Source: Egibacteraceae bacterium (GTDB taxonomy: Bacteria > Actinomycetota > Nitriliruptoria > Euzebyales > Egibacteraceae). Taken from it: a stretch of DNA of 64,000 bases. Numbering within the stretch: position 1 is the first letter of the stretch; the number at the start of each line of letters is the position of its first letter. The notes under the pieces were generated by a model. The model was not told the origin of the DNA and ran no database searches. It saw only the letters and a program-made list of their open reading frames with translations. The stretch covers positions 25,504 to 89,503 of the forward strand of contig JAUJMQ010000006.1 in NCBI GenBank assembly GCA_030446775.1, in the 5' to 3' direction. The position numbers were made by a program, and so were the translations under genes. Positions 1-64,000 of the stretch are shown here, piece after piece.

Positions 1-192
1 TCGAACGTGGCGCCAGCCGACCGTGGCGCGAGCCGACCGTGGCGCGAGCCGGCCGTGCAGCCCGCCGCCACCGCCGTCGTCGTCGTCCGGAGGGCGCCCG
101 GCACCGGTTGACCCGCTGTGCCCACCGGGTAGACCATGCCTGGGCGGCGAGCGCCACTTTCCCCGACCCGGCGCCGGCAAGGAGCAGAACCG

Positions 193-1077
193 ATGCGCAC
201 GCTGTGGAAGGGTTCCCTGTCGTTCGGCCTCGTCACGATCCCGGTGCGGCTGTACCCGGCGACCGACGAGAAGTCGGTGTCGTTCAACCAGCTGCGGGCG
301 TCCGATCACAGCCGCATCGGCTACCAGCGCGTCGCCAAGGCCGACGGCGAGGAGGTCGGCTACGACGAGATCGTCAAGGGCTACGAGTACGAGCCCGACC
401 GCTATGTCGTGTTCGAGCCCGACGAGCTCGACGCGCTGAAGCCGCCGTCGAGCCGGGCGATCGACATCCTGCAGTTCGTGCCGCTGGAGCAGATCGACCC
501 GATCTACTTCCAGCGGTCCTACTACCTGGCGCCCGATCCCGCCGGCGCGAAGGCCTACGGGCTGCTGTCACGTGCGATGCGCGACAAGTCGACCGTGGCC
601 GTCTGCAAGATCACGCTGCGCGACAAGGAGCACCTCGCGACGCTGCGCCTGCGCGACGACCTGTTCGTGCTCGAGACGATGTTCTGGCCCGACGAGATCC
701 GGACGCTGTCGTTGGCCGACCTCGACGTGGGGGAGGTGCCCGAGCCCCGCCGCCAGGAGGTTCAGATGGCCGAGGCCCTCATCGAGAACCTCACCGAGGA
801 CTTCGAGCCGACCGCGTACACCGACACCTACCGCCAGAAGGTTCTCGAGGCGGTCCGCGCCAAGGTCGAGGGCTCCGAGATCACCGTCGTGGAGGAGGCC
901 GGCGAGCCCGCCGCGGTCGTCGACCTGCTCGAGGCGCTGCGGCAGTCGGTGGAGTCCTCGCGGCGCCGCGGCGACACCGCGGCCGCCGACGGCGAGGCGG
1001 ACGTCGAGGACGACGGGCAGCGCGACGCGGGCGCCGAGAAGCCCCCGAAGACCACGAGCCGCAAGAAGGCCTCGTAG
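193..1077 (+). CDS. ku: Ku protein, bacterial non-homologous end joining
   Basis: Bacterial Ku forms a homodimeric ring that threads onto double-strand DNA ends and recruits the ligase LigD for non-homologous end joining. The protein is 294 residues. The N-terminus (LWKGSLSFGLVTIPVRLY) and the following strands match the conserved Ku beta-barrel core, which runs to about residue 255. The last 40 residues are a charged, Lys/Arg-ending tail, as often seen in actinobacterial Ku. The ATG at 193 was preferred over an upstream in-frame ATG at 136, because family members begin with this motif. The stop overlaps the GTG start of the FxsA gene by one base, so the two are probably cotranscribed. No ligD is visible in the window. 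Confidence 0.95.
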   Translation: MRTLWKGSLSFGLVTIPVRLYPATDEKSVSFNQLRASDHSRIGYQRVAKADGEEVGYDEIVKGYEYEPDRYVVFEPDELDALKPPSSRAIDILQFVPLEQIDPIYFQRSYYLAPDPAGAKAYGLLSRAMRDKSTVAVCKITLRDKEHLATLRLRDDLFVLETMFWPDEIRTLSLADLDVGEVPEPRRQEVQMAEALIENLTEDFEPTAYTDTYRQKVLEAVRAKVEGSEITVVEEAGEPAAVVDLLEALRQSVESSRRRGDTAAADGEADVEDDGQRDAGAEKPPKTTSRKKAS

Positions 1078-1622
1078 TGCCGCTGCTGCTGTTCATCGTC
1101 TTCCTCGTCGTCCCGCTCGCCGAGCTGTTCATCATCATCCGCGTCGGCAGCCTCATCGGCGTGCCCGAGACGCTCGTCGTGCTGCTGGCGATGTCGGTCC
1201 TGGGCGCCTGGCTGGTGCGCCGGGAGGGGCGCAGCGCCTGGCGGCGGCTGCGCGAGACGTTCGGGCGCGCGCAGGTGCCCGCCGTCGAGGTCGTCGACGG
1301 CGCGCTGGTGCTCATCGGCGGCACGCTGCTGCTCACCCCCGGGTTCCTCACCGACATCGTCGGGCTGCTGCTGGTGGTGCCGGCGACACGGGCGCTGGCC
1401 AACCGGGCGGTGCGGGCACGGGTGCGGTCCGCTTTCGGGCTTCCGGGGAACCCGCGGCGGCAGGTGCGGCGGCCGGGTGGGCCGGGTCCTGAGGGCCGGC
1501 CGGAGCCGGGCTCGTCCCGCCCGTCCCGCGCCGGCGGCCGCCGGTCCGCGGAGCCGGTCGACGTCGAGGTCGTCAAGGTCGAGCGCACCCGGCGCGACAC
1601 CGGCCCGCACGCCGGGCGCTGA
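1077..1622 (+). CDS. fxsA: FxsA family membrane protein
   Basis: This is a small integral membrane protein of the FxsA/UPF0716 family, named after the E. coli protein that relieves F exclusion of phage T7; its biochemical role is unknown. The first 120 residues hold about three or four hydrophobic segments with the family signatures FLVVPLAELFIIIRVG and GALVLIGGTLLLTPGF. The C-terminal 60 residues are Arg/Pro/Gly rich and probably cytoplasmic. The GTG start at 1077 shares its G with the Ku stop codon, so translational coupling is likely. The length of 181 residues is normal for actinobacterial members. Confidence 0.88.
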   Translation: MPLLLFIVFLVVPLAELFIIIRVGSLIGVPETLVVLLAMSVLGAWLVRREGRSAWRRLRETFGRAQVPAVEVVDGALVLIGGTLLLTPGFLTDIVGLLLVVPATRALANRAVRARVRSAFGLPGNPRRQVRRPGGPGPEGRPEPGSSRPSRAGGRRSAEPVDVEVVKVERTRRDTGPHAGR

Positions 1623-1759
1623 CGGTCGAAACCCGGTGTCTGGGCTCGGGCGCGACCGGCGCCCCCGCCGCCGTCCTGTCAGCCCCGGCGCGGTGTGCCA
1701 CTCGCCATGCGCCCGGCGTGGGCGACGTTCTTGCCGAACGTGTCGGCAGCGCGCATTGG

Positions 1760-1945
1760 CTATCTTGGACTTGACTCGGCCGAAGCGATCTTGCTGGCGG
1801 CCTGCTTGCCCGTCTCCTTGCTGGGCGCCTGCTTGCCGGCACGCTTCTTTGTCGCCTTCTTGGCTTGGACTGCCTCGGCTCCGGCCTCGTTGGTCGTCGT
1901 GCGTCCTGCCCCCTCGCGCACCAGCTTCAGCAGTTGCGAGGCCGG
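1760..1945 (-). pseudogene. Lys/Ala-rich protein tail remnant
   Basis: Read on the minus strand, this stretch encodes a Lys/Ala-rich tail with repeated blocks such as QAKKATKKRAGKQAPSKET, ending at a TAG at 1760-1762. Such tails occur on histone-H1-like and other nucleoid-binding actinobacterial proteins. No start codon or folded domain is connected in the same frame, because the frame runs into the decayed antitoxin upstream. It is either the C-terminus of a frameshifted protein or a leftover fragment. The function is not identified. Confidence 0.35.
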
Positions 1946-1946
1946 G

Positions 1947-2152
1947 AATCATCGCCTCGCCTCCTGGCGACCCACTCGCGGATCAGCTGCGTTGGTCGTA
2001 GCCCACGCCTCTCGGCGTGATCGCGAAGATCATTCATGGTTGCGCATGGTGGTCACCATCGGTTCTAGGACGACAGACCCATGCGCTCAGCGCGAGGTTG
2101 TATCGACCTCGTCGTAGTAGGCGGCGACTTCGCGGACCTGCTCTCGGTTCGT
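1947..2152 (-). pseudogene. Decayed ribbon-helix-helix antitoxin (BrnA-like)
   Basis: The remnant is spread over at least two minus-strand frames. One piece reads NREQVREVAAYYDEVDTTS, which resembles the start of CopG/BrnA-type antitoxins paired with BrnT-like toxins. A second piece reads LRDHAERRGLRPTQLIREWV, the typical ribbon-helix-helix DNA-binding segment of these antitoxins. In-frame stops separate the pieces. It lies directly downstream of the BrnT-like toxin, in the usual toxin-antitoxin order. Sequencing indels could account for part of the damage, but at least two events are needed. Confidence 0.5.
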
Positions 2153-2197
2153 CTCATCTAGTCACTGGACGTCATGGCTGGCGAGTATTGCGTATTG

Positions 2198-2463
2198 TCA
2201 CTGGGCCTTGCGCTTGAACGTGCGCTTCTCGGACTTGTTCATGGTCCTGGCCGTCACGACGAACACCTCGCCGCCGCCCTCGTCCACAACAACAACGAGG
2301 AGGTGACGACCAGCTTCCGTAGTGCCGTAGACAGAGTCGTGCCCTCACGTCCATGGGCTATCCAACGCGGGGGGTCGAACAGGACATCCTCAACTTCGTC
2401 CATGCGGATGTCATGGCTAGCCACGTGCGCCTCAGACCACTCGGTCCATCGCACGTCATGCAA
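2198..2463 (-). pseudogene. BrnT-like type II toxin, frameshifted
   Basis: BrnT toxins are small RelE-fold ribonucleases neutralised by a ribbon-helix-helix antitoxin. The first half reads WTEWSEAHVASHDIRMDEVE and continues to GREGTTL. The second half, in another frame, reads VYGTTEAGRHLLVVVVDEGG and continues to VVTARTMNKSEKRTFKRKA. Restoring one G in the CTG-TC context near 2322 joins both into a normal protein of about 88 residues. The start is probably the TTG at 2463. The toxin precedes its antitoxin remnant, as in brnTA operons. One indel alone would break it, so it could be intact in the organism. Confidence 0.6.
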
Positions 2464-2703
2464 CACGGAGCCAGCGTATTGCAACCGTATTGCGCGGGCA
2501 ACCGCTTCCGAATGAGATCCAGGGCGGCCGCATCGTCGGGCTTACAGGGTGCTACCGGCTGCTCAGGGAGGGGGAAGAGGCGGTGGTGCGTCCTAGGCTG
2601 AAGGGATCCGTGCAGGACGGTCGCCAATGTCTGCGTCGGCGCGGCTGGCGGCGGAACGTGGACGCAGGATGGACAGCCGACCAGGGCTGAGCGGAGGCGG
2701 TGG

Positions 2704-3654
2704 ATGGGCGACTCGCAGGAGCTCACCTTTCGGGGGACCGCTGGCACGACGCACGCCATCCTGGAGCTGCCCGATGGCCCGGGCCCGCATCCGGGGGTGG
2801 TCCTGGTCGATGGCTCCGGGGGGAACAGCCGCCATGAGTGGGGCGGGTGGCCGCGCTGGGTCGGCTGGCCCGGGGTGGCGACGCTGCGGCACGACAAGCC
2901 AGGCACCGGCGACACGGCGGGTGATTGGCGCGACCAGTCGTTCGACGACCGCGCCGCCGACACGATCGCGGCGGTGGCTGCCTTGGCAGCGTGTGACGGC
3001 GTCGACGGCGACCGTGTGGGCATCTGGGGTGCGAGCCAGGGAGGCTGGGTTGCGCCACTGGTCGCCAGCCGGTCACCGCAGGTCGCGTTCGTGGGGCTGC
3101 TATCGGCTTCCGGAGTGACGCCGGCAGCGCAGGAGGCCTTCCGCATCGAACGGGCGCTGCAGGAGCGCGGGCTCGCCGGGTCCGAGGCGGGGGCCGGCAT
3201 GGAGTGGTTCCATGAGCGCACCGACCGACTGCGCGCGGGTGAGGCGCCTGAATCGGTCTTCGCGTCGGTTCAAGGCCACGCCGCTGCGCCGTGGGCGGGG
3301 GTGGTCGACGAGGGCCTTGACAGGCCAGCGGCGCTCGCCTTCATCCAGCGGTGCTTCGACTTCGACGTGCTGCCCGCGCTCGCGAGCCTCCGCTGCCCGC
3401 TGATGGCCATGTGGGGTGCGGCCGACACGCTCGTGCCGGCGCGCCTGTCGCGGGAGCTGTTCGCCGCTGCCCTGGCCCGCGGTGGCCATCGCGATCACGA
3501 GCTCCACGTCTTTCCCGGCGGCGACCACGGCTGTTTCATGGCGGATCCCGCCGACGACGTGCCCCGGCATGAGCAGTTCGCGCCGGGATTTCTCGATACG
3601 CTGCACGACTGGCTGCGGCGGGTCGGGTCGATTCCCGCTCCGGACATCGGCTAG
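2704..3654 (+). CDS. Alpha/beta hydrolase (dienelactone hydrolase/acyl-thioesterase-like)
   Basis: This 316-residue soluble hydrolase has the alpha/beta fold. The nucleophile elbow is GASQGGW with Ser111. A later Asp in WGAADTLVP and a His in GGDHGCF complete a plausible catalytic triad. The N-terminal part, with HDKPGTGD before the nucleophile, resembles the BAAT/dienelactone-hydrolase-like families. The substrate cannot be told from sequence; ester or thioester cleavage is the safe inference. There is no signal peptide. It stands alone between the decayed toxin-antitoxin region and the HAD gene. Confidence 0.85.
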   Translation: MGDSQELTFRGTAGTTHAILELPDGPGPHPGVVLVDGSGGNSRHEWGGWPRWVGWPGVATLRHDKPGTGDTAGDWRDQSFDDRAADTIAAVAALAACDGVDGDRVGIWGASQGGWVAPLVASRSPQVAFVGLLSASGVTPAAQEAFRIERALQERGLAGSEAGAGMEWFHERTDRLRAGEAPESVFASVQGHAAAPWAGVVDEGLDRPAALAFIQRCFDFDVLPALASLRCPLMAMWGAADTLVPARLSRELFAAALARGGHRDHELHVFPGGDHGCFMADPADDVPRHEQFAPGFLDTLHDWLRRVGSIPAPDIG

Positions 3655-3731
3655 GGCTCTCGGCGCGGTCATGACCGGTCGGCTCTCTGGCGTGGTCGAC
3701 GGCCCGTTCGGTGCTGCCCATACTGGACACC

Positions 3732-4544
3732 ATGACGACCTCCGCCGCGTTCTTCGACCTGGACCGCACCCTGATGTCGGGCAGCAGCGCCTACCACTTC
3801 GGCAAGGCGTCCTACCGCGAGGGGTTGCTGCCGCTGCCGCGGTTGGTCGCCGACGGGCTGTCCACGCTGGTGTTCCGGTTCCTCGGCGCCTCCGACGCGC
3901 GCTCGGAGGCGACGCGCGACCGGATCCTGGAGAGCGTCGCCGGCGTGGGCGCCGAGACCTTCCGCCGCATGTCGCCCACCGTCGTCGACGAACTGCTGGG
4001 CCGCATCCGCCCCGAGGCCCAGGCGCTGCTCGACATGCACGTCGAGGCGGGCCGCGACGTCTACATCATCTCCGCCAGCCCCGTGGAGATCGTCAGCCTG
4101 CTCGCCGAGGCTCTGGAGATCTCCGGGGGGCTGGGAACCGAGAGCGAGATCGTCGACGGCGTCTACACCGGACGGCTCGCGGCGCCGTTCTGCTACGGCG
4201 AGGGCAAGGCCGAGGTGATCCGCAAGCTCGTCGCCGACCGCGGCTACGACCTGGCGCAGTGCTACGCCTACTCCGACTCGGCCAGCGACCTGCCGATGAT
4301 GCTCATCGTCGGCCATCCGGTCGCGGTCAACCCCGACCGGGCGATGACCGCGGTGGCGCACCGGCGCGGCTGGCCGGTCGTGGAGTTCAACCGCCAGGCC
4401 AAGCAGGTCGCCAAGCTGTCGGTGGCCGGGGCGCTGACCGCCGGCGGCGCCGCGGGCGGCTGGGTGCTCGGGGCACGTCACGAGCGCCGCGACGCCGTCC
4501 GCCACGCCGAGGCGCACCGCGTGATGCGCCTCGTGCGCCGCTGA
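3732..4544 (+). CDS. HAD-IB family hydrolase (SerB-like phosphatase)
   Basis: This is a haloacid dehalogenase superfamily subclass IB protein of 270 residues. Motif I is FFDLDRTL near the N-terminus, with the nucleophile and acid Asp residues in DLD. Motif II lies in the YIISASPVEI segment, and the motif IV region is YAYSDSASDLPMM. Relatives are phosphoserine-phosphatase-like enzymes and lysophospholipid-acting proteins of actinobacteria. The Ala/Gly-rich C-terminus (VAGALTAGGAAGGWVLG) looks like a membrane-anchoring helix. The ATG at 3732 places motif I at residue 7, as usual, so the upstream in-frame ATG at 3711 is less likely. The physiological substrate is unknown. Confidence 0.85.
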   Translation: MTTSAAFFDLDRTLMSGSSAYHFGKASYREGLLPLPRLVADGLSTLVFRFLGASDARSEATRDRILESVAGVGAETFRRMSPTVVDELLGRIRPEAQALLDMHVEAGRDVYIISASPVEIVSLLAEALEISGGLGTESEIVDGVYTGRLAAPFCYGEGKAEVIRKLVADRGYDLAQCYAYSDSASDLPMMLIVGHPVAVNPDRAMTAVAHRRGWPVVEFNRQAKQVAKLSVAGALTAGGAAGGWVLGARHERRDAVRHAEAHRVMRLVRR

Positions 4545-4626
4545 ACGAACCCCCGGGGACGGCGCCCGGGCGCCGGCGGCGTCGGCCGGCCCCGGGGGAT
4601 GGGCGCAGGCGCTGCGCCTGGAGGGG

Positions 4627-5429
4627 ATGCCGACGCAGGACGTCGCCGCTGTCGAGTACGCCAACCTCTTGACCGCCGCCGACGCCGAGCCGCGGCTCGC
4701 CGAGGCGCTGTTCGACGCCCCGCTCACGACGCTGGTGGAGCTCCACGGCCTGGTGTGCGCCGGGCTGGTCGACCCGCAGGTGGTCGGCCGCCCGCGGCGG
4801 ACGGCGCAGGCGATCGCCGACGGGGCGCAGGGTCGGATCGTCTACCACGCCCCGGACCCCGCCGCCGTTCCGGGGCTCCTCGAGGGGGCTGGCGGCGTGG
4901 TTGTCGTCGGCGGGACGGCGCGGCAGCGCCGCCCTGCCAGCCGTCCTCGTCTCCGCGATCGTCCACGAGCGGCTGCTGGAGTGGCAGCCGTTCGAGGCCG
5001 CGAACGGCAGGGTCGCGCGCGCGGCCGCGCGTCTGGTGCTGCGGGCGCGGGGCGTCGACCCGCTCGGTGCGGCGGTGATCGAGCGGGGCTTCGCCGACGA
5101 TCCGCAGCGCTACTACGCCGAGGTGGCCGCGACGATCCGGCGCCGGGGTGACCTCGGCCGGTGGCTCGAGCGCCACACCGAGGCGGCCGTCACGGCCCTG
5201 CGGCGCGCCGCCGACGTCGTGACGCCGGCTGTGGTGCCGCCGGTCCCGGCGCGGGCACGTCACGCGCTCACCGTCTGGCGCGCCCGGCGAGTCGGTCACC
5301 GTCACCGAGTACGCCGCGTCGCACGGGGTCAGCCGGGAGACGGCATGGGCGGAGCTGCGGGCGCTGGAGCGGCACGGTTCGCTCGCACGGCAGCCGGGAA
5401 CGAGGGGGCTGGGATACCGCCGCCGCTGA
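4627..5429 (+). CDS. Fic-like family protein, frameshifted, degenerate motif
   Basis: Three reading frames join into one protein that resembles actinobacterial Fic/DOC-domain proteins. The N-terminal helical part ends at about 4884, where one extra G in a run of five shifts the frame. The core then reads IVHERLLEWQPFEAANGRVA. This corresponds to the Fic loop HPFxxGNGR, but with Gln in place of the catalytic His. A second shift near 5265 leads into a C-terminal winged-helix-like segment (EYAASHGVSRETAWAELRAL) and the stop at 5429. Coding potential continues upstream of 4627 to about 4558 without a start, so the true N-terminus is uncertain. AMP-transferase activity is doubtful without the His. 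Confidence 0.6.
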
Positions 5430-5523
5430 CTCGCGGGCGCGGGCCGCACCGCTGTGCGGGCCCGGCGGGGTCCCGGCGCAGCGGATGCTGGCGCGCACCC
5501 GTCCGATCGTGCAAGGATGAAAC

Positions 5524-5543
5524 CCTCCTACAAGGGTAGGAGG
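5524..5543 (+). promoter_or_regulatory. Leader hairpin before small lipoprotein
   Basis: CCTCCTAC at 5524-5531 pairs with GTAGGAGG at 5536-5543 around a four-base loop. It is followed by a G-rich stretch and a second GC hairpin before the ribosome binding site at about 5586. It may be a 5' leader structure or a terminator for the upstream gene. No known riboswitch class was recognised. Confidence 0.35.
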
Positions 5544-5596
5544 AGGGGGCACCCCGCAGTGGCGGGACTGCTGAACCCAGATGTTCGGAGGAAGCG

Positions 5597-5749
5597 ATGA
5601 AGAAGAACCTGGTGGCCGGGCTGCTCGCCGGTCTGCTGGCCCTGTCCACGGTCGCGTGCTCCAGCGGCGGCACCGGCGGCGGTACCGGTACCGCAACCGA
5701 CGGCGGCGCCGGCACCGCCACGACGCTCCCGACCGAGGCCTCGAGCTAG
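5597..5749 (+). CDS. Small predicted lipoprotein (50 aa)
   Basis: A 50-residue protein begins MKKNLVAGLLAGLLALSTVA. It has two lysines, a hydrophobic stretch and a lipobox (STVAC), so signal peptidase II should cut before the Cys. The mature part is a short Gly/Thr/Ser-rich string with no fold. A good Shine-Dalgarno (GGAGG) lies 8-10 bases before the ATG, which supports real translation despite the small size. Its function is unknown. A hairpin-rich leader precedes it. Confidence 0.65.
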   Translation: MKKNLVAGLLAGLLALSTVACSSGGTGGGTGTATDGGAGTATTLPTEASS

Positions 5750-5903
5750 ACACCAACCGCAAGACCCCGACAGGGGCCGCGCCCACCCGGGCGCGGCCTG
5801 TCGCGTGGCGCGCCATGCCCGCGCCGGCGCCGGCGTGCTCCGCCGCCGCCGCCGCCGCCGGATGCGCTCGATCGCCGGCAGGCGGGTCCCTCGGACGCCG
5901 ACG

Positions 5904-7218
5904 TCAGGTCCGTCGCAGCGACACCATCGTGGCGGATCGCAACGCGTCGAGCCGGTTGCTGCGCCGCACCGTCCAGTCGCCGGCGATCACCGCCGGTCGC
6001 ACTGCGGCCACCGCTTCGGTGCAGCGCGTGCGCAGCCCGGCGATCGGCACGGGGTCGAGCGTGCGCCGCCCGGCGCGCATGGCCTCGACGAGCAGCGGCT
6101 CGCCGGCGAGCTGCTCGCCGACGAGCCCGATGACGTCACCGCTGCGCTGGCGCCACACCTGCTTGCGGCCGGGGCTGGTGGTCTTGGCCGGGCTCCCGCT
6201 CAGCTTCATGACCGGCGCGCCGCCGAGCTCGGCGAGCTTGTACACGCCCGACAGCGCCGGGTCCCGACGGGCCGTCAGCAGCGACGTGCCGACGCCGTAG
6301 CCGTCGATGGGCACCTCGGCCTGCTCCAGCGCCGCGACGGCGTGCGCGTCCAGGTCGCCGGACGCCAGGATCTGCACGCCGGGGAAGCCGGCCTCGTCCA
6401 GCAGCCGGCGTGACTCGCATGCCAGCGCCGCGAGGTCGCCGGAGTCCAGCCGCACCCCGGACAGCCGGCCGCCGGCGGCGGCGAGCTCCCGCGCGACCGT
6501 GATCGCGTTGGGGATCCGCTTCCGAGGGTGTCATAGGTGTCCACCAGCAGGACGCAGTTGCGCGGGAAGGCGCGGGCGTAGGCGCGGAACGACTCCAGCT
6601 CGCTCGCGAAGGCCATGACCCACGCGTGGGCCATCGTCCCGGACACGGCCACGTCGTAGCGCCGGCCCGCCGCCACGTTGGAGGTCGCGGCGCACCCGCC
6701 GATGAGCGCGGCCCGCGCACCGGTGAGGGCGCCGTCGGGCCCGTGCGCTCGCCGGGCGCCGAACTCCAGCACCGACTTGCCGCGTGCCGCGACGGCGAGC
6801 TGCGCGGCGTTGCTCGCGACGAGGGAGCTGTAGCAGATCCGGTTGAGCAGCGCGGTCTCGACGAGCTGCGCCTCGGCCAGCAGGGCGGTGACGCGCAGCA
6901 GCGGCTCGTCGCCGAACACCGGCAGGCCCTCGGGGACCGCCCACACGTCCCCGGTGAACCGCAGGTCACCCAGCACGTCCAGGAACGACCCGTCGAACAG
7001 GTCCAGCGACGCGAGGTAGCGCAGGTCGTCGTCGTCGAAGCGCAGCGACTCCAGGTGCTCCAAGACGGGCTCGAGCCGCACGCGACGACGAGGTCCACCC
7101 CCGCCGGCGGGTGGCGGAAGTACAGGTCGAACGTCGCGACCTCCTCGGCGCGCCCGCCGGCGACGTACCCCGCCATCATCGTCAGCTCGTACAGGTCGGT
7201 GAACAGCGCCGTGCTCAC
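5904..7218 (-). CDS. pncB: Nicotinate phosphoribosyltransferase, frameshifted
   Basis: The enzyme joins nicotinate and PRPP to make nicotinate mononucleotide in NAD salvage. The gene reads from a GTG at 7218, with a GGGAGGGGG ribosome binding site. The N-terminus is STALFTDLYELTMMAGYV, the family hallmark. The first shift lies near 7083 (a missing C before CTCGAG). The middle segment includes SGTMAHAWVMAF, the loop with the conserved His, and LLVDTYDTL. A second shift near 6515 leads to RLDSGDLAALA and the C-terminus. The joined length of about 437 residues is normal. Both shifts look like sequencing indels, because every catalytic block is intact. It lies 68 bases downstream of uvrD2 on the same strand. 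Confidence 0.85.
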
Positions 7219-7249
7219 GTCGGCATCCCCCTCCCGGGCGGCTGTGGTG

Positions 7250-7307
7250 GTGCACCTCACGCGCCGGGCGGCCTGGTCGTGCACCTCAAGCAAGCGCCGG
7301 GCGGCTC
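7250..7307. repeat. Dispersed intergenic repeat fragment
   Basis: Two short blocks here share the core CACCTCA followed by GCGCCGGGCGGC with the 60-bp unit array at 31286-31553. They lie in the gap between uvrD2 and pncB, overlapping the uvrD2 3' end. Related sequence is also present at 26750-26798. Confidence 0.4.
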
Positions 7308-9421
7308 TGGTCGGCGAGGCCTCGGCCAGGACCCCGCAGGAGGTCCTCGCCGTAGCGGGCGACCTTGGCCGGGCCCATGCCCGTCACGCGGCGCAGCTCC
7401 GCGGGGGTCGTGGGCTGGACGCGGGCGAGCTCGGCGAGCGTCCGGTCGCTGAAGACGACAAAGGCCGGGACCTCGTCGGCATTCGCGCGGGCGCTGCGCC
7501 AGTGCCGCAGGGCGTCGGCGAGCACGGGGCTCGCGCCGCCGCTGAAGCAGGCCCAGCACGCCCCCCGCCTGCGGTCGGCGGAGCCGACCAGCGGGCGCCC
7601 GCAGGCACACTCGCGGGCCGGCCCCTGCGACGGCGCCCCTTTGGCCACGGTGTGCCTCGGGCGGTCGTCGCCGCCGGTCCGCGGGGCGCCCGGCCCGAGG
7701 TTGTACAGCAGCCGGGACGGCCGCCGGCGTACCGTCCTGCCGCCCCACCCGGGCCGCTCCAGCGCCCATGACAGCGTCAGGTGGCGGCGGGCGCGGGTCA
7801 CGCCGACGTAGAGCAGCCGCCGTTCCTCCTCGACCTCGGCGTCGGTCTTGGCGTGGGAGATCGGCAACAGCCCCTCCTCGCAGGCGACGAGGAACACCGC
7901 GTCGAACTCCAGGCCCTTGGCCCTGTGCAGCGTCAGCAGCGTCACGGCACCGCCGTCGCCGGGCGCGTCGGCGCCCTCCGCGGCTCGCCGCTCCAGGTCG
8001 GCGACGACGTCGGCGAACGACGGCGGGGGGTCGGCTGCCGCCACACGGGTGACGGCCTCGACGAGGGCGCCGAGGTTGCGCCAGCGCTCCTGCGCCGCGT
8101 CACCGGCCGGCTCCCGTCTTTCGTCGTAGCCCATCTGCTCGCGCAGGACCCGTCGGACGTCGGCGTCGGGACGCGGCGCGCGGGCCGCGACGGTGTCCTC
8201 CAGCCCCAGCGGGGGAGCGGGAGCGGGGCGTCCGGCGGCGGCGCGAAGGACGGTCAGCGCCTGGCGGATCTCGGGGCGGTCGTAGAAGCCGCCGGCGCCC
8301 CGCACGACGTAGGGCAGGCCGGCGCCGCGCAGCGCGGCCTCGAACGGCTCGGACTGGCTGTTGACGCGGTAGCAGATCGCGATCCCGCCCGGTGCGACGC
8401 CGCCGTCGATCAGCGCGCGGACGTCGGCGAGCACCGCGTCCACCTCGGCGGCGTCGTCGTCGCACTGCCGGAACCGCGGTGCGGGCCCGGACGCGAGGGT
8501 GGCGCGCAGGCGCTTGCGCGCCGCGTCGGGCTTGGTCCACAGCACGCGGTTGGCGAGGGTGAGGATCTCGGGGGTGGAGCGGTAGTTGTCGCTCAGCGTC
8601 ACCGTCCTCGCCCCCGGGAACAGCCGGTGGAAGCCGGTGAGGTGGTCCGACGAGGCGCCGGTGAACGAGTAGATGGTCTGGTCGTCGTCCCCCACGACGC
8701 ACACCTCACGGCCGTCGCCGAGCCAGGCCCGCAGCAGCGCGACCTGGGCCGGGTTGACGTCCTGGAACTCGTCGACGGTGAAGAAGCGGTAGCGGCCGCG
8801 GACCTCCGCGGCGATGTCCGGCCGCTCGGCGATCATCGCGACCGCCCGCAGCAGCATGTCGTCGTAGTCGACGAGCCCCGCCGCGGCCTTGTCGCGCTCG
8901 TAGCGCTGGTAGACGGCGGCCATCTGGTCGGGGGGCAGGGGAGCGTTGCGGTCGCGGGCGGCGGCGGCGTAGCCGTCGGGGTCCAGCCGGCGCGCCTTCG
9001 CCCACTCGATCTCGGCCGCGAGGTCACGGGCCTCGGTGCGGGTGCGCCGGGCGAGCGGGACCAGCAGCCGGACCTTGGACGCCAGCACCTCGGGCAGCGG
9101 ACCGGCGTCCAGGCGTGGCCAGAACCAGCGCAGCTGCGCCCACGCCGCGGCGTGGAAGGTCGCGGCGCGCACGGGCGCCGGCAGGCCGAAGCCCCGCAGC
9201 CGACCACGCAGCTCGGTGGCGGCCTTGTCGGTGAACGTGACGGCGAGGATCTGGTCGGGGCGGGCGACGCCCTCGGCGACCTGCACGGCGATGCGGTGGG
9301 TGATCGTGCGCGTCTTGCCGGTCCCTGCGCCCGCCACGATGCACAGCGGCCCGCGGACGGCCTCGGCCGCCTGACGCTGCTCGGGGTTCAGCGCGGCGAG
9401 CAGCTCGGCGGTGGGCCTCAT
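7286..9421 (-). CDS. uvrD2: UvrD2-type ATP-dependent DNA helicase
   Basis: This is a superfamily 1A 3'-5' DNA helicase of 711 residues. Walker A is GAGTGKTRT near residue 35 and motif II is VDEFQDVNP; the remaining UvrD/Rep motifs follow in order. Past the motor, a cluster CACGRPL...CWAC supplies four cysteines, then an HRDC domain runs to the end (LAELARVQPTTPAELRRVTG). A tetracysteine linker joined to HRDC is the known layout of mycobacterial UvrD2. The ATG at 9421 begins just before the helicase core (MRPTAELLAALNPEQRQAAE); upstream in-frame sequence is atypical. It precedes pncB in the same direction. Confidence 0.9.
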   Translation of the reverse strand: MRPTAELLAALNPEQRQAAEAVRGPLCIVAGAGTGKTRTITHRIAVQVAEGVARPDQILAVTFTDKAATELRGRLRGFGLPAPVRAATFHAAAWAQLRWFWPRLDAGPLPEVLASKVRLLVPLARRTRTEARDLAAEIEWAKARRLDPDGYAAAARDRNAPLPPDQMAAVYQRYERDKAAAGLVDYDDMLLRAVAMIAERPDIAAEVRGRYRFFTVDEFQDVNPAQVALLRAWLGDGREVCVVGDDDQTIYSFTGASSDHLTGFHRLFPGARTVTLSDNYRSTPEILTLANRVLWTKPDAARKRLRATLASGPAPRFRQCDDDAAEVDAVLADVRALIDGGVAPGGIAICYRVNSQSEPFEAALRGAGLPYVVRGAGGFYDRPEIRQALTVLRAAAGRPAPAPPLGLEDTVAARAPRPDADVRRVLREQMGYDERREPAGDAAQERWRNLGALVEAVTRVAAADPPPSFADVVADLERRAAEGADAPGDGGAVTLLTLHRAKGLEFDAVFLVACEEGLLPISHAKTDAEVEEERRLLYVGVTRARRHLTLSWALERPGWGGRTVRRRPSRLLYNLGPGAPRTGGDDRPRHTVAKGAPSQGPARECACGRPLVGSADRRRGACWACFSGGASPVLADALRHWRSARANADEVPAFVVFSDRTLAELARVQPTTPAELRRVTGMGPAKVARYGEDLLRGPGRGLADQSRPALA

Positions 9422-9558
9422 CACCGGCGAGGGTAGCGGGGCCTCGCCGGTCAGCCCGCGCTCCCGGTGCGGCCCTGTGACTGCAGCCCGCTCGCCCCCG
9501 GGTCTGCTCTGATCCACCCGCTGGCCACGGAGACCAGAACGAACACCGTGCGGCGGGG

Positions 9559-11658
<2,100 letters not shown>

Positions 11659-11833
11659 GATCCTCCTGGGCGTCGTCGGGTCCGTCGCCGGCGTGCGTCG
11701 GGACGTGATCGGCGAACCACGACAATGCCCCGCCGGCCGCGACCCTACGCACCACCGGCTGGTCCGCGCGACCTTCCGAGGAGCGCCGGCCGACGACCCC
11801 GCCCCAAGCCACGCGACCTGCGCGGCCGCAGGG

Positions 11834-13393
11834 TCAGCGGATCGCGGTGGGAGGCGCGCCGCCGACGAGCTCCAGGCGCCGTCCCAGCGCCCGCTCGAAG
11901 CGCCTGGCGTTGCGGCCGGCGCCCCAGCGCTCGAGGTCGCCGTCGGTGGCGGCGGCGACCACCAGTCGCACCGCATCGGGCGTGACCTCGGCGGTGAGGC
12001 CGTGCACCGCGCCGGTGCGGCCGGCGTCCAGCCCGTGGGCGACCTGCAGAAGCGCGACGAGGGTGCGCACCGACCGGCGCCGCCTGGACGGCAGGACGGC
12101 GTACGCGCCGAGGTCGGTCTTGGGCGCGCCGCGCGCGTGGTGGCGCCCGAGGCAGGTCAGGACGGCGACGTCCTCGGGGTCGAAGCCACGCAGGCGCGCA
12201 TGCTCGATGAGGTAGGCGCTGTGGCGGGCGTGGTCCTCGGCGGAGATGTGCTCGCCGACGTCGTGGAGCAGGGCGCCGAGCTCGAGCAGCTCGCGGTCGG
12301 CGCCGCCGAGCCCGTGCAGCCGCGCCGTCTGGTCGAACAGCGACAGCGCGAGCCTGGCGACGTGGCGGCTGTGGGCCTCGGGCCAGCCGCAGCGCCGGCA
12401 CAGGTCGAGCACGGCCGCGCGGCGGATGGCGTCCGCGTCGCCCGGGGCGGTCAGCGGTTGGTGGCGAGCGAGGGTCTCGAGCAGGATCCCCTCGCGCAGC
12501 GCCCACGCGCCGATCGTCAGGCGGTCCAGACCGAACAGCTCCATCGCGGTCGACAGCAGCACCGTCCCCGCCGGGACCACCGGTGCGCGGCGTGCGTCGA
12601 GCCCCGGGACGCGCCCCCGCTCGGCGGCCCGGAGCGCCAGCAGGAGCTCGGCCGTCGCCTCGAGGTCGTCGCGGCCGACCTCCAGCTGGTTGACCGAGGT
12701 CGGGGCGGTGCCGGCCCGGTGCGTCGCGGCGATCACCGCGAGGTCGGTGAGCGTCCCGCTCGTGCCGACGAGCATCTTCGGCTCGTGCGCCGCGGCGGCG
12801 TCGGCGACCGGCCCGAGCACGTCGGTGACCCGCCGCCGCAGCCGCCGCAGGTCCGCGCGCCGCGGCGGGTCCTGCCGTACGAGCTCGGCGGTCAGCCGGC
12901 CGACGCCCAGCGGCAGGCTGACGGCGGCGCGCAGGCCGGTGGCGTCGCCGACCATGACCTCCAGGCTGCCGCCGCCGAGGTCGAGGCAGACCGCGGGTGC
13001 CGGCTCCAGCACGACGCTGGCCCGCACGGCGGCGAAGATCAGGCGGGCCTCCTCGTCGCCGTCGATGACCCGCACCGCGACACCGGCCTCGGCGGCGAAG
13101 CGGGCGAGGAGCTCGTCGCGGTTGGCGGCGTCACGCATCGCGCTGGTCGCGCACGCGACGAGCTCGGACGCGCCCGCGGCCTCGGCCAGCGCACGGAAGC
13201 GGCGTACCACGCCGACCGCCGCGTCGTCGTGCGGTGGCGGGATGCGGCCCTCACGGGCGACGACGTCGCCCAGTCGGAGCATGTCCTTGTCGCGCAGGAC
13301 GGGGGTGATCGTCCCGTCGGGCCTGGTGTCGGCGACCAGGAGGTGGAACGAGTTGCTGCCGAGGTCCAATGCCGCGATCCGCATGCGGCTCAT
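11834..13393 (-). CDS. ppx: Ppx/GppA family exopolyphosphatase with HD domain
   Basis: Members hydrolyse inorganic polyphosphate or pppGpp. The first ASKHA half starts [20 protein letters not shown] with the phosphate-binding loop, and the second loop is [16 protein letters not shown]-terminal HD-type domain follows from about residue 320, with [20 protein letters not shown]. The protein is 519 residues, the size of long Ppx/GppA members. It lies next to the SixA-like phosphatase and PPK1 on the same strand, so a polyphosphate-turnover cluster is a fair reading. Two in-frame ATGs (13393 and 13384) are possible starts. Confidence 0.9.
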
Positions 13394-13424
13394 GGTAGGT
13401 GGCGGGTCAGACGCCTCTGGCAGC

Positions 13425-13898
13425 TCAGGCGCGCGGTGCCGGGACGTAGTCCGCGTGGACGAAACGGCCCTGGTGGGTGCGCAGCACCCACGTCGAGCCC
13501 TTCGCCCAACGAGGGCGGGGCGGCAGCCGCAGGCCGTCGGCGGCGAGGGCGGCGAGCACCTCGGGGACGATGTCGCCGTGGGTGCACAGCGCCGCCGCGC
13601 GGCCGGCCAGCCTCCGGACCAGCTCGACCGCCGCGCGCGCGTCGCCCTCGGCCAGGGCATCGACGCGCTCGACGGTCAGGTGGTGGGCGGCGGCCAGCGG
13701 CTCGACGGACTGGACGCAGCGCAGGAACGGGCTGGACAGCACCCGCTCGAGCCCCGCACCGTCGAGCGCTCCCGCCACAGCGTCAGGCAGGGCTCGAGCC
13801 TGGGCGAAGCCCTCGGGCGACAGCGGGCGGGCGCGGTCGTCGCCCTGCCAGTGTTCGCGCTCCCCCGCGTCGGCGTGGCGGACGAGCAGCAGGCTCAG
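13425..13898 (-). CDS. SixA-like histidine phosphatase
   Basis: This is a histidine phosphatase (phosphoglycerate mutase-like) domain of about 157 residues. The N-terminal RHG-type motif is LLLVRHADAGERE, and the second conserved His lies in ALCTHGDIVPEVL. SixA-like proteins dephosphorylate phosphohistidine or small phosphoesters. The start is unclear: the frame has no ATG, GTG or TTG near the expected position, only a CTG at 13898 overlapping the PPK1 stop. An indel at the start is likely. Such genes often accompany ppk in actinobacteria. Confidence 0.75.
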   Translation of the reverse strand: MSLLLVRHADAGEREHWQGDDRARPLSPEGFAQARALPDAVAGALDGAGLERVLSSPFLRCVQSVEPLAAAHHLTVERVDALAEGDARAAVELVRRLAGRAAALCTHGDIVPEVLAALAADGLRLPPRPRWAKGSTWVLRTHQGRFVHADYVPAPRA

Positions 13899-15892
13899 CG
13901 CGACCCTCTGCCGGAGGCGTCGACCGGCGCCAGCAGCCTGCCACCGCCCGGATCGGCCGGCGCTTGGGCGAGGTCGTCGCGGCGGCGGCGCGCCCGCGCC
14001 TGCGCCAGCTCGTACAACCGGCGTTGGGCGTCCACCGGTTCGGCGTCGCCGGTCACCCGCGACCAGCTGTCGTCGGCGCTGAGCTGCCAGGCCTGGGTGT
14101 TGTCGGCCAGGTTGAGCTCCAGGATCTCCAGCAGCCGCTTGCGCAGCGCCGGCTGGTCGACGGCCACGACGGCCTCGATACGCCGGTCGAGGTTGCGCGG
14201 CATGAGGTCCGCCGAGCCGATGAAGAGCGTGCCGCCACCGTCGTCGGTCCTGCCGAACTGCAGGATCCGCGAATGCTCCAGGTAGCGGCCCACGATCGAG
14301 CGGACGCGGATGTTCTCCGACAGCCCGGGAACGCCGGGACGCAGGCAGCAGATCCCCCGGACGATGAGGTCGATCGAGACGCCGGCCTGTGAGGCCTCGT
14401 ACAGCGCGTCGATGACCGCCGCGTCGGCGAGCGCGTTCAGCTTGAGCACGACGCGGCCCCGGTCGCCTGCCTCTGCCTCCGCACGGATGCACTCCACGAT
14501 CCGGTCGCGCAGCGAGGTGGGGGCCAGGACGATGCGGCGGTAGTCGGTGCGGCGGCTGTAGCCGGTGAGCAGGTTGAACAGGTCCGACAGGTCGGCGCCG
14601 AGCGCGCGGTCGGCCGACAGCAGTCCGAGGTCCTCGTAGAGCCGGGCCGTCTTCTCGTTGTAGTTCCCGGTGCCCACGTGGCAGTAGCGGCGGATGCCGT
14701 CGGCTTCCTGGCGCACGACGAGCGCGATCTTGCAGTGGGTCTTGAGCCCCACGAGACCGTAGACGATGCCGTCGGCCTCCTGACGCACGACGAGCGCGAT
14801 CTTGCAGTGGGTCTTGAGCCCGACGAGACCGTAGACGTGGATGCCCACCTCCAACGCGCGTGCCCACGCGATGTTCGCCTGCTCGTCGAAGCGGGCCTTG
14901 CGCGCCCCTCCTTCGAGGTCGGGGTCGGGGTCGGGGATGTCGATCCACCGGACGGGCAGCTCGCGCCCCACGGTCTGGCCGGTGGTGGTGTCGTAGCGGT
15001 CGATCCCCACGATCCCGAGCATCTGGAGCCGGCCGCCGGCGGCGAGGTCGGTCGGGTTCGCCGGCAGGAAGCGGTAGAACCCGCTCTCGTTCCCGGCGTC
15101 CTCGGTCTCGTAGACGATCCCGGTCCTGGGGTCGGTCGCCACCGCCTCGTGGGCGAAGCGCCCCATCGCCCGGAGCGGCTGGGGGAACGTGGCCCCCTGG
15201 GCGGTGACCGGCACGGCGAAGTTGTACCCGTGCTTCTGGCTGAGCCGGGTGGTGGTCCCGCGGAACGTGGTGGCGGGCCCGGCCACGGTCTCCTCGCACG
15301 TGAACCAGCCGGCACCACCGAGCATCAGGCCCCCGGCGCAGTTCACGGTGGTGCCTGCGCTGCTCACGAAGTCGCGCACGAGGCGCATCGCGTCGATGTC
15401 GACGTCGAGCGTGGTGGTGCCTCCGTAGGCCAGCGGGTCGTACTTCTTCGAGAGGTCGCCGAGCGGGACCATGACGCCGAGGGACGGGTCGCCGGGGACG
15501 TTGCGGTTCTCGTGGTTCCTGATCAGGCGGACCGAGCCGTCCGGGCGGGCGAAGGCGCCCATCCCGTCGAGGTTGCGGGGGGTGAGCGTGCCGTCGGCCA
15601 TGGGCGAACCGAGCTTGCCGAGCACCACGTAGGAGAAGCCGGCGGGGATGGCGAGGTAGGCCGGTCCCGCCGGCTCGTTCGCGGCGGTCCGCCGGGACAG
15701 CTCCCCGTAGCCACCCTGGTCCTTGCCGTTCGAGCCGCGGCCGCGCCCGCGGTCCGCGCCCTTGTGGGGTGGACCGCCCTTGGCCCACGCGGCGTGTGCG
15801 TCGATGCGGCTCAGGGCGGTCGTGCTGGCGAGGGCGGCGCCGGCGAGCATGCCACCCCGCTTGAGGAAGGAGCGGCGGTCGAGATCGGTCAT
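13895..15892 (-). CDS. Chimeric ORF: PhoX-type phosphatase N-half fused to PPK1 C-half
   Basis: The ORF starts with a twin-arginine signal (DRRSFLKRGGMLAGAALAST) and about 320 residues of a DUF839/PhoX-type secreted phosphatase (for example VRLIRNHENRN and the block ending DIPDPDPDLEGG). Near 14906 it passes without a stop into polyphosphate kinase 1 sequence ([14 protein letters not shown]) and runs to the PPK1 C-terminus. A 24-residue PPK1 block ([20 protein letters not shown] and flanks) is repeated in tandem. PhoX is truncated and PPK1 lacks its N and head domains, so the product is unlikely to be a working enzyme of either type. It is best read as a rearrangement or assembly chimera. The stop at 13895-13897 overlaps the SixA-like gene. 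Confidence 0.7.
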   Translation of the reverse strand: MTDLDRRSFLKRGGMLAGAALASTTALSRIDAHAAWAKGGPPHKGADRGRGRGSNGKDQGGYGELSRRTAANEPAGPAYLAIPAGFSYVVLGKLGSPMADGTLTPRNLDGMGAFARPDGSVRLIRNHENRNVPGDPSLGVMVPLGDLSKKYDPLAYGGTTTLDVDIDAMRLVRDFVSSAGTTVNCAGGLMLGGAGWFTCEETVAGPATTFRGTTTRLSQKHGYNFAVPVTAQGATFPQPLRAMGRFAHEAVATDPRTGIVYETEDAGNESGFYRFLPANPTDLAAGGRLQMLGIVGIDRYDTTTGQTVGRELPVRWIDIPDPDPDLEGGARKARFDEQANIAWARALEVGIHVYGLVGLKTHCKIALVVRQEADGIVYGLVGLKTHCKIALVVRQEADGIRRYCHVGTGNYNEKTARLYEDLGLLSADRALGADLSDLFNLLTGYSRRTDYRRIVLAPTSLRDRIVECIRAEAEAGDRGRVVLKLNALADAAVIDALYEASQAGVSIDLIVRGICCLRPGVPGLSENIRVRSIVGRYLEHSRILQFGRTDDGGGTLFIGSADLMPRNLDRRIEAVVAVDQPALRKRLLEILELNLADNTQAWQLSADDSWSRVTGDAEPVDAQRRLYELAQARARRRRDDLAQAPADPGGGRLLAPVDASGRGSR
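14169..14905. repeat. Second copy of PPK1 segment (direct repeat of 16031-16697)
   Basis: This block repeats 16031-16697 in direct orientation. Over about 590 compared bases I see roughly ten differences, nearly all at synonymous third positions; one changes a residue (Asn-Glu-Lys here, Asn-Ser-Lys in the other copy). The part from 14766 to 14837 matches the other copy exactly. Confidence 0.85.
14694..14837. repeat. 72-bp tandem duplication within PPK1 segment
   Basis: Two head-to-tail 72-base units (14694-14765 and 14766-14837) each encode 24 residues of the PPK1 core. They differ at three positions. The second unit equals the corresponding stretch at 16556, and the first carries the variant bases. 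The duplication keeps the frame. Confidence 0.85.
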
Positions 15893-15910
15893 TGCGTGCC
15901 AGCTCGCGCG

Positions 15911-17914
15911 TCAGCAGGGCGCGGACCTCGTCGCTGCAACCTCCTCGACTCCAGGCGCACCCCGCCCTTCGAAGCGCTGCCGGCGCAGCTCCATCTCCAC
16001 GGCGGCGAGCAGGTCGTGGGACACCGGCACGACGGCCTCGATACGCCGGTCGAGGTTGCGCGGCATGAGGTCCGCCGAGCCGATGAAGAGCGTGCCGCCA
16101 CCGTCGTCGGTCCTGCCGAACTGCAGGATCCGCGAATGCTCCAGGTAGCGGCCCACGATCGAGCGGACGCGGATGTTCTCCGACAGCCCGGGAACGCCGG
16201 GACGCAGGCAGCAGATCCCCCGGACGATGAGGTCGATCGAGACGCCGGCCTGCGAGGCCTCGTACAGCGCGTCGATGACCGCCGCGTCGGCGAGCGCGTT
16301 CAGCTTGAGCACGACGCGGCCCCGGTCGCCTGCCTCGGCCTCCGCACGGATGCATTCCACGATCCGGTCGCGCAGCGAGGTGGGGGCCAGGACGATGCGG
16401 CGGTAGTCGGTGCGGCGGCTGTAGCCGGTGAGCAGGTTGAACAGGTCCGACAGGTCGGCGCCGAGCGCGCGGTCGGCCGACAGCAGTCCGAGGTCCTCGT
16501 AGAGCCGCGCCGTCTTGGAGTTGTAGTTCCCGGTGCCGACGTGGCAGTAGCGGCGGATGCCGTCGGCCTCCTGACGCACGACGAGCGCGATCTTGCAGTG
16601 GGTCTTGAGCCCGACGAGACCGTAGACGACGTGGACGCCCACCTCCTCCAACGCGCGTGCCCACGCGATGTTCGCCTGCTCGTCGAAGCGGGCCTTCAGC
16701 TCGACGAGCGTGGCGACCTGCTTGCCCGACTCCGCCGCCCGGATCAGCGCCTTGACGATCGGGCTGTCCCCGGAGGTGCGGTACAGCGTCTGCTTGATGG
16801 CCAGGACATCGGGGTCGTCGGCGGCCTGCTCGATGAACGCCTCGACGGAGGTCGAGAACGAGTCGTAGGGATGATGCACCAAGACGTCGTGGGAGCGCAG
16901 CAGCGCGAAGATGTCGACGGGCGCGTCCCCGGCGGTCGCCAGCCCCGGCTGGGTCGTCGGCGCCCAGGTGTCGTCGGTGAGATCGGGGCGGTCCAGGTCG
17001 TGGACCGCCCACAGGCCCGACAGGTCCAGCGGCGCGGAGACCACGTAGACGTCGTCGTCGGACAGGTCCAGCTCGCGCGTCAGCAGGGCGCGGACCTCGT
17101 CGCTGCAACCGTCCTCGACCTCCAGGCGCACCGCCTCTCCGAAGCGCTGCCGGCGCAGCTCCATCTCCACGGCGGCGAGCAGGTCGTCGGCCTCGCCTTC
17201 CTGGAGCGTCAGGTCGGCGTCGCGGGTGACGCGGAACGGGAAGTGGCCGAGTATCTCCATGTCGGGAAACAACGCGTCGAGGTGCGCGGCGATGACCTGC
17301 TCCAACGCCACGAAGCGCTCGCCGTCGGGGAGCGCGACGAAGCGCGGGAGCAGCGGCGGAACCTTGACACGCGCGAAGCGCCTGTCCCCGCTGACCGGAT
17401 CGGCGACGACGACGGCGAGGTTCAGCGACAGGTTGGAGATGTAGGGGAAGGGGTGGCCGGGGTCGACCGCGAGCGGCGTGAGGACGGGAAGATCCGCTCG
17501 TCGAAGACCTCGGCGAGCTCCTTGCGGTCGTCGGCGTCGAGGTCGGACCAGTCGGCCAGGCACACGCCCGCCTCCGCGACGGTGCGACGAGCTCACCGAA
17601 GATGCGGCTCTGCTCGCCGACGAGCTCGCCGACGAGCTCGGTGATGGCGCGCATCTGGCTCGCCGGGCTCGTGCCGTCTGCCGCTGGTGCTCAGCCCGGC
17701 CAGGAGCTGGTCTTTGAGCCCCGCGACACGCACCTGGAAGAACTCGTCGAGGTTCGAGCTGAAGATCGCGAGGAACTTCGCCCGCTCCAGCAGCGGCACG
17801 CCGCCGTCCTCGGCGAGCTGCAGCACCCGTCTGTTGAACTCCAGCCATGACAGCTCGCGGTTGACGTAGCGGCGAGCCGGGGTGTCGGTGTCAACCTGCT
17901 CCGCGGGCCGTCAT
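15911..17914 (-). pseudogene. ppk1: Polyphosphate kinase 1, broken and truncated by rearrangement
   Basis: PPK1 transfers the gamma phosphate of ATP to a growing polyphosphate chain. The N-terminus is recognisable ([20 protein letters not shown], then [20 protein letters not shown]), probably from the ATG at 17914. At least four single-base shifts between 17470 and 17910 break the N domain. From about 17490 the frame is continuous through the head and catalytic parts ([47 protein letters not shown]) to RRIEAVV at about 16031. It then jumps into a displaced piece of its own N-terminal region ([15 protein letters not shown]) and stops at 15911. The missing C-terminus is present at 13895-14168. 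Joining the two restores a normal PPK1. Confidence 0.85.
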
Positions 17915-18014
17915 CGTGCTCACTCCCGTGTGCCTTTCGCGTCGTGTCGACGGGGAGGCACGCTAGGCGATGACGGGAAACAGCGCGCGGACGCGCATCG
18001 TCCTTGCGCTGCCA

Positions 18015-18026
18015 GAACGTATGTTC
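18015..18026 (+). promoter_or_regulatory. SOS (LexA) box
   Basis: GAAC-GTAT-GTTC at 18015-18026 matches the Gram-positive/actinobacterial LexA operator GAACRNRYGTTC exactly. It lies 15 bases before the ATG at 18041 of the radical SAM gene, overlapping the expected promoter. It is also about 100 bases upstream of the divergent ppk1. Confidence 0.75.
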
Positions 18027-18040
18027 GATACTGGACCCGC

Positions 18041-19116
18041 ATGACGTCCCTCGCCGATCTCCAGCGACCACCCGGCGCGGCAGCGCGCCGGACCCGCCTC
18101 CCTGCCGCTGGCGGTGGAGCGGGTCCGCACCTTCGACACTCCCGAGTTCAGCGGCATGCGGTTCCTCGAGGTCGAGTCCAAGACGGCGCTGAACCGGGTC
18201 AAGGGCATGCCATTCCCCTGGAGCATCAATCCCTACCGAGGCTGCTCGCACGCCTGCAGCTACTGCTTCGCGCGGCCGACCCACGCGTACCTGAACCTGT
18301 CGCCGCTGGCCGACTTCTCCACGACCGTCGTCGTCAAGGCCAACGTGGTCGAGGTGCTGCGCCGCGAGCTGGCACGTCCGTCGTGGCGCGGGGAGCACGT
18401 CGCCATGGGCACCAACACCGATCCGTACCAGCGTTGCGAGGGCCGCTACGCCCTGATGCCGGGCATCATCGAGGCGCTGGCCGCGGCCCGGACGCCGTTC
18501 TCGATCCTGACCAAGGGCACGCTGATCACCCGGGACCTCGACGTGCTACGCGCGGCCGCCGGCGTGGTCCCCGTCAGCGCCGCGCTGACCGTCGGGATGC
18601 TCGACCGCAGGCTGTGGCGCGCCGCCGAGCCCGGGACGCCGGCGCCGGCGGCCCGGCTGGACGCGGTGCGGGCCCTCAACGACGCCGGCATCCCGACCGG
18701 GGTGATGCTCGCGCCGATCATGCCCGGGCTCAACGACGACGCCGAGCAGCTCACCGAGCTGGTGGAGCGGTGCGTGCTCGCGGGGCCATGCACGTCACGC
18801 CGATCGTGCTGCACCTGCGGCCGGCGTGCGCGAGGTCTTCTGGCCGTGGCTCGTCGAGCACCAGCCCGGGCTCGTTGCGCGCTACGAGCGGCTGTACCGG
18901 GGCTCGGACGCCACCCGCGCCTACCGCGACGAGGTGTGCGCGTTCGTGGCCGCGCGGCGGGCACAGGCGTGGCGTCGCCACGGCAGGCCGCGGGCGCCCT
19001 CCCACTGGCGCGGCCTGCCCGACGACCGCCGCTCCCCGGTGGCCTCCGACCCGGAGGTCGGAGCGCCTGCCGGCGGCGGGGCGGCGGGGCCGCCGGCGCA
19101 GCTGTCGCTGCTGTAG
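18041..19116 (+). CDS. Rv2578c-type radical SAM protein (SplB-like), frameshifted
   Basis: The protein belongs to the radical SAM family typified by mycobacterial Rv2578c, related to spore photoproduct lyase. The iron-sulfur motif CSHACSYC, followed by FARPTHAYLNL, binds the 4Fe-4S cluster and SAM. Conserved blocks GTNTDPYQRCEGRYALMPGI and SILTKGTLITRDLD follow. Three single-base shifts (near 18090, 18785 and 18825) must be repaired to join MTSLADLQRPPG, the core, MHVTPIVLHLRP and REVFWPWLVEHQPG. A LexA box in front indicates DNA-damage induction, and the mycobacterial homologue is listed in the SOS regulon as I recall it. The substrate is unknown. An alternative start is the GTG at 18114. 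Confidence 0.82.
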
Positions 19117-19275
19117 CGGCCTGGCGCCTCGGCCGCCCGGAGGCTTGCCCCCGACGGTCGTGGCAGACGCACACCCGGCCGGCCGAGGACGCACGCGGAC
19201 GCCGTGGAGAGCGCCGACGAAGCGTGCCGTGCGGCGCTGCGTAGACTCGGCGCGCCGGACAAGGGGAGGCCGCCC

Positions 19276-20762
19276 ATGGGGCGCGACATCGACACCACCG
19301 AGTTCAGTCGCGAGGACCGGACGAAGTACCGGGAGAAGGTGAAGGGCAACCTCGCGGCGTTGCACCAGCTCATCGACTCCGACCGCTTCGAGACGCGGAC
19401 GGCGCACGCTCGGTGTCGAGATGGAGGTCTACATCACCGACCCGGACGGTCACGCGGCGCCGCTGAACGCCCAGCTGCTCGAGCGGATCGCCTCCAAGGA
19501 CTTCCAGACCGAGCTCGCGCAGTTCAACGTCGAGTTCGACGTCAAACCCCGACGCCTCGCCGGCCCCTGCTTTCGCGACATCGACGCCGAGCTGCGCCGG
19601 TCGCTGAACCACGCGCACGAGATGGCCGAGACACTCGACGCCCGCGTGATGATCGTCGGGATCCTGCCGACGCTGACCGACTTCGACGTCACCGAGCAGA
19701 ACCTGTCGGCCAACCCCGCTACAAGGCGCTCAACGACGTCATCCTCAGCCAGCGGGGCGAGGACATCCTCATCCGTATCGAGGGCAGCGAGATCCTGGAG
19801 ACGACCGCCAACTCGATCGTGTTCGAGGCGGCGTGCACGTCGATGCAGCTGCACCTGCAGGTCGACCCGCACGACTTCGCGATGTACTGGAACGCCGCCC
19901 AGGTGCTGTCCGCCCCGCTCGTCGCCGTCGCGGCGAACTCCCCGTTCTTCCTCGGCAAGCAGCTGCACCACGAGACCCGCATCGCGCTGTTCGAGCAGGC
20001 CACCGACACGCGCACCGAGGAGCTCGCCTCGCAGGGTGTGCGTCCCCGCGCGTGGTTCGGCGAGAAGTGGCTGACCGAGGGCATCTTCGAGCTGTTCGAC
20101 GAGAACGTCCGCTACTTCCCCGCGCTCCTGCCCATCTGCGGAGACGAGGATCCCCAGCAGGTGCTGCGCGCCGGCAACGTGCCGTCGCTGGCCGAGCTGA
20201 CCCTGCACAACGGCACGATCTACCGCTGGAACCGGCCGGTCTACGAGGTCGTCCGCGGCCGGCCGCACCTGCGCGTGGAGAACCGGGTGCTGCCGGCGGG
20301 CCCGACGGTGCCGGACTCGGTCGCGAACGCCGCGCTGTACTACGGGCTGCTCAACGGGCTGGTGTCCCAACGGCCGCACCTGTGGGACCAGATGAGCTTC
20401 GAGGCCGCCTGCGACAACTTCTTCACGGCCGCCCGCGACGGGCTGGAGGCCAAGCTGTTCTGGCCGCGGGTCAGCCGCGAGGTGCCGTCACCGAGCTCAT
20501 CCTCAAGCATCTGCTGCCGCTGGCGCGCGAGGGGCTGTTGGACTGGGGCGTGGACGAGACCGACGTCGACCACTACCTCGGGATCATCGAGGAGCGGACC
20601 CTGACCGGGCAGAACGGGGCCGCCTGGCAGATCGCGACGTGGCGACAGCTCCTCGACGAGCAGGAGCTCGACCGCCCCGAGGCCGCCCGCGAGCTCGTCC
20701 GCCGCTACCAGAAGCTGTCGTTCGACTCCCATCCCGTCCACACCTGGCCGCTGGGCGGCTGA
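19276..20762 (+). CDS. Glutamate-cysteine ligase, GCS2 family, frameshifted
   Basis: GCS2-family ligases join glutamate to cysteine or a related amine using ATP. The joined protein of about 495 residues begins MGRDIDTTEFSREDRTKYRE. It holds VEMEVYITDPDG, QTELAQFNVEFDVKPRRL, RGEDILIRIEGSE, SPFFLGKQLHHETRI, FPALLPICGDEDP, TLHNGTIYRWNRPVY and LRVENRVLPAGP, all in family order. Single-base losses near 19405, 19716 and 20493 shift the frame. All look like sequencing errors, because no block is missing. The start has GGGGAGG 9-12 bases upstream. It occurs with mycothiol genes, so gamma-glutamyl compounds other than glutathione are possible products. Confidence 0.85.
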
Positions 20763-20788
20763 GCGGGCCACGCGACGACGCGGGGCGT

Positions 20789-22600
20789 TCAGCTGCCCCA
20801 GCGCGTCCGTGCGTAGCGGGCCAGCCGCCACGCCGTCAGGCCAACCTGTCCCCAGCGCCGCCGCCGCCGGGCGGCGTCGAGCAGGTAGGCCACGCGCGCA
20901 GCCTCCATGTGCGCCCACACCAGCGGCGCGTTGCCCAGCGACTCACCGCGTCCGACGTCGAACTGCTCAGACAGCAGCCGCGGAAGGGCGGCATCGAGCG
21001 CCGCGGCACGGCTCTCGGCTTCGTCCAGACGGCCGGCGAGGACCAGCGCGGCCACCGCCCACCACGACACCGGTGTGAACGTCGCCTCGACGCCGGAGAA
21101 GCCGTCGTCGGCGCCGGCGGGGTAGCGGCGCGAGGCCGGCCCCTCGCCCAGCGCCGCGATCGTCGCCTCGGCCAACCGGGCCGCGCGGGGGTCGCTGCCG
21201 TCCAGCAGCCGGAAGGTGACCGCCATGAGCCCGGCTGCGTCGGGGGTCGCGGTCTCGTCGTCGTAGGCCTGGGGCAGGAAGCCCGCGGGCGTCAGGGCGC
21301 CGATCACCTGCTCGCGGGCGCGGGCCCGCGCGCGCAGCCAGTGGCGCCGCCGGGTCGTCGGCCGCCACAGCCGGGCGATCCACACCGCCCGGTCCAGGCC
21401 GACCCACCGGCCGATGTCGCCCGACACCAGCCGCCGGGCGTCCCGCAGCTCCCAGATCCCCGACGTCTTCTCGGCGACCGGGTCGGCGAGACGGTCTGCG
21501 ATGTCGCACACGACCGCCCACACGTCGTCGCCGAGCGCACCGCCGGCCTGCAGGAACACCGACACGCTCTCCACGAGCATCCCCAGCGCGTCGTACTGCA
21601 CCTGCGTGCCGGCGGCGTTGCCCACCCGGACCGGGCTCGAGCCGGCCCAGCCGGCGACACCGGCCACCTCCCGCTCGTCGGGCACGGGCTTGCCCCGGAC
21701 GTCGGTGACCGGGTGGTCCAGCAGCCGCCCCCGGTCGTGCAGGTCGACGACGAAGGCCAGGTAGCGCTCGGCGAGCTCGCGCAGCCCGAGCAGCGCCGCC
21801 ACCGACACGGCGAGCGCCGAGTCGCGGACCCACGTGTAACGGTAGTCGAACTGCCGGTCGCCGCCCACGGCCTCCGGCAGGGAGGTCGTCGGCGCGGCCA
21901 CCACCGCGGCGCTCGGGACGTAGGTGCACGCGTCGAGCACCGCCAGCGCGTCGGCGGTCCGCGATCGCAGCGCCTTGGGCAGCTTCGCCTGCGACTGCCA
22001 GGCCTCGCAGGCGCGTCCGGCGTCGAGCAGCTCGTCGAGCAGGTCCGCGGGCTCGGGCGTCGCCCGGGCGTCGACGGCGACCATCACCCCCGACCAGCGC
22101 CCCGCCCGCGCACGGACGACGCTTCGCAACACCGCTCCGGCGGCCTCGCTCCGCCCTCCGGTCACCCGCACGTCGGAGCCGGCCGTCCGCGCGGCGCCCG
22201 TCGCGTCCCAGCGCACCCGCGGCGTGTCGAAGCCGCCGAGCGACAGCTCGTGGACCAGCTCGACGTCGGCGTCGACCGGCCGGACGAGCCGGACCAGGCG
22301 CGGGCCTTCGTGCGGGCGGCGCACCAGCCCGTCGAGGCAGTGCACCCTGGTCGTCCCGACCCTCACCTGGGTGTACAGCACCGGTCCCGCGAGCCGCCGG
22401 CCGACCGACGCGACCCTCGCACCGCACCAGCGTGCCGCGGCTCCCGTGGGATCCAGGAGCGCCCACAGCAGCGGCGGGTCGTCGAACGCCGGCCCGCACC
22501 ACCAGTCGACGGTGGCGTCGGGCCGCAGCAGCGCCGCGCCGTGGCGGTCCGACAGCAGCCGGTGGGTCGCGATCGGGGGAGGTCGCTCGTCGGTGTGCAC
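20789..22600 (-). CDS. Glycoside hydrolase family 15 protein (glucoamylase/trehalase-like)
   Basis: A 603-residue cytoplasmic GH15 enzyme with an N-terminal beta-sandwich and an (alpha/alpha)6 catalytic barrel. Recognisable parts are LLSDRHGAALLRPDATVDWW at the N-terminus, FDYRYTWVRDSALAVSVAAL at the barrel entry and KTSGIWELRDARRLVSGDIG near the first catalytic Glu. GH15 enzymes of actinobacteria act on alpha-glucans or on trehalose; sequence alone does not decide between them. The GTG at 22600 gives the usual N-terminus, and in-frame sequence upstream is not conserved. It converges on the ligase gene with a 26-base gap. Confidence 0.87.
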   Translation of the reverse strand: MHTDERPPPIATHRLLSDRHGAALLRPDATVDWWCGPAFDDPPLLWALLDPTGAAARWCGARVASVGRRLAGPVLYTQVRVGTTRVHCLDGLVRRPHEGPRLVRLVRPVDADVELVHELSLGGFDTPRVRWDATGAARTAGSDVRVTGGRSEAAGAVLRSVVRARAGRWSGVMVAVDARATPEPADLLDELLDAGRACEAWQSQAKLPKALRSRTADALAVLDACTYVPSAAVVAAPTTSLPEAVGGDRQFDYRYTWVRDSALAVSVAALLGLRELAERYLAFVVDLHDRGRLLDHPVTDVRGKPVPDEREVAGVAGWAGSSPVRVGNAAGTQVQYDALGMLVESVSVFLQAGGALGDDVWAVVCDIADRLADPVAEKTSGIWELRDARRLVSGDIGRWVGLDRAVWIARLWRPTTRRRHWLRARARAREQVIGALTPAGFLPQAYDDETATPDAAGLMAVTFRLLDGSDPRAARLAEATIAALGEGPASRRYPAGADDGFSGVEATFTPVSWWAVAALVLAGRLDEAESRAAALDAALPRLLSEQFDVGRGESLGNAPLVWAHMEAARVAYLLDAARRRRRWGQVGLTAWRLARYARTRWGS

Positions 22601-22725
22601 GCGGCCATCCTGCCCGGTACCGCTGGGTGCCGTGGCTCGGTAACCGTATCGGTGGCAGATCCACGGCAGCGGGGTGTTGCGCGACGGGCGGGACGGGTAC
22701 CGGCTGCTGCGACGAGGAGGCGAAC

Positions 22726-23262
22726 ATGGGAATTCTCGAAGCGGTCGCGCGGGACTCCAGCCCGGGGGCCCGCCGGTTGAGCGCAACGCTGCGGCAAGGA
22801 ACCGGAGAGCACCTGCGCCGTCGGCGCACAGTCGCCGGGTTGTCGTTGACCGCGATGGCGTCGCTGGGCGTGGTCACGCTGTACCAGATGGGGCTGCTGC
22901 GCCACCTGCCCGAGCCGCCGCTGCCGGGCCTGGACTCCGACACGGTGGACGCGTCGGGCGAGGCCTACGCGATGTTCTCGATGCCCGACGGGCCCCTCGG
23001 GCTGCTGAGCTACGCGGCGACGCTGTGCCTGGCGGCGATGGGCGGCGCCGACCGCGCCCGCACGAGGCCGTGGCTGCCGCTGGCGATGGCCGCCAAGGTG
23101 GGCGTCGACGCACTCGGCGCGGCGCAGCTGACCGTCGAGCAGGCCACCAAGCACCGCCGCTTCTGCAGCTACTGCCTGACGGCCGCCGTGGCCACCGCGG
23201 CCGCCGTCCCGCAGGTCCTGCCCGAGGCCGGCGCGGCCTGGCGACAGGTTCGCGGGCGCTGA
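22726..23262 (+). CDS. Vitamin K epoxide reductase (VKOR)-like membrane protein
   Basis: A 178-residue membrane protein with about four hydrophobic segments. The segment RRFCSYCLTAAVATAAAVP carries a CxxC pair at a membrane boundary, as in VKOR proteins that reoxidise DsbA-like thiol oxidases. The loop after the first helix (LPEPPLPGLDSDTVDASGEA) would lie outside the membrane. The second cysteine pair of full VKORs is not obvious, so this may be a reduced or divergent member. A strong ribosome binding site (GAGGAGG) precedes the ATG. It is transcribed away from the GH15 gene. Confidence 0.6.
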   Translation: MGILEAVARDSSPGARRLSATLRQGTGEHLRRRRTVAGLSLTAMASLGVVTLYQMGLLRHLPEPPLPGLDSDTVDASGEAYAMFSMPDGPLGLLSYAATLCLAAMGGADRARTRPWLPLAMAAKVGVDALGAAQLTVEQATKHRRFCSYCLTAAVATAAAVPQVLPEAGAAWRQVRGR

Positions 23263-23311
23263 GCCGGCGCGGCCACGCCGAACGGCGGGGCCGTCGGTTA
23301 CAGTCCGCGCC

Positions 23312-24352
23312 GTGCTGACCGACGCCGGCCTGTACCTGCGCTTCGACGGCTACGACGAGCTCAAGGAGGTGCTGGCGGGCTCTGACGAGGACGTCCTCGT
23401 CGCCCTCGGCAAGCCGGCGCTCATCCGCATCCCGGGCACCGACCCCGCACCGCGCTCGCGGCTGGCATCGTGCCTGCTGCACGGCAACGAGGACTCCGGG
23501 TACCGCGCGGTGCTCGAGGCGCTGCGGACCGGTGAGCACCACGCCTTCGACCTGTGGGTCATCATCGGCAACGTCCGCGCCGCCCGCACCGACGGCTGGT
23601 TCGCGCACCGGTACCTCGACGACCAGGAGGACTTCAACCGCACCTGGGGCGTGTCCCCGCCGACGACGCGCATGCGGCGCTGCTGCGACGCGATCCTGGA
23701 GATCCTCGTCGACACCGACCTCGAGGCCGCCGTCGACCTGCACAACAACACCGGCAAGAACCCCTACTACTGCGTCGTCCCCGACCCGACGCAGGAGGCG
23801 CTGTACCTGGCGGCCGGGCTGGCCGACACGATCCTGCGCTGGCCGCTGCGCGCGCACACGCTCATGGAGGCCCTGTCGCCGGTGTGCCCCGCGGTGTCGG
23901 TGGAGTGCGGGATGCCGGGCATCCCCGACAGCACCGCCTTCGCGTTCGGCGCGCTCCGCCGCTTCCTGGATCGGCGCGACCTCGGCGAGCCGACCCCGGC
24001 GCCGCGCCGCGTGTTCGAGATGCAGCACCGTGTCGTCGTGCGCCCGGAGGTGCCGTTCGCCTTCGGTGGGGCACTCAGCGAGGAGCTCGACCTGGTGCTG
24101 GCACCCGGGATGGACGGGCACAACTTCGGGATGGTGCTCGCCGGCACGGAGATCGGGCGAGCGCATCCGGGGGCGGCGATGCCGCTGCTCGTCACCGACA
24201 TGCGCGGACGCGAGACCACCGACCGGTTCTTCGCGGTGCGCCCGGACGGGGCGCTCGTCGTCACCGAGGACGTGACGCCCGTCATGTGGACGACGACGGT
24301 TCGCCAGACGCGGCGTGACTGCCTGTTCTACGTCGCCCGGCGCCGCGCCTGA
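23312..24352 (+). CDS. Succinylglutamate desuccinylase/aspartoacylase-type M14 protein
   Basis: A 346-residue zinc-dependent hydrolase of the AstE/AspA branch of the M14 peptidase family. The first zinc-binding motif is LLHGNEDSG (His and Glu), the substrate-site region is NVRAARTDGWFAHRYLDDQE, and the second zinc His lies in AVDLHNNTGKNPYY. VSVECGMPG provides the likely catalytic Glu. Members remove acyl groups from amino acids. The substrate here is not known. The GTG at 23312 follows the VKOR-like gene by 49 bases. The 3' end overlaps the convergent lipoprotein gene by 25 bases. Confidence 0.8.
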   Translation: MLTDAGLYLRFDGYDELKEVLAGSDEDVLVALGKPALIRIPGTDPAPRSRLASCLLHGNEDSGYRAVLEALRTGEHHAFDLWVIIGNVRAARTDGWFAHRYLDDQEDFNRTWGVSPPTTRMRRCCDAILEILVDTDLEAAVDLHNNTGKNPYYCVVPDPTQEALYLAAGLADTILRWPLRAHTLMEALSPVCPAVSVECGMPGIPDSTAFAFGALRRFLDRRDLGEPTPAPRRVFEMQHRVVVRPEVPFAFGGALSEELDLVLAPGMDGHNFGMVLAGTEIGRAHPGAAMPLLVTDMRGRETTDRFFAVRPDGALVVTEDVTPVMWTTTVRQTRRDCLFYVARRRA

Positions 24353-24891
24353 CGCTGCACCGTGGTCTCGGGCTCGCTGTCGGCCGGGTTCGGGCCGCCG
24401 TGGCGTGCCGCCCCGCCGATGCGCCAGTCGCCGTCCTCGAGGACCATCTCGTAGATGAGCTGCACCGGCTCCGCGTCGCCGGTCACCTCCACGAGCACCG
24501 ACGCGCGGCGCCCGTCGGTGACGCACTGCGCCGAGGTGTGCCCGTTCGCGCGTCGTACCTGCGGGAAGCCCTGCTCGATGACCCGCTGGAACGCCTCGGG
24601 GGTGAAGCGGGACCGGAAGCCCCGGGACGCGTGGGTGAGCGCCTGGGTGAAGTCGCCCGCGCGGAACGCGGCGAGCTGCGCGTCGATCCGCTCGTCGATC
24701 CGGGCGAGCACCGCCGCGTCGCAGTCGTCGACCCTGGCCCGCCCGCGGGGGCTCTCGCTGGGCGCGACGGTCGGTGCCGGCTGCGTCGCCGCGCTCGGGG
24801 GAGCGCTCTGCGCAGAGGGGCCGTCCCGCGTGCAGCCGGCCGCGGTGAGGGCCAGCAGGAAGACGGCGGCGAGCGCCAGGCGGCGGCTCAC
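24328..24891 (-). CDS. Predicted lipoprotein with DUF4864-like domain
   Basis: A 187-residue exported protein. The start VSRRLALAAVFLLALTAAGC is a clear lipoprotein signal with Cys20 as the lipidation site. A Ser/Pro/Thr linker to about residue 55 is followed by a compact domain (AQLAAFRAGDFTQALTHASR, then FRSRFTPEAFQRVIEQGFPQ, then LIYEMVLEDGDWRIGG). This layout resembles DUF4864/NTF2-like folds that are often anchored outside the cell. The GTG start overlaps the mca stop codon by the usual GTGA arrangement, so the two genes are translationally coupled. The function is unknown. Confidence 0.75.
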   Translation of the reverse strand: MSRRLALAAVFLLALTAAGCTRDGPSAQSAPPSAATQPAPTVAPSESPRGRARVDDCDAAVLARIDERIDAQLAAFRAGDFTQALTHASRGFRSRFTPEAFQRVIEQGFPQVRRANGHTSAQCVTDGRRASVLVEVTGDAEPVQLIYEMVLEDGDWRIGGAARHGGPNPADSEPETTVQRQARRRAT

Positions 24892-25751
24892 TCCAGGCCG
24901 GCGAACAGCGAGGTCTCGGGCAGCTCGGTCTCGACCAGGCTGCGGGCGAGCTGGAAGTCCTCCCACGGATAGACCTCGCGCACGACCTCGTCGGGCACCC
25001 GGAACCACATCCCGGCGGGGTCGATCTGGGTGGCGTGGGCCAGCAGCGCCTGCGAGCGCTGGCCGAGGTAGTCGCCGATGTCGACGGAGGTCGTCGACGG
25101 GTCCTGCTCGTCGCCCGCCCGTCGCGCCAGCCAGTCGGCGAAGGGCGACTCGATGCCTCGCGCCTCGCAGGCGGCGTGCAGCAGCTCGACGCGCCGGCGG
25201 TTGAACGAGCCCATGTAGTACAGCTTGCGCGCCTGCCACGGCGCGCCGGCGGAGGGGTAGGCGCCGGGGTCGGCGGCCGCGTCGAACGCCGCTGCCGTGA
25301 TGTCGTGGCAGCGGATGTGGTCGGGGTGCGGGTAGCCGCCGCCCTGGGGGTAGGTCACGAGCACGTCGGGTCGCTCCCGGCGGACGACCGCGACGAGCCG
25401 CCCGACCGCCTCGGCCAGCGCCACGTTGTAGAAGCAGTCCGGCGCGAGCAGCGAGCCGTCGCCGTCGAAGTCCTCCACGTAGCCCGAGTCGGGGTAACCG
25501 AGGTCGAACTGGTCGGACACGCCGAGGATCTCCAGCGCCCGCTCGAGCTCCTCCCGGCGGATCTCGACCATCCGCTCCTTGAGGCCGGGTCGGTCCATGG
25601 CGGGGTTGAGGATGTCGCCGGCCTTGCCGTCGGTGCAGGTGACGACGGTCACGCGGTAGCCCTCTTTGGCGTAGCGGGCCATCGTGCCGGCGCCCTTGGA
25701 GGACTCGTCGTCGGGGTGGGCGTGGACGAACATCGCATGAAGCTCGGGCAT
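24888..25751 (-). CDS. mca: Mycothiol S-conjugate amidase
   Basis: Mca cleaves mycothiol S-conjugates to a mercapturate and the GlcN-inositol part, a detoxification step unique to mycothiol-producing actinobacteria. The 287-residue protein carries the zinc site of the LmbE-like fold, AHPDDE at residues 11-16. It also has GGGYPHPDHIRCHDI and the family segments TCTDGKAGDILNPAMDRPGL and YPDSGYVEDF. The C-terminus (HATQIDPAGMWFRVPDEV) is specific to Mca over the deacetylase MshB. The ATG at 25751 starts the conserved MPELHAMFVHAHPDD. It heads a two-gene operon with the lipoprotein. Confidence 0.93.
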   Translation of the reverse strand: MPELHAMFVHAHPDDESSKGAGTMARYAKEGYRVTVVTCTDGKAGDILNPAMDRPGLKERMVEIRREELERALEILGVSDQFDLGYPDSGYVEDFDGDGSLLAPDCFYNVALAEAVGRLVAVVRRERPDVLVTYPQGGGYPHPDHIRCHDITAAAFDAAADPGAYPSAGAPWQARKLYYMGSFNRRRVELLHAACEARGIESPFADWLARRAGDEQDPSTTSVDIGDYLGQRSQALLAHATQIDPAGMWFRVPDEVVREVYPWEDFQLARSLVETELPETSLFAGLE

Positions 25752-25836
25752 GGGTGCAAGGGTACCGACCGCGGCCCGGCCGCCGCGAGGGCCGCCGGCG
25801 CGTCTCAGTCGCCGGCGAGCCTGCCATGCCGCGGAG

Positions 25837-26700
25837 TCAGTCGGGCGGCTGCGCCGGCGCCCAGCGGGAGCTCCAGGCCGTCGACAGCCGCGCCGAAGCC
25901 GGGTCGGCGGCGAGGTCGGCGAGGTAGGCGGCGACCAGCGCCATCGCCTGCCTGACCCTGGGCTCGGCACCCTTGAGGCGGACGATGCACTCGCGACCGG
26001 GATAGGACCCGAGGTGCACGTCCGGATACTCCACGACGATCCGGTCGAAGATCGGGTTGAGGGTCGACTCGGGGTAGGGGTGGGTGACCTCCGCGACGTG
26101 CTGGGGGTCGCCGCGGCCGGCCAGCAGCGCAGGCGCGACGCCCTCGTCGAAGATCCGCCGGAGCTCGGCGGGGACGCCGGGCAGGACGACGATCGTCGCG
26201 CCCGCCGCCTCGCCGCAGCCGCCGTCGACGTCGACCGCCACCCCGGGGATGAGGCCGGATCCGCCCGAGAGCAGATGGGCTGGTGCCGGCACCCGTGCCA
26301 TCTTGCGCATCGAGGCGGCGTGGCCCTCGCTGACCCGGATCCCCCGCGACCGGGTGCGCTCCAGCGACGCGGTGATCCGGTCGTCGATGAGCGGCTCGGT
26401 CCGCAGCGACGTGCCGAGGTGCCGCGCGACCGCCTCGAAAGTCAGGTCGTCGGGGGTCGAACCGATGCCGCCCGACGTCACGACCAGCCGCGGCCGCTCG
26501 CGGGCGAGCTCGGTCGCCAGCGCCTCGTCGATGGCCGCGAGCGTGTCGGGCACCGTCACGACGCGGTCCAGGGGCACCCCCACCGACTGCAGCCGTCCGG
26601 CCATCCAGCCCGAGTTGGTGTCCTGGACGAACCCGCCGAGGATCTCGTCACCGATGACGACGATGGAGACCCGCAGCCTCGCCGCCGCCATGGCCGCCAT
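25837..26700 (-). CDS. CinA-like molybdopterin-binding domain protein
   Basis: A 287-residue protein with the MoCF_biosynth (MoaB/MogA-like) fold of competence/damage-inducible protein A. Diagnostic segments are VSIVVIGDEILGGFVQDTNS, VVTSGGIGSTPDDLTFEAVA and IVVLPGVPAELRRIFDEGV. The nicotinamide-nucleotide amidase domain of full-length CinA is absent, so it matches the short single-domain class. That class is often annotated as molybdopterin-binding protein, with unknown substrate. There are two nested starts at 26700 and 26691. A TATCCT hexamer 9 bases before the first ATG could serve a leaderless transcript. Confidence 0.8.
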   Translation of the reverse strand: MAAMAAARLRVSIVVIGDEILGGFVQDTNSGWMAGRLQSVGVPLDRVVTVPDTLAAIDEALATELARERPRLVVTSGGIGSTPDDLTFEAVARHLGTSLRTEPLIDDRITASLERTRSRGIRVSEGHAASMRKMARVPAPAHLLSGGSGLIPGVAVDVDGGCGEAAGATIVVLPGVPAELRRIFDEGVAPALLAGRGDPQHVAEVTHPYPESTLNPIFDRIVVEYPDVHLGSYPGRECIVRLKGAEPRVRQAMALVAAYLADLAADPASARLSTAWSSRWAPAQPPD

Positions 26701-26749
26701 GGCGGTCCAGGATAGCCGCGCGCCGCGGGGCGACCCCGCGGCCCCGTAC

Positions 26750-26798
26750 GACGCACTGAAACGCCGGGCGGCTCTCTCGTCCAACGACTCCCTCCGCC
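26750..26798. repeat. Diverged copy of the 60-bp repeat
   Basis: In reverse complement this stretch matches most of the unit arrayed at 31286-31553, including GGAGGGAGTCGTT and GCCGCCCGGCGTTT, with several mismatches. It lies between the divergent cinA-like and membrane protein genes, so it may overlap their promoters. Confidence 0.6.
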
Positions 26799-26822
26799 AG
26801 ACAGCCCCTACCATTGGCAGCC

Positions 26823-27698
26823 ATGTACACCTCTCCCGACGAGGCGCGATCGGACCTGTTCCTGGCCGGGGCGGTGTTCCTGTTCGGGCCCCTGCTCCTC
26901 GGCGTCGTGCTCGACCTCCTCCCGCTGGACGGCATCCCCGGTTTCGGTCTCGTCCTGGCGGTCGTCCTGCCGCTCGCCACGACCCTGCTGGTGCCATGGC
27001 TGCTGATCCGCTACCGCAAGGAGCGGCTGTCGGACTACGGGCTGGGCGTGCCCGCGCAGACGTTCCTGCCCGGGCTGCTGCTCGCCGCGCCGATCGTCGC
27101 CGCGGCGCTGCTCGCCGGGCTGCTGTCGGGTGGTGACGTGCTCGCCGACGTGCCCGTGGTGGCCGCCGCCGCGTCCGGGTCGTGGGTGCAGCTGCTGGCA
27201 CGGCTCGTCTCCTGGGTGGGCCTCGTCGGGCTCGCCGTCTACATGACGGTCAAGGCACGCGACGCCTTCCGCGGTGACCCGATGTACCTGCGCACCGCGC
27301 TGCTGCAGATCGGGCGGATCGTCGGCCTCGTCGCGGCGGGGGCGACCGTGCTGCTCGTCGTGTCGACTTTGTTCAACGAGGTGTCGAGCGGGTCGCTCGG
27401 TGTCATCGCCCGGCTGGTCCTGCTGCCTGTGGCGGTGGCCGGAGCGGTGCTGCTGGCGACGCAGCGGCTGCGCGGCAACGTCCTCACCGCCCGCCCGACG
27501 CTGCTCACCCCGGTGGTCCTGTTGGCGATCGGACCGTTCGCGCTGTCGCTGAACGCCGTGAGCTTTGTGTTCGGTGTGTGGCAGGCAGCCGTCCTCGCCG
27601 GTGTGGGCCTGCTCATCGGGTCGCTGCTGGAGGCGCGCCGCTCGGCGCTGGGACCGCTCGCCCTCGGCCTGGCCCTGGCGGTGACCACCTCGCTGTGA
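26823..27698 (+). CDS. Polytopic membrane protein, function unknown
   Basis: A 291-residue protein made almost entirely of hydrophobic segments; I count seven or eight likely helices. Starting at LFLAGAVFLFGPLLLGVVLD, they are broken by a charged loop RYRKERLSDYGLG after the second helix. That loop recalls CPBP-type or permease-like membrane proteins, but the CPBP EExxxR motif is not seen. No transport signature is recognised. The ATG at 26823 gives the shortest hydrophilic N-terminus. Its stop overlaps the GTG of the next gene by two bases, so the two are coupled and probably act together at the envelope. Confidence 0.7.
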   Translation: MYTSPDEARSDLFLAGAVFLFGPLLLGVVLDLLPLDGIPGFGLVLAVVLPLATTLLVPWLLIRYRKERLSDYGLGVPAQTFLPGLLLAAPIVAAALLAGLLSGGDVLADVPVVAAAASGSWVQLLARLVSWVGLVGLAVYMTVKARDAFRGDPMYLRTALLQIGRIVGLVAAGATVLLVVSTLFNEVSSGSLGVIARLVLLPVAVAGAVLLATQRLRGNVLTARPTLLTPVVLLAIGPFALSLNAVSFVFGVWQAAVLAGVGLLIGSLLEARRSALGPLALGLALAVTTSL

Positions 27699-28936
27699 GC
27701 AGCGGCGAGGAGGCGGGGGAGGACGGCGCGGCAGCTCACGACGTCGCGGGCGACCGGCCCCGACAGCCGGGCCGGCCTCCACCCAGCCGCTGGACCCGGC
27801 CGCTGGCGGCCGTCGTCGCGGCGCTGGCCCTCGTCGCCGCCGTGACCGTGCGCCCGACGGCCGCGGAGCGTGGTGCCGGCGAGCCGGCGCAGCCGGGTCC
27901 GCCGCGCCGCCAGCGGCGGCCGTGTCCAGCGAGCCGCCCGCCGCCGCGCAGGCGAGGCGGCCGCCTCCGGCCGACGCCGGCGCGGCTGGCGGCGCAGGCC
28001 GACGGCTCACACGCCGGCCGTCCCCTCGCGGACGGCTCCGAGCCCGTCCGGGGCGGCCGGGACGCCGGGGCCGGCCTCCGGCGCGCCGCGGCTCCCGCCG
28101 GCGACGCGCCGAGACGCCGGCCGGTCGGCGCTGCGCTCATGCCGGTCGAGCCCCGGCTGACCGCCTTCGCGGGCCTGTCGAGCTGGATCGACGTCTACGA
28201 CACCGCGACCACCGCAGCGGAGCAGGTCGCGACCGCCGCCGGCCACGGTGTGCAGACGCTGTTCGTCCAGTCAGGCAAGTTCGACTCGCCGGGGGACCTG
28301 CACGACCCCGCCCGCCTGGCGGCCGCGATCGAAGCGGCCCACGACCGGGGGCTGCGCGTCGTGACCTGGTACACCCCCGACTTCGTCGACCTCGCGCGCG
28401 ACTACCGGCGCTCGCAGGCCGCCATGGCGTTCGTCACGCCGCGCGGCGATCGCCCCGACGCGTTCGGTCTCGACATCGAGGTCGAGACGCTGGCCGACAC
28501 CGCGGAGCGCACCCGCCGCCTGTTGCAGCTCTCCTCGGCGCTGCGCACCTGGCTCGGCTCGGACTACCCGATGGCGGCGATCGTCCTGCCGCCGCTGCAG
28601 CTGGACCTGCGACCCGGCTGGTGGCCGGGCTTCCCGTACGACCAGCTGCGCAGCTCCTTCGACGTCTTCGTCCCGATGAGCTACAGCTCGTTCCGGGGCA
28701 CCGACGCCGCCACGACGCGCCAGTGGAACCTCACCAACGTCGTCGAGCTGCGGCGTCGGGCCGGCGACCCTGCGCTGCCGGTGCACCTGGCCGGCGGCCT
28801 GGCCGACGGACTCGTGGAGGTCGGCGCCTTCGTCGGCGCCGCCGCGGCCGGGCACGTCACCGGCGCCGGCCTGTACGACCTGGAGATCACCCCCGACGCC
28901 GCCTGGCCGGCACTGCGGCGCCTGCGCACGCCCTGA
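27695..28936 (+). CDS. Membrane-anchored extracellular glycoside-hydrolase-like protein
   Basis: A 413-residue protein with three parts. The cytoplasmic head is about 30 residues. A single membrane helix (PLAAVVAALALVAAVTV) follows, then a Pro/Arg/Ala-rich low-complexity linker to about residue 145. The C-terminal domain begins near LTAFAGLSSWIDVYDT and looks like a TIM-barrel glycosidase-related fold. It has AAIEAAHDRGLRVVTWYTPD, FGLDIEVETLAD (a possible active-site strand end), FDVFVPMSYSSF and PVHLAGGLADG. Similar domains are annotated as putative glycosyl hydrolases of unknown substrate. The GTG start overlaps the upstream stop. Confidence 0.7.
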   Translation: MSSGEEAGEDGAAAHDVAGDRPRQPGRPPPSRWTRPLAAVVAALALVAAVTVRPTAAERGAGEPAQPGPPRRQRRPCPASRPPPRRRGGRLRPTPARLAAQADGSHAGRPLADGSEPVRGGRDAGAGLRRAAAPAGDAPRRRPVGAALMPVEPRLTAFAGLSSWIDVYDTATTAAEQVATAAGHGVQTLFVQSGKFDSPGDLHDPARLAAAIEAAHDRGLRVVTWYTPDFVDLARDYRRSQAAMAFVTPRGDRPDAFGLDIEVETLADTAERTRRLLQLSSALRTWLGSDYPMAAIVLPPLQLDLRPGWWPGFPYDQLRSSFDVFVPMSYSSFRGTDAATTRQWNLTNVVELRRRAGDPALPVHLAGGLADGLVEVGAFVGAAAAGHVTGAGLYDLEITPDAAWPALRRLRTP

Positions 28937-28966
28937 CACGGGCGCGGCCGACTCCGCGTGGCGATG

Positions 28967-31156
28967 TCACGCCAGGGCGCTCTCGGTGCCGGCGTCGTGG
29001 GCGAACAGACAGCTCCCGCCGGCGCGTCGCGCCGTCGTGCGGATCTGCTCCAGGTCGGGGCTCTCGGGCAACCCGAACACCATCAGGTCCGGCCGGGACG
29101 CCTCGTCGCCGGCGTCGAACGCGTCCACGACGCGCGTGGTCGTGTCCCTCGGCAGGCGTCCCGCCGTCGCGAGCCGGTGCAGGTACCCGTCGGCGGCGTC
29201 GCGGTGCCGGGGATCCTGGGCGACGCCGACGAGCGTCAGGTGTGCGCGCCAGTTACGCGTCAGCTGGTAGGCCGCCAGCGTCGCGAGGTCGAGGTTCGGA
29301 AGGTCGCTGCCCAGCTCCCACCCCGGGCCCTGGTCGCCGAGCCACAGTGCGATCCGGCGGCGCCGCCCCAGGCCGGTCCGCGGGTTGTGGCAGAAGACGA
29401 GGACCCCCAGACCGTGGGCGTGCGCGGCGGCCATGACCGCCGCGAGCTCGCGATCGCGTGAGACGTCGTCGGGAACGCTCAGGAACACCGCGTTCGGCGT
29501 CAGGAACGCCCCGGACAGCGCCTGGATGCTCGTGACCACCCCGCGCTCGAAGCTCTCCGCCTCGACCGTGCTCGCCGTCGCGAACACCCCCTCGTCGCGG
29601 AAGCCCTGGGCGGCTGCGTCCAGCGCAGCCGTCGAGACGCCGGACCCGATCCCGATGATCTTCACCGTCCCCTTCGACGCGACGATGCCGTGGACCAGCG
29701 GGAACGTCGCGCGGACCTCGTCGGGATCGCGCACCGGCTGGAGCAGGTTGGGCTTCCAGCCGCGCTCGTTGGTGCCCCCCAGCTCGATGACCCGCCGGGC
29801 CGCCCACTCGGCCAGCGCCACGAACAGCCCGCTGCGCATGTCTCCCGCCGGCGCCCGCAGCCCGCGGCGCACGAGCACGACGTAGAAGGCGAGCACGAGG
29901 CCGACGGCGAGGAGCCCGAACACGGGGTTGATGATGAACATCGCGAACACGCAACCGAGGGCCCCGATCAGCGGGACGACCCGTGGGATCCGCAACAGGG
30001 GGCGGAAGCTGACCAGCCCGAGGCTCTGCTCGACGAGGACGACGACGTTGATCATCGTGTAGGTGATCAGAAAGAACATCGTGATCAGCGGCGCGATCAC
30101 GTTGAGGTTGCGTAGCAGCAGCGCGCCGAGCACGACCGCTCCGGTCACCAGGGTGGCGTTGCGCGGCTCGCCGCGCCGGTCCTGCCCGGCCCGCCGCGCG
30201 CTCGCCGGCAACACCCCGGTGGCCGCGATCGCCTGCAGGATCCGGGGTGCCCCGACGATGGAGCCCAGGGCCGACGACAGGGTGGCGCCGAGCAGCCCGG
30301 CGAGCACGGCGGGGGCCCACGCGGCGCGGTCGACCATCACGTAGTAGTCGGAGACGAGCACGTCGGGCGGGGCGGAGCGCGCCAACCAGTAGGCGATCAG
30401 CAGGTAGACGAGCAGGCTGACCCCGATCGCCGACATCGTCCCACGCGGGATGCTGCGGCGCGGGTCGCGCAGGTCGCCCGACAGGTTGGCGCCGGCCATG
30501 ATCCCGGTGGCGGCCGGGAAGAAGACGGCGAACACCGGCCAGAAGCTGGTGCCCTGGAAGCCGGTCTCCGGCGCGCCGGGGAACTGCCCGAACAAGGTCA
30601 CGGGCTCGGTCATGGACCCGCCGAACGCCGCGACCGCGATCGAGACGAGCGACACCACGATGGCAGCGAGGATGACGAACTGCACCCGGAAGGCCAGGCT
30701 CGGACCGACGTAGGCGACGCCGAAGACGACGGCGAAGACGGCGAGGTCGACCAGCAGCGACGGCGCCTCGGGGAGGATGTACTGCAGGCCCGCGCGGAAG
30801 CCGAAGATGTACATGGCGACCGCCAGCGCCTGGGACACGTACAGCGGCACCCCGACGGCGCCGCCGACCTCCAGCCCCAGCGACTGGGAGATGATCGAGT
30901 ACGCGCCGCCCGCGCCGATGCGGATGTTCGTCGTGAGTGACGACAGCGACAGGCCGGTGGCACCGGTGATCGCGAAGGCGCCGAGGATGATCCCGACCGC
31001 GCCGAGCAGCCCGGCGTTGCCGACCACCCAACCCGCCCGCAGGTACATGATCACGCCGAGGATCGTCAGCAGCGTCGGTGTGAAGACCCCCTCGAAGGTG
31101 CCGAACTTCTTCGGCGCCGGAGGTGCCTCCTGAGGGCTGGCACCAAGCTCGGTCAC
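28967..31156 (-). CDS. APC/SLC12-like cation-chloride cotransporter family permease
   Basis: A 729-residue transporter. About twelve membrane segments fill residues 20-470, starting with GVFTPTLLTILGVIMYLRAG, and include GATGLSLSSLTTNIRIGAGG and FAVFFPAATGIMAGANLSGD. The latter matches the SLC12 (Na-K-Cl cotransporter) pattern within the APC superfamily. The C-terminal 250 residues are soluble (GTVKIIGIGSGVSTAALDAA, then LVFCHNPRTGLGRRRRIALW) and resemble the SLC12 C-domain. Substrate ions cannot be assigned. The GTG at 31156 has GGGAGG five bases upstream, so it is preferred over the ATG at 31183. Confidence 0.88.
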   Translation of the reverse strand: MTELGASPQEAPPAPKKFGTFEGVFTPTLLTILGVIMYLRAGWVVGNAGLLGAVGIILGAFAITGATGLSLSSLTTNIRIGAGGAYSIISQSLGLEVGGAVGVPLYVSQALAVAMYIFGFRAGLQYILPEAPSLLVDLAVFAVVFGVAYVGPSLAFRVQFVILAAIVVSLVSIAVAAFGGSMTEPVTLFGQFPGAPETGFQGTSFWPVFAVFFPAATGIMAGANLSGDLRDPRRSIPRGTMSAIGVSLLVYLLIAYWLARSAPPDVLVSDYYVMVDRAAWAPAVLAGLLGATLSSALGSIVGAPRILQAIAATGVLPASARRAGQDRRGEPRNATLVTGAVVLGALLLRNLNVIAPLITMFFLITYTMINVVVLVEQSLGLVSFRPLLRIPRVVPLIGALGCVFAMFIINPVFGLLAVGLVLAFYVVLVRRGLRAPAGDMRSGLFVALAEWAARRVIELGGTNERGWKPNLLQPVRDPDEVRATFPLVHGIVASKGTVKIIGIGSGVSTAALDAAAQGFRDEGVFATASTVEAESFERGVVTSIQALSGAFLTPNAVFLSVPDDVSRDRELAAVMAAAHAHGLGVLVFCHNPRTGLGRRRRIALWLGDQGPGWELGSDLPNLDLATLAAYQLTRNWRAHLTLVGVAQDPRHRDAADGYLHRLATAGRLPRDTTTRVVDAFDAGDEASRPDLMVFGLPESPDLEQIRTTARRAGGSCLFAHDAGTESALA

Positions 31157-31285
31157 GTGTCCTCCCTGATGGATCTGCCGCACCGGTCTGCCGGCGGCGC
31201 CCCGGCGTCGGACTGCGGGCGCCCGGCCCTGATCATGCCGCGCGCGACCCCTGACGCGCCCGACGCCGCGCTCCAGGCCGCCGGG

Positions 31286-31553
31286 TGTTTGAGGTGCGTC
31301 CTGGAAGCCGCCTCCCGGAACCTGCCTCCCGGAGGGAGTCGTTGAACGGAAGCCGCCCGGCGTTTGAGGTGCGTCCTGAATCTGCCTCCCGGAGGGAGTC
31401 GTTGAACGGAAGCCGCCCGGCGTGTGAGGTGCGTCCTGAAGCTGCCTCCCGGAGGGAGTCGTTGAACGAAAGCCGCCCGGCGTTTGAGGTGCGTCCTGAA
31501 CCTGCCTCCGGAGGGAGTCGTTGAACGGAAGCCGCCCGGCGTTTGAGGTGCGT
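31286..31553. repeat. Array of 60-bp direct repeats
   Basis: Four units plus a partial fifth run head to tail. The first is 75 bp with an insert (31286-31360), then come 31361-31420 and 31421-31480 (60 bp each), 31481-31539 (59 bp) and a partial unit to 31553. Each begins GTTTGAGGTGCGTCCTGAA, contains the near-palindrome CCTCCCGGAGGG and ends AGCCGCCCGGC. Units differ at only a few positions. There are no spacers, so it is not a CRISPR. It fills the gap between the APC transporter and ettA. The forward frame is open through the array but has no protein-like features. Confidence 0.9.
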
Positions 31554-31608
31554 CATAGGGTGGTCGGTCGTGGTCGATCCGCGATCGCAGCCGGCGAAGG
31601 TCTGAGCC

Positions 31609-33282
<1,674 letters not shown>

Positions 33283-33303
33283 CGCGCGCGGGGAACATGC
33301 CGA

Positions 33304-33332
33304 GGCCCCGTGGCCGTGGCCGGTCGGGGGCC
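33304..33332 (+). terminator. Possible terminator after ettA
   Basis: GGCCCC at 33304-33309 can pair with GGGGCC at 33327-33332. It lies between the convergent ettA and mshC genes, 22 bases past the ettA stop. There is no U-tract. Confidence 0.35.
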
Positions 33333-33422
33333 CCGCGACGCCTTCGGCGGGTTGCGGGCGGGACCGCCGGGCGGTCTCGCGGGCGCTCTCGTGTGGGTGC
33401 GCTGTGCCCCGGGCGGGCGCCG

Positions 33423-34592
33423 TTACACGTCGGCGGACGAAAAGCTGACGGGAAGCGCGAACCCGAGCACGGGCGCGAGGCGGCGCAGCGTCGTGCCCGC
33501 CCCCACCTCGGCGGCCTCGTCGAGGATCCGGATCGCCTCGGGCGTGTCGAGGTCGTCGCGGATCGCCCTGTCGAACGCTGCCGCGAGGTCGTCGCGCTCC
33601 CCCTCGGTTCCCGCCGCCTTCTGCCACCGCTTGAACCCGCAGGCGGCGTCGGCGAGCTCGGTGTCGTCATAGGACCAGTCGGCACGGTAGTGGTGCTCCA
33701 GCAGGTAGCGGCGGACCGCGCCTGCCTCGTAGCGCTCCAGCAGGTCGCGCACGAACACGAGGTTGCCCAGCGACTTGGACATCTTGACCCCGTCGAGGGC
33801 GACCATCCCGACGTGCATCCATACCCGGGCGAACGGACCCTGCCCGGTCAGCGACTCGCTTTGGAGGATCTCCGCGGAGTGGTGCGGGAAGATCAGGTCG
33901 CGGCCGCCGCCGTGGATGTCCACGACGGCGCCGAGCTCCTCGGCCACCATGACCGAGCACTCGATGTGCCACCCCGGCCGCCCGGGACCCCAGTCGCTGT
34001 CCCAGCTCGGCTCGTCGGGGGCGCTGGGCTGCCACAGCAGGAAGTCCAGCGGATCGCGCTTGCCGGCGGCCTGCGGGTCTCCGCCCTTCTCGGCGAACTG
34101 CGCGAGCATCCCAGGGCGGTCCAGCCCCGACAGCTCCGCGAAGCGCCCGGAGGCGGCGGTGTCGAAGTAGATCCGCCCGTCGGGCGTCGCGTAGGCATGG
34201 CCGCCGGCGACCAGACCGCGGACGGCCTGGACGATCGCCGGCACCGTCTCGGTGGCCAGCGGCACCGCGTCGGCGGGGCGCACGCCGAGCCGGTCGATGT
34301 CGGCGTCGAACCGCTGCACCTCGCGCCGTCCGAGCTCGAGGTAGTCCACCCCCAGCTCGCGGGCGCGGCGCAGGATGTCGTCGTCGACGTCGGTGACGTT
34401 GCGCACCGAAAGGACCCGGTGGCCGACGTGGGTGAGCACGCGGGTCAGCGCGTCGAAGCTCACGTAGGTGAACGCGTGCCCGAGGTGGGTCGAGTCGTAC
34501 GGCGTGATCCCGCAGACGTAGAGGCGGACCGTGTGCCCCGCAAGAAAGTCCCGCACCGCCCGGGCACGCGTGTCGTACAGCCGCATCCGCAT
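33423..34592 (-). CDS. mshC: Cysteine:GlcN-Ins ligase MshC (CysS paralogue)
   Basis: MshC adds cysteine to glucosaminyl-inositol in mycothiol synthesis and descends from cysteinyl-tRNA synthetase. The 389-residue protein has the class I signatures THLGHA (HIGH) and KMSKS, the zinc/substrate region YVCGITPYDSTHLGHA, and GGGRDLIFPHHSAEIL. The CGITPYD...HLGHA form and the short C-terminus without a full DALR/anticodon-binding domain favour MshC (about 410 aa) over CysS (460 or more). The Mca gene in the same window supports a mycothiol pathway. A CysS assignment remains the main alternative. Nested ATGs at 34592 and 34586 are possible starts. Confidence 0.75.
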   Translation of the reverse strand: MRMRLYDTRARAVRDFLAGHTVRLYVCGITPYDSTHLGHAFTYVSFDALTRVLTHVGHRVLSVRNVTDVDDDILRRARELGVDYLELGRREVQRFDADIDRLGVRPADAVPLATETVPAIVQAVRGLVAGGHAYATPDGRIYFDTAASGRFAELSGLDRPGMLAQFAEKGGDPQAAGKRDPLDFLLWQPSAPDEPSWDSDWGPGRPGWHIECSVMVAEELGAVVDIHGGGRDLIFPHHSAEILQSESLTGQGPFARVWMHVGMVALDGVKMSKSLGNLVFVRDLLERYEAGAVRRYLLEHHYRADWSYDDTELADAACGFKRWQKAAGTEGERDDLAAAFDRAIRDDLDTPEAIRILDEAAEVGAGTTLRRLAPVLGFALPVSFSSADV

Positions 34593-34699
34593 CGGCTCAA
34601 GCCTATGCCGCCGCCGGTCGGGCCTGCGCGGCGCCGCCGGCGGCGGCCCGGCACGAGGAGCCGGGAGCGCGGGTAGGCGTGCCGCCGGGCGGGGTGAAA

Positions 34700-34736
34700 G
34701 GCCCGGCCGCCTGCGCAGTCAACAAGCGGCCGGGCC
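34700..34736 (-). terminator. GC-rich hairpin terminator after rnhB
   Basis: GGCCCGGCCGC at 34700-34710 and GCGGCCGGGCC at 34726-34736 form a perfect 11-bp stem with a 15-base loop. It lies 194 bases downstream of the rnhB stop and upstream of mshC. The U-tract is weak. The rest of the 34593-34929 gap shows no gene I can support. Confidence 0.55.
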
Positions 34737-34929
34737 CGGGGCCGAGGCGCCCTGGAGCCCCGGCTCGTTCAGCATGCGGCAGCCGAGCACCTGCGTGCCA
34801 TGACCCATAGGGATGGTTGCAAAACGGCCTAAACCGACTAGTCAGGGCCGGTCCCTCCGGCGCTTGTTCTCGTCGGTCTCCGCGCGGGAACCGGCGAGAG
34901 CAAGCGTGGGCCGGGGAGGTGCGATGGGA

Positions 34930-35634
34930 TCAGAACAGCTCTGGATCGCCGAGGCCGGCGGCGGCACGGATCGGCGCCCACGTCTGGCGATGCAGGCGGC
35001 AGGGTCCGTGCTCGGCCAGCGACAGCCGGTGGTCGGGCGAGGGGTAGCCCTTGTTCGACGAGAACCGGTAGGCGGGGAAGTCCGGGCAGACCGAGGACAT
35101 GAGCGTGTCGCGGTGGACCTTGGCCACGATGGAGGCGGCAGCGATCGATGCGGAGCGGGCGTCACCGCCGATGATCCGCTCGTTGCGCGTGCCGTAGCCG
35201 GCCAGAAAGTCCCAGTTGCCGTCGACCAGGCACACGTCGGGCCGCGACGGCAGGGCGTCCACCGCCCGGGCCGCCGCGAGGCGGATCGCCGCGGTCATTC
35301 CGACCTCGTCGATCTCGGCGTTGGAGGCCGAGCCGATGCCGACGCCGACCGCGAAACCCGAGATCCGCTCGGCCAGCTCCTCCCGGCGCCGCGGGTCCAG
35401 GACCTTGGAGTCGCGCAGCTTGTACATCCGGTGGTCACTGGGCAGCACGACGGCCGCGTACGTGACCGGCCCCGCCCAGGCGCCGCGACCGACCTCGTCG
35501 ACGCCGGCGACGAGGGCGCCCTCGTCCCACCAGCGTCGCTCCAGGCGCAGCCCCGGCACGTCGGGCAGCCGGCGGCGCCTGCCGTTGGTGTACTGCACGT
35601 TGCGGCGCTGGCTGGCGGGCAGCATGGCCGTCAC
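34930..35634 (-). CDS. rnhB: Ribonuclease HII
   Basis: RNase HII cuts the RNA strand of RNA-DNA hybrids and excises single misincorporated ribonucleotides. The 234-residue protein has the first catalytic pair in VAGVDEVGRGAWAGPV. Further acidic residues lie in KLRDSKVLD and CLVDGNWDFLAG, and the block ARSASIAAASIVAKVHRD is typical. The C-terminal SNKGYPSPDHRLSLAEHGPC is characteristic of actinobacterial type 2 enzymes. GTG 35634 and ATG 35625 are both possible starts, and no clear Shine-Dalgarno is seen. It is encoded on the same strand as the selenoprotein and malic enzyme genes. Confidence 0.93.
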   Translation of the reverse strand: MTAMLPASQRRNVQYTNGRRRRLPDVPGLRLERRWWDEGALVAGVDEVGRGAWAGPVTYAAVVLPSDHRMYKLRDSKVLDPRRREELAERISGFAVGVGIGSASNAEIDEVGMTAAIRLAAARAVDALPSRPDVCLVDGNWDFLAGYGTRNERIIGGDARSASIAAASIVAKVHRDTLMSSVCPDFPAYRFSSNKGYPSPDHRLSLAEHGPCRLHRQTWAPIRAAAGLGDPELF

Positions 35635-35738
35635 GCTACCGCAGCGAACCGCCGGATCGATGTCCTGGCGCCCGTCCGGTGCTCACGCCACGGCGAGCGC
35701 TTGCGAGGCCGCGGCCGACACCGGCTCACCGAGTCGCG

Positions 35739-35975
35739 TCAGCCGACCCGGCGGCTGACCGCGGCCAGCACCTCTCCCGGCTCGGCATGCCGGCCAGTGG
35801 CCCGCTTGCTGTAGACGACGTCGCCGTCGACGCCGACCTCGAACACACCGCCGCTGGAGGGCACCAGGGTCAGCTCGGCGATGTCGTAGCCGTGCTCGGC
35901 GAGAAGCTCGGCCGCCAGACCGGCGGCACGCTCGGCGTAGCCTCAGACGTTGCAGTACTCGATCGTGACGCGCAC
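35739..35975 (-). CDS. SelW/Rdx-family selenoprotein (Sec at residue 11)
   Basis: A 78-residue thioredoxin-fold protein of the SelT/SelW/SelH (Rdx) family. From the GTG at 35975 it reads VRVTIEYCNV, then an in-frame TGA (35943-35945), then GYAERAAGLAAELLAEHG. Reading TGA as selenocysteine gives the family redox motif CxxU with Cys8 and Sec11. The rest fits Rdx proteins (LTLVPSSGGVFEVGVDGDVV, then YSKRATGRHAEPGEVLAAV), ending at a normal TGA at 35739-35741. GAGGGGG eight bases before the GTG is a good ribosome binding site. A bacterial SECIS-like hairpin follows the TGA at the right distance. The gene starts 33 bases after the malic enzyme stop. If the TGA were an error for TGC, this would be the common CxxC homologue. 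Confidence 0.87.
35911..35927 (-). promoter_or_regulatory. Bacterial SECIS element
   Basis: On the minus-strand mRNA, GCCGCC and GGCGGC form a six-base-pair perfect stem around the five-base loop GGUCU. The loop starts 21 nt after the UGA. In E. coli fdhF the SelB-binding hairpin has the same GGUCU apical sequence about 18 nt after its UGA. The hairpin lies inside the reading frame, as bacterial SECIS elements do. Confidence 0.82.
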
Positions 35976-36008
35976 GCGTGGCCCCCTCACCTGTTGTGTC
36001 CGGGTGGT

Positions 36009-37427
<1,419 letters not shown>

Positions 37428-37454
37428 GCGGGCCATCCTGCCAAACTGCGCGGC

Positions 37455-38305
37455 ATGGATCTGGGAATGGACGGCTGGGGTGTGCTCGTGACCGGGGCGT
37501 CCGGCGGGATCGGCTCGGCGACTGCGCGGGCCTTCGCCGCCGAGGGCGCGCGGGTGGCGGTGCACTACCACCGCTCGCGCGACGCCGCGGAGACGGTGGC
37601 CGCCGAGGTCGGCGGCGTGGCCCTGCAGGCCGACCGGCGCGAGGAGCGGGCCGCGGACCGGCTCGTGCCGGCGGCCGTTGCGGCACTCGGTCGTCTCGAC
37701 GTCTGTGTCGCGAACGCCGGCGTGTGGCCGCGCGAGGACGTGCCGGTCACCGGGATGGATCTGGACCGCTGGTCGGCGCGACGATCGACGCGAACCTCAC
37801 CGCCACGTTCCTGACCGCCCGTGCCTACCTGCGCCACGCCGCCGCGGCACGTGCCGGCTGCCTGGTCCTCGTCGGCTCGACGGCGGGCCGGTTCGGCGAG
37901 GCCGGCCACGCCGACTACGCCGCCGCCAAGTCGGCGATCACCGGCGGGCTGCTGCAGTCGCTGAAGAACGAGGTCGTGCGCACCGCCGCCGGCGCCCGCG
38001 TGAACGCGGTGGCGCCCGGTTGGACGGTGTCGCCGATGACCTCGCGCGACCTCGACGCGGCACTCGTCGAGCGGGTGACCCGCACGATGCCGTTGCGCAA
38101 GGTCGCCACCGCCGACGACGTGGCTCGCGCGATCGTGTGGCGGCCCACGCCCTTGGCCGCCGGACACGACACCGGCGCGCTCGTCACGGGGGCGGGCGGC
38201 ATGGAGGGGCGGGTGCTGTGGGGCCGCCCCGGCGGACGACGCCTCGCCCCGCCCGTCCCCCCCGATCCCCCGCCCCGAGCCCCGGCCCCGAACCCGCCCA
38301 GATAG
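37455..38305 (+). CDS. Short-chain dehydrogenase/reductase, frameshifted
   Basis: A classical SDR oxidoreductase of about 280 residues. The cofactor loop is VLVTGASGGIGSATARAFAA near the N-terminus, the NAG motif lies in VCVANAGVWPRED, and the active-site Tyr and Lys are in DYAAAKSAITGG. One shift near 37778, after DLDRWSA, joins the first frame to the second (TIDANLTATFLTARAYLRHA). The substrate is unknown; similar proteins are annotated as 3-oxoacyl-ACP-reductase-like. The C-terminus ends in a Pro-rich tail. The ATG at 37455 is used, with 37467 as an alternative. Confidence 0.78.
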
Positions 38306-38369
38306 CAGGGTTGGACACGCTGTCGACACCAACCCTGCCGCGAACGGGTGGCGTCGCGGCTGGGTGCGG

Positions 38370-38705
38370 CTACAGGTACAGGCCGGTGGAGCCGGCCGCG
38401 CGCTCACCGGACGCGACGGCGTGGACGTCGCGCTCCCGGACGACGAGGAAGACGTCTCCGCGAACATCGACCTCGATGGCGGCGTCGGGCAGGAACAGCA
38501 CATGGTCGCCGCACTCGACGGTCCGCACGAGCGGCCCGATCTCGGTCACCTCGGCCCAGACGCCGCGGCGGTCGGCCGACTTGGCGGTCGCGGGGATGAG
38601 GATGCCGGCCTTGGTCCGTCGGTCGCCCTCGTCGGGGTGGCGGCACAAGATGCGGTCGGCCGTCACATGGACGGCGAGCTTGTGGTCGTCGGGCGCGGAG
38701 GCCAT
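38370..38705 (-). CDS. GroES-like co-chaperonin (Cpn10 family)
   Basis: A 111-residue protein with the beta-barrel pattern of GroES. It has VHVTADRILCRHPDEGDRRT, the mobile-loop region TKAGILIPATAKS, and a C-terminal part with GDHVLFLPDAAIEVDVRGDV. Typical GroES proteins are about 97 residues; this one has N- and C-terminal extensions and a divergent core. It is therefore likely an accessory Cpn10 paralogue rather than the main groES, since no groEL is adjacent. The ATG at 38705 has no obvious Shine-Dalgarno. It is divergent from the hypothetical gene at 38800. Confidence 0.75.
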   Translation of the reverse strand: MASAPDDHKLAVHVTADRILCRHPDEGDRRTKAGILIPATAKSADRRGVWAEVTEIGPLVRTVECGDHVLFLPDAAIEVDVRGDVFLVVRERDVHAVASGERAAGSTGLYL

Positions 38706-38799
38706 CGCGACCGAGCCTACCCACGGCCGCCGACACGGGCGCCGACGCGAGCATGCCGCGCTGGGTAGGCTCGTGGCCGAGGGGACCGGAGGTGCGTCG

Positions 38800-39360
38800 A
38801 TGCGCAGGACCGTTCGGCTGTTCAGTGAGGTCGGGCCCGAGGAGCGCCTCGGGCGCGCCATCGCCGGGCTGCCTGTGTCGGCGCGCCGGGCGCTGCGCGA
38901 GGTCGCCGACCGCGAGGACCTGCCCCTCGTGGCGGGGTCGTGGGCGACCGACGACGGCGGCTGCCTGGTCGCCAACGTCGTGACCGCCCTGTCGGCGGGC
39001 GACGACCCCGGGGACCGGACCCTTGACCTGCGCGTGCTCGACCTGTTCCCCGAGCTGTCCAGCCGCGACCTCAACCGCCTCATCGTCGCGTGGGACGAAG
39101 CCGCCGCCCAGGAGGGCCGCAACGGCGACGGTGCGCTGCGGCGGCTGCTGCGGGGCGCGCTCGCCCGCGCCGGTATGACGCACGACGGGCCCCGCCTGGA
39201 AGGCGGAGCCCGTCGTGGGGGCGGGGGAGATGCCTACGGGCGGGGCACTGGTCGACCGGAGGACTCCCCCTCGACGGGAGCCGAGCCGAGCGTGACCGCC
39301 ACGCTGCGCTCCTCGCCGTCTCGGAACACCGTCAGCTCGATCTCGTCGCCGGGCGCGTAG
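38800..39360 (+). CDS. Conserved hypothetical protein, C-terminus doubtful
   Basis: I do not recognise this family. The first 125 residues look coding: RRTVRLFSEVGPEERLGRAI, then REVADREDLPLVAGSWATDD, then LDLFPELSSRDLNRLIVAWD. They are mainly helical with many charged residues. GGAGGT seven bases before the ATG supports the start. After about 39175 the frame runs through a strong hairpin and 127 bases into the convergent htrA gene. A TGA in another frame at 39176 would give a natural end, so an indel just before it is likely and the true protein is probably about 125 residues. Confidence 0.6.
   Translation: MRRTVRLFSEVGPEERLGRAIAGLPVSARRALREVADREDLPLVAGSWATDDGGCLVANVVTALSAGDDPGDRTLDLRVLDLFPELSSRDLNRLIVAWDEAAAQEGRNGDGALRRLLRGALARAGMTHDGPRLEGGARRGGGGDAYGRGTGRPEDSPSTGAEPSVTATLRSSPSRNTVSSISSPGA
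39181..39217. terminator. Bidirectional hairpin between convergent genes
   Basis: CACGACGGGC at 39181-39190 pairs perfectly with GCCCGTCGTG at 39208-39217, and an inner CCGCCT/AGGCGG helix fills most of the loop. It lies immediately downstream of htrA and of the presumed true end of the 38800 gene. Confidence 0.75.
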
Positions 39361-40523
39361 GAGCGGATCCGGCCGGCGAGCTCGCCCATCGAGGTGATCT
39401 CCTCACCGTCGATGGCGGTGATGATGTCGCCGCGCTCCAGCCCGGCGTCGGCAGCGGCGCTGCCGTCGACGACCTCGGCCACCAGCGCGCCCTCGTCCAC
39501 GCCGAGGCTGTACAGCTCCGCGACGGTCGGGTCGACGTCCTGACCGGAGATGCCCAGCTGGGCGTGCTCGACGAAGCCCTTGTCGATGATCTGCTCGGCG
39601 ATCGGCAGCGCCGTCGTGATGGGGATCGCGAACCCGATGCCGTTGTTCTGGCGCACCTCCGACAGGATCGCGGTGTTGATGCCGATGACCTCGCCGCGGC
39701 CGTTGACCAGCGCCCCGCCGGAGTTGCCCGGGTTGATCGCCGCGTCGGTCTGGATCATGTCGACGAGCGTGGCCTGCCCGGGCAGGGACCGGTTCAGCGC
39801 GCTGACGATGCCCGACGTCACCGACCCCTCGAGGCCGAACGGGGAGCCGATGGCGACGGCGGTCTCGCCGACCTCCGGGCTGCGCTCGGCGAACGCCGGC
39901 ACCGGCAGCCCGGTGGCGTCGACCTTGAGGACCGCGAGGTCGGCGGTCGGGTCGGTCCCGACGACCTCGGCCGGCAGGCTGCCGCTGTCGGGCAGCGTGA
40001 CACGGACGCTGGAGGCGCTCTCGACGACGTGGTTGTTGGTCAGGATGTAGCCGTCCGCACGCAGGATGACCCCCGACCCGGCGCCCTGGCCACCCATCCC
40101 GGAGACCGCGACGGCGACGACCGACGGCGACACCGCCGCCGATACCGCGGCGATGTCGTCGGTGACCGCCTCCAGGCCGCTGCCGTCGGCGGTCGCCTGC
40201 GTGCCCTCGGCCTCGCCGGCGGTCTGGTCACCGTCGGCCTCGCCGGCGGTCTGGTCACCGTCGGCGGCGGTCGCCGGCGCCGGCGAGGTCTCGTCGCGGG
40301 TCATCGTGGCGACCAGCGGCGCGGTGACGCCGGCCGACACGAGCGCCGCCACGACAGCCGCGACCAGCGCCGACCTCCAGCCGCCGCCGCGTGGGGCGGT
40401 CGCCGGCCCGGGGGCGGCCGGCCGAGAGCTCGGCTCGCGCGGCTCGTCGGGGGAGGACAGGTGGAGCGTCGGCTCCGGTCGATCCGGCCGCGCCTCCGTG
40501 TCGGTGTCGCTGTAGTACGCCAT
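39234..40523 (-). CDS. HtrA/DegP-type serine protease with PDZ domain
   Basis: A membrane-anchored envelope protease of 429 residues. The cytoplasmic N-terminus of about 50 residues is acidic. A single helix (ALVAAVVAALVSAGVTAPLV) follows, then a linker holding a nine-residue tandem repeat (GDQTAGEAD/E). The trypsin-like domain has its His in YILTNNHVVESAS, Asp in TDPTADLAVLKVDATG and Ser in AAINPGNSGGALV. A C-terminal PDZ domain runs from about residue 320 (GALVAEVVDGSAAADAGLER, then GDIITAIDGEEI). AGGAG lies 8 bases before the ATG. It is divergent from the two-component pair that follows, which may respond to envelope stress. Confidence 0.93.
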   Translation of the reverse strand: MAYYSDTDTEARPDRPEPTLHLSSPDEPREPSSRPAAPGPATAPRGGGWRSALVAAVVAALVSAGVTAPLVATMTRDETSPAPATAADGDQTAGEADGDQTAGEAEGTQATADGSGLEAVTDDIAAVSAAVSPSVVAVAVSGMGGQGAGSGVILRADGYILTNNHVVESASSVRVTLPDSGSLPAEVVGTDPTADLAVLKVDATGLPVPAFAERSPEVGETAVAIGSPFGLEGSVTSGIVSALNRSLPGQATLVDMIQTDAAINPGNSGGALVNGRGEVIGINTAILSEVRQNNGIGFAIPITTALPIAEQIIDKGFVEHAQLGISGQDVDPTVAELYSLGVDEGALVAEVVDGSAAADAGLERGDIITAIDGEEITSMGELAGRIRSYAPGDEIELTVFRDGEERSVAVTLGSAPVEGESSGRPVPRP

Positions 40524-40675
40524 GGTGGAGCGCTCCTGGTATCTCGACGTATCTCGACCGCTTCCCGCTGTTGTCGCCCCACGGTAGGAACCCGCGCGCA
40601 AAGCCCCCACCGGTGGCTGGCAAAGTCTGTGCAAAGGCGCGAGGGCGCTTGCTCCGCCGTGGCAGGAATGGACCC

Positions 40676-41401
40676 GTGAACCCACCCGACCGCCCCAGAG
40701 GCGACCTTCCCGTGCTGCTCGTCGAAGACGACGACGGCATCGCCGCTCCCCTCGCCGCGGCACTGCGCGGCGACGGCCACGAGGTCATCCGCGCAGCGAC
40801 CGGCGGCGAGGCGCTACGCGTCGCCGCCGGCGGGGTGGGCGCCGTGGTGCTGGACCTGGGGTTGCCCGACATCGACGGGGTCGAGGTCTGCCGCCGGCTG
40901 CGCCGCGCCGCCCCCGGCACGCCCGTGCTCATGCTCACGGCCCGCACCTCCGAGGCCGACATCGTCGTCGGCCTGGACGCCGGCGCCGACGACTACGTCA
41001 CCAAGCCGTTCCGCCTCGCAGAGCTGCTCGCCCGCCTGCGGGCGCTGCTGCGCCGGGCGGCGTCGCCCGAGCCGCCCCGCCGCGGGGCGCACCGCACCAT
41101 CAGCGCCCAGGACGTACGCCTGGACCTCGACGCGCGCCGCGCGTGGGTCGGCGACACCGAGCTCGAGCTGACGCCCAAGGAGTACGACCTGCTCGCGCTG
41201 CTCGTGGCGGAGGCCGGCGCGGTCGTCGGCCGCGAGCGGATCATGGAGCAGGTCTGGGACACCAACTGGTTCGGGTCGACCAAGACGCTGGACATGCACG
41301 TGTCGTGGCTGCGCCGCAAGCTCGGCGACGACGCCAACCACCCCCGCTACCTCACCACCGTCCGGGGCGTCGGCTTCCGGTTCGAGCCCGGCGAGGACTG
41401 A
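40676..41401 (+). CDS. OmpR-family response regulator
   Basis: A 241-residue response regulator. The receiver domain starts DLPVLLVEDDDGIAAPLAAA. The phosphoacceptor Asp is in AVVLDLGLPDIDG, the conserved Thr/Ser region in VLMLTARTSEAD and the Lys in DDYVTKPFRLAEL. A winged-helix DNA-binding domain follows from about residue 145 (LTPKEYDLLALLVAEAGAVV, then SWLRRKLGDDANHPRYLTTV). The GTG at 40676 is preferred because upstream in-frame sequence overlaps the htrA promoter. The kinase gene begins two bases after its stop, so the two form an operon. Confidence 0.92.
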   Translation: MNPPDRPRGDLPVLLVEDDDGIAAPLAAALRGDGHEVIRAATGGEALRVAAGGVGAVVLDLGLPDIDGVEVCRRLRRAAPGTPVLMLTARTSEADIVVGLDAGADDYVTKPFRLAELLARLRALLRRAASPEPPRRGAHRTISAQDVRLDLDARRAWVGDTELELTPKEYDLLALLVAEAGAVVGRERIMEQVWDTNWFGSTKTLDMHVSWLRRKLGDDANHPRYLTTVRGVGFRFEPGED

Positions 41402-41402
41402 C

Positions 41403-42725
41403 GTGCGCCGCCGGCTGCTGTGGTCGACCATCGCGGCGGTGGGCGTCGCGCTCGTGCTGCTGGGGCTGCCGCTCGCCGTCGCCGTGCAGACCCTGCAGAC
41501 CGGCGCCACCTTCGACGTGCTGCAGGCCGAGGCAGAGCAGGTCGAAGTCGTCCTGGACGAGGAGGCGTCGTCGCCGGCGGCCGCCGCGGCGATCCTCGAC
41601 CTGCTCGCCCGGTCCCGCGGGCAGCGGTTCACGCTGCTGGACCGCAACGGTGTCGTCGTGCTGGACACGGGCCCGGACGCCGTCGCCCCCGGCACCCGGG
41701 CCATGACGCCGGACGTCGAGGCGGTGCGCGGCCGCTCCGGCGCCGGCACCTGGCGGGGCGACGGCGCGGTGGCGGTGTCGGTGCCCCTGACGCTGGGCGG
41801 CGCGCCCCTGGTCCTGCGTGTCGCCCAGTCCGACCGTGACCTCGGACGCGAGGTGCGCACCGCCTGGCTCGCGATCGCCGGGCTCGGCGTCACCGCGCTG
41901 GGGGTGGCGGCGCTGCTCGCGCTGTACCAGGGCCAGCGGCTCGCCGCGCCGCTGGAGGACCTCGCCGACTCGGCGAGACGGCTGGGCGACGGCGACTTCA
42001 GCGCCCGCGCCCCGCGCAGCGGGCTGCCCGAGCCCGACGATGTCGCGGCCGCCCTCGACCGCACCGCCGGCCGTCTCGCGGCGATGCTCGAGCGCAGCCG
42101 CTCGTTCGGCGCGGACGCCTCCCACCAGCTGCGCACGCCGCTGACCGCGCTGCGGCTGGACCTCGAGGCGCTGGAGATGGCCGGCGCGGACCCGCAGCTG
42201 CTGGGCGCCGCCATGGGCGAGGCCGACCGTTTGGAGGCGACGATCGACGAGCTCCTGGCTCTGGCCGAGCCGCCCGGCGACGCCGATTCGGTCGACCTCG
42301 GGCGGCTCGCGGCGGCCCGGCTGGACGCGTGGCAGGCGGTCGCGCGGGCGCAGGGACGCGACGTCGTCCTGGACGCCGGCCCGGTCGCGGGCGTGCGGGC
42401 CCGCGCCGCGGCCCTGGGCCAGTGCCTGCAGGTCCTGCTCGACAACGCCCTGGACCACGGCCGCGGCACGATCACCGTGTCGGTCCGTCACGTGCCGGGG
42501 CCGGGCGTCCGCCTCTGCGTCAGCGACGAGGGGCCCGGCTTTCCGCCCGGCGACCCCCCGCGTCCGGTCGACCGGCACGGCGGGCGGCGGGGCAGGGGAC
42601 TGCCGCTCGCACGCTCGCTCGTGGAGGCCGAAGGCGGCCGGCTGCTCGTCGAGCGGCCGGAGCGCGGCGCGCGGGTGTGCCTGCTGCTGCCCGGTGAGCC
42701 CGGCGCCGGCGCCGGCAACGGCTGA
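41403..42725 (+). CDS. Sensor histidine kinase
   Basis: A 440-residue membrane kinase paired with the preceding regulator. The first helix is at residues 8-30 and an extracellular sensor of about 120 residues follows. A second helix (LAIAGLGVTALGVAALLAL) then leads into HAMP (LADSARRLGDGDFSARAP). The H-box is FGADASHQLRTPLTALRLDL, the N-box is VLLDNALDHGRGT, and the G1 region is LCVSDEGPGFPPGD. The catalytic ATP-binding domain ends in the glycine-rich RGRGLPLARSLVEAEGG. The GTG start follows the regulator stop almost directly. The signal is unknown. Confidence 0.92.
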   Translation: MRRRLLWSTIAAVGVALVLLGLPLAVAVQTLQTGATFDVLQAEAEQVEVVLDEEASSPAAAAAILDLLARSRGQRFTLLDRNGVVVLDTGPDAVAPGTRAMTPDVEAVRGRSGAGTWRGDGAVAVSVPLTLGGAPLVLRVAQSDRDLGREVRTAWLAIAGLGVTALGVAALLALYQGQRLAAPLEDLADSARRLGDGDFSARAPRSGLPEPDDVAAALDRTAGRLAAMLERSRSFGADASHQLRTPLTALRLDLEALEMAGADPQLLGAAMGEADRLEATIDELLALAEPPGDADSVDLGRLAAARLDAWQAVARAQGRDVVLDAGPVAGVRARAAALGQCLQVLLDNALDHGRGTITVSVRHVPGPGVRLCVSDEGPGFPPGDPPRPVDRHGGRRGRGLPLARSLVEAEGGRLLVERPERGARVCLLLPGEPGAGAGNG

Positions 42726-42784
42726 CGCCCCCGCCGGCGCCGGCAAAGGCTGACGCCGCCACACCCCTGCCTACACTGCCGCGG

Positions 42785-43426
42785 ATGCGTCGCGTCGCTG
42801 CCGCCCTGATCATGCTGCTGGTGGCGGCCTGCCAGCCGGCCGGAGCGCCGTCGGCCGCCCCCTCCCAGGGCTCGCCGGCACGCGACGGCCGCCGCGCGCC
42901 CGAGCGGGGTGTGCCGCAGACTCTCGACGAGCTTGTCGCCCGCGTCGAGCCGGCGGCGCTGGAGTGGCAGGATGAGCCGCATCTCGCCGAGGTGTCGGTG
43001 GCCCTGGGCGCGGACGGCTCGTGGACCCAGGCGCGGGCGGTCTCCCTCGCCGCCGGCGCAGACCGGCTCCTGACGGGCGGCGTCACCCCCGACGGGCTGT
43101 TCCAGCAGCGCACGACGCGGTCGACCCTCGGGCTGCAGCCCGTCAGCGGTGACGGGCGCGTCGAGCTGCCGGCGCGGCCCGACGACGTGGCGGAGCCGCG
43201 CCACCTCGTCGCCGCCGCCGAGGCGCCGGTGGCGGCGTGCGACGCCGGCCCCGTCGTGCAGGTCCTGTACGCCACCGGCGCTCCCGTCAGCTGGGATGGT
43301 CAGGCATGGTCGGTGGCGCCCGAGTGGACCGCGACGCTCACCGACGCGCAGGGCGCCGGTGCGACCGTGGACCCGGCCGGCGACGGACCGGTCGCCGACC
43401 CCTGCATCGCCGCGCCGCCGCAATGA
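42785..43426 (+). CDS. Predicted lipoprotein of unknown function
   Basis: A 213-residue exported protein. The N-terminus RRVAAALIMLLVAACQPAG has a short signal and a lipobox with Cys near residue 16. The mature part has alternating hydrophobic strands (VSVALGADGSWTQARAVSLA, then VVQVLYATGAPVSWDGQAWS) but no family I recognise. It lies 59 bases after the kinase gene in the same direction and could be its third operon member or a signal-sensing partner. A GC-rich near-repeat of the kinase 3' end lies in the gap. An imperfect long hairpin starts two bases after its stop. Confidence 0.65.
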   Translation: MRRVAAALIMLLVAACQPAGAPSAAPSQGSPARDGRRAPERGVPQTLDELVARVEPAALEWQDEPHLAEVSVALGADGSWTQARAVSLAAGADRLLTGGVTPDGLFQQRTTRSTLGLQPVSGDGRVELPARPDDVAEPRHLVAAAEAPVAACDAGPVVQVLYATGAPVSWDGQAWSVAPEWTATLTDAQGAGATVDPAGDGPVADPCIAAPPQ

Positions 43427-43428
43427 CG

Positions 43429-43503
43429 AACGGCCCCCGGTGGTTCGCGGTTCCGCCCTCCCTTCCCCTTGGAGGACGGTCCCGGTTCTCACCGAGGGCC
43501 GTT
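43429..43503 (+). terminator. Long imperfect hairpin after lipoprotein gene
   Basis: AACGGCCCCCGGTG at 43429-43442 pairs with CACCGAGGGCCGTT at 43490-43503 with one mismatch, and inner sequences continue the pairing imperfectly. The position suggests a terminator for the two-component operon. Confidence 0.5.
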
Positions 43504-43548
43504 CGACGAGGGCGACGATACGCACGCCCGATACCACGGTCAATCAGG

Positions 43549-43712
43549 CTGTCCACAAGCCTTTCGCCAGCCTGGGGATGACCCGACGCCCACCGCGGAC
43601 AAGGCGGCGACCGCTGTGGACGAGGGTTGTGGACGCGCCCGTGGCACGACCCCGACCGCCCCGGTCAACGGCCCGCTGACCTGCGACGCTGGCCCCGCGG
43701 ACCTGTGGATCA
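43549..43712. promoter_or_regulatory. Cluster of DnaA-box-like 9-mers
   Basis: Four matches to the high-GC DnaA box (TTGTCCACA or its complement) with one to three mismatches lie in a 160-base gap: CTGTCCACA (43549), TGTGGACGA (43615), TGTGGACGC (43628) and TGTGGATCA (43704). The gap 43427-43750 otherwise shows only the hairpin at its left end. No dnaA or dnaN is near. It may titrate DnaA or be chance. Confidence 0.35.
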
Positions 43713-43750
43713 GTCGACTTTTTCCCGCCCGGCGCCGGGGGCTCGTGCGC

Positions 43751-45004
43751 TCAGCGCGCGCCCGGGTCGTCGCCTTCCCCGCCCTCGTCGAGCGGGCCGA
43801 GGTCGGCTTCGAGGTCAGCCTCGATCTCGGCGGCGGCCAGGCGCACCAGCCAGCGGCTCGGCTCGGCGAGCTCGTCGGGGCCCGGCAGCGCGTGAGCTCC
43901 GCGCCACGCCCGGTCCAGCCCCTCCAGGCCTCGTGCGGCGACGACGGCGTCGCAGAACGCCTGCCCCACGCGCAGGTCCGCCGGCTTGAGGTCCAGCCCG
44001 ACGAGCTGCTCGAGGAAGCGCTCGCCCGGGCCCTTCTCGGCGCGGCGCCGGCGCACGGCCTCCTCGATGCGCGACAGCGACGGCAGCTTGCCGGCCGCGG
44101 CCGCGCGGACCACGGTGTCGCTCCACCCCTCCACGAACGCCACGACGGTCTGCAGGCGACGCAGCGTCGCCTTCTGGGCGGCGGTGGGCTCGATGTGAAA
44201 CGCGTCGGGCCCAGACAGCGCCTCGGTGAGCGCCGACGGGTCGGCGGGGTCGAAGCCCATCCCGCCCAGGCCCTCCAGCATCGCCCCCGGGTCGAACTCG
44301 GCGTCGGCGGCGAACCGGCCGATGAGCTCGGCGACGTGGGGGCGCAGCCACGCGAGGCCGGCGAACAGCCGCCGGTGGGCGGCCTCGCGCAACGCCAGCC
44401 AATGGCGGAACTCGGTGGCGTCGAAGCCGTAGTCGTCGGCGAAGCGCCGAGCCGTGTCACCGACCGTGGCCACGGTGCGCGGGTCGATCGTCGGCACGCC
44501 GAGGTCGTACACCCCCAGCAGCTGACCGGCGAGGTGGCCGGCGACGGTGCCGACCTGCACGCCGTACAGCATGGCGCCCATGGCACCCATGGCCTGGGCC
44601 ATCTGCTCACCGAGGGCCTGCATCCCCTCGGGCAGGCCCTTGGCCAGCGCCCCGCCCATGCCCTGCGCGACCGGCTCGACGTACGCCCCGAGACCCGCTG
44701 AGGTGGTCGCCTGGCGGGTCCACTCCGCGGCCGCCAGCGCCCCGGCCGGGCCTTCGACCGCCGGCAGCACGGTGACCTGGTCCAGCCACAGCTCCGCGAC
44801 GCCCACCGCGGACGCGAACTCGTCGCTGTCGCGGTCCGAGGCGGCGGCCAGCGCCCCCGGCGGCGCGGCGATGGCCAGTGCGGTGTCGGACGCCAGCGCC
44901 CAGTTGACCGGTCCGCCCGACCAGGCCATGACCTTGGCGAGCTCGCGGAACAGCGGGACGTTCTGGAACATCCGCGGGTCGAAGCCCCCGAACGGGTCGC
45001 TCAT
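43751..45004 (-). CDS. DUF2342 zinc-dependent metalloprotease-like protein
   Basis: A 417-residue protein of the actinobacterial DUF2342 family, often labelled zinc-dependent metalloprotease or coenzyme F420 biosynthesis-associated protein; its substrate is unknown. Family features are the helical N-terminus (FRELAKVMAWSGGPVNWALA), the Gly/Met-rich central segment (MAQAMGAMGAMLYGVQVG), and REFRHW-type helices with FRHWLALREAAHRRLFAGLA. These are followed by EAVRRRRAEKGPGERFLEQL near the C-terminus. The acidic C-terminal tail is disordered. The ATG at 45004 begins MSDPFGGFDPRMFQNVPLFR. It is divergent from the epimerase gene. Confidence 0.85.
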   Translation of the reverse strand: MSDPFGGFDPRMFQNVPLFRELAKVMAWSGGPVNWALASDTALAIAAPPGALAAASDRDSDEFASAVGVAELWLDQVTVLPAVEGPAGALAAAEWTRQATTSAGLGAYVEPVAQGMGGALAKGLPEGMQALGEQMAQAMGAMGAMLYGVQVGTVAGHLAGQLLGVYDLGVPTIDPRTVATVGDTARRFADDYGFDATEFRHWLALREAAHRRLFAGLAWLRPHVAELIGRFAADAEFDPGAMLEGLGGMGFDPADPSALTEALSGPDAFHIEPTAAQKATLRRLQTVVAFVEGWSDTVVRAAAAGKLPSLSRIEEAVRRRRAEKGPGERFLEQLVGLDLKPADLRVGQAFCDAVVAARGLEGLDRAWRGAHALPGPDELAEPSRWLVRLAAAEIEADLEADLGPLDEGGEGDDPGAR

Positions 45005-45153
45005 GCGAGCCATCGTAGGCGCCGCCGCCGTGTAGCCTCCGCGCCGTCCACGCGGCGGGATGACCGCGCTTGCCGGCCGCACCCGGACGGCCCGTCCTGC
45101 CGGGACCGCCCCGGACCGACCGCCCGCAGACCGCACCCGCGAGGGGGAGCAGC

Positions 45154-46221
45154 ATGACCACCGTCGCCGTGACGGGGACGGGCGGGCCCGTGGCGGCGGC
45201 GCTGCTCGCGCGACTGGACGCCGATCCGCGTGTGGATCGGCTCGTCGGGATCGGCCTGGACGAGCCGTCGATGCCTCCCGGCACCCTCTCCCAGGTCGTG
45301 GCCGACCCCCGAGGCCCGCTACCGCCGGAGGCCCTGGCCGGCGTCGACGTCGTCGTCGACCTCGCCGAGCCGTCGGGCCCGCGACACGACGAGGACGCGG
45401 CGTTCGCGCGCGACGTGTCGGGCGCCCGCCACCTGCTCGCCGCCGCCGAGGAGGCAGGCGTCACCCGGCTCGTGCACCTGTCCAGCGCCGCGGTGTACGG
45501 CGCGCACCCCGACAACCCCGTGCCGCTGACCGAGGACTGCCCGCTGCGGGCCAACCCGGACTTCCCGTGGGCCTACCACCACCTGCTCGCCGAGGAGCTC
45601 GTCGCCGACTGGGGTCGTCGCCACCCGAAGGTCACGGTCGTCGTCCTGCGCCCCGCGACGATCCTGAGCGCCGACGGCGCCGCCGGGCGCCACCTCGCCC
45701 AGCCGGTGCTGCCACTCGTGCGCGGGACGTCCCCGCCGGTGCAGCTGCTCGACGTCGACGACCTCGTCGCCGCGCTGCACCTTGCGGTGTGCGGCGACCT
45801 GCGGGGCGCCTACAACGTCGCGGCCGACGGCTGGCTGACCACCGCCGACCTCGCGGCGCTGCTGGGCCGCCCCCGCCTGGAGGTCGGCGAGGTCGTCGCC
45901 GCGGCGCTCGCGCGGCGGCTGTGGGCGGCCGGGATCACCGAAGGGCCGCCCGGTGCGCTGGCGTATGTCATGTATCCGTGGGTCGTGTCCAGCGCACGGC
46001 TGCACGCGGCCGGGTGGGCGCCGTCGCGGTCCAACCGGGAGATCCTGCGGGCCTTCGCCGAGCAGCAGAAGGCGTACGTCACCGTCGGCCGGGTACGGCT
46101 GCGCCGCGTGAAGCTGTACGCCGTCGCCGGCGCGGCCTGCACGGCTTCCTTGGTGACCGCCGCGGGAGTGCTGTGGGCCTGGGCCCGCCGGCGCCGCACC
46201 ACGAGAAGGGCTTGTCGATGA
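45154..46221 (+). CDS. NAD-dependent epimerase/dehydratase-like extended SDR
   Basis: A 355-residue extended SDR. The N-terminal cofactor loop is VAVTGTGGPVAAALL. The HLSSAAVYGAHPDNPVPLTE block and RPATILSADG are typical of NAD-dependent sugar epimerases. In the YxxxK position the sequence reads YHHLLAEEL, so the Lys is replaced; an altered or lost dehydrogenase activity is possible. A C-terminal hydrophobic helix (YAVAGAACTASLVTAAGVLW) may tether it to the membrane. A purine-rich GAGGGGGAG precedes the ATG. Its stop overlaps the next ATG (ATGA), so the two genes are coupled. Confidence 0.82.
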   Translation: MTTVAVTGTGGPVAAALLARLDADPRVDRLVGIGLDEPSMPPGTLSQVVADPRGPLPPEALAGVDVVVDLAEPSGPRHDEDAAFARDVSGARHLLAAAEEAGVTRLVHLSSAAVYGAHPDNPVPLTEDCPLRANPDFPWAYHHLLAEELVADWGRRHPKVTVVVLRPATILSADGAAGRHLAQPVLPLVRGTSPPVQLLDVDDLVAALHLAVCGDLRGAYNVAADGWLTTADLAALLGRPRLEVGEVVAAALARRLWAAGITEGPPGALAYVMYPWVVSSARLHAAGWAPSRSNREILRAFAEQQKAYVTVGRVRLRRVKLYAVAGAACTASLVTAAGVLWAWARRRRTTRRACR

Positions 46222-46625
46222 CTGAGGACCGCTATCCACCGGACTCCGGCACGTATCGCGGAGACGGCACGCCGTGCTACGGCGGCGGGGCCGCCGCGGC
46301 GCCGCAACGCAGCAACGGCGTGGCCATCGCCGCCCTCGTGTGCGGCGTCGTGGCACTGCTGCTCAGCTGGCTGCCGGGGATCAACCTGCTGTCGTTCCTG
46401 CTCGGCATCGCCGCGCTGATCTGCGGCGCGATCGGCCTGAGCAAGGCCAAGGACCCGGCCGTCGGCGGTCGTGGCCTGGCGATCGGTGGGATCGTGACCG
46501 GCCTGCTTGCCCTGGTTGTCGCGGTCTTGGTCTACGTGGGCATCGCCCGCGTCTTCGGCGACCCCGACGTCCAGCGGCAGATCCAGGAGCTGCAGGAGCA
46601 GGCCAGCGAGGCCGGCGGCGGCTGA
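46218..46625 (+). CDS. DUF4190 domain membrane protein
   Basis: A 135-residue small membrane protein. A Gly/Pro/Tyr-rich N-terminal region of about 30 residues is followed by two helices. They carry the DUF4190 pattern (AIAALVCGVVALLLSWLPG, then GAIGLSKAKDPAVGGRGLAI, then GGIVTGLLALVVAVLVYVG). The C-terminus is a short amphipathic helix (DPDVQRQIQELQEQASEAGG). The family is common in actinobacterial envelopes and has no known activity. The ATG overlaps the stop of the epimerase-like gene by four bases. Confidence 0.85.
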   Translation: MTEDRYPPDSGTYRGDGTPCYGGGAAAAPQRSNGVAIAALVCGVVALLLSWLPGINLLSFLLGIAALICGAIGLSKAKDPAVGGRGLAIGGIVTGLLALVVAVLVYVGIARVFGDPDVQRQIQELQEQASEAGGG

Positions 46626-46705
46626 CGGCGTCCGACCGGGACCCGGCGCGGAGTGGGGCGTGTCCGCGCCGTCCGGGTCCGTCCTCCGCACCGCGTCGGG
46701 ACACG

Positions 46706-47831
46706 TCAGCGCTGCGCCGGTACGTCCCCCGGCTCGAGGTGCGCCTGCGCCCAGGCGTCGTACGCCGGGTCGAAGTAGCGCACCCGGATCTTCTTGTACT
46801 CCTTGGTCGAGTACAGCAGCCGGTAGTCGGTCAGCCCGGTGCGGTCGCGGATGTCGGCGACGGCCTCCTCCACGCGCTCCTTCGACGTCGCATGGATCAT
46901 GCCGAACAGCGCGTACGGCCAGTCGGGCGCGCTCCTTCGACGTCGCATGGATCATGCCGAACAGCGCGTACGGCCAGTCGGGGTAGGTCGGCCTGCGGTA
47001 GCAGTGGCTGACCGCCGCGTACCCCGCGAGGGAGTAGCCGTACTCGTCGGTCGACGCCTCGGGCACGTTCCACACGCTCATCGCGTTCGCGCCGAAGCCG
47101 GCGCGGCGGTGGTTGAGCACCGCGGCGTAGCGGCGCATCAGGCCCTCGTCGATGAGGTCGTGCGCCGCCTTGACCAGCGCGTCTTCGGAGGTGCCGAGCC
47201 GGTCGGCCATCGACGCGAACGGCGTCGGCTCGACGACGAGGTCCTCTTGCAGCTCCAGGACGTAGCCGACCTCCTCGGCGGTGAGGTCCGCGGCCGTCCG
47301 CGACGTCTCGCGGTAGGCCGGGATCACCGACTGGGCCGCCATCGAGCGGGTGTCGCTGACGTCGAGGTCGACGCCGATCTTGTACAGCTTCAGCGTCGGC
47401 AGGACCCGTGTCGAGCGCCCCCCGCACAGCCGGTGGACGGCGTTGACGTGGGTCTGCAGGTCCTCGTCGGGCGGCACGGCGATGGTCCACCACAGGTTGA
47501 ACTCGTGGTCGCGCCGGTAGTTGTGGCTGACCCCCGGATGGGCGCTGATGACGTCGGCGGCCATGTCGGCGCGGCCCTCGTCGACGGCGGTGGCGACGAG
47601 CGACGAGCGGTACCCGAGCTTGCGGGTGTCGAAGATCGCCGACACCTGGCGGATGATGCGGTCGTCCTTGAGCCGCGCGTAGCGCCGCATCACCTCGGCC
47701 TCGTCGGTGCCCAGCGTCTCCCCGAGCGCGGCGAACGGGCGCGTCACCAGGGGGAACGCCGTCTGGATCGTGTTGAGCAGCTGCTGGTCGATCTCGTCGA
47801 GGGTGACGCGACCGACGGTCTTGGCGGGCAT
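46706..47831 (-). CDS. Lrp/AsnC-like siroheme decarboxylase-type protein, disrupted
   Basis: Two Lrp/AsnC-type halves in one chain match the AhbA-AhbB siroheme decarboxylase group rather than a plain regulator. The first half starts VGRVTLDEIDQQLLNTIQTA, with the block GVSHNYRRDHEFNLWWTIAV. The second has MADRLGTSEDALVKAAHDLI and the diagnostic CYRRPTYPDWPYALFGMIHA. These proteins remove the acetate groups of siroheme toward heme d1 or heme. A 55-bp tandem duplication at 46873-46982 shifts the frame. After it the normal C-terminus (ERVEEAVADIRDRTGLTDYR) continues to 46706. Without the duplication the protein would be about 355 residues. It is divergent from moaE. Confidence 0.75.
46873..46982. 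repeat. 55-bp tandem duplication
   Basis: The sequence starting CGCGCTCCTTCGACGTCGCA at 46873 repeats exactly at 46928, giving two adjacent 55-base copies inside a conserved coding block. 55 is not a multiple of three, so the frame is lost. Confidence 0.9.
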
Positions 47832-47905
47832 GCGAGCTCCTGGTGTACCGGCTGGTGGAACCAGTGGGCGCCCACGGGCGCCGGCCGAATGGTAAAGGTA
47901 CGGAC

Positions 47906-48370
47906 GTGAGCCCCCGGCTGCATTCCCGCCTCACCGACGAGCCGCTGTCGGCCGACGCCGCGCACGCCTTCGTCGCCGACCCCTCCGCTGGTGCCGTGGT
48001 CGTGTTCACCGGCACGGTGCGCGACGCCAGCGAAGGCCACAGCGTGGCCGGATTGACCTACGAGGCCTACGCCGAGCGGGCATCGGCGCAGCTCGAGGCG
48101 CTCGCCGCGGACCTCGTGCGCCGCTGGCCGCAGGCGGCGGCGGTCTGGCTGGAGCACCGCGTGGGCGCGCTCGCCGTGGGGGAGCCGTCCGTCGTCGTGG
48201 CGGTCTCGACGCCGCACCGACCGGAGGCCTTCGAGGCCGCGCGGTGGGGCATCGACGAGCTGAAGGCGACGGTCGCGATCTGGAAGCAGGAGCACTGGGC
48301 CGACGGCGGCAGCTCATGGCCGGGCACCGACCCCCCCGCAACCCCCGGTGCCGTGGATCTGTCGCCGTAG
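47906..48370 (+). CDS. moaE: Molybdopterin synthase catalytic subunit MoaE
   Basis: MoaE, with thiocarboxylated MoaD, inserts two sulfurs into precursor Z to make molybdopterin. The 154-residue protein has the family blocks GAVVVFTGTVRDASEGHSVA, LTYEAYAERASAQLEALAAD, WLEHRVGALAVGEPSVVVAV and ELKATVAIWKQEHWADG. The active-site Lys and the KxxxxW-like region are in the last block. The GTG at 47906 gives the usual length. There is no strong Shine-Dalgarno. No moaD lies beside it. It is divergent from the siroheme-decarboxylase-like gene. Confidence 0.92.
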   Translation: MSPRLHSRLTDEPLSADAAHAFVADPSAGAVVVFTGTVRDASEGHSVAGLTYEAYAERASAQLEALAADLVRRWPQAAAVWLEHRVGALAVGEPSVVVAVSTPHRPEAFEAARWGIDELKATVAIWKQEHWADGGSSWPGTDPPATPGAVDLSP

Positions 48371-48521
48371 CGGCGACGGGTCCACGCCACCCCGGGCGTC
48401 GGCGCACGGCCGTCCGGGCAGGCACGGTGTTTGCCCCGGTGCGAGGGCGTGCCTAGGCTCGCCGGACGGGCCGCCGCCCGCTCCCATTCCTTCGCCGCCC
48501 ACCGCGGACCGAGATGCCCAG

Positions 48522-48803
48522 ATGTCCACGATCCTGCTGCTGTGCGTCCTCGCCGCCGCCGTCTGGCTGGCGCTGAACCTGCGCGCGCACACTCCTCGCT
48601 CGCAGGCGACGGACAGCATGGAGGCCTACGCCCGCGCCCTCGCCGCCCTGGCGCCCGAGCGGCCCGGCGGCGTCGCTCGGCCGCCGGCGCGCCGCCCCCG
48701 GAGCGCGTCGGCCCACCCGTCGCCGGGCCACCCGGCGACCGCGCGACCCGCCCGCCGCCCCGGGCAGCGTCCGGCTGCGATCGTCACTTCCCGCCGGCGC
48801 TAG
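48522..48803 (+). CDS. Small membrane protein upstream of mreB
   Basis: A 93-residue protein with a single N-terminal helix (STILLLCVLAAAVWLALNL). A conserved-looking helix TPRSQATDSMEAYARALAAL follows, then a basic Pro/Arg/Ala-rich tail. It ends 8 bases before the MreB start, so they are likely cotranscribed. The topology (helix, then a basic cytoplasmic tail) fits an envelope or cell-shape accessory protein, but that is inference only. The family is not recognised. Confidence 0.65.
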   Translation: MSTILLLCVLAAAVWLALNLRAHTPRSQATDSMEAYARALAALAPERPGGVARPPARRPRSASAHPSPGHPATARPARRPGQRPAAIVTSRRR

Positions 48804-48811
48804 AGCGCGCC

Positions 48812-49810
48812 GTGGCGCGTGACCTGGCCATCGACCTCGGTACCGCGAACACCCTGGTGTGGAGCAAGGGCCGCGGCATCGTCTTGAACGAGCCGACGGT
48901 CATCGCGCTCAACCAGCGCAACGGCGACGTCCTGGCCATGGGGTCCGAGGCGTACTCGATGATCGGCCGCACACCCGGTCACATCGTCGCCGAGCGACCC
49001 TTGCGTGGCGGCGCGATCACCGACTTCGACGTCACCGCCCGGCTGCTGCAGCTGCTGCTGCAGCGCGTGGGCGTCAGCCGCTTCTCCAAGCCCAAGGTCC
49101 TCATCTGCGTCCCGAGCGCCATCACCGGGGTGGAGCGGCGCGCCGTCGTCGAGGCCGCCCTGCAGGCCGGTGCAGCCCGGGCGTTTCTCATGGAGGAGCC
49201 GATGGCCGCCGCGATCGGCGCCGGCCTGCCCGTCCAGGAGCCGGTCGGCAACATGGTCATCGACGTCGGTGGCGGCACCTCGGAGGTGGCCGTCGTCAGC
49301 CTCGGCGGGGTCGTGGCGTGCCGGGCGGTGCGGGTGGGCGGCTTCGACTTCGACGCCGCGATCGCCAACCACGTGCGCCGTGAGTACGCCGTCGCGATCG
49401 GTGAGCGCACAGCCGAGGAGGTCAAGATGGCGATCGGCTCGGCCTATCCCCAGGCCGAGGAGCCGAAGGCCGAGATCCGCGGCCGCGAGCTGGCCAGCGG
49501 CCTGCCGAAGGTCGTGCTGGTGGGCTCCGAGGAGGTTCGCGGGGCCATCGACGACAACGTCACCGCGATCGTCGGCGCCGTCACGGACACGCTGACCGAC
49601 TGCCCGCCGGAGCTGACCCAGGACGTGCTCGAGCACGGGATGTGGCTCGTGGGCGGCGGGGCGCTGCTACGCGGACTGGACGCGCGCATCTCGCAGGAGA
49701 CCCAGATCGCCGTCCACCTCGTCGACCAGCCCCTGGAGGCCGTCGTCACCGGCGCCGGGGCGACGATCGAGGCGTTCGACGACCTGCGCCACCTGTTCGC
49801 CGGCGACTGA
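48812..49810 (+). CDS. mreB: MreB/Mbl-family rod-shape protein
   Basis: A 332-residue bacterial actin. The phosphate-1 loop is LAIDLGTANTLVWSKGRGIV, the phosphate-2 loop MVIDVGGGTSEVAVVSLGGV and the adenosine region MWLVGGGALLRGLDARISQE. The blocks VCVPSAITGVERRAVVEAAL-like (here ICVPSAITGVERRAVVEAAL) and RAFLMEEPMAAAIGAGLPV are typical of MreB. No mreC or mreD follows, so it may be a second MreB/Mbl paralogue. The GTG start lies 8 bases after the small membrane gene. No frame breaks are present. Confidence 0.9.
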   Translation: MARDLAIDLGTANTLVWSKGRGIVLNEPTVIALNQRNGDVLAMGSEAYSMIGRTPGHIVAERPLRGGAITDFDVTARLLQLLLQRVGVSRFSKPKVLICVPSAITGVERRAVVEAALQAGAARAFLMEEPMAAAIGAGLPVQEPVGNMVIDVGGGTSEVAVVSLGGVVACRAVRVGGFDFDAAIANHVRREYAVAIGERTAEEVKMAIGSAYPQAEEPKAEIRGRELASGLPKVVLVGSEEVRGAIDDNVTAIVGAVTDTLTDCPPELTQDVLEHGMWLVGGGALLRGLDARISQETQIAVHLVDQPLEAVVTGAGATIEAFDDLRHLFAGD

Positions 49811-49976
49811 GGCCTCCCGCGACTCCGCTGCCCGACGCCACCCCGAGGCCGGGGGTTGGAGGGCGGCGGGCGGCGGTCCCGGGGGTGGGACGGCCGGGGC
49901 CGAGCGTCTGCGGGCTGCCGGCGCCCGCTCCGGCCGGGGCGTCCGCCATCGGCGACCGCACCGCGGAGCCGCTCCT

Positions 49977-52693
49977 ATGATCGCAGCGATGGCCGGGTTG
50001 TCGACGCCGCTGCACCTGGCCGCCAGCCTGCTCGCGCTCTACGCGGCGGCGGGCCTGGCGCTCGTGGTGGTTCTGCGGCCGGGTCTGGGCCGGAGCGGCA
50101 CGCGGGCGGAGCGCAGGCCGGATCTCGTGCTGGCCGCGGGCGCACTGGCGATCGCGGTCGGTCACGGGCTGGCCGGCGCGCTCGTCGCCGGCAGCCGCGA
50201 CATCGTGGCGCTGCTGCACACGGGTGGTCTCGTGCTGGCCGCCGCCGGCATCGCGCCCCAGCGCTTGCGGCACATGGCCGGCTCGGCGGCGCTCGTGCCG
50301 GTGCCGGCGCTGCCGCAGGTCGCCGTCCTCGCCGCGACCGCGGGGATCGTCGCCGGGATCCGCGCGGCGCGGTCCGGCCGCGCGCTGCTGGTCGGCGCCG
50401 GCCTGTTCGCCTGGGGCCTGGCAGAGCTGGTCGAACGGGCGTCCGTCCTGCTCGGTGCGGGCCTGACCGTGGTCGGTGCCTTCCTCATCGGCGGCTGGCT
50501 GTGGATGGCGTGCGGGCGGGCGCTGCTCGCGCGCTTCGTGACAGCGGCCGTGGTGCTGCTGCTCCGGCGGTGCTGTCGGGTCTCGGGTCCCGCGACCTCC
50601 TGGCCGACGAGCTCCAGCGCCTGTCGGGCCTGAGCGAAAGTGTCGCCGCCGATCTCCGGCGTGACTGGCCGGCCGATGCCCGCGACGCCGTCGCCATCCT
50701 GGCCGGGTCCGGCCGCACGCTGCTCGACGCGGCCGCGAGCGGTCGGCTCGGGCCGCTGTACGACTCGTTGCTGCGCGGGCAGGATCAGGAGTTCCTCGTG
50801 GTGCTGGGGCCCGGCGGGGAGGTCGCCGGCGTGCACGACCCCGGGGGGACGCTGCCTCGGTCGGTCGCAGCGACGCTGTCGACGGAGCCGTTCGTGGACA
50901 GGATCCTTTCGGGGCAGACGGCCGCCGAGGCGGAGCTGCTCGTCGTCGACGGTGAGCTGGTGGCCGTGGGGGCGACCCGACTGGACGCCGAGGGTGCCGG
51001 CGGCCGGCCCGTCGGCGTCGCCGTCACCGGGCGCCGGGCCGACGACGCATGGGTCGCACAGCTCCGCCGGCGGCTCGGGACCGGGATCGTCCTGCTCGTC
51101 GGCACACGGCCCACCCTCGCCACCGAGGGCATCGGGGCGTACGCCGAGCAGATCGCCGACGCGGTGCGCGGTCCCGACGAGGCCGTGACCGTGACGCTGC
51201 CCACAGGACCCGTCTACGCAGCCGCGGCGGACATCTCCGCCGGCGACTTCGGCGGGCGCATCGCCCAGGTCGTGACCGTCAGCGCCGCCGGAGGCCTCAC
51301 ACGGCTGCAGGAGGACCAGGCACGGCTGCTGTTCCTGCTCGCCCTGGCCGGCGCACTCGCCGCCGCCGCCGTCGCCGGTCTGGTCACCGGCCGGCTCGTG
51401 GCGCCGATCCGTCGGTTGACCGCCGCGGCCGCCGCGGTCCGTGAGGGCGAGCTCGACGTCTCGGTCCCGGTGACGAGCAACGACGAGGTCGGCGAGCTGG
51501 GGCGGACGTTCGACGAGATGACCGCCTCGCTGAGCGCCCAGGCGGCGCAGCTGCGTGAGGCCGCGCGTACCCAGACGCGGCTGCGCGCCCGTCTGGAGGC
51601 GCTGACCGGCTCCATGAGCGACGCGCTCATCGCGGTGAACCCCAAGGGCCAGGTCGTCACCTTCAACCCCGCGGCGCAACGGCTCGTCGGCAAGCTCGAC
51701 GTCGAGGTCCTGGGCCTGGGACTCGACGAGGTCCTGCGGTCCGTCTCGTCCCAGGAGCGGGCGACGGCGGTGCTGGGCGACCCGACCAGCGAGGAGACGG
51801 CTGCCGTCTCGCTGCTGCTGCGCCGGGCCGACGGCCGCATCGTGCCGATCGCCGCGACCGCCGCTCCCGTCCACGACACCCCCGGCGACGAGGTCGTCGG
51901 CCGCGTGCTCGTGCTGCGCGACATCAGCCGCGAGCACGAGGTCGACCGCATGAAGTCCGAGCTGCTGTCCAACGTCAGCCACGAGCTGCGCACCCCGCTC
52001 ACGCCGATCAAGGGCTACGCCGAGGTGCTGGCCCGCCGTGAGCTCGGCCCCGAGGCGACGCAGCGCTTCGCCCGGCACATCCTGTCCTCGACGGCGCGCC
52101 TGGAGCGGGTCGTCGGGATGATCGTCGACTACGCGGGCCTGGACAGCGGCAGCCTGACACCCCACTGCGAGCCCGTCGCGCTGCCCGACCTGGTCGGCGA
52201 GCGCCTCAGCCACTGGCGCCGCGAGCTGCCAGGGCGCGAGTTCCACCCGGACCTGCCCCGCGACCTGCCGCCGGTGGAGGTCGACCGCACGATGCTGCGC
52301 CGCTGCCTCGACGAGCTGCTCGACAACGCGGTGAAGTTCTCTCCGGGCGGCGAACCGGTCGACGTCCTGGCGGCGACCGAGCCGAACGGCTCGGTTGCCC
52401 GCGTGAGGCTGTCGGTCCGTGACCGCGGGATCGGAGTCGACGACGAGCACCTCGAGCTCGTCTTCGGCGACTTCTACCAGGCCGAGGCAGGGGAGACCCG
52501 GCGCTTCGGCGGGCTGGGGCTGGGGCTGGCGCTCGTGCGGCGGATCGTCGAGGGGCTGGGAGGTGATGTCGCTGTCGACTCGGCCGCAGGGAGCGGGGCG
52601 ACCTTCTCCCTGCTGTTGCCGGTGAGCTCGCAGCAGGCGGTCGCGCCGCCCAACGGCCGCCCCGAAGGGTCGCCGACCGTCCCCGTAGACTGA
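49977..52693 (+). CDS. Multidomain sensor histidine kinase, one frameshift
   Basis: A large kinase of about 905 residues. The N-terminal 190 residues form six or seven membrane helices (STPLHLAASLLALYAAAGLA onward). The frame shifts near 50565, then a sensor region follows. Next come another helix (LLFLLALAGALAAAAVAGLV), HAMP (VREGELDVSVPVTSNDEVGE), PAS (DALIAVNPKGQVVTFNPAAQ) and HisKA (LLSNVSHELRTPLTPIKGYA). The HATPase domain has its N-box in LDELLDNAVKFSPGGEP and GLGLGLALVRRIVEGLG. No regulator gene is adjacent. The shift is a single base in a GC run and probably an error. Confidence 0.82.
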
Positions 52694-52722
52694 CCGTCCC
52701 GCTGCGCCGTGTCGGAGGACCT

Positions 52723-53076
52723 GTGCTCAGTCCCGACGAGATCGCCGCGCGCGAGTTCGTGGTCTCGCTGCGTGGCTACGACCGTGACGAGGTCCACGCC
52801 TTCCTCAACCGCGTCGCCGAGGATCTGCGCGCCGCGCGGGCGCGTCGCGACGCGCAGCTGCAGCTGGGAGTGCTGTCGGCGTGGCGGTGCGGTGGCGTCG
52901 CGGCCCGGCGTCGGGTGCTCGGGCGGGAACCCCGCTGCCCGCAGGCCCGTTGTCGACACAACGACCACAGCGGCGCGCTGACGCTGTCCGAGCCGTTCCC
53001 CAGCGGCCACGAGGTTCCTCCGGTCCGCCTCGGCTGCACCTGCGCCACCGTCCCCGTCATGGAGCCCACTGGATGA
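52723..53076 (+). CDS. DivIVA-domain protein, short
   Basis: A 117-residue protein. Residues 2-40 (LSPDEIAAREFVVSLRGYDR, then DEVHAFLNRVAEDLRAARAR) are the N-terminal DivIVA domain, which binds curved membranes through its first loop and continues into a coiled coil. Here the coiled coil is lost after about residue 45. The rest is Cys/Arg-rich and unlike DivIVA, so a frameshift or truncation near 52860 is likely. GGAGG five bases before the GTG supports the start. The stop overlaps the ATG of the UPF0182 gene (ATGA). Confidence 0.6.
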   Translation: MLSPDEIAAREFVVSLRGYDRDEVHAFLNRVAEDLRAARARRDAQLQLGVLSAWRCGGVAARRRVLGREPRCPQARCRHNDHSGALTLSEPFPSGHEVPPVRLGCTCATVPVMEPTG

Positions 53077-56066
53077 GTGCACCCGGGCGCCGCCCCGGTC
53101 TGAGGCTGCGTGACGAGGTTCGACGGCGTTGGCTGCCGGCGCTGCTCGCGATCGTCGTCGTGGCCGTGCTGTTGGCGACCCGCGTCGCCGGCTTCTACAC
53201 CGACGCCCTGTGGTACGCGAGCATCGGCTTCTCGAGGGTGTTCTGGTCGCTGCTCGGCACCAAGGTGGCGCTGGGATCGGTCGCGGGGCTCGTCGCGGCG
53301 CTGCTCGTCGGGGGGAACCTGCTGCTCGCGCGGCGCCTGGCTCCGGACTTCCGCATCCCGTCTCCCCAGGAGGAGGGTGTCGAACGCTACCGGGAGGCGC
53401 TGCTGCCGCACCTGCGGCCGCTGCTGCTGGGGATCGCCGGCTTCATCGGGGTGCTGTCTGGACTGTCCGTGGTCCCCAGCTGGTCGACGTTCCTGCTGTG
53501 GGCCAACGCCCAGCCGTTCGATCGCGTCGACCCCCAGTTCGGCCGGGACCTCGGCTTCTTCGTGTTCGTCCTGCCGTTCCACGAGCTGGTGAACTCCTAT
53601 CTGTTCACCGCTCTCGTGATGAGCCTGCTCGCCTCCCTCGCGGCCCATTACGTCCTCGGCGGGATCCGCCCGCAGGCGCCGGGGCAGAAGATCACGCCGC
53701 AGGCCAACGTGCACGTGTCCGTGCTGCTGGCCGCGCTCGTCGGCGTGCGGGCGTGGGGTTTCCGGCTCGACCAGTTCCTGTTGAGCTACTCCGAGCGCGG
53801 CCAGGTCACCGGCCTGTCCTACACCGACGTCCACGCGCAGCTGCCCGCCCTGCGGCTGCTGCTCGTCATCGCCGTCGTCTGCCTCGTGCTGTTCCTGGTC
53901 AACATCCGCATCCGCGGGTGGGTGCTGCCCACGCTGGGCGTCGGCATCCTGCTCGTGGCGGCCGTCGTGCTGGGCGGGATCGTCCCGGCGGTCGTGCAGC
54001 GGGTGCAGGTGGCCCCCCAGGAGCTGGAGCGTGAGCGGCCGTTCATCGAGCACAACCTCGCGTTCACCCGCTTCGGGTTCGGGCTGGACGACGTGCGGAC
54101 CGAGCCGTTCGCGGCGAGGGAGGAGCTGTCGCGGGAAGAGGTCGTCGACAACGCCCAGACGCTCAGCTCGATGCGCCTGTGGGACCCGGCGACGGCGCTG
54201 GCCGCCTACGAGCAGCTGCAGGAGCTGCGCCCGTACTACGACTTCCGCGACGTCGACGTCGACCGCTACGACATCGACGGCAGCCGCAGCCAGGTGCTCA
54301 TCGGCGCTCGCGAGATCACCCAGCGTGGCCTGCCGTCGGACACCTGGCAGAACCAGCACCTGGTGTACACGCACGGGATCGGGGTCGTGGCCTCGCAGGT
54401 CAGCGGTGCCACCCCCGACGGCCAGCCGGTGTTCCTCGCCTCCGACATCCCGCCGTCCGGCGTCGAGGCGCTCGAGCTGGACAACCCGCGGATCTACTTC
54501 GGCGAGGACCCCCCCGACTACTCCGTGGTGGGCACCAGCCAGCCGGAGCTGGACTTCGCGCAGCCCGAGGGTCCCGTGGTCGAGACGAGCTACGACGGCG
54601 AGGACGGGGTCGCGGTCGGCTCGTTCCTACGGCGGCTGGCGTTCGGGTTGCGCTTCGCCGAGCCGAACATGGTGCTGTCGCGCCTGCTCGGTGACGAGTC
54701 CCGGGTGCTGTTCCGCCGCCAGGTCCGCGACCGGGTCAGCGCCGTGGCGCCGTTTCTCAAGCTCGACCATGACGCGTATCCGGTCGTCGCCGACGGGCGG
54801 GTGCAGTGGGTCGTCGACGCCTACACGACCAGTGACATGGTTCCCTACTCCGAGCGCGTCGACCTCGGCCCCCTGACGGCCGCCGAGCAGCGCCGCCTGG
54901 TCGCACTCACCGGCGAGACCGGGGCGACGGTCGTCGAGGAGCGCAGCATCGAGCTGCCGGGCATCGAGGGCCGCGCCAACTACATCCGCAACAGCGTCAA
55001 GGCGGTCGTCGACGCCTACGACGGCACCGTGCGCCTGTACGTCGTCGACCCTGCCGACCCGATGATCGCCGCGTGGCGGTCCGCGTTCCCGGCGGCGTTC
55101 ACCGACGTCGGCGAGGCGAGTGAGGATCTGCGCGCCCACTTCCGCTACCCCGAGGACATGTTCCGCGTGCAGGCGGCGGTGTACCGCGACTACCACATCC
55201 CGGGCCCCGACGAGTTCTACACCAAGGAGGACGCCTGGCGGCTGCCGACCGACCCGTCCTACCAGCGCAACCAGCCGGAGGGGTCCTCGCCGGCGCCGCG
55301 GACGCTGCGCCCGCTGTACCAGCTGCTGCGGCTTCCGGGCGAGACCGAGGAGGAGTTCGCGCTCCTGCAGCCCTACACCCCCCGCGGTGAGAACCGCCAG
55401 AACCTCATCGCCTACCTCGCGGCCAGCAGCGACCCCGACAACTACGGTCAGCTGCGGACGTTCCTCATGCCGCCCGGTGAGACGGTGTTCGGACCGGAGC
55501 AGGTCCAGGCGCGCATCGACCAGGACGAGATCATCAGCGCCGAGCTGTCGCTGCTCAACCAGCGCGGGTCGTCGGTGATCTACGGCAACCTGCTGACGAT
55601 CCCGGTCGAGGACGCCCTGCTGTACGCCCAGCCGCTGTTCCTGCGAGCGGAGCAGTCGGCGATCCCCGTGCTCGCCAAGGTCGTGCTCGTGTTCGGCAAC
55701 CAGATCGTCATGCGCGACACCCTCGCCCAGTCGCTGGAGGCGGTGTTCGGCGTCGTCCCGGCGGCGGTCCGCTCGCCCGCCGACCCCTCGGACCCCGGCG
55801 AGGACGACGGTGGCACCGGCGCGTCGCCGCCCACCGGCGGCGCCGTCGACCCGCGCATCGAGACGCTGATCAGCGAGGCGCTCGAGGCGTTCGCCGACGC
55901 CGACGCCGCCCTGCGCGACGGCGACCTGGGCCGCTACCAGGAGCTCACCCGCACCGCCCAGGAACGCCTCGCCGAGGCCCAGGGCCTGCTCGAGGGCACG
56001 CCGCCGACGGCCACGCCGGCGCCCGGGGCGACCGCGACACCGGTCCCGACCGAGGGCGGGGGATAG
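53073..56066 (+). CDS. UPF0182 family membrane protein (COG1615)
   Basis: A 997-residue protein typical of the UPF0182 family of actinobacteria and cyanobacteria; its function is unknown. About seven helices fill residues 20-310 (WLPALLAIVVVAVLLATRVA is the first). A large extracytoplasmic domain follows, with family blocks such as RPYYDFRDVDVDRYDIDG, NQHLVYTHGIGVVASQVSG and NYIRNSVKAVVDAYDGTVRL. It also has AYLAASSDPDNYGQLRTFLM and LLNQRGSSVIYGNLLTIPVE. The C-terminus has an acidic linker and a short helical segment. Its frame is intact over 3 kb. The ATG overlaps the DivIVA-domain stop. Confidence 0.95.
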   Translation: MSAPGRRPGLRLRDEVRRRWLPALLAIVVVAVLLATRVAGFYTDALWYASIGFSRVFWSLLGTKVALGSVAGLVAALLVGGNLLLARRLAPDFRIPSPQEEGVERYREALLPHLRPLLLGIAGFIGVLSGLSVVPSWSTFLLWANAQPFDRVDPQFGRDLGFFVFVLPFHELVNSYLFTALVMSLLASLAAHYVLGGIRPQAPGQKITPQANVHVSVLLAALVGVRAWGFRLDQFLLSYSERGQVTGLSYTDVHAQLPALRLLLVIAVVCLVLFLVNIRIRGWVLPTLGVGILLVAAVVLGGIVPAVVQRVQVAPQELERERPFIEHNLAFTRFGFGLDDVRTEPFAAREELSREEVVDNAQTLSSMRLWDPATALAAYEQLQELRPYYDFRDVDVDRYDIDGSRSQVLIGAREITQRGLPSDTWQNQHLVYTHGIGVVASQVSGATPDGQPVFLASDIPPSGVEALELDNPRIYFGEDPPDYSVVGTSQPELDFAQPEGPVVETSYDGEDGVAVGSFLRRLAFGLRFAEPNMVLSRLLGDESRVLFRRQVRDRVSAVAPFLKLDHDAYPVVADGRVQWVVDAYTTSDMVPYSERVDLGPLTAAEQRRLVALTGETGATVVEERSIELPGIEGRANYIRNSVKAVVDAYDGTVRLYVVDPADPMIAAWRSAFPAAFTDVGEASEDLRAHFRYPEDMFRVQAAVYRDYHIPGPDEFYTKEDAWRLPTDPSYQRNQPEGSSPAPRTLRPLYQLLRLPGETEEEFALLQPYTPRGENRQNLIAYLAASSDPDNYGQLRTFLMPPGETVFGPEQVQARIDQDEIISAELSLLNQRGSSVIYGNLLTIPVEDALLYAQPLFLRAEQSAIPVLAKVVLVFGNQIVMRDTLAQSLEAVFGVVPAAVRSPADPSDPGEDDGGTGASPPTGGAVDPRIETLISEALEAFADADAALRDGDLGRYQELTRTAQERLAEAQGLLEGTPPTATPAPGATATPVPTEGGG

Positions 56067-56114
56067 CCGGTCACGCAGGTTGCAGCCCCCCAGGGCCGCT
56101 GCTACCGTTTCGGA

Positions 56115-56191
56115 CGCGAGGTGGAGCAGTTCGGTAGCTCGCCGGGCTCATAACCCGGAGGTCGCAGGTTCAAATCCTGCCCTCGCAACCA
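56115..56191 (+). tRNA. Initiator tRNA-fMet (CAT)
   Basis: A 77-base cloverleaf with encoded CCA. The anticodon is CAT in the loop of a stem with three consecutive G-C pairs (GGGCTCATAACCC). The first base C opposes A at position 72, so the 1-72 pair is mismatched. Both are hallmarks of bacterial initiator tRNA. The T-arm reads GGTTCAAATCC. It lies next to the tyrosine integrase gene and is the likely integration target. Confidence 0.95.
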
Positions 56192-56193
56192 AG

Positions 56194-56218
56194 AAAACCC
56201 CTGCTCGGCGGGGGTTTT
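56194..56218 (+). terminator. Rho-independent terminator after tRNA-fMet
   Basis: AAAACCCC at 56194-56201 pairs with GGGGTTTT at 56211-56218, giving a GC stem with a T-run end three bases past the tRNA CCA. Confidence 0.85.
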
Positions 56219-56282
56219 CGCTTTTCCGGGCATCCGGCTGCGGGGCGAAATGCTCACACCATGCTCACACGAGGTCTGCTGC

Positions 56283-57479
56283 TCACACATCGGCGTCGTT
56301 CCCCGCCGGGACTATGGGCGCGCCCGCCGCGGCGACGAGGTCCGACAACTGGCGCACGGCAGCGGCCTGCATCCCCGGCATGACGTGCGCGTAGGTGTCC
56401 AGCGTGAACGCGACGGAGTGATGGCCCAGGCGCTCCGACACGATCTTGGCGTTGACGCCGGACTGCAGCAGCAGCGTCGCGTGCGTGTGGCGAAGGTCAT
56501 GCAGCCTGATCCGGCGGATGCCGATGCGGTCCACCCGCCGGCGGAACAGTTCACTGAACCAGTCGGGGTGGATCCACAGCCCGTCCTCGCGCGACACCAC
56601 CAGGTCCAGGTCGTGCCACGCCGGGCCGCACACGAGCCGATGCTCGGCCTGCTGCGCCCGGCGGGCACGCAGCACCGCGACGGTGCGCTCGTCGAGGTCG
56701 AGGACGCGCCCGCTGCGGTTGCTCTTCGGCTCCGAAAGCTCCGGGCGTCCGTCCACGCTGGCCAGGCGCTGTCGCACGGCGAGGCTCGCGGACACCATGT
56801 CGACGTCGGCCCATCGCAGGCCCAGAACCTCGCTGCGACGCATGCCGGTCGTCGCTGTCAGGACCCAGGCGTAGTGCAGGCGGTCCTCCGGGTCATGCTC
56901 GAGGAAGGCGTGCAGCTCCGCTGGCGTCCACGTCTGCATCGTCCGCCGGCGGGCAGCCGCGCTGGCGCGCTGTGACGGCGGGTTGGCCAGGTCAGCGACG
57001 TTACGGCTGACATGCCCCCAGCGCACAGCGTCCTTCAGGGCCTTGCGAACGATGACGTGGACCTCCCGCACCGTCTTCGGCGCGAGGCCGCCGGTGCCGT
57101 CGGCACGCCCTGCCGATAGCAGGTCCGCGTAGAAGGCGTTCAGATGCGACGGCTTCAGCGACTGCAGCGGCAGCTTGCCGAGGCGTGGAACGACGTGGGT
57201 GTTGACCTTCCCCCGGTACTCCACCCATGTGGTGCCCCGCAGCGTGGGCGGCTTCATAGCCGGCAACCACTGCTTGACGAGGAAGTCGCCGACGGTCTCG
57301 TCGGTCGGCACGACGAAGGAGTTCGTGTCGATCGCGCGCTCGACGTCGCGCAGGGAGCGCTCGGCCTCGCGCTTCGTCGGGAAGCCGCCCTTCATCCGCT
57401 GGCGTCTGTTGATGCGCCCGCCGTGGACATCCACGACATAGCTCCAGGTCTTGCCGCGCTTGAAGACTCGGCCGCTCAT
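56283..57479 (-). CDS. Tyrosine recombinase/integrase
   Basis: A 398-residue phage-type tyrosine integrase. The N-terminal arm-binding domain has GKTWSYVVDVHGGRINRRQR and the Arg/Lys-rich GGFPTKREAERSLRD. A SAM-like core-binding domain follows (VGDFLVKQWLPAMKPPTLRG). The catalytic domain carries the first Arg in TTGMRRSEVLGLRWADVD, the HxxR box in LHDLRHTHATLLLQSGVN, a further His in SERLGHHSVAFT and the nucleophile Tyr in LDTYAHVMPG. All five key residues are visible, so it may be active. The ATG at 57479 starts MSGRVFKRGKTW. Its position beside tRNA-fMet marks the edge of an integrated element. Confidence 0.93.
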   Translation of the reverse strand: MSGRVFKRGKTWSYVVDVHGGRINRRQRMKGGFPTKREAERSLRDVERAIDTNSFVVPTDETVGDFLVKQWLPAMKPPTLRGTTWVEYRGKVNTHVVPRLGKLPLQSLKPSHLNAFYADLLSAGRADGTGGLAPKTVREVHVIVRKALKDAVRWGHVSRNVADLANPPSQRASAAARRRTMQTWTPAELHAFLEHDPEDRLHYAWVLTATTGMRRSEVLGLRWADVDMVSASLAVRQRLASVDGRPELSEPKSNRSGRVLDLDERTVAVLRARRAQQAEHRLVCGPAWHDLDLVVSREDGLWIHPDWFSELFRRRVDRIGIRRIRLHDLRHTHATLLLQSGVNAKIVSERLGHHSVAFTLDTYAHVMPGMQAAAVRQLSDLVAAAGAPIVPAGNDADV

Positions 57480-57747
57480 AGAGCCATGACACCACGGTGT
57501 GCTCCGCCAGCGCTTGTGGGTCTCGACAACCTGTGGATAAACCACTCCCGCCGCGACGCCTGTCGCGGACCGGGACCGTGGGCTACAGGGGAGGAACGGG
57601 GCATGTGTCAACGACTATGGCCAGCTCATTCGCAGAAATCAACATCGAGTTCTGTGTCAGTCGCGACACCAGTTGCCACTAGTTTCTACTAGAGGCCAGG
57701 AACCGTCGCTGCCTGCCACTGTCCGACACGGACGGCACAAACAATTC
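57480..57747. other. Intergenic region of the element with DnaA box
   Basis: No gene is supported here. The DnaA-box-like TGTGGATAA at 57532-57540 is a perfect match to the complement of TTATCCACA. Further right, CCACTAG and CTAGAGG (about 57676-57694) and GTGTC/GACAC (about 57655-57672) form short inverted repeats that could be operators or recombination sites. Confidence 0.4.
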
Positions 57748-58386
57748 TTAGCGCTCGTTGTTGACCCGCCTCACCAGCAGTTCGCGCCAGACGTGAACCT
57801 CCTCGCGCAGCTCGCCATACTCGTCGCCGTCCAGCGGGAACTCGGCTGGCGGAAGGCGGTCGAAGGCCCGCAATGCATCGACGAAGTAGCTCAGGTCGAA
57901 CCCGGCGTCCTTCTCAGCGGCGAGCGCAAGCAGACGGTCCCATCCGAAGCGCCCTGCGAGCGCACGGACATCGACAAAGTCCCGCGCCTCCGCGCGGGCG
58001 AACAAGGCCAGCACCTTGTCCGCCCCGAGCTCCTCGAGGGCGAGCACAGGTCCGACCTCGGATCGTTCCTGTTGGCGGATCCGCGCGTCGCGGGCCAAGT
58101 CGACCAGGCAGAAATCCTGGCCGTCGCGAACCTCAAAGCGCACGAAGCCGTGACCACTTCGCAGCGCCCGCACCTTGAAGCCTTGTGCGGTGGCCACGCG
58201 CTCAACAGCGTCCGCGAGACCTGTCACCGCCTCGGCGGTCTCGTCGGTGAAATAGTCCAGGTCCTCGGTGACGCGGTCGACGATGCCACGGGCGATGAGT
58301 GCCGCACCGCCAGCCAGCGCGAACGGCTCCGCCTCGGGGAGTGCGGTGATCAGGGCGATGAGCCGGCGCTGCAGATCGCTCAGCAC
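57748..58386 (-). CDS. AbiEii-like nucleotidyltransferase (toxin candidate)
   Basis: A 212-residue nucleotidyltransferase-fold protein like AbiEii/DUF1814 toxins. The core reads ALAGGAALIARGIVDRVTED, then LDYFTDETAEAVTGL. That matches the GG...R.T.DLD pattern of the family, with Asp residues that would bind metal. ELGADKVLALFARAEARDFV is another typical block. AbiEii is the toxin half of type IV abortive-infection or toxin-antitoxin pairs and transfers nucleotides to tRNA or other targets. The GTG at 58386 lies eight bases after the stop of the partner gene, so they form an operon. It is located in the integrase-linked region. Confidence 0.75.
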   Translation of the reverse strand: MLSDLQRRLIALITALPEAEPFALAGGAALIARGIVDRVTEDLDYFTDETAEAVTGLADAVERVATAQGFKVRALRSGHGFVRFEVRDGQDFCLVDLARDARIRQQERSEVGPVLALEELGADKVLALFARAEARDFVDVRALAGRFGWDRLLALAAEKDAGFDLSYFVDALRAFDRLPPAEFPLDGDEYGELREEVHVWRELLVRRVNNER

Positions 58387-58393
58387 GCAGCGG

Positions 58394-58768
58394 CTACACG
58401 CGGACGCCGCGTCGGCGGCGCAACCACGCAGCCCACGCGTTGTGCACGTGGGGGGGGAGGTAGAGGTCCGGCCACAGGTCGATCAGGGCGTCGACGTCGA
58501 TGAAGAAGCGCACATCAGCGGCCGTGCCCTCACGCAGTACCTGCTCGTACACACGCGCACGGTCGTGGCGGTCCGACAGGTCGTACTGGCGCCGCGGGGC
58601 GCTCCATCGGATGGAGTGGGGCAGTTCGACCACGCCCGAGGCCTTGTCGGTCCCCAATGCATCGACGTCGTCCGGGATCTCCACCCCAGGCACGACGCTT
58701 CGCCGCAGTCCGTCACTCACGAGCCAAGTGTCGCCTACGAGGCCCATCCACGCTGCCAGCGCCCCCAC
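58394..58768 (-). CDS. Partner of the nucleotidyltransferase, family not recognised
   Basis: A 124-residue protein encoded directly upstream of the AbiEii-like gene and probably cotranscribed with it. Recognisable features are the helical N-terminus (ALAAWMGLVGDTWLVSDGLR), a central VELPHSIRWSAPRRQYDL, and a C-terminal part with DVRFFIDVDALIDLWPDLYL that ends in basic residues. It lacks the winged helix of classical AbiEi antitoxins as far as I can see. By position it is a candidate antitoxin or regulator, which is inference only. The GTG or ATG near 58768 is the likely start. Confidence 0.55.
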   Translation of the reverse strand: MGALAAWMGLVGDTWLVSDGLRRSVVPGVEIPDDVDALGTDKASGVVELPHSIRWSAPRRQYDLSDRHDRARVYEQVLREGTAADVRFFIDVDALIDLWPDLYLPPHVHNAWAAWLRRRRGVRV

Positions 58769-58850
58769 GAACTGCCGCTACTCCTAGATCGAGCGACCCA
58801 AGCCCCAGACCTACGCACAGACTTGCACTGGCTGTGCGGGGCGGTGTCCG

Positions 58851-58980
58851 GTGTTGAACATCGGCCGGCTGGCGCCGGGCGGGGCGGACTACTACCTCAA
58901 CACCGTCGCCTCCGGTGTGGAGGGCTACTACCCCGGCGCCGGCGAGGCGCCCGGCTACTGGACCGGCGACGCCTCCGCCA
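58851..58980 (+). pseudogene. MobF (TrwC-type) relaxase N-terminal remnant
   Basis: From a GTG at 58851 the sequence reads LNIGRLAPGGADYYLNTVAS, then GVEGYYPGAGEAPGYWTG. This matches the N-terminus of MobF conjugative relaxases with the paired catalytic tyrosines. After about 43 residues similarity ends abruptly and the frame stops at 59090. Only this stub remains, so the element has lost its mobilisation gene or the sequence was rearranged. Confidence 0.65.
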
Positions 58981-59014
58981 CGCTGGCCGTGCTGGACCGC
59001 CACTCGATGAAGCT

Positions 59015-59222
59015 GCGGCGAAGCTGCGGCCCTCGACCACTGCCCGCAGCCGTCCGTACTGCTGCCGAAGCAGAACGTCGTCCGCACTGACCCGTGTCCC
59101 GTCGAACGTCAGCCGGTGCAAGGCCTTGCCGAACAAGGCAGCTACCAGATACGAGCCGGTCCAGCTGCTGTCAGGGAGGCTGAGGAACGCGGCTCCTGAC
59201 GGCGCGACCGTGCGCTGCTAGA
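59015..59222 (-). pseudogene. Sugar (glucose/sorbosone) dehydrogenase fragment
   Basis: On the minus strand this reads AAFLSLPDSSWTGSYLVAAL, then FGKALHRLTFDGTRVSADDV, then LLRQQYGRLRAVVEG. It resembles the last blades of PQQ-dependent glucose/sorbosone dehydrogenases (a strand with an F-V-A-A-L type pattern, then YGRLR). No start or upstream domain is present. It abuts the relaxase stub in the opposite direction. The remaining sequence to 59465 has no gene I can support. Confidence 0.45.
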
Positions 59223-59465
59223 GCAGCGCAGGCTCGCGGAAGCGGCCGCATGAAGGGCGTCATGAGCCGCCGCCGAGCCTGCGTGACAGCAGGACGCTCC
59301 AGCCGACGTACCGGTGAGTGGCGGAGCCGCGGCAGGCGCGGGTGTTTAACGAATTCTTACACCGTCGCCCACGGACGCTGCCGACCGCTGGATCGGGGCA
59401 GTCTGGCCGGGCGGTTCCCGCCGCTTCCATACGTTCGCAAAACCCGCAACGAGAGAGGAACCGAA

Positions 59466-59998
59466 ATGACTCGTACGTACTCCGGCCGGTACTGGCTGAC
59501 CCTGCTGCTAGCGGTGTTCGTCGCCACTGCGATGGTCGTCAGTGTCTCGGCCGTGACCGCCGCTCCCGCCGACGCGAGCGGCTCCTACCAGGACGACAAG
59601 AACGACGACAAGAAGGACGACAACAACGGCAAGGGCGGCAACGGCAAGGGCAACAACGGCAAGGGCAACAACGGCAACGGGCAGGGCAACGGCAACGGCA
59701 ACGGCAACGGCAACAACGGCAACGGCAACAACGGCAACGGCAACAACGGCAACGGCAACGGCAACAACGGCAACAACGGCAACGGCAACAACGGCAACAA
59801 GGGCAACAACGGCAACGGCAACGGCAACAACGGCGACGAGAACAAGGACGACGAGAAGAAGGACGACGGCAACAAGGACGGCAACGGCAACAAGGGCAAC
59901 GGCAACAAGGGCAACGGCAACAAGGGCAACGGCAACAACGGCAACACGGCAACAAGGGCAAGGGCAACAACGGCAACATGAAGGGTAAGAAGGGGTAG
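59466..59998 (+). CDS. Secreted Asn/Gly/Lys-rich low-complexity protein
   Basis: A signal peptide is clear (RYWLTLLLAVFVATAMVVSV, then cleavage near TAAPADAS). The mature protein of about 135 residues is built almost only from Asn, Gly, Lys and some Asp. It alternates NGNG/NGNN runs with charged DDKNDDKKDD and DENKDDEKKDD blocks. No fold is expected; a cell-surface, matrix or polyphosphate/polyanion-binding role is only a guess. A single-base loss near 59945 makes the frame end at 59981; repaired, it ends KGKGNNGNMKGKKG at 59998. GAGAGAGGAA precedes the ATG. A strong terminator follows at 60021. Confidence 0.75.
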
Positions 59999-60020
59999 CG
60001 CCAACAAGGGGGTGACCGGA

Positions 60021-60050
60021 GGAGCGGTTGGGCAGGGTGCCAACCGCTCC
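60021..60050 (+). terminator. Terminator after low-complexity protein gene
   Basis: GGAGCGGTTGG at 60021-60031 and CCAACCGCTCC at 60040-60050 form a perfect 11-bp stem with an eight-base loop, followed by TT. Confidence 0.85.
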
Positions 60051-60070
60051 TTCGACGCCCCTGCGGCACG

Positions 60071-60360
60071 CTAATCCAGGATACGGCGCGACCGCGGTGC
60101 TCTGGGCGCCCGAGCGTCAGTCCAGTGCGGCGAGGGCCGCAGGTCTTCCTCGGCGAACAGGCCGGGCACGAGCGTCCGCTGGGCGAGGAGCGTCGGGACG
60201 CCGCCGGCGCGGTCGGCGAGGCCGGACCAGCACCTCGACGTCGGACAGGTCGGCGCCGTCCTCCCAGAGCCTCCTGGTAGCAGACGTCCCGCCAGGAGTC
60301 GCCGCCCCGCGTACTCACGGCCAGATTGACCCACGCTGTGGCGAGTTCCACGCCTGCCAT
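60071..60360 (-). pseudogene. Unidentified broken coding remnant
   Basis: From an ATG at 60360 the minus strand reads AGVELATAWVNLAVSTRGGD, which recalls the start of phage tail tape-measure proteins. With shifts it continues into DGADLSDVEVLVR and DRAGGVPTLLAQRTLVPGLF, with a stop at 60071. No continuous frame exists and the assignment is weak. Between 60361 and 60555 the minus strand also has an open stretch (ALESGEINPLGCLKEIVERR) that I do not recognise. Confidence 0.25.
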
Positions 60361-60555
60361 TATTCGTTCTCGCTTCCCGCGCTGGTCGAAACGGTCAGAT
60401 CACAAACCGACGGGCCCGGTACTGGTGAGATCGGCTGCCCGAGCAGCGTGCGGCAAGCTGAAGGTCGTAGGGGCCGAAACGCCGCTCGACGATCTCTTTG
60501 AGGCAACCGAGCGGGTTGATCTCGCCCGACTCGAGCGCCTCCACCCAAACCGGCT

Positions 60556-61215
60556 CTACGCCACTGAGCGTGGACGGCGCCCTCTGATGCGCGCAGTGGG
60601 TTGAGTCTGCCAGTCGCAGCCGCCGCAGCGTAGGAGGAGGCGGAGGCGGTAGTTGTCGAAGTTGCGAACCCTCTACCGACGCGCTTGATGTGCTTGATGG
60701 TGAGGTTGACCGCCTCGGTGGGGCCGTTGGACGCGCCGCCGGTGGTGAAGTAGGCCAGCACCTCGTTCTCCCAACGGCGCAGCGTGCCGGCCAGGCGGCG
60801 CATCTCGGGACGTCGCCGGTGTCGGCCCAGGCATACACAGTGTTCAGGACGCGGCGGGCGGCGTCGATGTCGGGGCTGCGGTACAGGTCGCGGACGAGTT
60901 CTTTGAGCTGCCAGGCGGCGGCGACGGATCCAGCGGGATCGCCGGCGGCCAGCCCGGCGGCCAGCCGCGTCCAGCCGCGAGCGTTGAGGTCGCCGCTAGC
61001 TTTGAGCAGCAGCTTGCGGATGCCATACAGCGGGTCACCGGTGCGGCCGCGGTGGCCGAGGGTGTCGTGCTGCACGCGGCGGCGGAGGTCGTCGATCGCC
61101 CGGTTCGCCAGCTGCATCACGTGGAAGTGGTCCACGACGAGGACGGCGTGACCGAGGTGGATGCCGACGGCGTTGGCGTAGCTGGCCATGTCGACGCGCC
61201 GCGGCGTCGCGGCGA
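60556..61215 (-). pseudogene. ISL3-family transposase, truncated and frameshifted
   Basis: The C-terminal DDE part of an ISL3-type transposase. MASYANAVGIHLGHAVLVVD, then HFHVMQLANRAIDDLRRRVQ, carries a core Asp. It continues through VLAYFTTGGASNGPTEAVNL, then TIKHIKRVGRGF, with the last catalytic Glu in TEA. Two single-base shifts (near 60805 and 60670) are needed to reach the end at 60556. The N-terminal zinc-ribbon/helix-turn-helix half is missing and no inverted repeats were found. It is therefore a dead IS remnant in the accessory region. Confidence 0.75.
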
Positions 61216-61609
61216 GGTTTTTCCCAGCTATGGAGTTACAGCCTACGCGATAGCCCATTCACGACATTCACCCGTGCGCCGAACGAAACCGGGGAGTGGC
61301 CCTGCCGTCGGGGTCGTTCCCCGATGCGGCGGACGCCGTCTTCGCTACCGCCACTTCGTTTGCCCTGCGCCACGGCGTTCAGTCGGCGCTTGGTAGAAGT
61401 TAAAGGTGCGTTAAGGTATCGTGGCGGACACTGCGACGTGCAGTCCGCCGCAGCGACTCCACCCCGTCAAGTCAGGGGGAAGGCCCCGTCGTCTCGCGGC
61501 TTTCGCTCGCCCGCGTCGCCGATGCGAGGTTGCGCCGGCGCTTCGGCAGGGAATGGACCAGCCTATGAAGGCGGCAGCCGTAGGTGATCCCGCCTCCTCG
61601 GGATACTCA

Positions 61610-62308
61610 ATGGTGGAGCCACGGTCACGCATCGTCGTCGTGGAAGACGACCTGAAGGTCGCCGAAATCGTGGGTCGTTACCTGCGTCGCGAGGGGTACG
61701 AGGTCGAAACCGTCGCTGACGGGGTCGATGCGCTGACGCTGACTGAAGCCGGGTGGCCCGACCTACTGGTGCTCGACCTCACCCTGCCCAACCTCGATGG
61801 GCTCGATGTCTGCCGCCGTGTTCGAGCAGCAGGCGGCTTGCCCATCATCATCGTGTCTGGGCGCGCGCGCGAGTCCGACCGCATCGTCGGGCTCGAGTCC
61901 GGCGCAGACGATTACCTCTGCAAGCCCTTCTCGCCGCGAGAACTGGTCGCGCGCGTCCGCGCCGTCCTGCGGAGGGCTGTAGCCGCACCGTCCGCGCCGG
62001 CTGCCGACAGCGCATGCCTGTCCGCTGGTGCCATTACGTTGGATCCTCGCACGCGCGGAGTGCTGGTCGCGGGCGAGCTCGTTGAGTTACGGCCGCGCGA
62101 GTTTGAGCTCCTCGCGTTCCTGATGAAGCGGCCGTGCGAGGTGCTGGATCGGGAGGCCTTGCTAAAGGCGGTGTGGGGCTACTCCTTCGGCGGCGCAGGA
62201 ACCCTCAGTGTTCACGTCCGTCGCCTGCGGGAAAAGGTCGAGGTGGACGCTTCCAACCCCCGCCACATTGTCACCGTGTGGGGCGTCGGCTACCGGTTCC
62301 AGCCGTGA
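61610..62308 (+). CDS. OmpR-family response regulator (second)
   Basis: A 232-residue response regulator. The receiver has IVVVEDDLKVAEIVGRYLRR, the phosphoacceptor in LLVLDLTLPNLDGLDVC and the Lys in DDYLCKPFSPREL. The DNA-binding winged helix is near the end (LRPREFELLAFLMKRPCEVL, then SVHVRRLREKVEVDASNPRH). The ATG at 61610 gives the usual N-terminus; ATGs at 61565 and 61553 are in frame upstream. The kinase start overlaps its stop by four bases. The 61216-61609 gap upstream holds an AT-richer stretch (around 61400, with TTAAGG) that may be the promoter; I see no gene there. Confidence 0.9.
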   Translation: MVEPRSRIVVVEDDLKVAEIVGRYLRREGYEVETVADGVDALTLTEAGWPDLLVLDLTLPNLDGLDVCRRVRAAGGLPIIIVSGRARESDRIVGLESGADDYLCKPFSPRELVARVRAVLRRAVAAPSAPAADSACLSAGAITLDPRTRGVLVAGELVELRPREFELLAFLMKRPCEVLDREALLKAVWGYSFGGAGTLSVHVRRLREKVEVDASNPRHIVTVWGVGYRFQP

Positions 62309-63537
62309 AACCGACGACCGCACTGGCCGTTGGGGCGCTGTTGCTGGCGTTGCTTGCCGGGTTGAGCGTCGGGTTGGGGACTCCCGCCAGTGTTGCCGTG
62401 CGAGCTGCGGCTACCGCAGCCGGCGTCGGGATCGTCGTCGGTGTGCTCGGTACGGCGCTGCTCAAGCTGCTCACTCGCGCCGCGATCAGCACGCAGGTGA
62501 GCGTGCCTGTGATCATCGTCGTGTGTGTCATAGCGCTCGGTGCCCTCGCGGGCGTCAACGTGGTGTTCACGGGGCGTGAACTCGGCGCGCTAGCCATGCT
62601 GCTCACCGCCGCCGGCGTGGTGGGTGTGGTCCTCGCGCTCATGTTCGCCGAGGACATCCGCAAAGCTAGCCGGTCGCTACAGCAAGCCGCACGTGAGATC
62701 GGGGAAGGCAGCAACGCCGCTGGACCAAGACCGGCCATACCCGAGCTCGCAGAACTCGCTGCCGAGTTGGAGCGCACGTCGGCGAAGCTCGACCAGGCGC
62801 GTGAACGGGAACGCGCGCAGGACCAGGCGCGCCGGGAGCTCGTGTCGTGGGTGTCCCATGACCTGCGTGCGCCGTTGCAGCGTATCCGCGCTGCAGCTGA
62901 GGCGCTTGAGGATCGCGTCTTCGACGATCCAGATCGCGTCGCGTCGTTGCGCCGCACGCTCCGAATCGAAGCCGACCGGCTTGGGACCCTCGTCGAGGAC
63001 CTGTTCGAACTCAGCCGGATCGAAGCCGGGCTTCTGGAGCTCGTGTTCGAGCCGGTGTCGCTAGAGGACCTCGTCTCCGAGCTGGTCGCGGCCGCAACGC
63101 CCGCCGCGGAGGCGAAGGACGTCCGTCTGCTCGGCGGCGTCTCCGCGCCGGTGCCCGAGCTCGAAGCGTCGCCCACGCATCTCGCGCGGGCGCTGAGCAA
63201 CATGCTCGACAACGCCATCCGAGAGACACCTCCAGGGGGCACGGTCACCGCCGAGGTGGGAGTCGACGACGGTAACGCCGTCGTCGCAGTCACAGACCAA
63301 TGCGGCGGCATCGCCGACGAACGCCTGCAGGACCTCGTCGCCCCTCCTGGCCGTGGGGATGCAGGACGACCGCCGCGCGCCGGCTTGGGACTGCCGATCG
63401 CCGTCGGGCTCGCCGCTGCCCACGGCGGCGACATGGCGGTCACGAACCACGACGGCGGGTGCCGCTTCGAGATGCGCTTGCCGTTGCCAACCTCCAGCAC
63501 GAGCCGCCGCACCGCTAGTGCTTCCCCGAGGAAATGA
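62305..63537 (+). CDS. Sensor histidine kinase (second pair)
   Basis: A 410-residue kinase coupled to the regulator by a GTGA overlap. The N-terminal 130 residues have about four or five helices (LALLAGLSVGLGTPASVAVR, then VIIVVCVIALGALAGVNVVF) with very short loops, so it may sense within the membrane. A coiled-coil linker (LERTSAKLDQARERERAQDQ) leads to the H-box WVSHDLRAPLQRIRAAAEAL. The N-box is MLDNAIRETPPGGT, and the ATP lid region is VTDQCGGIADERL. A glycine-rich GLGLPIAVGLAAAHGGD ends the domain. It is likely chromosomal-type cargo of the accessory region. Confidence 0.9.
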   Translation: MKPTTALAVGALLLALLAGLSVGLGTPASVAVRAAATAAGVGIVVGVLGTALLKLLTRAAISTQVSVPVIIVVCVIALGALAGVNVVFTGRELGALAMLLTAAGVVGVVLALMFAEDIRKASRSLQQAAREIGEGSNAAGPRPAIPELAELAAELERTSAKLDQARERERAQDQARRELVSWVSHDLRAPLQRIRAAAEALEDRVFDDPDRVASLRRTLRIEADRLGTLVEDLFELSRIEAGLLELVFEPVSLEDLVSELVAAATPAAEAKDVRLLGGVSAPVPELEASPTHLARALSNMLDNAIRETPPGGTVTAEVGVDDGNAVVAVTDQCGGIADERLQDLVAPPGRGDAGRPPRAGLGLPIAVGLAAAHGGDMAVTNHDGGCRFEMRLPLPTSSTSRRTASASPRK

Positions 63538-63592
63538 CATGAGTGTGGTTCTCTGTCGGCGTGAGCGTGTCGCCGGCAGAGAGGAGACGGTC

Positions 63593-64000
63593 ATGGCGAC
63601 GCTTCCCCCGCTCGATGTCGACGCCGACGACCGGGTCGTGCTGGAGGCGCGGGTACGGGCGCACACCAGCGAGCAGCGCATGGTGGTGCGGGCCAGGGTC
63701 GTGTTAATGGCGGCCGATGGGCGCAGCAACCGAGACATCGCAGCTGCGACGGGGTTGTCGCAGCAGGCAGTGAGCCGTTGGCGGCGCCGTTACGCCGATG
63801 ACAGGCTCGACGGGCTGGCCGACCGGCCGCGACCGGGGCGGCCGCCGGTGTACGGCCACGACGACAGGTTGCGGGTGGTGGCCACGGTGACCGGGCAGCC
63901 GCCGGATCCCGACAGCCAGTGGACGCAGCAGGCGATCGCGGACCGGCAGGGCAACGGGATGTCGGCCGACACCGTCGGCGCGATCCTCAAAGGGCTGGAC
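63593..64000 (+). CDS. IS630-family transposase, 5' part (cut by window end)
   Basis: The frame is open from the ATG at 63593 to the window edge (136 residues seen). The N-terminal helix-turn-helix reads GRSNRDIAAATGLSQQAVSR, then WRRRYADDRLDGLADRPRPG. This is the usual IS630/Tc1-type DNA-binding part. A second helix-turn-helix-like block (PDPDSQWTQQAIADRQGNGM) follows. The catalytic DDE domain would lie beyond the window. GGAGACGG precedes the ATG. The element probably starts between 63540 and 63570, where a candidate end (GTGTGGTTCTCTGTCGGCG) lies, but its partner is not in view. Confidence 0.8.
   Translation, partial: MATLPPLDVDADDRVVLEARVRAHTSEQRMVVRARVVLMAADGRSNRDIAAATGLSQQAVSRWRRRYADDRLDGLADRPRPGRPPVYGHDDRLRVVATVTGQPPDPDSQWTQQAIADRQGNGMSADTVGAILKGLD

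Follow-up and report, generated by a model that had tools for sequence, protein, structure and literature searches.

A SelW-like gene with an in-frame TGA predicted to encode selenocysteine in an Egibacteraceae bacterium

Introduction

A small gene on the minus strand of a contig from an Egibacteraceae bacterium contains a TGA codon shortly after its GTG start, and the same frame runs on past this codon to a second TGA. The locus raises the question of whether the first TGA terminates the protein or is read as selenocysteine (Sec). An in-frame TGA is the codon at which gene finders stop; the machinery present in the genome and the hairpin that follows the codon make recoding credible. The gene is very probably a SelW (Rdx) gene in which the UGA is predicted to specify Sec with the help of a likely SECIS hairpin, yielding a 78-residue thioredoxin-like C-x-x-Sec protein. 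The term window refers to the whole 64,000-nucleotide stretch of DNA that was analysed, and all positions at the locus are positions of the window.

Bacterial SelW-like selenoproteins with a CxxU motif are an established family, published by 2006 at the latest (PMC1794560, PMC13188914). The 2006 survey places them among the families for which Sec-containing organisms have few Cys homologues or none (PMC1794560), a 2016 survey counts 35 SelW-like selenoproteins (PMC5029168), and a 2026 review lists SELENOW-like proteins (PF10262, CxxU) under those predicted with high confidence (PMC13188914). SelW genes overlooked by annotation are described for Epsilonproteobacteria (PMC4607533). The lineage of the present gene is probably Euzebyales (Nitriliruptoria), for which a limited literature search found no selenoprotein paper. 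No paper linked Euzebya to selenocysteine, and none on Nitriliruptor came up in a second, weaker search with loosely matched terms.

The selW-like gene and its reading frame

The frame opens with GTG (35975-35973), reads VRVTIEYCNV up to the in-frame TGA, continues with GYAERAAGLAAE and ends at a TGA stop (35741-35739). The residues between the in-frame TGA and the terminal stop are GYAERAAGLAAELLAEHGYDIAELTLVPSSGGVFEVGVDGDVVYSKRATGRHAEPGEVLAAVSRRVG. The purine-rich stretch upstream (Table 1) ends 6 bases 5' of the GTG and is a putative ribosome-binding sequence. The active-site motif is C8-N-V-U11 (CxxU), in which the TGA occupies the position of the second Cys of Cys-form CxxC proteins. A GTG frame with these ten residues, a TGA at the redox Cys/Sec site of Rdx proteins, a continuation to a normal stop and a distance of 33 bases from a malic enzyme gene had been proposed from the sequence alone (the sequence-only reading). 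The frame, the TGA and the stop were all confirmed, the site is Cys in 16 homologous copies, and the end of the upstream ORF at 36009 agrees with the distance.

Table 1. Features of the selW-like locus
Feature	Position	Strand	Remarks
selW-like CDS	35739..35975	-	78 residues if the first TGA encodes Sec; begins with GTG and ends with TGA
In-frame TGA, predicted Sec codon	35943..35945	-	residue 11, CxxU with Cys8
Ribosome-binding-like stretch AGGTGAGGGGG	35982..35992	-	putative
Predicted SECIS hairpin GCCGCC-GGUCU-GGCGGC	35911..35927	-	6 bp, 5-nt loop, conserved in relatives
Apical loop GGUCU	35917..35921	-	begins 21 nt past the UGA
Upstream malic enzyme ORF	36009..37571	-	name from the sequence-only reading; ends 33 bases before selW

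Family membership, fold and selection

The read-through frame matches Pfam Rdx (PF10262) with 75.6 bits (E 3.4e-21, cut-off 22.6) over profile positions 1-73 of 74, and TIGR02174 (CXXU_selWTH) with 55.5 bits (cut-off 34.2). Its score with the narrower model NF041051 (SelTWH_Campy) is 84.2 bits, slightly below the cut-off of 88. No other Rdx match was found in a genome-wide search of the host. The read-through protein, whose residues past the TGA the sequence-only reading had called family-like, belongs to Rdx by both PF10262 and TIGR02174, and the codons past the TGA are under purifying selection in comparison with the three copies from other genomes of the host family (dN 0.16-0.21, dS 0.44-0.60). 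In seven more distant pairs the values are dN 0.39-0.46 and dS 0.48-0.96, with dN close to dS in some pairs. The gene is supported as an Rdx/SelW selenoprotein gene with a recoded UGA, as that reading proposed.

An alignment of 34 of the 46 Sec copies described below, in which U was entered as C and both CxxC/CxxU columns are invariant, was used for fold prediction. The AlphaFold2 model, with Cys for Sec, has a pLDDT of 94.9 and a pTM of 0.84, and the protein is confidently predicted to have the thioredoxin-like SelW fold. The 21 PDB chains that match the model best all belong to SelW-like proteins of bacteria, with TM values of 0.82-0.93 by query length, and mouse SelW gives a TM of 0.68. The motif and the predicted fold suggest that Cys8 and Sec11 could form a selenenylsulfide and that the product would act as a small thiol/selenol redox protein.

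Selenocysteine machinery of the host and its relatives

The host genome is a metagenome-assembled genome (MAG) of 2.4 Mb in 78 contigs that is 60% complete. The sequence-only reading had named selA, selB, selD and tRNA-Sec as the genes to look for, and a lack of selB and tRNA-Sec as one result that would count against it; all four genes were found. A tRNA-Sec (69 bits; ARAGORN call SeC(tca)) lies on contig C5, which also carries adjoining selA (408.6 bits) and selB (245.7 bits) genes, and selD (352.8 bits) lies on contig C75; the three protein matches are each above the cut-off. By the established bacterial pathway, SelD would make selenophosphate, SelA would convert Ser-tRNA-Sec to Sec-tRNA-Sec, and SelB bound to the mRNA hairpin would deliver Sec-tRNA-Sec to the UGA ahead of the release factor.

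SelD is itself probably a second selenoprotein of the genome, because its gene contains an in-frame TGA (HGAG-TGA-ACK, L038:3909-3911; TGA at 14908 of contig C75) that is followed by a hairpin. This hairpin, TGGCGCA-GGTCC-TGCGCCA, has 7 bp and its loop GGTCC lies at +35.

Among the relatives, tRNA-Sec was detected in 40 of 46 genomes with a Sec-form gene compared with 3 of 15 with a Cys-form gene (Fisher p 3.4e-6, uncorrected for relatedness), at thresholds of at least 56 bits in Sec-form genomes of the class and E <= 1e-9 in the others. The positive Sec-form genomes comprise 13 of the 14 from the class (all but G043) and 27 of the 32 others. The six Sec-form genomes without a tRNA-Sec over the threshold include two (G104 and G130) that are 98-99% complete. 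Within the class, selB is above the cut-off in 13 of 14 Sec-form genomes (all but G044); selB or tRNA-Sec is present in all 14, and both are present in 12. One genome (G099) holds two Cys-form Rdx copies (L069 and L087) together with a tRNA-Sec.

Sec-form and Cys-form homologues

Relatives were compared through a search of genomes. An Rdx match was found in 4 of the 21 genomes of the host family, the host included, each with one TGA, and an ATG or GTG lies ten codons 5' of the TGA in all four. The class sample gave matches in 15 of 66 genomes (14 with one TGA, one with none), and the phylum sample (Actinomycetota) gave 57 matches in 56 of 396 genomes (40 with one TGA, 17 with none); the samples overlap in eight genomes with a TGA copy and one with a Cys copy. 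A match that begins at profile position 25, short of the active site (L088, G306), was dropped before the counts. The two samples together contain 62 Rdx copies that cover the active site, of which 46 are Sec-form and 16, in 15 genomes, are Cys-form; a comparison with homologues of both kinds had been named as a check in the sequence-only reading. The in-frame stop at the active site is TGA in 46 of 46 copies and TAA or TAG in none, and the IEYC codons 5' of it are conserved together with the TGA. The Sec/Cys label changes 4 times on the best tree, and only 1 change is forced by well-supported branches of this weakly resolved tree of 83 columns. A pattern search of the genome contigs for related loci gave 592 matches, none of which was confirmed by tblastn.

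The nearest database protein (P0002, named from a Euzebyales bacterium) is 83% identical in an alignment that spans 75% of the query; its name and one other suggest placement of the host in Actinomycetota, Nitriliruptoria, Euzebyales. This and other close database copies start past the TGA (P0002, 59 aa; P0003, 65 aa; P0017, 47 aa). Two other database models, P0005 (CVVWNY) and P0007 (CAVWNY), have W at the Sec/Cys site, possibly from a gene caller that read TGA as Trp. With one TGA in 40 of the 57 Rdx matches among 396 Actinomycetota genomes, many small selenoproteins of the phylum may be missed or listed in truncated form.

The predicted SECIS hairpin

A search for a SECIS element past the TGA, also suggested by the sequence-only reading, identified the hairpin listed in Table 1. 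The published bSECIS model, as given in a recent review, comprises a loop of 3-9 nt, a stem of 4-16 bp, a G in the first two loop positions, a distance of 16-37 nt from the UGA and an MFE of -7.5 or lower (PMC13188914). The hairpin agrees with each of these values, with a 5-nt loop, 6 bp, GG, 21 nt and -12.4 kcal/mol, the energy being that of the 19-nt stretch 35910-35928 (z -3.05). Stretches of 56 nt and 38 nt at the site fold no better than shuffled sequences (z 0.13 and -0.94, respectively), and 4.7% of synonymous recodings of the gene match its hairpin. Taken alone, the hairpin of this gene is only mildly unusual, and its strength is comparative. Rfam gave two matches at the site, both far under the gathering scores. 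When the host genome was searched with a model of the SelW hairpin, the gene scored 62.1 bits, being part of the model by construction, and the next matches scored 18.3 bits and lower.

Of the 46 Sec copies, 43 have a hairpin of at least 5 bp with an NGUNN loop past the TGA, compared with 1 of 16 Cys copies at the corresponding site. As a null, 300 synonymous recodings were made with codon weights taken from the same genes, which raises the expected number if anything. On average 5.2 recoded Sec copies, and never more than 12, had such a hairpin, against 43 observed; for the recoded Cys copies the mean was 0.54, against 1 observed. The Sec copies with fewer than 5 bp are L074 and L081 (4 bp) and L082 (3 bp). 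The Cys copy L069 of G099 retains a 6-bp NGUNN hairpin.

Where the loop encodes Gly, all 33 cases use GGT, and L051 has AGT; elsewhere GGT makes up 26 of 193 Gly codons in these genes, and in four genes of the window that neighbour selW it makes up 16 of 187. Two Cys copies, L055 and L061, keep Gly-Leu at the loop site and use GGC.

Two forms of the hairpin

Two forms of the hairpin were found among the Sec copies. The loop lies at +24 (numbered from the first base of the TGA) in 34 of 46 copies, with GGUCU in 33 and AGUUU in L051. In 11 of 46 copies (L034, L057, L065, L066, L071, L077, L080-L083 and L085) the GGUCU hairpin is replaced by one with a CGUGN loop at +20. The remaining copy, L086, has neither form and was omitted from both DNA alignments and from the loop tree. 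This tree holds 45 Sec copies and requires 2 changes for the CGUGN form (2-3 across bootstrap replicates), though a single change may suffice.

The alignment of the GGUCU form (34 rows) contains one informative inner pair (UA 15, UG 13, CG 6). Its covariation score was reached by 4 of 500 shuffles, and its doubly changed pairs were not above the shuffles (73 of 500), relatedness being ignored in both cases. In the alignment of the CGUGN form (11 rows), five pairs are doubly changed, a count reached by 5 of 500 shuffles, and there are 8 doubly changed cells, reached by 0 of 500, again with relatedness ignored.

A broader interpretation, offered tentatively and itself rather doubtful, is that Sec SelW is the commoner form across Actinomycetota and that its SECIS exists as two mutually exclusive hairpins in place, GGUCU at +24 (34/46) or CGUGN at +20 (11/46). 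These would share a GCCGY stretch paired in different registers and would have been swapped inside the coding sequence under an unchanged protein, with SelB adapting to each. The two-form hairpin may be new; the literature was checked for it only superficially. A coding-region hairpin in two registers would offer a natural series for SelB recognition of the SECIS and for change of the SECIS under an unchanged protein.

Alternative explanations

The explanation that deserves most weight after Sec decoding is that the Sec system is decaying in this lineage, with a truly broken selB, a UGA that acts as a stop and a selW that is a recent relic; this is unlikely, and decay of selB, if real, would leave the strain unable to insert Sec. 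It draws on two defects of the assembled selB locus (L037, positions 84500-93500 of contig C5), at about 4270-4360 and at 5331-5394. The P-loop reads GHVDRGQA, whereas it is GHVDHGKS in 30 of 30 relatives (36 genomes with selB above the cut-off gave 30 loci, all of which were read), and further changes extend over about 34 codons. Between 5331 and 5394 the frame shifts from +1 to +3, near residue 365 of about 620. The altered stretch, however, contains 12-16 differences from A/T to G/C and none in the reverse direction in comparison with each of six relatives, a one-way pattern that resembles an artefact more than drift. Downstream selB shows both directions about evenly, in an ungapped comparison that is probably out of register and is a weak control. 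The remainder of selB, together with selA, selD and tRNA-Sec, is still above the cut-offs, and selW retains both its hairpin and the mark of purifying selection. The selB changes are probably a sequencing or assembly artefact. A strong hairpin between selA and selB, immediately ahead of the latter (L037:4184-4242; -35.1 kcal/mol, z -4.86) could be a terminator, a regulatory element or a cause of poor sequence.

Ordinary termination at the TGA, with the ten-codon piece as the start of a pseudogene or with a shorter protein made from a start past the TGA, would account for the truncated database relatives, but pieces that start past the TGA are without the redox motif. Conservation of IEYC together with the TGA, the exclusive use of TGA at this site and the hairpin that follows also speak against it, and it is very improbable. 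A base error, the true codon being TGC or TGT, might be suspected in a MAG whose selB looks damaged and in a family that has Cys forms. An error in this contig would nevertheless not explain the TGA found at this codon in 45 further genomes; the gene also carries the hairpin, which is missing from 15 of the 16 Cys copies, and the probability left to an error is minute. Equally negligible is a changed genetic code in which TGA encodes Trp. The two database models with W at the site would fit it, but the terminal stop of the gene is itself TGA, the active-site column is otherwise Cys, and the genome carries tRNA-Sec along with the Sec genes. Decoding of the UGA as Sec is the preferred explanation.

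Relation to known systems

The gene resembles the bacterial SelW-like selenoproteins in family, size, CxxU motif and a hairpin directly past the UGA (PMC1794560, PMC13188914). It differs from them in that its close relatives are listed truncated and in the phylum-wide conservation of the hairpin in two alternative forms. The SelW genes of Campylobacterota have in common with it the Sec form, omission by annotation and a hairpin past the TGA, of 5/6 bp in Campylobacterota (PMC4607533), whereas the present protein stays below the cut-off of the SelTWH_Campy model.

The solved structures of bacterial SelW-like proteins, 3dex (Streptomyces avermitilis), 2fa8, 2obk, 2oka, 2ojl and 2p0g fall within the TM range given above for the best chains, and sequence matches to such structures have E values of 5.5e-13 to 1.4e-5. 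The protein of 2fa8 is a Cys form, with CTQC in the alignment, whereas the present gene is predicted to encode CxxU. The SECIS of Escherichia coli fdhF has an apical loop that contains GGUCU at a similar distance past the UGA. It belongs to a different gene and has a different stem.

Neighbouring genes

A tight association of selW with malic enzyme was rejected: among the three same-family relatives, the gene upstream of selW is a strong match to malic enzyme in just one, a weak match in another and no match in the third. The ORF downstream of selW (34930..35634, minus strand), which is putatively RNase HII (rnhB)-like, lies downstream of selW in all three of these relatives, with 78-83% identity.
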